From: a virus | Strand: one strand, 5' to 3' | Length of the DNA: 33,816 nt | IMG/VR virus record: IMGVR_UViG_3300028925_002522 | Span: 1 to 33,816 of that record | In this document: positions 1-33,816 of the stretch, one piece after another | Layout of the letters: every line of letters starts with the position of its first letter | Position numbering within the stretch: the stretch's first letter is position 1 | Translations under genes and position numbers: made by a program | The notes under the pieces: model-generated | The model's database searches: none | What the model saw: the letters and a program-made list of their open reading frames with translations, nothing else | What the model was told of the DNA's origin: nothing

Positions 1-754
1 GGACAGCGCTAATTTAGGACAGGTCCAGGCCGGTGCCTATATTTGGTGCGGGACAATGGGCGGCGCTGCTGACGCGGGGACTCTATCTCCAACGCCAGCA
101 ATCACGGCTTATGCCGCCGGGCAACGATTCGCATGGAAAGCCAGCACTAACACAAACACTGGTGCCATGACTATCGCAATTTCCGGTCTAGCTACGATTG
201 CAGCGCAAAGTGACAGGACGGCATTAGCCGCCGGGGATCATGTCGCGTCCGATATTTATGTGGGTATTCTTGATACTACATCAACAATGCAGATTATGAA
301 ATTTGCGCCAACATCTGTATCCGCCGCGACCACAAGTGCCGCAGGCATAGTTGAGCTATCAACATCTGCTGAAAATTTAGCAGGCACTGCGGTAACGTCA
401 CCGACTGTTGCCGGTGTTCGAGAGATGACATCTCTTGTCCCTCAGAATATCCAAGCAGGAAATTATACAGCGGTTTTGTTAGACCAGGGCAAGCATATTT
501 ATCACGCCTCTGATGCAGGCGCTTCAGACACTTACACGATCCCTGCGAATGCTTCTGTGGCTTACCCAATCGGCACCGCATTGACGTTCATCAGTATGTC
601 GTCCGCCACTGTTGCAATTGCGATCACATCTGACACCCTCTATTTGGCTAAAGACGGAACCACGGGTTCACGAACATTGGCTCAATACGGCGTGGCAACA
701 GCTATTAAGATGACGGCTACGACCTGGATTATTTCAGGGTCAGGCTTAACATAA
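1..754 (+). CDS. Tail fibre protein, C-terminal part (gene starts at 33506 across the contig join)
   Basis: This is the 3' part of a gene that begins with the ATG at 33506. Joining 33717 to base 1 keeps one open frame (base 1 is the third base of a codon) and gives 321 residues. The ATG at 56 is therefore internal. The part here is rich in Ala, Thr, Ser and Gly, with alternating polar/hydrophobic stretches and no cysteine cluster, as expected for a trimeric beta-rich fibre shaft and tip. It stops at 754 and the stop overlaps the next ATG by one base (TAATG), so the fibre and the polyglycine adhesin are probably translated together. The role in host recognition is inferred from the N-terminus and position. 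The C-terminal fold is not recognised. Confidence 0.8.
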   Translation, partial: DSANLGQVQAGAYIWCGTMGGAADAGTLSPTPAITAYAAGQRFAWKASTNTNTGAMTIAISGLATIAAQSDRTALAAGDHVASDIYVGILDTTSTMQIMKFAPTSVSAATTSAAGIVELSTSAENLAGTAVTSPTVAGVREMTSLVPQNIQAGNYTAVLLDQGKHIYHASDAGASDTYTIPANASVAYPIGTALTFISMSSATVAIAITSDTLYLAKDGTTGSRTLAQYGVATAIKMTATTWIISGSGLT

Positions 755-1623
755 TGGCGGCTCAACAACAGCTCATAGCGACTAATTTTAAAGCACCGTC
801 TGTAATATACACCGCCGCGACAGGAGGCAGCATAAGTACCGATGGTGATTACAAAGTGCATACCTTTAACTCAAGTGGCACATTTGAAATTACGACTTTA
901 GGAGACGACGCCGTAGTTCAATATTTAGTTATCGCTGGCGGCGCTTCAGGCGGTTGTTATGAGGGCGGCGGCGGCGGTGCTGGAGGCTATAGAACGGCCA
1001 CAGGAATGGGCGTCAGCGCAACGTCATATTCAGTGACAGTGGGTGGCGGCGGTGCCTCCAATACCAGCGGCGGCAAGGGTAATACTGGCTCAAATTCCGT
1101 ATTCAATAGCATCACTTCGGCGGGTGGTGGCGGTGGCGGACAGCAAAATGATGCAGACAAGAGGGCTGAAAATGGCGGCAGCGGCGGCGGCGGCACTGCC
1201 TATGGTGGCTCGCCTAACATGAACGGCGGGGTGGGCAACACCCCGTCAACTTCACCTTCGCAGGGTAATAACGGCGGTGATGCTTCAAGCTCAAGCTCTC
1301 CCTATGGGGCAGGTGGCGGTGGTGGTGCTGGAGCAGTAGGTGCAGACGGTAATACTTCCACTGGCGGTGCCGGTGGCGCTGGCACGGCATCATCAATTTC
1401 GGGATCAAGTGTAACAAGAGGCGGCGGTGGCGGTGGCGCAAGTCGTGGCGCAGGCCAGGGTGCCGGTGGTTCAGGCGGCGGAGGTGCTGCTGGAATGGGA
1501 GCAGCCGCCGTAGATGGCACCGCGAACACGGGAGGTGGCGGCGGCGGGTCGGGATATCCGAGTGGTGTAGATTCTGGCGCTGGTGGGTCAGGTGTTGCAA
1601 TCATCCGCTACCTATTTCAGTAG
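754..1623 (+). CDS. Polyglycine (glycine-rich domain) tail adhesin
   Basis: This is a 289-residue protein. Residues about 1-60 form a conventional beta-rich start. From about residue 60 to the end it is dominated by Gly runs (GGGGGAGG, VTVGGGGAS, GGGGGGASRGAGQG) separated by short Ser/Thr/Ala segments. It ends with a hydrophobic strand, GVAIIRYLFQ, typical of phage 'glycine-rich domain' proteins. Such domains form polyglycine-II lattices in the receptor-binding tips of T-even gp38-type adhesins. By analogy this is a distal receptor-binding protein attached to the fibre encoded just upstream. The GGC/GGT codon runs create long antisense open frames that are not genes. The class is fairly certain; the receptor is unknown. 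Confidence 0.75.
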   Translation: MAAQQQLIATNFKAPSVIYTAATGGSISTDGDYKVHTFNSSGTFEITTLGDDAVVQYLVIAGGASGGCYEGGGGGAGGYRTATGMGVSATSYSVTVGGGGASNTSGGKGNTGSNSVFNSITSAGGGGGGQQNDADKRAENGGSGGGGTAYGGSPNMNGGVGNTPSTSPSQGNNGGDASSSSSPYGAGGGGGAGAVGADGNTSTGGAGGAGTASSISGSSVTRGGGGGGASRGAGQGAGGSGGGGAAGMGAAAVDGTANTGGGGGGSGYPSGVDSGAGGSGVAIIRYLFQ

Positions 1624-1631
1624 GATTTGAT

Positions 1632-1964
1632 ATGGCACATTTTGCAGAACTTGACGAAAACAATATCGTACTCCGCGTGATCAGGGTTTATGACGCGCAC
1701 GAAGCGGACGGCGAAAACTGGTGCCATGAATTTGCCGGTGGCAACTGGAAGCAGACAAGCTACAACGGAAATATGCGACATAACTATGCGGGCATTGGGT
1801 ATCGCTATGACGCCGATGCCGACGCCTTTTATGCGCCCCAACCATACCCATCTTGGTCACTGGATGATGCATATCGTTGGCGACCGCCGACACCACGCCC
1901 AGATGATGACAAAGATTATTTTTGGGATGAGGCTAACGGAAAATGGTCGGTGATGGTGGAATAG
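1632..1964 (+). CDS. Small conserved tail-associated protein of aquatic phages
   Basis: This 110-residue protein begins MAHFAELDENNIVLRVI and contains the blocks GGNWKQTSYNGNMRHNYAGI and YDADADAFYAPQPYPSW. I recognise this pattern as a protein widespread in marine and freshwater phages, usually beside tail-fibre genes. It is rich in Trp, Tyr and Asp, has no signal peptide or membrane segment, and is acidic. An AGGA at 1622-1625 precedes the ATG. Its function is not established. Its position directly after the adhesin suggests a tail-tip component or a fibre-assembly factor, which is inference. Confidence 0.7.
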   Translation: MAHFAELDENNIVLRVIRVYDAHEADGENWCHEFAGGNWKQTSYNGNMRHNYAGIGYRYDADADAFYAPQPYPSWSLDDAYRWRPPTPRPDDDKDYFWDEANGKWSVMVE

Positions 1965-1966
1965 AA

Positions 1967-3064
1967 ATGATATTCCTAGCATCACTTCCTCGTTCTGGTA
2001 GTACTTTATTAACATCACTTTTGAACCAACGTCCCGATGTGTACGCCAGTCCAACGTCCAATCTCTGTAATATATTAAATGCTGCTAAACAAGTATGGGA
2101 TCAAAGTGCAGCTACTAAAGCTGATGGTGGTAAAGAGAGTGACATCATCCGCATTTTGAGAAGTATTCAGGATGCCCGATATGAGACAGATAAATTAGTT
2201 TTTGACAAAGCTAGAAATTGGTGCGTTCCTGAAACTATAAAAACAATGATAAAAGTACAAGGCAATGCAAAGATCGTCGCTACTGTAAGGCCAGTAGCAG
2301 AGTGCCTTGCTTCATTCGCCAAATTGATTAAGCCCGAAGACATTATGGACTTTTGTAAACGGCACAAATGGGCTCAACATTTATTTGACAGCTATGAAAA
2401 CATGCAAGCTGGTTATAAAGAATACCCGAACAATTTTTTATTAATTGAATATGATGATCTTGTATCTAATCCTCAAGTTCAATTAAATCGTATTGCCAAG
2501 TTTGTTGGTATTGATCCATTTATTTATGACTTCAATAATATTGAAGACAGTAAAGAAATGGATGAAGTGTGGGGGGTTGAAGGGCTGCACAAGGTCCGCA
2601 AGAAAGTATCCAAACGCACTTATTCAGCGCGTAAAATTCTCGGCAAAAGTGCGTGGAATTTATATCAAGGCGGTGAGTTTTGGAATGATAAGCCTTTGCT
2701 TAACGATAAAGGCCGCGAAGTATCTGCATGGGGTAATGCTTCAGAAAAAACTGCTTTTCTACAAAATGTCGATTCCAATCAACCTGTTTGGAATGGAGAA
2801 AAAAATGCCGTTGTTTTATTACATCTACAACGTGGGCTGAAAGATCAAATATCTCAAGTTCGATACGCTCGTGAGCTGAAAAAATTAGGTTGCACGGTAG
2901 TTGTTTCATGCACACAAACTTTGGCTGAAAAACTTCGCCATGCTGATGGGGTGGATGTTGTCGTGCAGCACGAGGTGTCGAGTGGTGTGTACCATGATTT
3001 CTATTTACCTGCCATGTCTGCACCGATTCAACTTGGCTACCAAAATTCGGCAGACATTGCTTAA
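1967..3064 (+). CDS. Sulfotransferase with C-terminal glycosyltransferase-like segment
   Basis: I chose the ATG at 1967 (365 aa), not the in-frame one at 1943, because it puts the PAPS-binding loop at the usual N-terminus and has a GGTGGA 6 bases upstream. Residues about 1-200 look like a sulfotransferase: the 5'-phosphosulfate loop is LASLPRSGSTLL (PRSGST at 8-13), a strand with VRPVAECLASF (107-117) resembles the 3'-phosphate-binding region, and IEYDDLVSNP is at 161-170. Residues about 270-365 look different: PVWNGE, then LLHLQRGLKDQISQVRYAREL and a VDVVV strand. These resemble the glycosyltransferase part of TPR/O-GlcNAc-transferase-like proteins ('LLHAEQGLGDTIQFVRYA'). It appears cut short after about 90 residues. 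The likely role is sulfation of a host surface glycan or metabolite. The gene is AT-richer than its neighbours, suggesting acquisition. Confidence 0.7.
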   Translation: MIFLASLPRSGSTLLTSLLNQRPDVYASPTSNLCNILNAAKQVWDQSAATKADGGKESDIIRILRSIQDARYETDKLVFDKARNWCVPETIKTMIKVQGNAKIVATVRPVAECLASFAKLIKPEDIMDFCKRHKWAQHLFDSYENMQAGYKEYPNNFLLIEYDDLVSNPQVQLNRIAKFVGIDPFIYDFNNIEDSKEMDEVWGVEGLHKVRKKVSKRTYSARKILGKSAWNLYQGGEFWNDKPLLNDKGREVSAWGNASEKTAFLQNVDSNQPVWNGEKNAVVLLHLQRGLKDQISQVRYARELKKLGCTVVVSCTQTLAEKLRHADGVDVVVQHEVSSGVYHDFYLPAMSAPIQLGYQNSADIA

Positions 3065-3066
3065 GA

Positions 3067-3699
3067 ATGCTTAATGTAAATGAATGGTTTTATTTTACAA
3101 AAGGTTTAGACAGAAAAACCTGTAATAAAATAAGAAATACAGCGAAGGGAAACTGGAAACAATCAACAGTAGATACCAAAAAAGTTATTACAGAAGAAGA
3201 GCGAATAACTGGCATAGAGTTAGTTTATAATCTAAACAAAGATGTAAGAATAAGTGATGTATCATGGACATCAGAACAATGGATATATGATACGATTTGG
3301 CCGTGGATGGAAGGGGCAAACAAACGGGCTGGTTGGAAATATGACATAACAGGTGCAGAGGGTATGCAAATAACCCGTTATAAAAAGGGCGGGTTTTATT
3401 GTTTTCATCGCGACGGCAAGGGTGATCATTTATCTGCATATGACATGCCAGACAAAGAATTTATGCACGGTAATGTTAGAAAATTATCAATGACTGTTCT
3501 CTTGAATGATAATTATGAAGGCGGAGAGTTTCAGTTTGCTACTTATAACGAAGAAAAATGTGAAATTCACGTACCAGAATTTAATAAAATAGGATCAATT
3601 ATTGTGTTTCCTTCCGATATGGAGCATCGGGTTGCGCCTGTAACAAGTGGAGTTAGGTATTCACTGGTGGTATGGTTTTTAGGACCGCCTTTTAAATAA
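3067..3699 (+). CDS. 2-oxoglutarate/Fe(II)-dependent oxygenase (prolyl-4-hydroxylase-like)
   Basis: This 210-residue protein has the full double-stranded beta-helix signature. The iron ligands are H114 and D116 in YCFHRDGKGD and H187 in PSDMEHRVAPV, and R197 in GVRYSLVVWF would bind 2-oxoglutarate. GSIIVFPSDMEHRVAPVTSG is typical of the PKHD/P4H family often found in phages of aquatic bacteria. The substrate cannot be read from sequence; proteins, nucleobases or surface sugars are all possible. It starts two bases after the upstream stop with only a weak ribosome site, so translation is probably coupled to the sulfotransferase gene. It shares that gene's AT-rich composition, and both look like one acquired cassette between tail and lysis genes. 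Confidence 0.88.
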   Translation: MLNVNEWFYFTKGLDRKTCNKIRNTAKGNWKQSTVDTKKVITEEERITGIELVYNLNKDVRISDVSWTSEQWIYDTIWPWMEGANKRAGWKYDITGAEGMQITRYKKGGFYCFHRDGKGDHLSAYDMPDKEFMHGNVRKLSMTVLLNDNYEGGEFQFATYNEEKCEIHVPEFNKIGSIIVFPSDMEHRVAPVTSGVRYSLVVWFLGPPFK

Positions 3700-3760
3700 A
3701 GCAATGCTGGATTTAAATAGCTACTTTTCGTTGTATCTATTTGATAGAGAGGACATCAAT

Positions 3761-3934
3761 ATGAAAACAATTTTAAAATGGATTACTAATCGGTCTATCG
3801 AGCCTTCAAGCTGGGCCGCTGCCGCCGCCGCTATTGTAGGAGTGTCGGTGCTTATTGATAATTTCTGGGTTGCCATCGCTGGCATCGCTGTCGCAGCCGT
3901 CAGCATCGTCCTACGTGAGCGCGGGCTAATCTGA
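3761..3934 (+). CDS. Small two-segment membrane protein, possible second holin/antiholin
   Basis: The open frame extends to an ATG at 3704, but the ATG at 3761 has a strong AGAGAGGA at 3746-3753 with 7 bases of spacing, so I use it (57 aa). The protein has a basic start (MKTILKWITNR) and two hydrophobic segments, about residues 18-32 (WAAAAAAIVGVSVLI) and 34-51 (FWVAIAGIAVAAVSIVL). It ends with a charged tail, RERGLI. Its size, topology and location directly before the holin gene, with a one-base overlap, suggest a pinholin or antiholin. No family is recognised with certainty. Confidence 0.6.
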   Translation: MKTILKWITNRSIEPSSWAAAAAAIVGVSVLIDNFWVAIAGIAVAAVSIVLRERGLI

Positions 3935-4464
3935 TGATTGGCGCGCTTCTCCCCATAGCGGTCACACTGGCCAAGCAGTTCTTGCCTGATCTGGTGGGGT
4001 CGCTAGTAGGTAAGGATGCTGAACGTGTAGCGCAAAAAGTCTTGGGCGTCGCTGGAGGCATCGTTGGGTCCGAGATCAAAACTGAAGCGGACGGCATTGC
4101 AGCTATCAAGAAGCTTAAAGCTAACCCCGATATGGCGCTTCAGTTAGAGATGCAACTCAGCGAAGAGCGTCTGGAACTAGCGCGCACAGAGATGCAAGAT
4201 CGTGTCTCTGCTCGAACAATGAGTCAGAAGACGACACTGCATGCCGTTGCTGTTTGCGTGATCTCAGTCATCGTCACTCTTGGGTTTGCGGGCATCCTGT
4301 ATATGGTGATTGCCAAGCCGCTGCCCGAAACTAATAGTGAAATCGTATATGTTTTGATCGGGTCCATGGCGGCTGGCTGGACCCAATGTCTCAATTTCTG
4401 GTTGGGGAGCAGTAGGTCCAGCCAAGACAAGTCTCAGCAGATGTCGGACGCTGCAAGGCGCTAA
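3934..4464 (+). CDS. Holin of the 3-TM (gene-transfer-agent) family
   Basis: This 176-residue protein matches what I know of the Holin_3TMs family first described from Rhodobacterales gene-transfer-agent release genes. It has an amphipathic start (MIGALLPIAVTLAKQFLPDL), a charged middle, a transmembrane segment at about 102-127 and a second at about 137-158 containing LIGSMAAGWTQCLNFWLGSS, the most conserved part of the family. It would make inner-membrane holes at the end of infection and release the lysozyme encoded downstream. Its ATG overlaps the stop of the preceding gene by one base. The family is best known from Alphaproteobacteria and their phages, one of the better clues to the host. 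Confidence 0.82.
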   Translation: MIGALLPIAVTLAKQFLPDLVGSLVGKDAERVAQKVLGVAGGIVGSEIKTEADGIAAIKKLKANPDMALQLEMQLSEERLELARTEMQDRVSARTMSQKTTLHAVAVCVISVIVTLGFAGILYMVIAKPLPETNSEIVYVLIGSMAAGWTQCLNFWLGSSRSSQDKSQQMSDAARR

Positions 4465-4465
4465 G

Positions 4466-4705
4466 ATGTGGATGATCGCGCTGATCCTGGCTACAACAGC
4501 GGGTCTGAGTAGTACTCTTTTCCGGCCTGACATTATGCTAACGGCGGAATTGATTTGGCCCGATAAGGCCGAATGCAATTTGGTACGCGAAGCGCATCTA
4601 TCGAAGCACCCTGCGCCGGAACACGCTGCCCTTGTCTGCCTTCGCGTCCCGGATTTTATAGCGGACAAGTTTTCGCCAACTCTTGTTCCATCGCTGAAAA
4701 TATAA
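4466..4705 (+). CDS. Small lysis-cassette protein with N-terminal hydrophobic segment
   Basis: This 79-residue protein is not recognised. It opens with a hydrophobic stretch, MWMIALILATTAGLSSTLF, that could be a signal peptide or signal anchor. A soluble part follows with two cysteines (C37 and C58) and the blocks AECNLVREAHLSKHPAPEHA and LVCLRVPDF. It begins one base after the holin stop, so it belongs to the lysis cassette. A periplasmic role, for example a spanin-like partner, is possible, but no lipobox is visible and the spanin idea is only positional. Confidence 0.55.
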   Translation: MWMIALILATTAGLSSTLFRPDIMLTAELIWPDKAECNLVREAHLSKHPAPEHAALVCLRVPDFIADKFSPTLVPSLKI

Positions 4706-4715
4706 GTATCTGGCG

Positions 4716-5099
4716 ATGGATTTTGAAAGCCTCAAATCGATAATCCCCGCGCTTATTCTTGGGATCACAGGGGTCATTGCGATTACCAAAATTAAATCTA
4801 AAAGTGACCAGACGGCCCATGACCTCTACTCCTTTATCAAATCGGTGACCCGCGATCTTGATCGGTTGGAGGCTGATAGCCACCACACCACGCGGATTCG
4901 AGCGCAGTCAGAAGTGCATGATAAAAATATTTCAGTACTCTGGACGACTCAAAACGACACGACTAAATTGATTAATGAAACCAGTACAACGCTAAACGAT
5001 AAACTTGAGCGCCATCGCGATAGAGCCGATGCCGCCCAGACTGATATGATGAGCCGCGTCATGGCTTTACGCGAAAAAATAAACGGGCATTCAAAATGA
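4716..5099 (+). CDS. Single-pass membrane protein with coiled coil, possible inner-membrane spanin
   Basis: This 127-residue protein has one N-terminal transmembrane segment at about 9-26 (IIPALILGITGVIAITKI). A long charged, heptad-like helix fills the rest and includes SFIKSVTRDLDRLEAD and LERHRDRADAAQTDMMSRV. One membrane anchor followed by a periplasmic coiled coil between holin and lysozyme genes is the usual topology of an Rz-like i-spanin. There is no sequence match I can name, so this is a structural guess. Its stop overlaps the start of the lysozyme gene by 4 bases (ATGA). Confidence 0.6.
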   Translation: MDFESLKSIIPALILGITGVIAITKIKSKSDQTAHDLYSFIKSVTRDLDRLEADSHHTTRIRAQSEVHDKNISVLWTTQNDTTKLINETSTTLNDKLERHRDRADAAQTDMMSRVMALREKINGHSK

Positions 5100-5521
5100 G
5101 CGTGACCCTCGATATGACTGCCATCGTCGAAAACCTCAAGATTGAGGAAGGCTATCGCGGGCGTCCGTACCATTGTTCAGCCGGACACCTAACTATTGGG
5201 TATGGCCGCAACGTGGATAAAAGTGGCCTTGGCATTAGCGAGGAAGAAGCCGAGTATCTGCTAAAGAATGATGTGAACCGCACCATTGATGAGGTGCGGC
5301 AGCGGTGGCCTTGGTTCGATGATTGTGACAAGGCAGCGCGCGAGGTGATGATTGAATTGTGTTTTCAATTAGGAGCCCCCCGCTTATCGGGCTTTGTAAA
5401 ATGTTTGGCGGCCCTTGAGGCTGGTGATAATGACACCGCCGCTGCTGAACTTTTGGACAGTAAATTTGCCAAGCAAGTTCCGGCTCGTGCAAATCGATTG
5501 CATAAACGCCTAACAGATTAA
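5096..5521 (+). CDS. Endolysin, GH24 T4-type lysozyme
   Basis: This 141-residue muramidase cleaves the MurNAc-GlcNAc bond of peptidoglycan. The catalytic layout E-8aa-D/C-5aa-T is present as E18, C27 and T33 in EEGYRGRPYHCSAGHLTIGY; T4 lysozyme has E11, D20 and T26. The middle position is Cys rather than Asp, a known natural variant. NVDKSGLGISEEEAEYLL and the C-terminal helix SKFAKQVPARANRLHKRL are also typical. There is no signal peptide or SAR domain, so it should depend on the holin for export. It is the last gene of the rightward late operon; a terminator follows 66 bases later. Confidence 0.9.
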   Translation: MSVTLDMTAIVENLKIEEGYRGRPYHCSAGHLTIGYGRNVDKSGLGISEEEAEYLLKNDVNRTIDEVRQRWPWFDDCDKAAREVMIELCFQLGAPRLSGFVKCLAALEAGDNDTAAAELLDSKFAKQVPARANRLHKRLTD

Positions 5522-5577
5522 AACTATCTTGTGATGATTCGTCAGCCGTGATATAAAATTCAAATTATGCGGCCTCC

Positions 5578-5772
5578 CTAAGTCTGGCCCCGCTGAGTGA
5601 TTGGCGGGGCTTTTCTTATTGTGTCAAACTGTCGTCTTCCCGGAACGTCAATCCAAACTTCTCCATTGTCGTCAAATCGAACATCATGTCGGGGTTGTCT
5701 CTCGTAAGTAACTCCGACGATACAACCCAGGCGGCCCGCCACCATTACGCGCTCTTTTAATTTAAACATCAT
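5578..5772 (-). CDS. Small conserved-looking protein at the end of the leftward operon
   Basis: This 64-residue protein begins MMFKLKERVMVAGRLGCIVG. The blocks VTYERQPRHDVRFDDNGEVW and IDVPGRRQFDTI suggest a small beta-barrel (SH3/KOW-like) fold, as in phage proteins that carry 'ERV.v.grlG.V' patterns. Function is unknown. Its ATG at 5772 overlaps the stop of the upstream 29-residue gene as ATGA; a second ATG at 5769 is also possible. The gene ends across the + strand terminator hairpin, which therefore encodes its last residues. Confidence 0.6.
   Translation of the reverse strand: MMFKLKERVMVAGRLGCIVGVTYERQPRHDVRFDDNGEVWIDVPGRRQFDTIRKAPPITQRGQT
5587..5620 (+). terminator. Rho-independent terminator ending the late/lysis operon
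   Basis: A perfect 7-bp stem, GCCCCGC (5587-5593) with GCGGGGC (5604-5610), has a 10-base loop and is followed by TTTTCTTATT. It is oriented to stop + strand transcription after the lysozyme gene. It lies inside the 3' end of the convergent - strand gene at 5578-5772, and no T-run exists on the other side, so it should work in one direction only. Confidence 0.85.
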
Positions 5773-5858
5773 CCGGCGGCCACCAGTGCCAAAGCGGCTA
5801 CACCAAAAATACTCAAAAAACCCAGTGTAACGCCTAAAATATTTACAATCTTATTCAT
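5769..5858 (-). CDS. 29-residue membrane peptide
   Basis: This gene is too short for usual gene calling but well supported. An ATG at 5858 directly follows the stop of the upstream gene, GGAAGGA lies 9 bases upstream, and the stop TGA overlaps the next ATG (ATGA). The product starts MNKIVNILGVTLGFLS and continues IFGVAALALVAAG. It is one uninterrupted hydrophobic helix with a single lysine near the N-terminus, so a single-pass membrane peptide. The role is unknown; host-membrane or superinfection functions are possible. Confidence 0.6.
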   Translation of the reverse strand: MNKIVNILGVTLGFLSIFGVAALALVAAG

Positions 5859-6101
5859 CTATTTGTCCTTCCGATCATTAATTGGGCCAGTAAACTCACT
5901 ATCGCCAGCATCAACGCATCGCCAGCACATCCGATTCCCGATCCAAGAACTCTTAAACATCTTCCGGCATCTCAAACATTCTCGATTGTCTGATTCGAGT
6001 TTTGGCGAATCAGCAGGCTTTGAACTGTACTCCGCCCTGCGTTTGCGCCAATAGACCGCCAGTGGCGATTGGCTGAGTCCCGGTTTTATTGGTAACGTCA
6101 T
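5859..6101 (-). CDS. Small protein with paired CxxC motifs (zinc-ribbon-like)
   Basis: The open frame reaches back to 6122. The ATG at 6101 overlaps the stop of the upstream gene (ATGA) and has GAGGAAG about 10 bases upstream, so I use it (80 aa). The N-terminal part is basic (MTLPIKPGLSQSPLAVYWRK). The middle carries ECLRCRKMF and NRMCWRCVDAGD, two CxxC pairs about 17 residues apart that could hold one zinc ion. Proteins of this kind in phages often bind nucleic acid or a host protein, but the function here is unknown. Confidence 0.6.
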   Translation of the reverse strand: MTLPIKPGLSQSPLAVYWRKRRAEYSSKPADSPKLESDNRECLRCRKMFKSSWIGNRMCWRCVDAGDSEFTGPINDRKDK

Positions 6102-6256
6102 TGCTGTAAATCTTCCTCGCAAGAATCCTCATGCAATTCATCTTGGCCCAAATGCCCATCGCCGCCGCATGACGGACAACGGACCTTGGTCTCTGTCAAC
6201 GCCGCCATCAACATGGCTGGGCCGTCGATGTATGCGGACTTGAATGACTTATCCAT
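6098..6256 (-). CDS. Small protein with a CPSCGGDGH zinc-knuckle-like motif
   Basis: A longer open frame exists, but the ATG at 6256 lies one base after the stop of the upstream gene and has GGGGA at normal spacing, giving 52 residues starting MDKSFKSAYIDGPAMLMAAL. It contains KVRCPSCGGDGHLGQDE, resembling one repeat of the DnaJ cysteine-rich domain, and one further Cys near the acidic C-terminus (EDSCEEDLQQ). Function unknown. It is part of the tightly packed five-gene accessory set controlled by the promoter at 6529-6557. Confidence 0.55.
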   Translation of the reverse strand: MDKSFKSAYIDGPAMLMAALTETKVRCPSCGGDGHLGQDELHEDSCEEDLQQ

Positions 6257-6257
6257 G

Positions 6258-6473
6258 TCAGTTCCCCATATCAATAAAATTAAACCGCACACCGCCAGCG
6301 AGACGCACCCGCTGGATGTATTCGCCGGGATACGCAACCTCCCAGCAGCGGCAGAAAGCAGCGTAGGCAGCTTCGCCAACCGCTTGCGCTGGATCGTAGT
6401 TAAATTTGCGTAACAGGCGCTCGGCGCGCTCGGCGGTCAGGTTCTGCAAAAATGCTGTTTGTTCGCGGTTCAT
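6258..6473 (-). CDS. Small protein of unknown function, first gene of the accessory operon
   Basis: The ATG at 6473 (71 aa) has a strong AAGGAG 8 bases upstream and is preferred to the upstream in-frame ATG at 6560, which lies inside the promoter. The product begins MNREQTAFLQNLTAERAERL. It continues as an amphipathic helical protein with a conserved-looking block, AAYAAFCRCWEVAYPGEYIQ. No family is recognised. The 5' leader of this gene holds the second copy of the early promoter module, so it should be expressed independently of the upstream nuclease gene. Confidence 0.6.
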   Translation of the reverse strand: MNREQTAFLQNLTAERAERLLRKFNYDPAQAVGEAAYAAFCRCWEVAYPGEYIQRVRLAGGVRFNFIDMGN

Positions 6474-6495
6474 TTTCTCGTCTCCTTGTTCTGGA

Positions 6496-6516
6496 GCGGT
6501 CGGCCTATCCGGTTGC
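6496..6516 (-). repeat. Early leader box, copy 1
   Basis: This 21-bp segment on the - strand reads GCAACCGGATA, then GG, then CCGACCGC. It matches a segment at 12866-12886 at 19 of 21 positions. Both copies lie in the untranslated leader, 12-14 bases downstream of a leftward -10 box. Each contains CGG and CCG arms separated by 5 bases. It may be an operator, an antitermination site or an RNA element; sequence alone cannot decide. Confidence 0.65.
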
Positions 6517-6528
6517 CCCATTAAAATT

Positions 6529-6557
6529 ATCATACAAGGTTTCAACCTTGGTGTAAA
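6529..6557 (-). promoter_or_regulatory. Leftward promoter for the small accessory genes
   Basis: On the - strand the -35 is TTTACA (6557-6552) and the -10 is TATGAT (6534-6529) with a 17-base spacer. Each box matches the sigma-70 consensus at 5 of 6 positions. The -35 lies just past the stop of the VRR-NUC gene, and the first ATG downstream is at 6473. The sequence around the -35 (AAATAGGTGTTTACAC) is nearly the same as at the main leftward promoter near 12.92 kb. Confidence 0.75.
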
Positions 6558-6561
6558 CACC
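6535..6561. promoter_or_regulatory. Two adjoining operator-like palindromes in the accessory promoter
   Basis: CAAGGTTTCAACCTTG (6535-6550) is an inverted repeat with perfect 7-bp arms and a 2-base centre. It fills the spacer between the -10 and -35 boxes. Next to it, GGTGTAAACACC (6550-6561) is a second palindrome with 5-bp arms that covers the -35. Such placement is typical of repressor operators. The phage Cro-like protein is the obvious candidate, but the spacer palindrome is absent from the 12.9-kb promoter. Confidence 0.6.
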
Positions 6562-6890
6562 TATTTGCACATTAGTTTAATTTTATTCCGGGCGTCCTCG
6601 CAACCGTTGCCGATGATCACCGTGTCGCTGATGCCTTCCAGATACGCAATCCAGTCCTTTTGAACTGGCGAGATTTTTCCGCCCTTCTCCCGCTTCATTT
6701 CAATCCAGCATCGCCACGCAGGGATATATAAATCAGGCACCCCGGCGCTGACGCCTTCCGCCTTCAGCTTCGCGCCTGTCGTGCGACTCCGATGGCCGCC
6801 GTTGGGAATTGCGAATATTCGCACGCCGGGATGTTCCTGGCGGAACCACATCACCAATTCGCGCTGTTCCTCATGCTCGGTTTTTATCAC
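6561..6890 (-). CDS. VRR-NUC domain nuclease
   Basis: I use the GTG at 6890 (109 aa), which overlaps the stop of the transporter gene as GTGA with GGAG just upstream; the ATG at 6944 would run deep into that gene. The product matches the phage VRR-NUC family of PD-(D/E)XK nucleases: EHEEQRELVMWFRQ, the PNGG turn at 29-32, GVPDLYIP with D53, IEMKREKGG with E64 and K66, and Q77 in SPVQKDWI. Stand-alone phage VRR-NUC proteins are thought to cut branched DNA, so a role in resolving replication or recombination intermediates is likely. It ends the main leftward early operon. Confidence 0.85.
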   Translation of the reverse strand: MIKTEHEEQRELVMWFRQEHPGVRIFAIPNGGHRSRTTGAKLKAEGVSAGVPDLYIPAWRCWIEMKREKGGKISPVQKDWIAYLEGISDTVIIGNGCEDARNKIKLMCK

Positions 6891-7396
6891 GGTCTCCTGT
6901 TCCGCATTACATATAAAACTGGAACAGCTAATGCTGACATCCAAACTTTTCCGACGATCTGCCCGGTTAAAAAATCGAGCGACCCAAACGCCAAATACAG
7001 GAAAACACCGCTATCAATCGCAGCACCGGCTATCCCGCTGGCAAGAACTGCAAGCCACAGGCGGCGGCGGCGCAGCGGCGTATAAACCGCCATGTCTGCG
7101 CCCTCCGAAAGCAAAAACGCTAAACCAGATGCAACAACGAGGGCTGCCGGCGCGACAAATCCAGACAGGGCCGCTCCCGCAAGAATCCCGGCGATAGCCC
7201 ATTTCCACCCAAGGCGCTCATGCACCATGTCACGCAGAACAAGGGCCGCTCCGATCATTAAAACGCCAGACGGCGCCATCAGACCAAATCCAACAGGAAC
7301 AAGGCATGGCCCGTCAGGGATGCAAACTGTTCCGATGTTGCCGATCAGCCAATTTGCTGCGGGAATTGTCGCAATAAACGCGGCTAGCCAAATCAT
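6887..7396 (-). CDS. VUT-family transporter (queuosine-precursor type, YhhQ/QPTR-like)
   Basis: This 169-residue integral membrane protein has about five or six hydrophobic segments. The blocks PAANWLIGN, VGFGLMAPSGVLMIGAALVL and RDMVHERLGWKWAI are characteristic of phage and bacterial VUT proteins. Members such as E. coli YhhQ import the queuosine precursors preQ0/preQ1 (established for YhhQ). Here it is translationally coupled (ATGA, 7393-7396) to the DpdA-like gene upstream. This suggests it brings a 7-deazaguanine base into the infected cell for insertion into phage DNA. It could instead transport another small molecule, because VUT specificity cannot be read from sequence. Confidence 0.78.
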   Translation of the reverse strand: MIWLAAFIATIPAANWLIGNIGTVCIPDGPCLVPVGFGLMAPSGVLMIGAALVLRDMVHERLGWKWAIAGILAGAALSGFVAPAALVVASGLAFLLSEGADMAVYTPLRRRRLWLAVLASGIAGAAIDSGVFLYLAFGSLDFLTGQIVGKVWMSALAVPVLYVMRNRRP

Positions 7397-8073
7397 GTGT
7401 TCATCTCCATTTCCTGTTGTTCCGGTTGAATTGTCCAGCCGACACGCGGTTGTGACCTATCCCATCTATCTGCCATGCCCGCTATAGTGTTTTGCGGCCT
7501 GTTGTGGTTCCGTGCAATGTCGGCGCTATCGACAGACCCGAAAGGGTAAAGGTGGCCGACCAGTTGCATTCGTAATCCGTGCAACCAAGGAAGCCGCCCG
7601 CGCCGTGCTAGTTGATTGAACGCCCGCGTTGCCCTGCCGTGCCACCGATCATCGCCCACCGTCGCATATTCGCCCGCCGAACCGATGCACACGCGCGGCC
7701 ATTCGTCAGTGAGCTTCAACAGCCTGTCAATAGGTTCGTCCATATGCCAAACCGGCGTGCCGCGATGGCCGTGGGGCCACTCCGCTAGAAGTTCATCTTG
7801 TAATTCCGCGCCACCGTCTATCACGTCAGGAATAATGGCCCATGTTGTCGGGCAATCAAGCCACTTGTCGCACCAATCATAATAACCCGCCCAATCCGCC
7901 GTTGCGCCTGAACGCCAAACGCTGAACGCCCCGTTGTCTAGAAGAACGCTTTGCGAAATATGGTGCGCGAAATCGACCGCGCGGGGGTATGCGTGGCTAA
8001 CAAGAGTGTGCCGCCCGATCAGGTCAACCATCCGACCATAGGGGCTTATGTCAGCGCAATGATAGTGAATCAT
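7393..8073 (-). CDS. DpdA-like (tRNA-guanine transglycosylase-fold) DNA-modifying enzyme
   Basis: This 226-residue protein has the landmarks of the TGT/DpdA superfamily in order. LDNGAFSVW (45-53) corresponds to the DSGGFQ catalytic motif of TGT, with D46. IPDVIDG (81-87) and PVWHMDEP (107-114) are barrel strands. HGLR (165-168) corresponds to the GGL loop. FGSVDSADIARN (178-189) carries D182 as the probable nucleophile. DpdA enzymes exchange guanine in DNA for a 7-deazaguanine, protecting phage DNA from restriction. It is shorter than TGT and lacks the TGT zinc site, as expected for a DNA-acting member. No preQ0 synthesis genes occur here, consistent with salvage through the adjoining transporter. 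Its start overlaps the helicase gene by 23 bases. The fold is fairly confident; the exact base is unknown. Confidence 0.68.
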   Translation of the reverse strand: MIHYHCADISPYGRMVDLIGRHTLVSHAYPRAVDFAHHISQSVLLDNGAFSVWRSGATADWAGYYDWCDKWLDCPTTWAIIPDVIDGGAELQDELLAEWPHGHRGTPVWHMDEPIDRLLKLTDEWPRVCIGSAGEYATVGDDRWHGRATRAFNQLARRGRLPWLHGLRMQLVGHLYPFGSVDSADIARNHNRPQNTIAGMADRWDRSQPRVGWTIQPEQQEMEMNT

Positions 8074-9658
8074 CCCAGTCCCTTCTTGTCACGCGGAAGA
8101 ATTTGCCATCCTTTTTGAATTTAATCGCCATCGGAGGGCGTGCTTGATTTAGATCGCGCGCTACATCGTCCAGCGTTTTATTTCTCATTACGTCACCGGC
8201 CTTCGACATCATAACCAAGTTGGCAAGCAGGGTCCGCGCTTTCTGACCAGCATAGCCGTCGTGAGTCACTGTCAGATATTCAGTTATGGGCCGATCCGAT
8301 AGCGCGCCGTAGTATGTGACGGCCAGCATTTTTATGCCGCTGGCGCGGCTTATATGTTGCCGCCATTTCCATTCTGTCACAGGCATATCATCGACATCCA
8401 GACCCATGATGTCGTCATGGTGGAGTTTTTGCTGCGGCGGTTTTGGCGCCGGGAACGGTTCGCCGCAAGCCACGCATTCCTTGGCTGATATGTGGTTCAA
8501 TTCATTGCAGGCTTCGCAGACTTTGACCGGTGCCTCGCCCTTGCCTTTGCCTGACGCCTTCTTTGGATTGACCGCCGTGATGGGGCCATGCGTTTGCACC
8601 ACTCCGGCAAAGTCCAAAACAAGGCAGTGGTCAATGTGGCTCTTGGGCCGCATTCCGCGACCTGCCATCTGCACATACAGCCCGGTAGATAGCGTTGGCC
8701 GCAGCATGGCAATCAGATCGAGGTCTGGGTGATCGAACCCGGTCGTCAATACATTGGCGTTCGTCAGCGCCTTAATTTCGCCAGATTTAAAACCGGCGAT
8801 AATTCGCTCACGTTCTGCCTTCGGCGTCGTCCCAACTATGCAAGCCGAGACAATGCCCCGAGCCGCGAGAATTTCTGCCACGTTGTGCGCGTGTTTAACG
8901 CCAGCGCAGAAAAACAACCAAGACCGGCGGTCACCAGCCAAGCGGATCACCTCGTCAACAGTCGCCGCATTATTTTTGTCTGTGTCAACGGCGGCTTGCA
9001 GTTCGCTCTCGATATATTCACCGCCGCGCTTGTGGACGCCTTCAACCGAAAGCTGATGCGCAGTCAGCTTCGACCGAAGCGGTGCAAGAAATCCTTTGTG
9101 GATCAGTTCTTCGATGCTAACCGGCGCAATAATATCCGCAAATAGCGCCGGTTCGTCGGTGATATATCCATGACCCAGGCGGTACGGCGTAGCTGTCAGT
9201 CCGATCACCCGCAGCACCGGATTGATGTGCATTAGATCAGATATCAGCTTTCGGTATCCGCCCTCCTGTTTGTGGCTGACCAGGTGACATTCATCAATCA
9301 GCACCAGATCAACGTGACCAATCTGATTGGCTTTGTTTCGTACCGATTGAATACCGGCAAACGTAATCGGTTCGCCAATATCTCGCCGCCTCATGCCCGC
9401 CGAATAAATGCCCAACGGCGCATCGGGCCAGTGGCCCAACATCTTCTCGGCGTTTTGTTCAATCAACTCTTTAACGTGCGTCAGCATCAGGATGCGCGTC
9501 TCAGGCCATGTCTGAATCGCCTCCTTGCAGAGCGCCGCCACAATATGTGACTTGCCCGATCCGGTCGGCAGTTCAATGCACGGGTGGCCCTTGCGGCCAT
9601 CCGAGAACCATTTGTATAGCTGGTCGATTGTTCGCTGCTGGTACTCACGGAGCTTCAA
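8051..9658 (-). CDS. SF2 DEAD/DEAH-type helicase with zinc ribbon
   Basis: This 535-residue ATP-dependent helicase has all core motifs. Walker A is PTGSGKS (31-37), Walker B is DECH (122-125), motif III is TATPYR (155-160) and motif VI is QMAGRGMR (330-337). A zinc ribbon follows with C381, C384, C395 and C398, then a C-terminal extension of about 130 residues. It resembles the RecG/UvsW-type 'DEAD/DEAH helicase' common in podophage replication modules, so a part in fork remodelling or recombination is likely. Translation appears to start at TTG 9658, which overlaps the nuclease stop (TTGA). The next Met lies after Walker A, so an upstream non-ATG start is required. Confidence 0.9.
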   Translation of the reverse strand: MKLREYQQRTIDQLYKWFSDGRKGHPCIELPTGSGKSHIVAALCKEAIQTWPETRILMLTHVKELIEQNAEKMLGHWPDAPLGIYSAGMRRRDIGEPITFAGIQSVRNKANQIGHVDLVLIDECHLVSHKQEGGYRKLISDLMHINPVLRVIGLTATPYRLGHGYITDEPALFADIIAPVSIEELIHKGFLAPLRSKLTAHQLSVEGVHKRGGEYIESELQAAVDTDKNNAATVDEVIRLAGDRRSWLFFCAGVKHAHNVAEILAARGIVSACIVGTTPKAERERIIAGFKSGEIKALTNANVLTTGFDHPDLDLIAMLRPTLSTGLYVQMAGRGMRPKSHIDHCLVLDFAGVVQTHGPITAVNPKKASGKGKGEAPVKVCEACNELNHISAKECVACGEPFPAPKPPQQKLHHDDIMGLDVDDMPVTEWKWRQHISRASGIKMLAVTYYGALSDRPITEYLTVTHDGYAGQKARTLLANLVMMSKAGDVMRNKTLDDVARDLNQARPPMAIKFKKDGKFFRVTRRDWDDSLSLR

Positions 9659-10692
9659 AACGGCACCCCCACAACTTTCGCACCCGGAAATGTCTCGCGC
9701 ACTTCCCCAACAAGTTTATCCGCGCACGCCTCGCCGCCGACAATCAACTCTTTGCTGCTGTAGACGTATGCATCACCCTCACCGTTGCGAACGTCTTTGC
9801 CGTCGATCTCGTATACCGCTTCGTGTGGGTCGTTGCTGTCTTTTTGAGGCCACGGCACCATATCGGGATGCAGGACATGGCTCTCGCAGCCTGTCGCTTG
9901 AAACTCCAAGGGGATTTGATTTCCTTCACCTCTAGCCCAACGGGCGCATGACCATGTGCTGTCCTTCTCCGGCGTGGCGTGGGCGCAAGTCCGGCAATTA
10001 ACTTGCTGAGTTAATCGGCGCTCATGGCAAAAGCTGTGCGCCGGACACCATTTACATTGATACCAACTTGGATCAGACGAAAGAGGGTCAGGCATACGTT
10101 CTGCCAGCGCAACTCGGTGGCCTCGATCTCGCAGAGCCTCCGCCGCTTCCTTGTCAAATTTCACGCGCTCCGTATACAGACGGTCGTCGTCTTTGCAGAC
10201 GGCCAGGTAAAGCGCACGCTTGATTCCAGTGGCAAGCATGTATAGCTGCATCTGCGCCCAGTGCATGGGCTTGCTGGCCTTCACCTCTTTCTTCACGAGG
10301 TCGTCAAATGATTTTTTAGCGTGAGTTTTAAACTCCGCAACGTGTCGCGTTTTCTCCGCGCCTGGAACGCCGCCCTCGATGGTGCCGTCAGTCGAACCGC
10401 CGACATGCGACCCAAGGTCAACGTGTTCTTGATGGCTTGAGAAATTGACGCCAATGGCCTCCAAGTCAGAGATGATGATGTTTTCCTCATTGTTACCGCG
10501 CCGAAACAATCGCAGAATGCGGCCTTGGAATTTCTCCTTCACCGCCCAGCGGAAAGACAGCCACAGCCAGCGTTCGCAGGGGTGGCCCAGCAGGGAGCAA
10601 CCAAGGTGGCCGCGCAGTTCGTCAGGCTGGCTTGCGTGGTGTTCGTCAATCAGATTGGTGATGGTGTGGATTGGTTCTGGTATCTTTGCCAT
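9655..10692 (-). CDS. PD-(D/E)XK nuclease with Cas4/AddB-like Fe-S cysteines
   Basis: I choose the ATG at 10692 (345 aa, MAKIPEPIHTITNLIDEH) because family members begin here. ATGs at 10734 and 10743 are alternatives. The nuclease motifs are D102 (GGSTDGTIEG), E120 and K122 (VAEFKTH) and the QMQLYM helix near 147-152. One cysteine before the core (C39 in GHPCERWLW) and three after it (C213, C216, C222 in CKWCPAHSFC) form the 4Fe-4S 'iron staple' pattern of AddB and Cas4. It is probably the exonuclease of the phage recombination set, making single-stranded ends for the Sak4-like protein. A second Cys-rich stretch (CRTCAHAT) follows. The start region carries an unusual hairpin, described separately. 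Confidence 0.82.
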   Translation of the reverse strand: MAKIPEPIHTITNLIDEHHASQPDELRGHLGCSLLGHPCERWLWLSFRWAVKEKFQGRILRLFRRGNNEENIIISDLEAIGVNFSSHQEHVDLGSHVGGSTDGTIEGGVPGAEKTRHVAEFKTHAKKSFDDLVKKEVKASKPMHWAQMQLYMLATGIKRALYLAVCKDDDRLYTERVKFDKEAAEALRDRGHRVALAERMPDPLSSDPSWYQCKWCPAHSFCHERRLTQQVNCRTCAHATPEKDSTWSCARWARGEGNQIPLEFQATGCESHVLHPDMVPWPQKDSNDPHEAVYEIDGKDVRNGEGDAYVYSSKELIVGGEACADKLVGEVRETFPGAKVVGVPF

Positions 10693-10700
10693 AGCGAAAT

Positions 10701-10730
10701 GGCCGGAGGTTATTAGCCCCCGGCCCTCCT
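10701..10730 (-). promoter_or_regulatory. Hairpin between a Shine-Dalgarno sequence and the nuclease start codon
   Basis: In the - strand RNA, AGGAGG (10730-10725) runs into a stem with 9-base arms, 10725-10717 and 10709-10701 (eight Watson-Crick pairs and one G-U), and a 7-base loop. After the stem, 8 bases lead to the ATG at 10692. Unfolded, the spacing is too long (32 bases) for initiation. Folded, the ribosome site is about 8 bases from the ATG, the preferred distance. This resembles the known structured start of T4 gene 25. Confidence 0.5.
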
Positions 10731-11216
10731 TCATTTTGCCCAAGGCGCTGTGGCGGAAGTTGCCGGTGCTGGTGCGGCAGCAGGTGCAGGTGCGGACACT
10801 GGCGGCGTCGAGCCCTCAATGGCCTTAAATGCTTGAACCTCATTTTGCAGCCCATATTCAGGACTGTCTTTAATGGTTAGTTTGATAGAGAGATTCGCGC
10901 CCACGAGCTGGTCGGTGTCGCTAACCTGCTGAAGGCCGACGGCAAGCATAATTCTCCCCAACTGCTTCCGACCAAATTCTTCGGCCTTCGGACTCGGATT
11001 GGTCATATTCAGGTTTGTGTAGACCACCCGCCCCTGATGCTGCGGCCCAGTGATGTCGAACCGGACAAAAATATATTTTCCCGTTCCTTTCTTCGTATCG
11101 CGCATACCTCCGTCTGTGATGGTTGCGGTGTACCATCCCGCCGGGAGAGGCTCAAACTCACGCTTCTCTTCTTCTGGAATGTCGTTGATATCGAATGTTT
11201 CGCCAAGAAGACCCAT
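10731..11216 (-). CDS. DUF669 protein, probable single-stranded-DNA-binding partner
   Basis: The start is the ATG at 11216 (161 aa, MGLLGETFDINDIPEEE), with AGGAGT at correct spacing; an in-frame ATG at 11315 lies within the upstream gene. FEPLPAGWYTATITDGGMRD, KYIFVRFDITGPQHQGRVVY and NEVQAFKAI are typical of DUF669 proteins, which occur beside Sak4/RecA-like genes in phages and are regarded as SSB-like. The C-terminus is a flexible Ala/Pro-rich tail ending PWAK rather than the acidic tip of bacterial SSB. It would coat single strands for annealing by the Sak4-like ATPase encoded two genes upstream. Confidence 0.8.
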   Translation of the reverse strand: MGLLGETFDINDIPEEEKREFEPLPAGWYTATITDGGMRDTKKGTGKYIFVRFDITGPQHQGRVVYTNLNMTNPSPKAEEFGRKQLGRIMLAVGLQQVSDTDQLVGANLSIKLTIKDSPEYGLQNEVQAFKAIEGSTPPVSAPAPAAAPAPATSATAPWAK

Positions 11217-11221
11217 GATCT

Positions 11222-11602
11222 TTACTCCTGAGTGATTTGAAATGATGCCCGACCGGGCTTTGTCGTAATCCCGCCCAGTAACGGGTCGGTGATTGATTTG
11301 TCTGCGTTTTTCCATGCCGTCATATTCAGTTCCGGCTTCCAGCGAAACAGGCTGGAAAGATGTTCTGTCGATCCCTCCTCTGCTGCGATGTCTTGTATGC
11401 GGTCAGCATCAACCTTGCGGCTCATGCGTCCCGTGATTTTGATTTTGTAACTGCCGTCCGTTTCGACGTTCTCCGTTCCCTCCATGTTTTCGGCTATTCC
11501 GGCCAGTGAAAGAAGTTTGTCTTCAATCTCTCTGCGGCGTTCCGTTGCAGCTTGTTCAGCGGATTTTGCGTCAAGCCAATTTTGCGCTAGGTCGTCAATC
11601 AT
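11222..11602 (-). CDS. Conserved phage protein between Sak4-like and DUF669 genes
   Basis: This 126-residue protein starts MIDDLAQNWLDAKSAEQAAT with a strong AGGAGG upstream, and its ATG overlaps the Sak4-like stop (ATGA). The N-terminal half is a charged helix, and a beta-rich domain follows (YKIKITGRMSRKVDADRIQD). The end is WKPELNMTAWKNADKSI, then PGRASFQITQE. I recognise it as a phage hypothetical family that usually sits in this same place, but no activity is established. A structural or regulatory role in the recombination complex is a reasonable guess only. Confidence 0.75.
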   Translation of the reverse strand: MIDDLAQNWLDAKSAEQAATERRREIEDKLLSLAGIAENMEGTENVETDGSYKIKITGRMSRKVDADRIQDIAAEEGSTEHLSSLFRWKPELNMTAWKNADKSITDPLLGGITTKPGRASFQITQE

Positions 11603-12273
11603 TTTGCACCTCCTGCTTTTGCAATGATTTCGCTAAGGTCAGGTGATTCCCAAGCCTCCACGTTCTTGACCCGGCTCTTGGCTTGCCACAGGCCATCCGT
11701 CGCGCACATCAAACCGCGCTGTGTCGCGCCATCCGCGTCTTTCTCCACTCTAAGAGCCGCCACAATGTCGAACTGATATGGCAAAGCCTGACCAGTTTTG
11801 TTGCCCGGCATGGAGGGGCTGTAGAGCATCCGCCCAAGCTCATCCTGCGATTTCTCCAGCTTCGCGGTCATAAACACATGCCTTGGCAGATCGCGGAATA
11901 ACCGGATAGCTTCCGCCATCACGGTTTGCATCTCGCCGTAGGCCGCGCGGGGGTCTTTGTTTACCTTCTTTTCGTGGCCCAAGCAGACCTCTGCGATCTC
12001 GCTGATGCTGTCGATTGCCACGCTTTCAAACTGCTTGGCCTCCTCGCTTCCGGTCAGCCAAGCGTAAGCCTCGCGCAGCGTTTCCATGCTTTTGATCTCA
12101 ACGAACGGAATGTTGTGATCCGAAATTGAAAGCAGACCACCCTCCGCCGATAAGATCACCGGGCTTGGTAACGTCGGAATCAGGTATGTCTTGCCTGTCC
12201 CCGCCGCGCCGTAGACCAGCATCTTGATGCCAGCGCTTGAAACACTGTTGGTCGATTGTAGATTGATTGCCAT
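11599..12273 (-). CDS. Sak4-like RecA-fold ATPase / single-strand annealing protein
   Basis: This 224-residue protein has one RecA-like ATPase core. Walker A is GAAGTGKT (22-29), Walker B is SVAIDSISE with D88, and HVFMTAKLE is a sensor-like strand. It matches the AAA_24/Sak4 family, whose phage members pair complementary single strands with help from an SSB; here the DUF669 gene is two genes downstream. A GGGAG lies upstream of the ATG. With the PD-(D/E)XK nuclease it forms a recombination module that could support recombination-dependent replication and genome concatemer formation. Confidence 0.85.
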   Translation of the reverse strand: MAINLQSTNSVSSAGIKMLVYGAAGTGKTYLIPTLPSPVILSAEGGLLSISDHNIPFVEIKSMETLREAYAWLTGSEEAKQFESVAIDSISEIAEVCLGHEKKVNKDPRAAYGEMQTVMAEAIRLFRDLPRHVFMTAKLEKSQDELGRMLYSPSMPGNKTGQALPYQFDIVAALRVEKDADGATQRGLMCATDGLWQAKSRVKNVEAWESPDLSEIIAKAGGAK

Positions 12274-12315
12274 TTTCTTTTCTCCCTTACAAATAGTTGA
12301 AATGAATTTTAATAT

Positions 12316-12846
12316 TCATCCCGCTACCTCACGATATTTGGTAACGGCATCGGTTAGTGGCATGTCGTTCAGAATTACGGCATCAGGATCACGCTTCGCC
12401 AACACAGCGCGAGTCTGAGGATTGTCGGAATTGTAGTGATAGATTTGTCCATCCGCCTTGACGAAGGCCAGTTTTTTGAGAAGCTTTTTAACGTCTTTCG
12501 TGTAAAGCGCTTCCGTGACCATGTCTTCCACGAAAATGTCCGCGCTGATATACATTTTCCCATCGTCCTCAAACGGGCTGTCTATTTGCGGTAAATCTAG
12601 GACATGCGCTTCAAGCCGCGCCTGTTCAGGGGTTCCCTTGAAGGTATTGATGGTATCATCGTAATTGCGATTGCGGCATTCGACGCGCGCAATATCAGGG
12701 GTCTGATCATCCCAATGGAATTGAAGGCCACCACCCCAGCCGTCTTCAACAACCAGCGCAACACGTTTGCCGTCGCGATAAAGTTTGCATTCCCACCCGT
12801 GACCGTCATGGCCGTGGAATGTCTTGACTGCTTTGACTTGATACAT
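12316..12846 (-). CDS. Conserved early phage protein of unknown function
   Basis: The start is the ATG at 12846 (176 aa, MYQVKAVKTFHGHDGHGWEC), which has AGGAGA at proper spacing; the frame extends upstream to 13137 but that part crosses the promoter and is not coding. The N-terminal half is a compact beta domain (YRDGKRVALVVEDGWGGGLQ), followed by a helical C-terminal half with ADIFVEDMVTEALY and KKLLKKLAFVKADGQIYHY. Similar proteins are found early in other phage genomes. It is the first gene after the main leftward promoter, so it is probably made soon after infection. Confidence 0.7.
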   Translation of the reverse strand: MYQVKAVKTFHGHDGHGWECKLYRDGKRVALVVEDGWGGGLQFHWDDQTPDIARVECRNRNYDDTINTFKGTPEQARLEAHVLDLPQIDSPFEDDGKMYISADIFVEDMVTEALYTKDVKKLLKKLAFVKADGQIYHYNSDNPQTRAVLAKRDPDAVILNDMPLTDAVTKYREVAG

Positions 12847-12865
12847 CTTTGTCTCCTTTTTAATC

Positions 12866-12886
12866 GCGGTCGGAGTATCCGGTTGC
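12866..12886 (-). repeat. Early leader box, copy 2
   Basis: This 21-bp segment of the leader of the 12846 gene reads GCAACCGGATA, then CT, then CCGACCGC on the - strand. It differs at only two adjacent bases from the copy at 6496-6516. It begins 14 bases downstream of the -10 box, so it should be at the very 5' end of the transcript or overlap the start point. Confidence 0.65.
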
Positions 12887-12900
12887 GATTTCCTATTTAC

Positions 12901-12928
12901 ATAATACCAGATTGGGGGTAAGTGTAAA
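12901..12928 (-). promoter_or_regulatory. Main leftward early promoter
   Basis: On the - strand the -35 is TTTACA (12928-12923) and the -10 is TATTAT (12906-12901), with a 16-base spacer and a TGG just before the -10 that makes an extended -10 (TGGTATTAT). Both boxes match the sigma-70 consensus at 5 of 6 positions. It lies in the divergent region between the 12846 gene and the Cro-like gene and should drive the whole leftward operon. No equally good + strand promoter is visible in the 110-bp region. Confidence 0.8.
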
Positions 12929-12956
12929 CAACTATTTTCAACGAAAGGACAAAAAA

Positions 12957-13121
12957 ATGACCACCGAACAAGCAATCGCATTCTTTGGCGACCGGAAGAA
13001 GATGGCCGAGGCGCTCGACATCGGGCTGCACGGCACATACCGCTGGAGCGACCATCCGCCCATGCTGCGCCAGTTCGAAATGGAGCGGCTGAGCGATGGG
13101 GAGTTGGTGGTCGAAAAATGA
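12957..13121 (+). CDS. Cro-like helix-turn-helix regulator
   Basis: The start is the ATG at 12957 (54 aa), with AAAGGA 7 bases upstream; a longer frame from 12912 overlaps the promoter. The sequence MTTEQAIAFFGDRKKMAEAL, then DIGLHGTYRWSD and LRQFEMERLSDGEL, follows the P22/lambda Cro pattern: helix-turn-helix, a Trp after the recognition helix, then a short C-terminal strand. It should bind operators in the divergent region and possibly in the 6.5-kb promoter, to turn down early transcription. No CI-type partner repressor is encoded, so it is probably a timing regulator of a lytic programme. Confidence 0.8.
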   Translation: MTTEQAIAFFGDRKKMAEALDIGLHGTYRWSDHPPMLRQFEMERLSDGELVVEK

Positions 13122-13378
13122 GCGACGTATCAGACACCCTCGCAGAGCGAGAAAAGATGCACGGCGATTATCTGAAAGTGGCCACCGTGGCGCAATCTAT
13201 AAAGGATGCGCTAGATTGGCAGCAGGGAAAACTCAGCCCAGCCCAGCGCGAGAGCCTTGATATGATCGCCACAAAGATGGCGCGGATCGTCTGCGGCGAC
13301 CCAAATATCGTTGATCATTGGCTTGATATTGAGGGCTACGCTAGACTGGTCAGGAATATATTGGAGGAAAAAGAGTGA
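13118..13378 (+). CDS. DUF6378-like small early protein
   Basis: This 86-residue protein begins MSDVSDTLAEREKMHGDYLK. The blocks SIKDALDWQQGKLSPAQRES, LDMIATKMARIVCGDP and DHWLDIEGYARLVRN are those of a small all-helical phage family (DUF6378) often found beside replication genes. No catalytic activity is established. Its ATG overlaps the Cro-like stop (ATGA) and its stop overlaps the GTG of the primase-helicase gene (GTGA), so the three genes form one translationally coupled unit. Confidence 0.8.
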   Translation: MSDVSDTLAEREKMHGDYLKVATVAQSIKDALDWQQGKLSPAQRESLDMIATKMARIVCGDPNIVDHWLDIEGYARLVRNILEEKE

Positions 13379-15363
13379 CAAAAGTAACCGAAATCTTCGG
13401 CGGTCCGTTTATTCCATCCAGCAAACGGGTCGATCCGCCTGAGTTGCAATTAGCCGACGCCATGCGATCTGCTGGCATCGACCCGCCTCCAAAATTAGAA
13501 ATTGACGGCCAGCTTCACCGTTTCAGCACCAAGGGCCGCAAGCGCGATGATTCCGGCTGGTATGTAATTTTCCCAGATGAGCCGGTGGCCGGTCGATTCG
13601 GCTGCTGGCGCGATCAGATCGATTGTGTGTTCAAGGCCGATATTGGTCGCGATCTTTCACCCGCTGAGAGTATGGCAATTGTGCGCCGCCAATCGGAGGC
13701 CAGAGACGAACGCGAAAGGGCGCGATCCAAGAAGGCAGAGGTCGCAGCCAGCACAGTCGAGACAATCTGGCGCGATGCCATCGCAGCCAGTCCCGACCAC
13801 CCTTATCTGAAAAAGAAGGGCATTCAGCCAAACGGCGCACGTCTGACCGGCGATGGTCGGCTGATTGTGCCTCTTTTCGCAGAAGATGGCACACTGTCGT
13901 CATTGCAATATATCTCCGAAACGGAAAAGCGCTATCACCCAGGCGGCACGACTAAATCATGCTCTTGGACGCTGGGCGAGGTAACGCCCGGCCCGATATT
14001 CGTGGCCGAGGGCTACGCGACCGCCGCGACCATTCATGAGGTATCCAATCGGCCTTGCGTTATTGCTTACAGTGCGAACAATTTGCCCCTAATTGTTGGC
14101 CAATTGCGCGAAGTGCACGGCCAGACTCAGGAAATCGTAATTGTGGCAGATAATGATGAATCCGGAGTCGGTCGCAACAAGGCCGACGAGGCCAGCGCCA
14201 AGCATGGTGGCCGTATCGTCATGCCGCCGATCGAGGGAGATGCAAACGACTATCAAAAGGCCGGTGAAGATTTGCTTGGTCTGTTGTTTCCGCCTGTTGA
14301 TGACTGGCTCGTCCCGGCAGATAGTTTCTCGGAACAGCCCGCCCCGCTCCGCTGGCAGGTCAAACACTGGCTGCAATCGCAAGCCTTGATAATGGTTCAC
14401 GGTCCGTCTGGAGGCGGCAAGACCTTTCTGGTTCTCGATATGGTGCTATCGGTTGCCAGCAAAGGCGCAGTCCCAGATTGGTTCGGAAATAAGGTCCGGC
14501 ATGGAACGGTCGTATATCTGGCCGGTGAGGGTCATCACGGCCTTCGAGGCAGGGTAGCGGCCTGGAAGCAGCACAAGGGCGTCAGCGGGCTGGATATGTG
14601 GCTCTCGCGGCATGGTTTGGACTTAAATACCCCGCAGGGCTACCAAAAGACGGTGGATGCCGTCAGGGCGCTGCCCAATCCACCCGAAATCATCGTGGTT
14701 GATACCCTGCATCGGTTTCTGGACGGCGATGAAAACAGCGCGTCAGACGCTAAATCCATGCTCGATGCCTGCGGGGCAATGATACATGAGTTCGATTGCA
14801 GCGTGGTGTTGGTTCACCATACCGGCGTTAATGCTGAAGCGCAGCACAGAGCGCGGGGCAGCAGTGCGTGGCGGGGGGCATTGGATATAGAAATTAGCGT
14901 GGTTCCCGGCGATATCATTGAGATTGTGCAGCGCAAATCTAAGGATGCGGAGGAGGCCAAGCCGGTGTTTGCGGAATTGCAGTCGGTGCCAATCAGGGGC
15001 TGGCTGGATGAAGACGGCGATCAAGTCAGTTCAGCGGTTCTGGTGGCTGGACAGGAACCTGTAAAGGCCAAGAGGGATAGCCCGCTGGCACGGCATCAAA
15101 AGACGTTTGAGAACGCTTGGTGGTCGGCTGGGGCGGAAGATATTGACGGCGAGCCATATTTAGCGCGTAAAGATTTGAAGGCCAAACTTGAAAAAGACGG
15201 CGTGAAGGCGAGAACAATCGAAAACGCGTTGAATTCGTCTTATCAAAATAATCTAATTGGTGCTTTAATCTTAGGAAATATTATTGGTAAAAAAGAGGAT
15301 GGCTGGATTGTTTTAGATGACGTTTGGGCGTCTGCAATGTTGGTTAGTCGGTCGGCTAAATAA
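13375..15363 (+). CDS. Primase-helicase: Toprim domain fused to RepA/AAA_25-type helicase
   Basis: This 662-residue replication protein begins at GTG 13375. The N-terminal region (about 30-110) is a primase-like leader (GWYVIFPDEPVAGRFGCWRD). The Toprim domain follows with AEGYATA (E212), IVIVADND (D259 and D261) and DANDY near 289-293. The helicase domain has Walker A GPSGGGKT (343-350), Walker B VVDTL (441-445) and LVHHTG (479-484), as in hexameric RepA-like helicases. It would unwind the phage chromosome and lay down primers. No DNA polymerase is encoded, so the host enzyme probably extends them. The structured region directly downstream is a candidate origin for it to act on. Confidence 0.92.
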   Translation: MTKVTEIFGGPFIPSSKRVDPPELQLADAMRSAGIDPPPKLEIDGQLHRFSTKGRKRDDSGWYVIFPDEPVAGRFGCWRDQIDCVFKADIGRDLSPAESMAIVRRQSEARDERERARSKKAEVAASTVETIWRDAIAASPDHPYLKKKGIQPNGARLTGDGRLIVPLFAEDGTLSSLQYISETEKRYHPGGTTKSCSWTLGEVTPGPIFVAEGYATAATIHEVSNRPCVIAYSANNLPLIVGQLREVHGQTQEIVIVADNDESGVGRNKADEASAKHGGRIVMPPIEGDANDYQKAGEDLLGLLFPPVDDWLVPADSFSEQPAPLRWQVKHWLQSQALIMVHGPSGGGKTFLVLDMVLSVASKGAVPDWFGNKVRHGTVVYLAGEGHHGLRGRVAAWKQHKGVSGLDMWLSRHGLDLNTPQGYQKTVDAVRALPNPPEIIVVDTLHRFLDGDENSASDAKSMLDACGAMIHEFDCSVVLVHHTGVNAEAQHRARGSSAWRGALDIEISVVPGDIIEIVQRKSKDAEEAKPVFAELQSVPIRGWLDEDGDQVSSAVLVAGQEPVKAKRDSPLARHQKTFENAWWSAGAEDIDGEPYLARKDLKAKLEKDGVKARTIENALNSSYQNNLIGALILGNIIGKKEDGWIVLDDVWASAMLVSRSAK

Positions 15364-15483
15364 GCACCCTAATCACCCTAAAGGGTGCTTTAGGGTTTTA
15401 GGGTGGATTGGGGACAAATAAGCATAAAATAGCACCCTAACTACCCTCCCCCCCTAAGGGGAGGGTAAAAAGGGTGCTTATGC
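15362..15483. repeat. Nested hairpins and GCACCCTAA-type repeats; candidate replication origin
   Basis: The gap between the primase-helicase and methyltransferase genes (15364-15519) is filled with repeats of CACCCTAA and its complement TTAGGGTG. Hairpin A pairs AAGCACCCT (15362-15370) with AGGGTGCTT (15382-15390). Hairpin B is nested: AGCACCCT (15431-15438) with AGGGTGCT (15471-15478) outside TACCCTCCCC (15442-15451) with GGGGAGGGTA (15458-15467). GCATA (15422-15426) and TATGC (15479-15483) extend it. AGCACCCTAA and AGGGTGCTT each occur twice. The location after the primase-helicase and the iteron-like pattern fit an origin. A transcription or RNA control element is the alternative; there is no T-run for a simple terminator. 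Confidence 0.55.
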
Positions 15484-15519
15484 GTAAAAGGGTTTTTCAA
15501 CTAAAGTGGAAAGAGAATA

Positions 15520-16755
15520 ATGGATTGGCCAGCAGACAAAATTAAACGGCGAAAAGTGGACGCGCTAATACCATATGCGAGGAACGCACGAACGCATTCG
15601 GATGAGCAAGTGGCGCAGATCGCAGCGTCGATTAAAGAGTGGGGATGGACAACACCGGTGCTGGTCGATGAGGACGGTGAAATCATAGCCGGGCATGGTC
15701 GAGTCATGGCAGCGCGGAAGCTCGGTATCGAGGAAGTCCCGACGATGGTTGCCACCGGTTGGACGAAGGCGCAGAAGCAAGCCTATGTCCTGGCGGATAA
15801 TCAACTACCGCAGAATGCCGGGTGGGATATGGATTTGCTGTCGGTGGAAATGAAAGACTTAGACGCGGATGGGTTTGATCTGAGCCTTATCGGATTCGGT
15901 GAGGATATGCTGGCGAATATGCTGGTCGATCCAACCGAGGGGCTGACCGACGAGGACGCGGTGCCGGACGTGCCGGAGAACCCCGTTACGGTCGAGGGCG
16001 ACGTTTGGCTGCTAGGCGACCACCGGCTGATGTGTGGCGACAGCACCAGCATTGATGCGGTGGAGGCGCTGTGTGGCGAACACCGGGCCGATATGTGGCT
16101 AACAGACCCGCCATACAACGTGGCATATGAGGGGAAAACAAAAGACGCTCTTAAAATACAAAACGACGAAATGGGTGATGACCAATTCAGGCAGTTCTTA
16201 CGCGATTCATACTCTGCCGCAGACGCTGTTATGAAATCTGGAGCGGTTTTCTATATCTGGCACGCTGATTCTGAAGGCTACAACTTCCGGGGAGCCGCGC
16301 ACGATATGGGGTGGCAGATACGCCAGTGTTTAATTTGGAAAAAGCAAACAATGGTTATGGGGCGGCAGGATTACCATTGGAAGCATGAACCTTGCTTGTA
16401 TGGCTGGAAAGACGGCGCAGGGCATCTTTGGGCGACCGACAGGAAGCAGACCACTATATTAGAGTTTGACCGCCCGTCTCGAAGCAAAGAGCATCCAACG
16501 ATGAAGCCGGTCGAGTTGTTTGAATATCAAATGCTTAACAACACAAAAGGCGGGGATTTAATTTTAGATAGCTTCGGCGGCTCCGGCACCACAATGATCG
16601 CCGCAGAAAAGAACGGTCGCCACTCCCGGCTTATGGAACTTGACCCCAAATACTGCGATGTTATCGTGCAGAGATGGCAGGATTTCACCGGCCAACAGGC
16701 CAAACTAGAGGAGAGCGGGGAGATTTTCCCCACTATAAAAGAAAATGCCGCCTAA
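15520..16755 (+). CDS. ParB-like N-domain fused to DNA methyltransferase (beta class, N6-A/N4-C)
   Basis: This is a 411-residue two-domain protein. Residues 1 to about 130 are a ParB/sulfiredoxin-like domain (LIPYARNARTHSDEQVAQIA, GHGRVMAARKLG, YVLADNQLPQNAGWD). The methyltransferase follows, with catalytic motif IV DPPYNV (196-201) before the SAM-binding motif I DSFGGSGTT (350-358), the order of the beta class; HPTMKPVELFEY (325-336) is also typical. It methylates an amino group of A or C in a sequence that cannot be deduced. Phage fusions of this kind are usually thought to protect genomes from restriction. A GGAAAGAG lies upstream of the ATG. It opens the rightward late region and overlaps the small terminase gene by 11 bases. 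Confidence 0.9.
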   Translation: MDWPADKIKRRKVDALIPYARNARTHSDEQVAQIAASIKEWGWTTPVLVDEDGEIIAGHGRVMAARKLGIEEVPTMVATGWTKAQKQAYVLADNQLPQNAGWDMDLLSVEMKDLDADGFDLSLIGFGEDMLANMLVDPTEGLTDEDAVPDVPENPVTVEGDVWLLGDHRLMCGDSTSIDAVEALCGEHRADMWLTDPPYNVAYEGKTKDALKIQNDEMGDDQFRQFLRDSYSAADAVMKSGAVFYIWHADSEGYNFRGAAHDMGWQIRQCLIWKKQTMVMGRQDYHWKHEPCLYGWKDGAGHLWATDRKQTTILEFDRPSRSKEHPTMKPVELFEYQMLNNTKGGDLILDSFGGSGTTMIAAEKNGRHSRLMELDPKYCDVIVQRWQDFTGQQAKLEESGEIFPTIKENAA

Positions 16756-17098
16756 AAAAGCCAAGCGGGTTACATGCCCGCCATTCAAGCCGACTGACGA
16801 CGAGCGAAAGCTTGTTGAGCAGATGACTGCTTGCGGTATTCCGCAGGAAAGCCAGTGCCTTGTGATTCGAGACGGCATTGACGACAAGACCCTGAGAAAG
16901 CATTTCCGGCGAGAACTGGACACAGCCGCAACCAAGGCCAATACAAAAGTCGCCGGGACGCTGTTCAACAAGGCTATGGGCGGCGATACCACCGCGATGA
17001 TATGGTGGTCTAAGACTAGAATGGGCTGGAAGGAAAAGAGCGAGGTCGAACACACCGGCGAGCAAATCCACACCATCAAATGGATCGGCGTTGAGTAG
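16745..17098 (+). CDS. terS: Terminase small subunit-like DNA-binding protein
   Basis: This 117-residue protein has a basic start (MPPKKAKRVT) and a helix-turn-helix-like region containing ERKLVEQMTACGIPQESQCL and DDKTLRKHFRRELDTA. The segment KVAGTLFNKAMGGDTTAMIW and WWSKTRMGWKEK is the recognisable 'A.FWLKTR.GW' ending of many phage small terminases. It would recognise the packaging site and hand the DNA to the large subunit, whose gene overlaps its 3' end by 8 bases. The assignment rests on sequence pattern plus the adjoining large subunit. Confidence 0.82.
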   Translation: MPPKKAKRVTCPPFKPTDDERKLVEQMTACGIPQESQCLVIRDGIDDKTLRKHFRRELDTAATKANTKVAGTLFNKAMGGDTTAMIWWSKTRMGWKEKSEVEHTGEQIHTIKWIGVE

Positions 17099-18479
17099 CC
17101 TCACCGTCCAGGCATCGAAAAAGATGCTGCCCTTACTCAAGCCGAATCGGTACAAGGGGGCTTATGGCGGACGCGGCGGAACAAAGTCCCATTTCTTTGC
17201 TGAGCTTCTGATTCTTACATGCCTGACCAGAAAAACCAGGGCAGCTTGTATTCGTGAAGTGCAAGTTACAATCAAGGATTCTGTCCGCCAGCTATTGGTA
17301 GACAAGATTCAAAAGTTTAATCTTGGGGGGTTTTTCGCCGTGACGGAGCGGGAGATAACCGCAAAGAACGGTTCGCTGATCACATTTCGTGGAATGCAAT
17401 CCTACAACGCCGAGAACATCAAGAGCCTTGAAGATTTTGATATTGCCTGGGTTGAAGAAGCTCAGACTCTCAGCAGCCACTCGCTAAAACTATTAAGGCC
17501 GACCATTCGCAAAGAGGGCAGCGAGTTATGGTTTAGCTGGAACCCCCGGCATGACACAGACGCGGTTGATGCTTTCTTTAGGGGCGGGTCATCCCGCCGT
17601 AGCATGATCAGCGTCGAGATCAATCACGACGACAACAAGTGGTTTCCCGATGTCCTCAAGATGGAAATGGAGGACGACTTTCTAGACGACCCAGAAATGG
17701 CCGAACACGTTTGGAACGGCGGCTATCAGATTATCACAGAGGGCAGCTATTATGCGCGCCATATGCTGAAAGCGGAGGCAGAGGGGCGCGTTGGATATTT
17801 CCCATATCTCGATCATCTGCCTGTCCACACAGCTTGGGATATCGGCGTAGATGATCATACGGCGGTCTGGTTTATCCAAGAGGATGGCGTTGAGGCACGG
17901 GTCATCGATTATTACGAGTTGAGCGGCGGCGGGTTGGAGGACGTCGTGATAGATGCGTTTCCAGAATTAAACCCAGACCTTGAGTTGGGCGCTGCTGGCT
18001 TGGTTGAGATAGGCAGAGAAGTCCCGTTTGCTTATGGCACCCACTACATGCCGCACGATATCATGGTCAGGGAATGGGGGCGCGGGGCCAAGACTAGATA
18101 CCAAACAGCGCAGGAGTTCGGGTTGAAGCCAATCAACAAGGGCGTGGCAGTTGGCCCCATCGAACGCATAAACGCCGTTCGGTCATTGTTCCCGCAGTTC
18201 CGGTTCAACGACACAAAAAGAGTGCGGCTTGGGATTAAGCGCATCAATCGGTATCATCGAAAGTGGAACGATTCCATGCAGACTTACACTACGCCAGAGC
18301 ATGACGAAAACAGTCATGGCGCAGACGCGCTAGGCGAGTTTGCCGTCAATTGCAGCATAAGGCCCAAGCCAGTCAAAGAAACCCTGCGCGATCCACGCAT
18401 TGTGATCGGCGGCAAATCGTCAATGACGATGAACGACTTGCTCAAAGCGTCTAAAAAGAGCCGAAAAAGATACGATTAG
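17091..18479 (+). CDS. terL: Terminase large subunit (Terminase_3/PBSX type)
   Basis: This 462-residue packaging motor starts at TTG 17091; family members begin at this point (LTVQASKKMLPLLKPNRYKG), although an ATG at 17124 is possible. The ATPase has Walker A GGRGGTKS (26-33), slightly unusual because most have GGRGSGKS, and Walker B IAWVEEAQ (118-125). The RNase-H-like nuclease has D250 in AWDIGVDDHTAVWF and a late acidic motif, ENSHGADALGEFA. It cuts concatemers and pumps DNA into the prohead. The relation to P22/Sf6/PBSX enzymes suggests headful packaging, in keeping with a circularly permuted assembly. Confidence 0.93.
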   Translation: MSSLTVQASKKMLPLLKPNRYKGAYGGRGGTKSHFFAELLILTCLTRKTRAACIREVQVTIKDSVRQLLVDKIQKFNLGGFFAVTEREITAKNGSLITFRGMQSYNAENIKSLEDFDIAWVEEAQTLSSHSLKLLRPTIRKEGSELWFSWNPRHDTDAVDAFFRGGSSRRSMISVEINHDDNKWFPDVLKMEMEDDFLDDPEMAEHVWNGGYQIITEGSYYARHMLKAEAEGRVGYFPYLDHLPVHTAWDIGVDDHTAVWFIQEDGVEARVIDYYELSGGGLEDVVIDAFPELNPDLELGAAGLVEIGREVPFAYGTHYMPHDIMVREWGRGAKTRYQTAQEFGLKPINKGVAVGPIERINAVRSLFPQFRFNDTKRVRLGIKRINRYHRKWNDSMQTYTTPEHDENSHGADALGEFAVNCSIRPKPVKETLRDPRIVIGGKSSMTMNDLLKASKKSRKRYD

Positions 18480-18486
18480 TAATTAA

Positions 18487-18515
18487 TTGAAATTTTCCCC
18501 AAGATATCGTATATG
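18487..18515 (+). promoter_or_regulatory. Possible promoter for the portal/structural operon
   Basis: In the 58-bp gap after the terminase gene, TTGAAA (18487-18492) and TATATG (18510-18515) are separated by 17 bases and match sigma-70 boxes at 5 and 4 of 6 positions. The predicted start would fall just before the GGAG of the portal gene. The gap is AT-rich and non-coding, which fits, but the -10 is only moderate. Confidence 0.4.
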
Positions 18516-18537
18516 TTGATTTTATGGAGTATTTACG

Positions 18538-21063
18538 TTGACAGATGCTGCAACAGCTCAAACAGGCGGACTTGAAACACCAGAAGACGCAGGCCGGGGG
18601 CCGGAAGGCGTCGTAGCTCGGTGGAGAATGGAGCTTGATCTAGCGGCCAAGGAAGAGAAGTTTTGGCGCGAACAAGCAGCAGACGTAAATGCCCGTTATC
18701 GCGATGAGCGTGACGATAGCCGAGGAGGCTCGTCAATTGCTAGATATCAGGGCGGCTACAGGTTCAATGTTTTATATTCTAATATTCAAACAATCTGTCC
18801 GGCTCTTTACAGTCATTCGCCGAAGCCTGATGTCCGGCGGCGGTATAGAGACCGCGATAATGTTGGCAAGACGGTCGCTGATATTATGGAGCGCGCGCTG
18901 TCGTACACGATGGACGAGAAAGAGTTCGACCGATATATGAAGCTCGCGATAAAAGACACCCAGCTTACCGGCAGGGGTGTAACCCGCGTGAAATATGAAG
19001 CGGCGTTCGGGCAAGACGAAGAAATCGGTGAAAGCGACGAAGACGGCGGAGAAGAATTTGAGGAAGTAGAGCGCGAGGAAGTTGCGTTCGAGCATGTTAA
19101 TTGGGCGGACTTTCGCAGAGGCCCAGGGCGTATCTGGTCCGAAGTTCAGTGGGTTGCTTTTCGGCATACATTCGACAAAGAAGAGCTTGAGGAGAATTTC
19201 CCAGATACCGCAAAAGACATTCCGATGGATTACACGCCTCAAGGCGTGGAAAACGACGACACATCAGACAACATCAATGACACATTCAAGCGGGCCATCG
19301 TTTGGGAAATCTGGAGCAAAAAAGACCGAGAGGTAATTTTTGTATGTCCCGGCCTCAAAGAGCGGCCATGCAAGACGGTGAAAGACCCGCTCTCGCTCAA
19401 AGATTTTTATCCTATCCCGCGCCCAATGTATTCAGCCGATTATACTAATTCGCTTATTCCGGTGGAGCCATTTAGGTTCTACCGCGACCAAGCCGAAGAA
19501 CTTGACAGCATAACCAGACGCATCTCAGCAATTGTTGACGCATGTAAGGTCCGGGGCATTTACGACAGCACCATATCTGAAATGTCGAACCTCATGGACA
19601 GCCAAGAAACGCAGCTTATTCCCGCCACTGACGTTCTCCCACTGATGCAGTCCGGTGGGTTGGATAAGGCTATTTGGATTTGGCCCATTGAAAAGATAGC
19701 TCATGTTTTGGGGTATCTTTACACGCAGAGGGAAGCCACCAAGACCATAATTTACGAAATCACAGGTATTGCCGATATTATGCGCGGGACTTCCTCCGCG
19801 TCTGAAACTCTGGGCGCTCAACAGTTGAAGGCGCAATTCGGAACGATGCGTCTGGACGATATGCGCCGGGACGTTCAGCGGTACGCTAGAGACTTAGTCC
19901 GCATGTCCGCCGAGATTATTGCCGAGCAATTCAGTCCCGAGACAATGGCGATGATGACTGAAGTCAAATTGCCTACGTTGGAAGAAAAACAAGGGGCGAT
20001 GATGGCCGCCCAGCAGTTGCAGCAACAGCAACAGCCCATCCCCGAGAAATTGCAAAAAATAATTGATTCGCCTACCTGGGAGGAATCTTTGCAGATTCTT
20101 CGAGATGACCAGCAAAGGACATATCGAATTGATATTGAGACCGACAGCACCATTGCTGGAGATCAGGCGCAGGAACAGAAAAACATTACAGAATTGTTAT
20201 CCGGCGTTTCTATATTTATTCAAAATGCGGGTCCGGCAGTTGAGGCGGGATATCTTCCTCTTGAAGCCGCCAAGTCTATGATCATGACGGCGGTTCGTAA
20301 ATTCAAAATGGGCCGTGAAGTTGAAGACGCATTAGATACGATTGGCGAAGAAGACGACGATGAGCAGCAGGTAGACCCGGCCATGATGCAGATGCAACAG
20401 CAGATGCAAGAGGCCCAGGGAATCATGCAGCAGTTGCAGCAAGAAAACGAAGAGTTAAAAGCTGACAAGGGCGCAGAAGAGCAGCGCACTATTATTGATG
20501 CGGAAAAGGCCAAGGCCGAATATTCATTAAAGCAGGGCGACCAAGCATTAAAGACTGAAGAGTTTAGGTTAAAGGCGGCGCAGCCTATCGTTAGCCCTCA
20601 AGAGCAATGGGCATATGATATGGAAAGAGACCGGGAGCGTATGGCTTTCGAAGCAGAACAGAAGGCCTTAGAGCGGATTTCCGAGGCTGAGCAAAAGGCA
20701 TTGGACAGAGACGCCGAGTTAGCTAAAGCTATTATATCAAAGTCCGATGATGATTCTGGGGTTGATGCTGCCCTTGCCGATCTTCATGCCAACAAAACTT
20801 TGACATATAACGAAGACGGCAGCATTAGCGGTTATGAAACAACCGAGATTGAATCCACGATATCAAGAATGCGGGACATTATTTCTCAGCAATCATCAAC
20901 AGATAGAAGCGGGATGGAGCAGGCGTTGGTCCAGATCGCCGAGATGCAGGCTCAAACGGGCCAGCTAATTGTTGAGTCTAATGAAAGGCTAACAAATGCC
21001 ATCACCGCTCCAAAGCGTGCGGTATACGAAAACGGACGGCCTGTTGGAATTGAAACGGTATAA
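18538..21063 (+). CDS. Portal protein (P22-type, long helical C-terminus)
   Basis: This 841-residue protein starts at TTG 18538, supported by GGAG 8 bases upstream. The N-terminal 450 residues have the portal pattern: FWREQAADVNARYRDERDD, RFNVLYSNIQTICPALYSH, QLTGRGVTRVKYEAAF and the clip/wing region WADFRRGPGRIWSEVQWVAF. From about residue 470 the protein becomes helical and Gln-rich (AAQQLQQQQQPIPEKLQKI, MMQMQQQMQEAQGIMQQLQQ), then charged coiled coil. This resembles the long barrel of P22 gp1. As a dodecamer it would form the DNA channel and the docking site for terminase and for the gp4-like adaptor. Confidence 0.9.
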   Translation: MTDAATAQTGGLETPEDAGRGPEGVVARWRMELDLAAKEEKFWREQAADVNARYRDERDDSRGGSSIARYQGGYRFNVLYSNIQTICPALYSHSPKPDVRRRYRDRDNVGKTVADIMERALSYTMDEKEFDRYMKLAIKDTQLTGRGVTRVKYEAAFGQDEEIGESDEDGGEEFEEVEREEVAFEHVNWADFRRGPGRIWSEVQWVAFRHTFDKEELEENFPDTAKDIPMDYTPQGVENDDTSDNINDTFKRAIVWEIWSKKDREVIFVCPGLKERPCKTVKDPLSLKDFYPIPRPMYSADYTNSLIPVEPFRFYRDQAEELDSITRRISAIVDACKVRGIYDSTISEMSNLMDSQETQLIPATDVLPLMQSGGLDKAIWIWPIEKIAHVLGYLYTQREATKTIIYEITGIADIMRGTSSASETLGAQQLKAQFGTMRLDDMRRDVQRYARDLVRMSAEIIAEQFSPETMAMMTEVKLPTLEEKQGAMMAAQQLQQQQQPIPEKLQKIIDSPTWEESLQILRDDQQRTYRIDIETDSTIAGDQAQEQKNITELLSGVSIFIQNAGPAVEAGYLPLEAAKSMIMTAVRKFKMGREVEDALDTIGEEDDDEQQVDPAMMQMQQQMQEAQGIMQQLQQENEELKADKGAEEQRTIIDAEKAKAEYSLKQGDQALKTEEFRLKAAQPIVSPQEQWAYDMERDRERMAFEAEQKALERISEAEQKALDRDAELAKAIISKSDDDSGVDAALADLHANKTLTYNEDGSISGYETTEIESTISRMRDIISQQSSTDRSGMEQALVQIAEMQAQTGQLIVESNERLTNAITAPKRAVYENGRPVGIETV

Positions 21064-21066
21064 GTC

Positions 21067-21480
21067 GTGGCGAACTGGGATAATGATCGTTGGGACATTG
21101 GCATTTGGGACGCCATCCCTGCGAGCGAAACTGTGGCAGCAGGCGGTGGTTCTGGTCGGCGGCGCAGGCCGGGTGAGAAAGTTATATGGTATGACGACTG
21201 GGTAAAATCTCAAGAGCAAGAGGAACTCCCAGAAGAAGAGCAGATCGAGGTCATTGAAGAAGCTATTGAGGTCGTTAAGTCTTACAAGGCTGAAACGATT
21301 TCTGTTGTTGATGCAAAGGCGGCAATCTTGAAGGCCAAGAATGCATCTGATATGCTAAATCAAGTTCGAGGGCTAGAGGCTTTGATGGTTGCATATTATC
21401 GGATCAAGGAAGAGCGGCGGCGGATGCAAGATAAGGCAGATGATGAGTTTATCGTTCTTCTGATGTTGGGTGTTTTGTAA
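21067..21480 (+). CDS. Unknown head-module protein
   Basis: This 137-residue protein begins at GTG 21067, three bases after the portal stop. The N-terminus is Trp/Asp/Gly-rich (MANWDNDRWDIGIWDAIPAS) and is followed by a helical, acidic body (EELPEEEQIEVIEEAIEVV) and a hydrophobic end, EFIVLLMLGVL. The C-terminal stop overlaps the next ATG. No family is recognised. The position between portal and scaffold suggests an assembly or minor head role. The DDWVKSQEQEE and AKAAILKAKNASDMLNQVRG parts could be a coiled coil. Confidence 0.65.
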   Translation: MANWDNDRWDIGIWDAIPASETVAAGGGSGRRRRPGEKVIWYDDWVKSQEQEELPEEEQIEVIEEAIEVVKSYKAETISVVDAKAAILKAKNASDMLNQVRGLEALMVAYYRIKEERRRMQDKADDEFIVLLMLGVL

Positions 21481-21821
21481 TGAGTAACTATAAGAAAAGA
21501 TACGCGGCCATAGATTGGTCGGTCAAAATGGCTTTTGAGCCGCAACTGGTTGAAAATACAACTTCAGTTCGGTCAGAATTATCTATGCCTATGGTGTCGA
21601 TGGATTATAAGGCTTATGAATGCCCTGTTACTGGAAAGACAATCGAGGGCCGTGCTGCTCATCAGGAAAACTTAAAGCGTACCAATTGCCGGTTGCTTGA
21701 ACCCGGCGAGAAAGAATCAAACGCGAAGGACGCAGCGGTTGCTTCAGAATCAGAAAACCGGCGGCGAGATGCTGCCATTGATGGAATTGTTGACGCTGTA
21801 GCAAGCGAATATTACAACTAG
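21480..21821 (+). CDS. Conserved head-module protein with CPVTG-type motif
   Basis: This 113-residue protein carries the segment YECPVTGKTIEGRAAHQENL followed by KRTNCRLLEPGE. It closely follows a pattern I recognise in many phage proteins encoded just after the portal ('Y.SPIDGR.I..R..H...L...GC...G'). The function is not known. The rest is a charged helical tail with SENRRRDAAIDGIVDAVAS. It sits in a coupled run portal, 21067 gene, this gene, scaffold, so a small assembly factor or minor virion component is likely. Confidence 0.75.
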   Translation: MSNYKKRYAAIDWSVKMAFEPQLVENTTSVRSELSMPMVSMDYKAYECPVTGKTIEGRAAHQENLKRTNCRLLEPGEKESNAKDAAVASESENRRRDAAIDGIVDAVASEYYN

Positions 21822-21833
21822 AAGGACAGTATG

Positions 21834-22871
21834 ATGATCGAAGAAACCGCGCCCGCAGACGCCACTCCGAAAGATATGGATGATTTCATGGAGTCTGCGT
21901 TTGACGATATGGAATCAGAAGAAACAGAAACCACGGACTCCGAGGTTAGTGAAAGCGATATTTCAAACCTTGTCGAGACCGAAACTGATTCGGATGGTGA
22001 TAAGCCAGCCGAAACCGAAACGGATAATGATTGGGAGGGCGAACCTGAAGACCAGACCGTCGCGTCTCCACAATCGATGTCCGCTAAAGACCTGGAAGCG
22101 TTCTCGGCTCTATCGTCCGAATCCCAGAAATGGGTGACGGATCGCGAGAAGGAACTGACCGCTGATTACACCAGGAAAACTATGGATTTGGCTGAACAAA
22201 AGAAATCTTATTCGAGGCTGGACGATATACTTGAACCGCGTCGGCAACAGCTTGCAATGGATGGAATGGACGATAGCACCGCAGTCGGTCAGCTATTTGC
22301 CCTATCCGACTTTGCAAACAAAGACCCGGTTCAGTTTGTTAAGTATTTGTTGAACCAGCGTCAGATACCTTTGTCAGCCCTCAATGAACCCAGCAGGCAG
22401 CAGCCTGTTGATCCTCAATTAGCCGACATGCAACAAAAGATTCAAGGATTCGAAAACTATTTTACACAACAGCAAGACCAAGCGCAGCAGCAAGTTTCTA
22501 TTTCAATCGAAAGTGACATTCAGAAGTTCGCTCAAAACAACGAACATTATGATGAGCTAGAATCTGAAATGATTCCTGTTGTTGCGGCATTGCGTGAATC
22601 TGATCCCAGCTTGACCGCACCGGATGTTCTGGCGAAGGCTTATAAAATGGCCGCCGCTGCGAATGACGGAGTATCTGCCAAAGTTGATGCTGCTAAAGCA
22701 GCCAAAAGCGTGACAGATAAGGTGGCTATGGCGAAAGCCAGAGCTTCCAAGGCAAGAAGAGCTTCAGGTTCAAATGTCCGTTCTAGTGGGGCTGTCCCAT
22801 TTAGTAAGGCCGGGTCTGATAACGTGGAAGATTTTATTGGAGACCTTGTTGACGAACGCATGACGGCTTAA
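21834..22871 (+). CDS. Scaffolding protein
   Basis: Of two tandem ATGs (21831 and 21834), the second gives the better spacing (7 bases) to AAGGA at 21822-21826 and is used (345 aa). The protein has the usual scaffold layout: a very acidic N-terminus (MIEETAPADATPKDMDDFME, then runs of Glu, Asp, Ser and Thr), a long helical Gln-rich middle (MQQKIQGFENYFTQQQDQAQ), an Ala/Lys-rich segment and a short basic C-terminus (KARASKARRASGS) that would bind the capsid protein. Location directly before the capsid gene supports this. It should be lost or expelled from the mature head. Confidence 0.82.
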   Translation: MIEETAPADATPKDMDDFMESAFDDMESEETETTDSEVSESDISNLVETETDSDGDKPAETETDNDWEGEPEDQTVASPQSMSAKDLEAFSALSSESQKWVTDREKELTADYTRKTMDLAEQKKSYSRLDDILEPRRQQLAMDGMDDSTAVGQLFALSDFANKDPVQFVKYLLNQRQIPLSALNEPSRQQPVDPQLADMQQKIQGFENYFTQQQDQAQQQVSISIESDIQKFAQNNEHYDELESEMIPVVAALRESDPSLTAPDVLAKAYKMAAAANDGVSAKVDAAKAAKSVTDKVAMAKARASKARRASGSNVRSSGAVPFSKAGSDNVEDFIGDLVDERMTA

Positions 22872-22888
22872 CATGAAAGGAAAGTCAG

Positions 22889-23866
22889 ATGGCTTCCCCG
22901 AATAGTTCGTTTACCGAAATATCGGCAATTACTTATCGGCATTTCAAAGATAAGTATCTTACCGATAATGTTACCAATCACACCGCTTTACACCAGCGGC
23001 TGACCGAGAAGGGCCGCGTTGATTTGGTCTCTGGCGGCTGGGAAATACAGGTGCCGCTTGACTACAATGAAAACGGCACTTATCAGCGGTATAGTGGCTT
23101 CGACACTTTGGATATTTCACAAAGTGAAGTTTTCACGGCTGCAAACTTCCCCTGGAAACAGGTCGCCATCAACGTCGTTGCCTCTGGCCTAGAAATTCGC
23201 CAGAACAGCGGTAAAGAGGGCGTAATCAAGCTGGTCAAAAACAAGCTGAAAAATGCCATGCGGACGGCAGGGAACAACTTCTCTGTCGATATGTATTCGG
23301 ATGGCACTGCTGCTAATCAGATCAACGGCCTTCAGGCTCTTGTTTCTGACGCAGGCACAGGCACTGTTGGCGGGATTAATTCTGCTACTTACACTTTCTG
23401 GAAAAACATTCTCCAGTCAGCGGCAGCACCGTTGCAGGGCGGCGCAGGTATTACGCCAAGCGCAACTACAATCGAGAGCCTTATGCTCCCGCTGTGGCTT
23501 GCCCTTACCCGTAATAACGACATGCCGGATTTGATTGTCATGGACGATACTTACTTCACGTTCTTTGATAACAGTCAGACCAGCTTGAAACGCTATACCA
23601 ACACAACCGACGTGAAAGCAGGGTCAACCTCCTTGAAGTACAAGGGCGCTGATGTTGTTTATGATTCGGTCGCGGCTGGTATGCCAGATGCTCATGGGTA
23701 TTTCTTGAATACCGACTACATTGGCCTCTGTTCTCATCGAGATGCAAACTGGACGGAAGTTCACGAAAAATGGTCAGTGAATCAAGACAGTCAGGTTTTG
23801 CCAATTATTTGGCAGGGCAACATGACGGTCTCGAACCGTTCACTCCAGGGGGTTATGAAAGCTTAA
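22889..23866 (+). CDS. Major capsid protein (HK97 fold)
   Basis: This 325-residue protein has an AAGGAAAG ribosome site upstream. It shows the pattern of podophage capsid proteins: N-arm MASPNSSFTEISAITYRHFK, GRVDLVSGGWEIQVPLDYNE, FPWKQVAINVVASGLEI (spine region) and LALTRNNDMPDLIVMDDTYF in the A-domain. There is no long N-terminal delta domain, in keeping with a separate scaffold. A short palindrome overlaps its stop codon (23859-23873). It is the first gene of a capsid/decoration pair that ends at the terminator near 24400, so these two products can be made in excess. Confidence 0.92.
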   Translation: MASPNSSFTEISAITYRHFKDKYLTDNVTNHTALHQRLTEKGRVDLVSGGWEIQVPLDYNENGTYQRYSGFDTLDISQSEVFTAANFPWKQVAINVVASGLEIRQNSGKEGVIKLVKNKLKNAMRTAGNNFSVDMYSDGTAANQINGLQALVSDAGTGTVGGINSATYTFWKNILQSAAAPLQGGAGITPSATTIESLMLPLWLALTRNNDMPDLIVMDDTYFTFFDNSQTSLKRYTNTTDVKAGSTSLKYKGADVVYDSVAAGMPDAHGYFLNTDYIGLCSHRDANWTEVHEKWSVNQDSQVLPIIWQGNMTVSNRSLQGVMKA

Positions 23867-23891
23867 TAAGCTTCGTAATAGGATAAATACA

Positions 23892-24383
23892 ATGGCTTAT
23901 GAAATAGTAAACCCTATCGCCGGTAGTCAGCCGATTGCCGACACTTCTGCAACTCAACTTCACCCGCTTGGCACTATTGTTGAAGCGGCTGATGCTACAT
24001 TGGGTGCGGGGGAATTTGTGTATCTTAGTGGCTTGGCGGCAACTGCCGTTGGCACCTGGGTTACATATGCCTCGTCTGACAATACGACGGTTCTTCTAGT
24101 CGCTAACGCGATTGGCCCCGTTGCCATTTCCATGTCAGCTAATCTTGCCAGCTACTACGGCTGGTATCAGATTAGCGGCAAAGGAACTGGTAAGGCTTTG
24201 GCAGGCTACGCCGACAACGGTCTAGTCTATGCGACTGCTACGGCAGGCAGCATTGATGATGCCGTTGTTGCTGGTGACCGTGTTAAACTTGCGATTGGCG
24301 CTTCCGCTGTCGGAACGCCTTCTTCAGGTCTAGCATATTTTGAAATCCAGCGTCCATTTGCGGACGACGGAACTGCGGCTTAA
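23892..24383 (+). CDS. Probable head decoration/stabilisation protein
   Basis: This 163-residue, Ala/Gly/Thr-rich beta protein begins MAYEIVNPIAGSQPIADTSA. LHPLGTIVEAADATLGAGEF and VYLSGLAATAVGTWVTYAS are a pattern I recognise from proteins encoded directly after the capsid gene in many podophages. No cysteine, membrane or catalytic motif is present. By position and composition it is most likely a capsid decoration protein. An AGGA precedes the ATG, and a terminator lies 15 bases after its stop. Confidence 0.78.
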   Translation: MAYEIVNPIAGSQPIADTSATQLHPLGTIVEAADATLGAGEFVYLSGLAATAVGTWVTYASSDNTTVLLVANAIGPVAISMSANLASYYGWYQISGKGTGKALAGYADNGLVYATATAGSIDDAVVAGDRVKLAIGASAVGTPSSGLAYFEIQRPFADDGTAA

Positions 24384-24398
24384 CTTAGTAACTTGATC

Positions 24399-24431
24399 GG
24401 GGCTGGCCTTAACAGCCAGCCCCCTTCATTT
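24399..24431 (+). terminator. Terminator after capsid and decoration genes
   Basis: A perfect 9-bp stem pairs GGGGCTGGC (24399-24407) with GCCAGCCCC (24415-24423) around a 7-base loop, followed by CTTCATTT. The T-run is imperfect, so termination may be partial. That would allow some read-through into the neck genes, a usual way to make more capsid than tail protein. Confidence 0.75.
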
Positions 24432-24451
24432 ACAAATTAGAGAGGATTATA

Positions 24452-25060
24452 ATGGTTGATATTCTTCCAGAAGAAAAACACGGATTTCATGTTGATTTTG
24501 AATTGCGCGCTGAAGAAGATAGAGAAGCATCTATTAAATCCGGCCACCCAGTGTTTCGTGATGTTGAAATGGCTATACTGACCATGCCGGGTGGAAATCT
24601 AGTCCTTGATAAATTTGTTACCGACGAACTGCTGCGAGAATGGAAAGTCGGTATTCCTGGGCGCAAGCCGCCGTCGCCGTTTGCCATGTCCGCATATGAA
24701 GCATGGAAAGACGGGCGCGAGGCTCCTGTGAATGGGATTGATTTAAAGAACTGGCCTGGCGTAACGCCAGCGCAACTGAAGATGTGCCAAGGAATCTCGG
24801 TCCGCACTGTTGAGAATTTAGCCCAATCTAATGCAGACACAATTCGCAAATTAGGAATGGGCGGCGTTGCTCTAAAGGATAAGGCCGCTGCTTATTTACT
24901 AAGCGCGGGTAAAAATAAAGCGAGCGAGGAGATGTCTGCTTTGAAGGTTGAAATGCAGTCTCTGAAAGAAGCAATAGAGAAAAAAGACGACAGAATAAAC
25001 GATCTTTTGACGCAGTTTACAGATGGACCTCCTAAGAAAACTAGAAAAAAGGCCGCCTAG
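24452..25060 (+). CDS. Conserved head-to-tail module protein
   Basis: This 202-residue protein is of a phage family that I recognise by YEAWKDGREAPVNGIDLKNW, PGVTPAQLKMCQGISVRTVE and LGMGGVALKDKAAAYLLSAG. The middle part resembles a helix-hairpin-helix fold. The N-terminal half is beta-rich (FRDVEMAILTMPGGNLVLDK). The end is a coiled coil and a very basic tip (KKTRKKAA), which could touch DNA. It has AGAGAGG upstream of its ATG, just after the terminator. The role is unknown but it is always found between capsid and neck genes; head completion is likely. Confidence 0.75.
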   Translation: MVDILPEEKHGFHVDFELRAEEDREASIKSGHPVFRDVEMAILTMPGGNLVLDKFVTDELLREWKVGIPGRKPPSPFAMSAYEAWKDGREAPVNGIDLKNWPGVTPAQLKMCQGISVRTVENLAQSNADTIRKLGMGGVALKDKAAAYLLSAGKNKASEEMSALKVEMQSLKEAIEKKDDRINDLLTQFTDGPPKKTRKKAA

Positions 25061-25062
25061 AT

Positions 25063-25764
25063 ATGACTTTGTTGACGATGATCAACGGCGCTCAAGATAC
25101 CATCGGGCTGAATAGGTCGGCGGCAGTTATGTCGTCAACAGATAGCAACACGCGCACTTTATTGGCTCTTGCCCAAACAGAGGGAAGCGAACTCCTTGAG
25201 AGATATTCGTGGCCTCAGACACAGGCAGAAGCTACCCACACAACGCTAGCGGCGCAGTTGCAGGGGGTTATGACCACCATAGCGCCGGGGTTCTCTTATA
25301 TTTTAAATCAGACATTCTGGAACAGGACTTTGACGCAGCCGGTTCTAGGTCCGCTATCGCCTTCTGAATGGCAATTATTAGTGGCCCGCACAACAACCGG
25401 GCCATATTCTCAGTTTAGGATACGTGCGGGTAAACTTTTCGCTTACCCAGCCCCCGCAGTTGGTCAGACATGGGTCTTTGAATATCAGACATCTAATTTC
25501 TGCGAAAGCGCCTCCGGGACCGATCAATCAGCATGGGCCGCTGATACCGATACTGGTCTGTTGGACGAGAACCTGATGGAAATGGGCGTGGTGTGGAGAT
25601 TTAAGAAAAAGAACGGTCTCGATTACTCTGAAGATTTCAGAACCTATGAGCAGAAGCTGGCAAACGATACGGCTCGTGTTGGCGGCAAGAAAGTTCTAAA
25701 CATGAACGGGGGCGGCAATATGTACGCTTCCGGCATTTACATACCGCAAGGCTCTTGGTCATAG
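25063..25764 (+). CDS. Head-to-tail adaptor (P22 gp4-like)
   Basis: This 233-residue protein starts MTLLTMINGAQDTIGLNRSA. ELLERYSWPQTQAEATHTTL, PLSPSEWQLLVARTTTGPYS and the FRIRAGKLFAYPAP strand follow the adaptor family that binds beneath the portal in P22-like and marine podoviruses. LLDENLMEMGVVWRFKKKNG and DFRTYEQKLANDTARVGG form the typical helical C-terminal part. It starts 2 bases after the preceding stop, so expression is coupled. It would make the ring that closes the packaged head and accepts the nozzle protein. Confidence 0.85.
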   Translation: MTLLTMINGAQDTIGLNRSAAVMSSTDSNTRTLLALAQTEGSELLERYSWPQTQAEATHTTLAAQLQGVMTTIAPGFSYILNQTFWNRTLTQPVLGPLSPSEWQLLVARTTTGPYSQFRIRAGKLFAYPAPAVGQTWVFEYQTSNFCESASGTDQSAWAADTDTGLLDENLMEMGVVWRFKKKNGLDYSEDFRTYEQKLANDTARVGGKKVLNMNGGGNMYASGIYIPQGSWS

Positions 25765-25786
25765 TTTTGGAAGTTTGGAGACAAAG

Positions 25787-25969
25787 ATGCCTATTCGAAA
25801 GGTAAAGGGTGGGTGGACATTCGGTCGAGGGCCGAAAAGTGCCGTTCATAAAACATTAGGGTCTGCTCAAAGATCATATGGCGCTTATTCAGCCAAGAAG
25901 CATAGTGATAAGCCAAAGAAAAGCCCATCTATGGCAGACGCCCTCAAGGGTAATGATAGGAAATACTGA
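25787..25969 (+). CDS. Small basic podophage protein (KVKGGW type)
   Basis: The ATG at 25787 (60 aa) has GGAG upstream; the frame could also be opened at TTG 25775, but that codon overlaps the ribosome site. The product begins MPIRKVKGGWTFGRGPKSAV and is very basic (KKHSDKPKKSPSMADALKGN). Very similar small proteins ('MPVRKVKGGW.YG..GK') are common near the head-tail genes of podophages. Function not established; nucleic-acid contact or packaging into the virion is plausible from the charge. Confidence 0.75.
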   Translation: MPIRKVKGGWTFGRGPKSAVHKTLGSAQRSYGAYSAKKHSDKPKKSPSMADALKGNDRKY

Positions 25970-27510
25970 TGCTTCAGCCACTCGCCAACAACACACAAAA
26001 ATCCCCGGTATCAAACTCGGTTAGCATCCCAGCGCCGACTTCTGGCTGGAATGCCAAAGACGCATTGTCGGACATGAGTCCAGATTTTGCGATTACCTTA
26101 GACAATATGTTTCCTGATCTAACTGATGTTGTGCTGCGCTCTGGCTATGCTTCACATTCAACCGGCAATGGCTCGGGGGCTGTTGAGACTTTAGCTGAAT
26201 GGGCTGGCCCGACTTCTTCTAAACTGATTAGCGCGGCGGGGTCTGTTATATATGATTCCACGGCATCGGGTGGCTCGACTTCCATTGCCACTGGAAAAAG
26301 TAATGCGCGCTGGCAAACAACGATGTTCACCACCGCAGGCGGAAGTTTCTTATACATGGTAAACGGCGCTGATGCGCCGATATATTACAATGGGTCGGCG
26401 TTCGTAACTCCGACGCTTTCCGGCGTAACTGCGACAGATATCGTCCATATTCTAGCGCATCAGGCGCGGCTATTCTTTACGTTCAAAGACAGTTTAACAT
26501 TTGGCTATTTGGCCGTTAACGGGATCGCCGGGTCCGTAAGCACGTTCAGTCTTGGCGGTTTGTGCAAAAAGGGTGGATATTTAGCCGCTTGTGGTTCTTG
26601 GACGCGGGACGGGGGTTCTGGCCCGGACGATATTTTTGTCGCGGTGACGAGTGAAGGCGAGTGCATCTTGTACTCAGGAAATGATCCTGGCGTCGCAGCA
26701 AATTGGCTTTTGGTGGGTGTGTTTTCTATTGGAAAACCCATTGGCCGAAGGTGTTTGGAAAAGGTCGGGTCTGACATTATTGTAACGACACAAGACGGCG
26801 CTGTTCCTCTGACGACATTCCTTCCCATTGATCAGGTCGGGTCAAAGGGAAAGGCATTATCTGATAATATTCAGAATGATTTTATTACGTCGGCGCGCAC
26901 ATATGGGACGAATTTTGGGTGGCAATCTATTCACTATCCTCAAGGGTCGTATGGGTTATTTAATATTCCGATAGGCGCGACATCGGCGTATCAATATGTA
27001 GTTAACACTCAAACAGGGTCTTGGGCTAGGTTTGTGGGGCAAAATGCGGCCTGCTGGTCTCTGTTCAAGGGCGATCTGTATTTCGGTGGTCAAGCGTCCG
27101 GTGTTATCTACAAGGCGGATACGGGAACGTCAGACAATGGCGTGAATATTGATTATAAAGTAAAACCCGCGTTTAACTATTTCAGGAGCCGGGGGGTCAA
27201 CAAGCTGTTTTCACTCTGTCGGCCACACTTTACATCAAACGGGTCTCCGTCCATTGCTATTGATTTGAACGTAGATTTTGCAGACGTTAATCCTACGAGC
27301 ATCCCATCTGCGGCAGCATTAAATGGTGCCATATGGGATACATCAAAATGGGACGAGGCTAATTGGACGGACTCGGCTAGTATAGCCAACTGGATAACCG
27401 TCTATGGCATCGGAGACTGCGCCACTCCCACTATTCGAGGGTCTGAAAACGCCCTGACAATACGCTTTTCTGCATATGACATGATATGGCAAGTGGGGAA
27501 TGCTTTGTGA
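25969..27510 (+). CDS. Tail nozzle / hub protein (beta-propeller, P22 gp10-like)
   Basis: This 513-residue beta-rich protein has an opening block, PAPTSGWNAKDALSDMSPDF, ITLDNMFPDLTDVVLRSGY, that is the hallmark of podophage nozzle proteins. Repeated blade-like segments follow (LYMVNGADAPIYYNGSAF, GSWTRDGGSGPDDIFVAVTS, AACWSLFKGDLYFGGQ) and a C-terminal beta domain. It would sit at the tip of the short tail under the adaptor ring and anchor the fibres. It overlaps the stop of the small gene before it by one base. After its stop comes a short gap that holds the parS-like site. Confidence 0.85.
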   Translation: MLQPLANNTQKSPVSNSVSIPAPTSGWNAKDALSDMSPDFAITLDNMFPDLTDVVLRSGYASHSTGNGSGAVETLAEWAGPTSSKLISAAGSVIYDSTASGGSTSIATGKSNARWQTTMFTTAGGSFLYMVNGADAPIYYNGSAFVTPTLSGVTATDIVHILAHQARLFFTFKDSLTFGYLAVNGIAGSVSTFSLGGLCKKGGYLAACGSWTRDGGSGPDDIFVAVTSEGECILYSGNDPGVAANWLLVGVFSIGKPIGRRCLEKVGSDIIVTTQDGAVPLTTFLPIDQVGSKGKALSDNIQNDFITSARTYGTNFGWQSIHYPQGSYGLFNIPIGATSAYQYVVNTQTGSWARFVGQNAACWSLFKGDLYFGGQASGVIYKADTGTSDNGVNIDYKVKPAFNYFRSRGVNKLFSLCRPHFTSNGSPSIAIDLNVDFADVNPTSIPSAAALNGAIWDTSKWDEANWTDSASIANWITVYGIGDCATPTIRGSENALTIRFSAYDMIWQVGNAL

Positions 27511-27516
27511 TGGATA

Positions 27517-27532
27517 TGTTTCACATGAAACA
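27517..27532. promoter_or_regulatory. parS-like 16-bp palindrome
   Basis: TGTTTCACATGAAACA has 7-bp inverted arms (TGTTTCA and TGAAACA). It differs at one position from TGTTTCACGTGAAACA, the chromosomal ParB-binding site conserved across most bacterial phyla. It lies 7 bp after the nozzle stop, in the only gap of more than a few bases between 25.77 kb and the genome join. No ParA or true ParB gene is present, so host ParB would be the natural ligand. Confidence 0.6.
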
Positions 27533-27558
27533 ATAATCGAGTTATGAAGGAGATTAAA

Positions 27559-28035
27559 ATGCCCGGCGGAGTACAATATGGAAGCCGACAAGAGGCTCAA
27601 AAGTATGCAGATACGTTTGATGATGCATCTGGGCCAACTGCCGTCACTATGGAAATGAGCAACCCCGATACGGGTCAACCTTATTGGGTAGTCATTAATA
27701 AAGACCCTATGGACCTGGACGGCTATTTCAACTGGATGAATAATAATGACACAGGGATGATGTCTGAGCAGGGGGTTAATATACTTCCTGGGCAGTCTGA
27801 ATTTGGTGCCGCTATTACCGAAGATGGTGCGACGCAGGCGGTTGATATACTCCCTGATCAGCCTGGACTTGGTGCGCTGCTACCGCCACCACCGTTGCCA
27901 GAACGGCCAGAGCGGCCCATTCTTGAAAGAGAAGCCGACCTATTAAATCAATATGGCAGAAAACAACGCGGTCAAATGCGGCGCCAATCAGGCAATAATA
28001 TGATCAACGCCCTTGGCGGCTATCCGCAACCATAA
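27559..28035 (+). CDS. Unknown virion-module protein with Pro-rich segment
   Basis: The ATG at 27559 (158 aa, MPGGVQYGSRQEAQKYADTF) has AAGGAG 6 bases upstream and is preferred to that at 27544. The N-terminal half looks globular (AVTMEMSNPDTGQPYWVVIN). Two similar short blocks follow, VNILPGQSEFGAAITEDGAT and VDILPDQPGLGALLPPPPLP, and then a basic helical tail (EADLLNQYGRKQRGQMRRQS). No family is recognised. The repeated '(V)(N/D)ILP.Q' block suggests an internal duplication. It lies among ejection-protein genes and may be a minor virion protein. Confidence 0.6.
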   Translation: MPGGVQYGSRQEAQKYADTFDDASGPTAVTMEMSNPDTGQPYWVVINKDPMDLDGYFNWMNNNDTGMMSEQGVNILPGQSEFGAAITEDGATQAVDILPDQPGLGALLPPPPLPERPERPILEREADLLNQYGRKQRGQMRRQSGNNMINALGGYPQP

Positions 28036-28038
28036 CGG

Positions 28039-28464
28039 ATGACGCAGATCATACTAGGCAAGGACGAAGAATTGGTGCAATGGGCGGAGGCACGTTTTCC
28101 AGATTTTGCGCCCGTTGCCCGGCCACTTACGGCAATCGGCTTCGCTGCTTCTTCTGGCGATATACTAGGCGTTGCAATTTATAACAATTTCAGGCAACAT
28201 GATGTTGAATGTAGTATTGTCACAGCGACCCCTAAATGGGCCACGCCGGGAAATATACGGGTTATTTTCAATTATCCGTTTGTTCAGTTGGGTGTGAAAA
28301 GAATGACAGCTATCACAGCAAAATCAAATAAGCGATGTCGTAAACTCTTGGAAGGTGTCGGGTTTCGTCTCGAAGGCGTTCACCCTTACGCGGACAAAGG
28401 CACGGCGGCGTCTTGCACATATGGCATATATTATGACAAAGCAATGGAGTGGTTAAATGGGTAA
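28039..28464 (+). CDS. GNAT-family acetyltransferase-like protein
   Basis: This 141-residue protein has the GNAT layout: a beta strand with GDILGVAIYNNFRQHDVECS, a strand-loop-helix TPKWATPGNIRVIFNYPFVQ at the acetyl-CoA region, and LGVKRMTAITAKSNKRCRKL, then LLEGVGFRLEGV, the classic 'a.....N..a...yeklGF...G' ending. Such genes are often found in this position in podophages of aquatic bacteria. The substrate is unknown. It may modify a virion or host protein. Its 3' end overlaps the next gene by 8 bases. Confidence 0.82.
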   Translation: MTQIILGKDEELVQWAEARFPDFAPVARPLTAIGFAASSGDILGVAIYNNFRQHDVECSIVTATPKWATPGNIRVIFNYPFVQLGVKRMTAITAKSNKRCRKLLEGVGFRLEGVHPYADKGTAASCTYGIYYDKAMEWLNG

Positions 28465-29527
28465 AAAGTCACCAAAAGCCCCCGCAGCTCCAGACCCAGC
28501 AGCCACCGCAGCGGCTCAGGGGGCCGTTAATAAAGAGACCGCCATTGCTCAAGCAAGGCTGAATCAGGTCAACGAACTGACCCCATACGGCTCTTCATCT
28601 TATACGCCAACTGGTGAAACAATTGACGGCATCGATCAATATTTACGAACGACGACGCTTGACCCCAAGCAACAGGCTATTTTTGATCTACAAGCCGATA
28701 CATCAATATCCAGAGAACAATTGGCCGGGGACCAGATAGGCCGAGTTTCTGAAAATCTATCGACGCCATATAGCTTTGAAGGATTCCCAGCAGCGCCTCT
28801 GGCCGACGCTGACGCCAGACAGCAAGTTATTGACTCTCTGTATAGCCAGTTTAAATCCCGCCTTGACCCGCGATTCGACGATGAAAGAACGGCGCTAGAG
28901 ACGCGATTAGCGACTCAAGGCATCCCCGTTGGGTCTGATGCGTTCAATGATGCTGTGGAGAGCCAGGGCCGGACAAGAAATGATGCATATGACCAAGCAT
29001 TGAGGAGTTCAATTTCCGGCGGCGGGGCTGAACAATCAAGATTGTTCGGGCTTGGCGGTTCAGCTAGAGATAGGGCTATAGGTGAATACGAGCGCCAGCG
29101 GAATGCGCCGCTGAACGAGATCGCTGCGCTTCAGAGCGGCACCCAAATAACGAACCCTCAGTTCTCACCAACGCCACAGACGGGAATATCCAACGCTGAT
29201 ATAACGGGGCCAACGGCCTTGCAGTATCAGGGGCAAATGGCGGGGTACAACGCCGCTAACCAACGGAATTCAGGCATGATGTCTGGATTGTTTGGTTTGG
29301 GCGCTGCTGCTCTTCCCTTGGCGTTCCCTTCGGATATTAGGATCAAAGAAGATATATCCAAGGTCGGAACGCTAGACAATGGACTGGGCGTTTATTCGTT
29401 CCGGTTTAAAGATGGCGGACCGCAACAGATTGGTCTAATAGCGCAGGAAGTTGAGAAGGTTAACCCAGGTGCAGTTGGCGAGCAAGACGGAATCAAGACC
29501 GTCGATTATGCAAGGGCGGTTCTCTAA
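28457..29527 (+). CDS. Virion protein with C-terminal S74 (intramolecular chaperone) domain
   Basis: This 356-residue protein starts MGKKSPKAPAAPDPAATAAA and is mostly helical, with a tail-tip/ejection-like body (TALETRLATQGIPVGSDAFN). A Gly/Ala-hydrophobic stretch (MMSGLFGLGAAALPLAFP) comes before the last 65 residues, which are an S74-type domain: SDIRIKEDISKVG with the S292/K297 dyad, and QIGLIAQEVEKVNPGAV. In endosialidases and L-shaped fibres this domain trimerises and then cuts itself off before the Ser. The module here is short. The stop overlaps the next ATG (TAATG). Confidence 0.8.
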   Translation: MGKKSPKAPAAPDPAATAAAQGAVNKETAIAQARLNQVNELTPYGSSSYTPTGETIDGIDQYLRTTTLDPKQQAIFDLQADTSISREQLAGDQIGRVSENLSTPYSFEGFPAAPLADADARQQVIDSLYSQFKSRLDPRFDDERTALETRLATQGIPVGSDAFNDAVESQGRTRNDAYDQALRSSISGGGAEQSRLFGLGGSARDRAIGEYERQRNAPLNEIAALQSGTQITNPQFSPTPQTGISNADITGPTALQYQGQMAGYNAANQRNSGMMSGLFGLGAAALPLAFPSDIRIKEDISKVGTLDNGLGVYSFRFKDGGPQQIGLIAQEVEKVNPGAVGEQDGIKTVDYARAVL

Positions 29528-30030
29528 TGGAAAAATTAAAAACCCATCCGTTCTATCGGCAGGGGCCAATTATTGACCAAAAGGCTATCGACAAGACAGA
29601 TTCTCGCCGCCTAATGGCGGAGAAGTTGCTTGAAGGTTCTTCGGGTTTGAAAAAAATGTACCATCCGCTTCAAGGTGTCGCTCAATTAGCTCAAGCTGGC
29701 GTTGGGGCATATTTGCAAAACAAATCCGATGAAGAACAAGCCGCTCGTCAGGATAAACATAATAAGGCGGTTCTCGAATGGCTAAAATAAAACCCCATCA
29801 GTTCTATCAGCAAGGTCCGATTTTGCAGGGGCGAAGCGGACAAGAAGCTATCGACAGGGCGAATGAGACCAGTTCCCGCCGCCGAATGGCGGAAAGGTTG
29901 CTTGAGAGTTCTTCGGGTTTCCGAAGGATTGACCACCCGCTTCAGGGTGTTGCTCAAATGGCTCAAGCTGGTGTTGGCGCATATTTGCAGAACCAAGCTG
30001 ACGAAAAACATGCAGCGCGGCAGGATAAAT
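29515..30030 (+). repeat. Diverged tandem duplication with 251-bp offset
   Basis: GGCGGTTCTC, then TAATGG, at 29515-29530 recurs as GGCGGTTCTC, then GAATGG, at 29766-29781. The sequences after each copy encode matching protein segments (FYRQGPI/FYQQGPI, HPLQGVAQLAQAGVGAYLQN/HPLQGVAQMAQAGVGAYLQN, AARQDKHN/AARQDKYN). The TAA that ends the S74 protein in copy 1 corresponds to GAA in copy 2, so copy 1's gene reads on for 3 more codons and ends in WLK. Small indels show that the copies have diverged. Confidence 0.85.
29527..29790 (+). CDS. Short paralogue of the ejection-protein N-terminus
   Basis: This 87-residue protein (MEKLKTHPFYRQGPIIDQKA...) matches the first 95 or so residues of the 474-residue protein encoded next, apart from a few indels. 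Both have SRRLMAEKLLE-like, HPLQGVAQ-AQAGVGAYLQN and AARQDK blocks. It ends NKAVLEWLK by reading through the duplicated junction. It overlaps the next gene by 13 bases. It could be a separate small virion protein, or a by-product of the duplication that is still open and still has a normal start. The frame is intact, so some function or recent origin is likely. Confidence 0.7.
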   Translation: MEKLKTHPFYRQGPIIDQKAIDKTDSRRLMAEKLLEGSSGLKKMYHPLQGVAQLAQAGVGAYLQNKSDEEQAARQDKHNKAVLEWLK

Positions 30031-31202
30031 ATAATCAGGATATGAGTAAGATATATGGGGGTTTTCAAGATACGCGGGGTGAAGATAGTATTCGAACTCC
30101 AGGTGTCGGGAATGTATCATTTACGGGGTCGGTTCAGCAAAAAACAGAACCCGCCCCGGGAAGCATGAAAAGGGCGCTAGAGATAGGCCGGTCTATAGAT
30201 AACCCTGACACTTCTGGATTCTTGAATGATTTAACAATATCCCAATACCAGAATAAACAGGCGGCTTTGGCGGCTGCGGCGCAGCGGACACAGGATTTAG
30301 AAGACGCGACATTAAAACAAACGCGAGCTATGGAGTTGGAAAGTGGGAAGTTGACGTCTTTCGAACGGACATTGCTTAATGCCGGATATATTCGCGGATC
30401 AGAAGAATGGAACAACGCCTACAAAGACTATATCGCCAAAAAAACTAGAAATAGTCCCGGCGTAGTAGTCAACACGGGGCAAAAAGCCCCGACAGGTTAC
30501 CGATGGACGGCGGACAACACTCTTGAGCCGATACCGGGCGGCCCGGTGGCAACCAGGGTCGCAGCAGATGAACAGGCGGCTGTCGTCGCAGAGGAGGCCG
30601 CAGAGTTGGAGGCCGCCGCTGAGGAGGACCGCACGCAGGTAGCAATAGAAAGCACCGCGGCTACACAGAACGTCATGGAAAACGCACTCAACGGTGCATT
30701 CGCTGCGTTAGACGAGGCGGACGCGGACGCCTGGAGTTTGGGCGCTTCCGGTACTATATCCCAGATTCCAGCGTTGCAATCATCGACCTACGCGGGACGA
30801 TTACGTTCCCATATTGCGACACTGAGAAGTCCTATTGTCATGCAGGGGATTGAAAAGCTACGGGCATCGTCATCTTCCGGTGCCACTGGGTTCGGCGCGA
30901 TGAATGAAGCAGAATTAAAGATTCTGACCGAGATGTTGGGTGCGTTGGACCCCGATTCTACCGATCCGGACATTCTACGGAAAACACTTGACGGAGTAAG
31001 GACTCAAGTTGAAATTGTCAAAACAGACGTTCTAAAAAATGTTCAACCTGATAGGTTGCGCGAGATTGGATTGGGTCATTGGTTGTCTAAAACCAAACAG
31101 TCGTCTAAACCCAAACAACCGACCATTGATGAAATTATCGCCGAGATTGCACGTAGAAAAAATCCGGCAGTGCAGCCGACGCCCCAAGGTGGAGGGGAAT
31201 AA
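29778..31202 (+). CDS. Internal virion / DNA-ejection protein
   Basis: This 474-residue, largely helical protein begins MAKIKPHQFYQQGPILQG. The N-terminal block HPLQGVAQMAQAGVGAYLQN is the amphipathic motif ('P.qG.A.ma.a..g.y..') I recognise from phage ejection proteins. The body contains long Ala/Glu-rich helices (ADEQAAVVAEEAAELEAAAE) and a region LRASSSSGATGFGAMNEAEL near 370, and ends with a helical tail rich in Lys and Gln. With the 765-residue protein downstream it probably enters the host envelope to form the DNA conduit that short tails lack. Confidence 0.75.
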   Translation: MAKIKPHQFYQQGPILQGRSGQEAIDRANETSSRRRMAERLLESSSGFRRIDHPLQGVAQMAQAGVGAYLQNQADEKHAARQDKYNQDMSKIYGGFQDTRGEDSIRTPGVGNVSFTGSVQQKTEPAPGSMKRALEIGRSIDNPDTSGFLNDLTISQYQNKQAALAAAAQRTQDLEDATLKQTRAMELESGKLTSFERTLLNAGYIRGSEEWNNAYKDYIAKKTRNSPGVVVNTGQKAPTGYRWTADNTLEPIPGGPVATRVAADEQAAVVAEEAAELEAAAEEDRTQVAIESTAATQNVMENALNGAFAALDEADADAWSLGASGTISQIPALQSSTYAGRLRSHIATLRSPIVMQGIEKLRASSSSGATGFGAMNEAELKILTEMLGALDPDSTDPDILRKTLDGVRTQVEIVKTDVLKNVQPDRLREIGLGHWLSKTKQSSKPKQPTIDEIIAEIARRKNPAVQPTPQGGGE

Positions 31203-31207
31203 ATCCA

Positions 31208-33505
31208 GTGGCTGATTTCTCCCAATATTCAGACGAAGATTTGACAGGTACACTGGCGGCTATGGTTGCGGCGGGGAAATCTACGACTCCAGTGGCTGGC
31301 GAAAGTTCGCCGCCTATAGTTAAATCTGTATCGGATATGTCAGATGCGGAATTACAGGAAGCCGTTGAGTTTGGCGATATGGCGGCCAAAATGTCGCCGC
31401 AGGATTTAAGTATTGCTCGCTTGACAGGGAAAAAACCTATTACACCAACCGGCAAGCAACGGGTTCTGTCGCCTAAAATGGAACGATTCGGTGAGTTTCT
31501 TCGCCAACAGGCACAACAACCGCGCCCCGGCGAGACCGAAGATTCCCGTTTCAAGCGCCTACATGGCGGCCTTTCGAGTCGTGAAAAGCCATCATGGATC
31601 GAGGGTGTCGGGCGGGATGTGCTTCAGGGGGATACATTCGGATTCGGTGACGAGATTGTTGCCGGCGGAACAGCCGCTCTTGATTCTTTGGTCGGAGACG
31701 CAAATTTTGAAGACGCATATAATCAGCGGTTAGCCAATGAGCGTGCAGACCGAAGCACGTTCAGGGAAGAATACCCAGTTTCTTCTTACGGGGCTGAAAT
31801 TACAGGGGCGATCCCGACAGCTATAGCGGCTCCCCTTAATCTTTTGCGCGGCGGAAAAGTCTTGCAGGCCGCTGGCGTGGGCGCTGGTCAGGGTGCTGTG
31901 TATGGATTTGGGCAGGGCGAAGGCGTAGGTGGCCGAGCAATGAACGCAGCTTTGGGGACGGCACTCGGCGGAACAGTCGGCGCGCTTGGTGTTCCCATTA
32001 GTAGAGGCATCGGAAATGTAACGCGGTCAATCATGGATCGCAGATCCGCAAAATCTGTCGGTATGACCCCGGATCAATACAGTATATTAAACCGCGCATT
32101 GAATGCCGACGAATCTTTAACGGGCGCGGGGACGCGGCGGCTTGAGGCGGCTGGAGACGACGCAATGCTAGCGGACGCTGGCCCAGGCGCGGCGCGGCTG
32201 CTTGATACGGCAATCGTCGAAAGCCCGCCAGCATCCCGCATGGCTACGGAAGCTGTTGAAACCCGTGTGACACGCCAAGCTGAAAAACTTGACGATGCTC
32301 TTAATCAAACAATGGGAAAGCCGGGGGAGTCTTCGTCCCGCGCATTGACTGTATTTGGAGAAAAGACAAATCATTTAGATTTAATTTATAAAAATGCATA
32401 TTCCAAGCCTATCGACTATTCATCTGCAAAAGGTTTAGCTCTAGAGAAAATTATAGCCAATAGAGTACCTGGAGAAGCTATTGATGCCGCTAATAAGTTA
32501 ATGAGAATGGAAGGGAAGGTATCGAACCAGATTCTGGCTGATGTAGCAGAAGACGGAACGGTAATATTTCGAGAGCTTCCAGATGTTAGACAGATCGATT
32601 ATATAACAAGAGGTTTGAACCAAACCGCATCGACGGGTGAGGGTGCGGGGGCAATGGGTGGTCAAACTCAAATAGGCGCGGCCTATCAGAAAGTCTCAAG
32701 AGATATTAGAAACTTGTTAAAAGAACTCGTCCCAGAATATAAAGTTGCGCTGAATACTTCTTCTGACGCTATCAGGGAAAGAAACGCTCGTGAATTTGGA
32801 TTAGGCGTTTTGACTAACAAAACAAGCCGGTCCGATGTCAAAGAGGCGATGGATCACATGGGCGGCGCGGAAAAAAGGAAGGTTGTTGAAGGCGTCCGAA
32901 TGTATATTGATGATGTTCTTGCCCAAACAAAGGTGGCGATGACAGATGTTAATATACCGGCAAGGGAAGCGTTTAAATTTGTTAAGGATATGTCAAGCCG
33001 AGCAAGCCGTGAAAAACTCAGCACGATTTTAGGTCAGGACGCTTCTAAGGTTATTAACCAACTTGATGAAGCCTTGGTAGCGTTTGAACTTCGCGCAAAT
33101 GTCGCTCGTAATTCTGCCACAGCAGTCAGGCAGAGTACGGCTAAAGATGTTTCGGATATCGTTCAGGGGGGCGCGTGGAATAAACTTCGCGAAGGAGAAG
33201 TAATCAACGCTCCCAAGGCCGCAATTGCGGCAATTTTGGGGCGTTCTCCATCCGCGAAACAGAAAGTTTCTGACGATGTTTATGTCGGCATGGTAAAAGC
33301 TCTGACGGGTCCAAGGGGACCAGAAGCTCGGGCGCTGCTTCAAAAACTTCAGAAAATCCAGCCGTTAATAGATCAAAGAACCGGAAAAACTATAGACCTC
33401 ATTTCAAACATTACATCAAGAAACGCGCCATTTACGAATGAGAACATTAGGCCGGAATTTCGACCGCAAATTGATAGTATGAAAAAGGCATTAGGAGTAG
33501 AATAA
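31208..33505 (+). CDS. Large internal virion / DNA-ejection protein
   Basis: This 765-residue protein starts at GTG 31208, with GGAGGGG just upstream. It has the ejection-protein layout: acidic helical N-terminus (MADFSQYSDEDLTGTLAAMV), a conserved block RDVLQGDTFGFGDEIVAG, a Gly/Ala-rich membrane-active segment at about 205-265 (AAGVGAGQGAVYGFGQGEG and MNAALGTALGGTVGALGVPI), then about 480 residues of coiled helices (RQAEKLDDALNQTMGKPGES). Similar proteins in P22 (gp16, gp20) and marine podoviruses leave the virion with the DNA. No lysozyme or peptidase motif is visible. Its stop is directly followed by the fibre ATG. Confidence 0.78.
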   Translation: MADFSQYSDEDLTGTLAAMVAAGKSTTPVAGESSPPIVKSVSDMSDAELQEAVEFGDMAAKMSPQDLSIARLTGKKPITPTGKQRVLSPKMERFGEFLRQQAQQPRPGETEDSRFKRLHGGLSSREKPSWIEGVGRDVLQGDTFGFGDEIVAGGTAALDSLVGDANFEDAYNQRLANERADRSTFREEYPVSSYGAEITGAIPTAIAAPLNLLRGGKVLQAAGVGAGQGAVYGFGQGEGVGGRAMNAALGTALGGTVGALGVPISRGIGNVTRSIMDRRSAKSVGMTPDQYSILNRALNADESLTGAGTRRLEAAGDDAMLADAGPGAARLLDTAIVESPPASRMATEAVETRVTRQAEKLDDALNQTMGKPGESSSRALTVFGEKTNHLDLIYKNAYSKPIDYSSAKGLALEKIIANRVPGEAIDAANKLMRMEGKVSNQILADVAEDGTVIFRELPDVRQIDYITRGLNQTASTGEGAGAMGGQTQIGAAYQKVSRDIRNLLKELVPEYKVALNTSSDAIRERNAREFGLGVLTNKTSRSDVKEAMDHMGGAEKRKVVEGVRMYIDDVLAQTKVAMTDVNIPAREAFKFVKDMSSRASREKLSTILGQDASKVINQLDEALVAFELRANVARNSATAVRQSTAKDVSDIVQGGAWNKLREGEVINAPKAAIAAILGRSPSAKQKVSDDVYVGMVKALTGPRGPEARALLQKLQKIQPLIDQRTGKTIDLISNITSRNAPFTNENIRPEFRPQIDSMKKALGVE

Positions 33506-33816
33506 ATGGCTAGAGACGGGTCGGGAGTTTACAGCAATCCATATCCCAATTTTGTGGCTGGTACTGTAATTTCATCCACTGAAGTGGACGCAAACAACGC
33601 CGCAATGGGAACGGCCCTTACGGGGTCAATTGCGGCTGATGGGCAGACTACCGTCACGGGCAATCTGCCTATGGCGACATATAAATTCACCGGACTTGGC
33701 GCGGGGGCTGCATCAACGGACAGCGCTAATTTAGGACAGGTCCAGGCCGGTGCCTATATTTGGTGCGGGACAATGGGCGGCGCTGCTGACGCGGGGACTC
33801 TATCTCCAACGCCAGC
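33506..33816 (+). CDS. Tail fibre protein, N-terminal part (continues at base 1)
   Basis: The ATG at 33506 follows the preceding stop without a gap. The first residues, MARDGSGVYSNPYPNFVAGT, match the widespread 'MARDGSGTY' start of podophage tail fibres that docks to the tail. Then comes VISSTEVDANNAAMGTALTG and the T7 gp17-like repeat NLPMATYKFTGLGAGAASTD, SANLGQVQAG. The window ends inside the gene, and the frame continues at base 1 through the 99-bp overlap to the stop at 754, for 321 residues in all. This is the attachment fibre, with the polyglycine adhesin encoded next. Confidence 0.85.
   Translation, partial: MARDGSGVYSNPYPNFVAGTVISSTEVDANNAAMGTALTGSIAADGQTTVTGNLPMATYKFTGLGAGAASTDSANLGQVQAGAYIWCGTMGGAADAGTLSPTP
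33718..33816 (+). repeat. 99-bp terminal overlap identical to bases 1-99
   Basis: The last 99 bases repeat the first 99 exactly, and the repeat lies within the tail-fibre gene, whose frame stays open across the join. An overlap of exactly this size within a gene is typical of a circular contig from a k-mer assembler, so it is most likely an assembly feature, not a physical terminal repeat. Confidence 0.9.

Follow-up and report, generated by a model that had tools for sequence, protein, structure and literature searches.

Where does a phage that encodes a DpdA-like enzyme, and no genes for making a 7-deazaguanine base, obtain the base for that enzyme to insert? Hutinet et al. (2019) left open the base source of such phages, and the question is raised again by IMG/VR virus record IMGVR_UViG_3300028925_002522, all 33,816 bases of which were analysed here (the window), where a dpdA-like gene overlaps a gene for a VUT-family membrane protein. 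A first-pass annotation of the letters alone had read this pair as a salvage-only system that imports preQ0 or preQ1 and places it in phage DNA, protecting that DNA from restriction. We consider, with a probability of roughly two in three, that the two genes together supply a 7-deazaguanine base and insert it into phage DNA, and this proposed supply-plus-insertion module offers a candidate answer to the question of supply.

The dpdA-like gene and its overlapping neighbours

The window begins and ends with a 99-base exact direct repeat (positions 1–99 and 33718–33816), which makes it probable that the genome is complete and was assembled as a circle, and gives meaning to the absence of preQ0 synthesis genes from it. 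The FolE, QueD, QueE and QueC families had no match among the 44 window ORFs scanned, as the first-pass annotation had said of these genes, neither QueC nor QueD occurs anywhere in the virus record, and family HMMs found no QueD or phrog_37496 (a small family described below) hidden in the window. With no synthesis genes, the supply of base must come from the host or the environment. DndB (dpdB) is absent among the Pfam families of the 44 ORFs, and Rfam scans of the window and of 12 loci turned up no preQ1 riboswitch close to the module.

Four overlapping genes on the minus strand run in the order helicase, dpdA-like, VUT and VRR-NUC. The dpdA-like gene (7393–8073) encodes P0001, a 226 aa protein that phrog_887 and HHalign mark as a homologue of 7-deazaguanine transglycosylases and that AlphaFold models as a probable compact TIM barrel, and the next gene (6887–7396) encodes P0002, a 169 aa membrane transporter of the VUT/QPTR family. 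The stop codon of the first and the start codon of the second share the ATGA at 7393–7396, which was read directly from the sequence and had been remarked on before; it likely couples their translation. Upstream of dpdA, a DEAD/SNF2-type helicase gene (8051–9658) overlaps it by 23 bases, and downstream of VUT, a VRR-NUC nuclease gene (6561–6890) has a probable GTG start that overlaps the VUT stop (GTGA); these two are operon neighbours and lie outside the module proper.

P0001 has the coordinates, length and landmarks noted in the first reading, with motifs LLDNGAF (residues 44–50), LHGLR (164–168) and FGSVDSADIARN, and it matches phrog_887 (‘queuine tRNA-ribosyltransferase’) at 1.1e-47. Comparison of profiles with DpdA had been proposed as a check, and a profile of 92 diverse P0001 homologues (A2) aligned with the CAjan DpdA at an HHalign value of 96.9% (E 1.7e-10, 156 columns) and with the 9g DpdA at 96.0% (E 4.7e-9). 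In these alignments D46, H110, H165 and D182 of P0001 align with the two DpdAs, LDSGAF lies opposite LLDNGAF and CDS opposite VDS, and His196 of 9g corresponds to H165, which is nearly invariant in the 92 homologues; the position-196 histidine has been named as conserved in DpdA (PMC6884629). D46 and D182, the aspartates of the LD(S/N)GAF and (C/V)DS motifs, are invariant in A2, and so is D83, opposite which CAjan DpdA has no Asp. P0001 is also directly homologous to the DpdA of Salmonella phage 7-11 (32% identity, E 3e-29).

The AlphaFold model of P0001 is confident and barrel-like (pLDDT 94.7, pTM 0.90). Its Foldseek matches in the PDB are general TIM barrels, none at E ≤0.001 and with an archaeal TGT at rank 50, and many of its top matches among predicted viral structures are named queuine tRNA-ribosyltransferase; a PDB sequence search with the family profile gave spurious matches only and no TGT, and Pfam PF23859 (DpdA) did not match P0001. 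It is the sequence profile that supports DpdA kinship of P0001, and fold comparison alone would be no proof of kinship to TGT. A true tRNA TGT was also considered for P0001 and rejected on profile and size: P0001 has no Pfam or NCBIfam match to tRNA TGT (TIGR00430/PF01702), A2 aligns with the hosts’ TGTs at 0.3% over at most 15 columns, and the C-terminal zinc site of TGT is missing, with Cys only at positions 6, 68, 74 and 129.

The VUT assignment of P0002 is borne out by Pfam Vut_1 (PF02592; 5e-13, 50.1 bits, cut-off 27.2), by phrog_4899 (3.5e-40) and by several hydrophobic segments. Against the queuosine precursor transporter equivalog TIGR00697 it scores 38.9 bits, below the cut-off of 50.95. 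P0002 thus resembles YhhQ/QPTR (COG1738) in its Vut_1 domain, but it differs in its length of 169 aa, in that score and in belonging to a clade separate from host YhhQ.

Recurrence of the pair and its alternative partners

Is the pairing peculiar to this phage? The first-pass annotation had proposed a survey of how often such dpdA genes stand next to VUT genes, and we collected loci (given L numbers here) with the enzyme as query against viral and genome contigs and the transporter as query against viral contigs. Both genes were present in 127 loci, and in all 127 they lie on the same strand no more than 482 bp apart, with VUT downstream of dpdA in 86 and upstream in 41; a crude uniform-placement model puts the chance of such adjacency at about 1e-38 for the 39 dereplicated loci. 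Among 80 transporter-anchored phage loci, a short DpdA adjoins the transporter in 73, a count valid for that transporter lineage since the scan extended down to about 50% identity, while six have phrog_15826 instead (L195, L198, L209, L227, L250 and L251, of which L209 and L251 were assigned by similarity) and one (L225) is truncated at the edge of its contig. Deposited phages have the pair as well: RHph_N3_2 with the identical ATGA overlap, Pam5 with one gene between dpdA and VUT, and RHph_X2_30. We found no published report of the phage dpdA–VUT pairing, in a literature whose 2023–2024 part was incompletely covered, so priority is not certain.

The transporter is coupled to three TGT-like families, namely the window type, PF23859 DpdA (matched by Pfam beside the VUT of phiLM21) and phrog_15826. 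The last, of about 200 aa, aligns weakly with A2 (84%, E 7.7e-6) and seems to be another compact enzyme of the TGT/DpdA type. A search for counter-examples among distant phage VUTs found TGT-like neighbours in StevieRay (gp53–gp54), Aoka (gp38–gp40) and ReqiPine5 (gp04–gp03), where the partners are all phrog_15826 and those of StevieRay and Aoka were named DpdA-like by their depositors; the sole VUT with no TGT-like neighbour (L033) is on a fragment judged bacterial by its hemH- and grpE-like neighbours. Phrog_15826 occurs VUT-coupled in phages of alphaproteobacteria and actinobacteria, at L250:5387–5986, L311:3479–4123, L313:3444–4061 and other loci. Between the VUT and DpdA-like genes of Arthrobacter phage Aoka lies gp39 (L312:3480–3806), a small T-fold candidate that matches a GTP cyclohydrolase phrog at 7.7e-9.

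What stands beside dpdA when VUT does not? QueD or a compact QueD-like protein often does, and some QueD loci have in addition a QueE-like radical SAM protein. Of the dereplicated loci, 118 had flanks of 700 bp or more on each side; VUT is present in 39 of these, QueD in 21, both in none and neither in 58, and the one-sided Fisher P for mutual exclusion of VUT and QueD is 7.8e-5 when the loci, which are not fully independent, are treated as such. Well-supported branches of the enzyme tree need at least 11 changes for VUT and at least 12 for QueD, so the partners have been swapped repeatedly. The compact QueD-like proteins of about 95–105 aa are found in VUT’s place in L018, L019, L023, L030, L046, L066, L085 and others, and never together with VUT.

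A further 80 aa family, phrog_37496, is found near dpdA in 53 loci (for example L005:9762–9998 and L177:9759–10001), with C13, Y22, E35, E50 and H70 invariant. The best match of its AlphaFold model (pLDDT 95.8) is archaeosine synthase QueF-Like (E 1.3e-6, TM 0.89), with GTP cyclohydrolase I ranking behind it, and HHalign against bacterial QueF gives 39%, a value that is suggestive only. In close relatives of the window enzyme (L002–L007) the gene order is VUT, phrog_37496, dpdA. QueF-Like acts on preQ0, an indication that those cassettes import preQ0.

These loci would fit a widespread class of phage cassettes that modify DNA but have no complete synthesis pathway, each built from a short DpdA (with phrog_15826 as a substitute) and a single exchangeable source of base, VUT import or QueD; in some lineages the newly recognized QueF-Like phrog_37496 would then convert the inserted preQ0 to archaeosine. 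We give this generalization even odds. If it is true, modification and infection success would depend on a precursor from the host or environment. The module is set apart among DpdA modification systems by an interchangeable precursor-supply gene that replaces a full pathway, and PHROGs 4899, 15826 and 37496, all three of unknown function, gain functional leads.

Transporter lineage and hosts

In a quick VUT tree, with moderate support and some long branches, nearly all phage VUTs form one group with VUTs of Rhizobiales dpd islands, and the hosts’ own YhhQ proteins lie apart; CAjan gp41 falls in the phage group. The dpd islands examined also have TGT-type, DndB-family, QueC or QueE genes, and YhhQ has been reported in about 9% of bacterial dpd islands (PMC11888242). 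Such islands, which hold a TGT-type DpdA, VUT and QueC, resemble the window in combining a DpdA with VUT, and they differ in that the window phage has no dpdB (DndB family), dpdC or restriction operon and a much shorter enzyme. In four bacterial chromosomes (L293, L294, L295 and L296) a phage-group VUT of a Rhizobiales dpd island directly adjoins QueC, and the host YhhQ is elsewhere.

Can the hosts make the base themselves? Among 79 bacterial genomes with related dpdA, 6 of the 17 with VUT lack QueC, compared with 2 of the 62 without VUT (P 0.0009); in the alphaproteobacteria alone the figures are 5 of 12 and 0 of 12, respectively (P 0.037). Both comparisons are confounded by phylogeny and incomplete MAGs. 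They are consistent with import being favoured in hosts unable to make preQ0; QueC is present in the other 11 of the 17 VUT-bearing hosts, so import is not strictly needed there. The earlier term ‘salvage-only’ holds in part only, as many hosts of related prophages have QueC and may themselves make some of the base, alongside what is imported. One bacterial order, sampled to enlarge the host test, gave 1 match in 398 genomes, and this extension was abandoned. M. smegmatis, the host of StevieRay, has been reported to be without the whole queuosine pathway (PMC6884629), and the idea can be tested in laboratory systems such as VUT-bearing mycobacteriophages on this host.

Proposed insertion into DNA and its alternatives

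The proposed module would work as follows: the VUT protein would enter the host membrane and bring in preQ0 (or preQ1 or another close derivative), the imported base would add to the pool of the infected cell, and the compact DpdA would swap guanines in phage DNA for it in a TGT-like exchange via D46 and D182. Kinship to DpdA with conserved key positions, kinship to VUT, recurrent tight coupling, VUT/QueD alternation and the lack of synthesis genes were obtained by computation; transport, substrate, DNA target, final base and restriction protection are what we infer for the pair.

Phage CAjan, in which deletion of dpdA abolishes DNA modification (PMC6884629), has a cluster with DpdA, FolE, QueD, QueC, QueE and gp41, a ‘putative preQ0 transporter’. 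It resembles the window phage in a homologous DpdA with matching key positions, in a phage-group VUT within the dpdA cluster and in a similar gene run nearby (helicase, Cas4-type exonuclease, DUF669, Sak4). However, CAjan, a proven dPreQ0 phage, synthesizes its own preQ0, for which the window phage lacks any gene, and the CAjan DpdA is 306 aa long, whereas the window enzyme is shorter (226 aa) and directly joined to VUT. The module reading is supported by this VUT in the dpdA cluster of CAjan, by the replacement of VUT by QueD and the QueF-Like homologue near dpdA, by the grouping of VUT with dpd-island VUTs apart from host YhhQ, and by the more frequent lack of QueC in hosts of VUT prophages. 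It is further supported by the alignment of key positions with the CAjan and 9g DpdAs, by the tight coupling of both genes in every two-gene locus and of VUT to three TGT-like families, and by the 7-11 enzyme, a P0001 homologue from a phage with measurable dADG. Counted against the module reading are the 58 loci with neither VUT nor QueD, the general TIM barrels among the PDB matches and the lack of a preQ1 riboswitch near the module.

Evidence against it also comes from the singleton DpdA phages (Salmonella phage 7-11 and Orion of group 3 of Hutinet et al. 2019, and Pantoea phage MED16), which likewise have DpdA and no synthesis genes, and from which the window module differs by its coupled transporter. 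Among these dpdA-only phages, dADG was measured at 0.02% of Gs in 7-11 and about 0.13% in MED16, Orion showed no modification, and the enzymes tried still cut the DNA of MED16, so the part of the earlier reading that concerned restriction protection is weak. It could be, then, that the base goes in only in traces or at a few rare positions, making a sparse mark and no restriction shield, and the homology of P0001 to the 7-11 enzyme agrees with this. We find it rather unlikely, since no supply gene has been reported for 7-11 or MED16, and frequent selection of supply genes beside dpdA is hardly expected for a trace product. In the literature examined we found no chemical DNA analysis of a VUT-coupled phage without synthesis genes.

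Alternatively, the enzyme could act on tRNA, with transporter and TGT-like enzyme raising queuosine-type tRNA modification during infection and so aiding translation. VUT, QueD and QueF-type partners would be equally useful for tRNA, and a tRNA TGT, hence a queuosine economy, was found in 30 of 30 host genomes tested, but those hosts thereby already supply TGT, the profile matches DNA-modifying DpdAs and not tRNA TGT beyond 15 columns, the 226 aa protein has no C-terminal zinc site, and the phage transporters group with DNA-modification islands; on balance tRNA is an unlikely target. That these short DpdAs now catalyse a different reaction on 7-deazaguanines or nucleosides, such as removal of the base, with VUT and QueD belonging to some other pathway, is very unlikely. 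In its favour, Hutinet et al. raised functional divergence of singleton DpdAs as possible, and the invariant D83 has no aligned Asp in CAjan DpdA, but the 92 homologues keep, with little or no variation, the DpdA histidine and both Asp motifs of catalytic type. Chance neighbourhood of two unrelated accessory genes is rejected at the level of genome context, even though phage accessory genes are often shuffled and some dpdA loci have no VUT, by same-strand adjacency in every two-gene locus, which holds for either gene order and across several families of both partners, by the VUT/QueD alternation and by the placement model.

The core idea of the first-pass annotation, a phage module that supplies and inserts the base, is thus well supported at the level of genome comparison, and is more general than stated there. 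Hutinet et al. (2019) suggested uptake for singleton DpdA phages and reported ‘no correlation’ with YhhQ homologues; the strong dpdA–VUT correlation runs counter to that statement. Recurrence of the module in many unrelated phages suggests that an imported, not self-made, base serves some viruses as a mark on their DNA, and if this is true, phage DNA modification would be a trait dependent on a salvaged nutrient.

Two other parts of the window deserve mention. A sulfotransferase-domain protein (1943–3064) is followed by a 2OG-Fe(II) oxygenase (3067–3699) in the structural or lysis region, an unusual phage cargo. A ParB-N domain is fused to an N6/N4 DNA methylase at 15520–16755, and the sole megablast match for the first 25 kb is between the DNA of this gene and a gene of a Streptococcus phage, at 76% identity over 332 bases.
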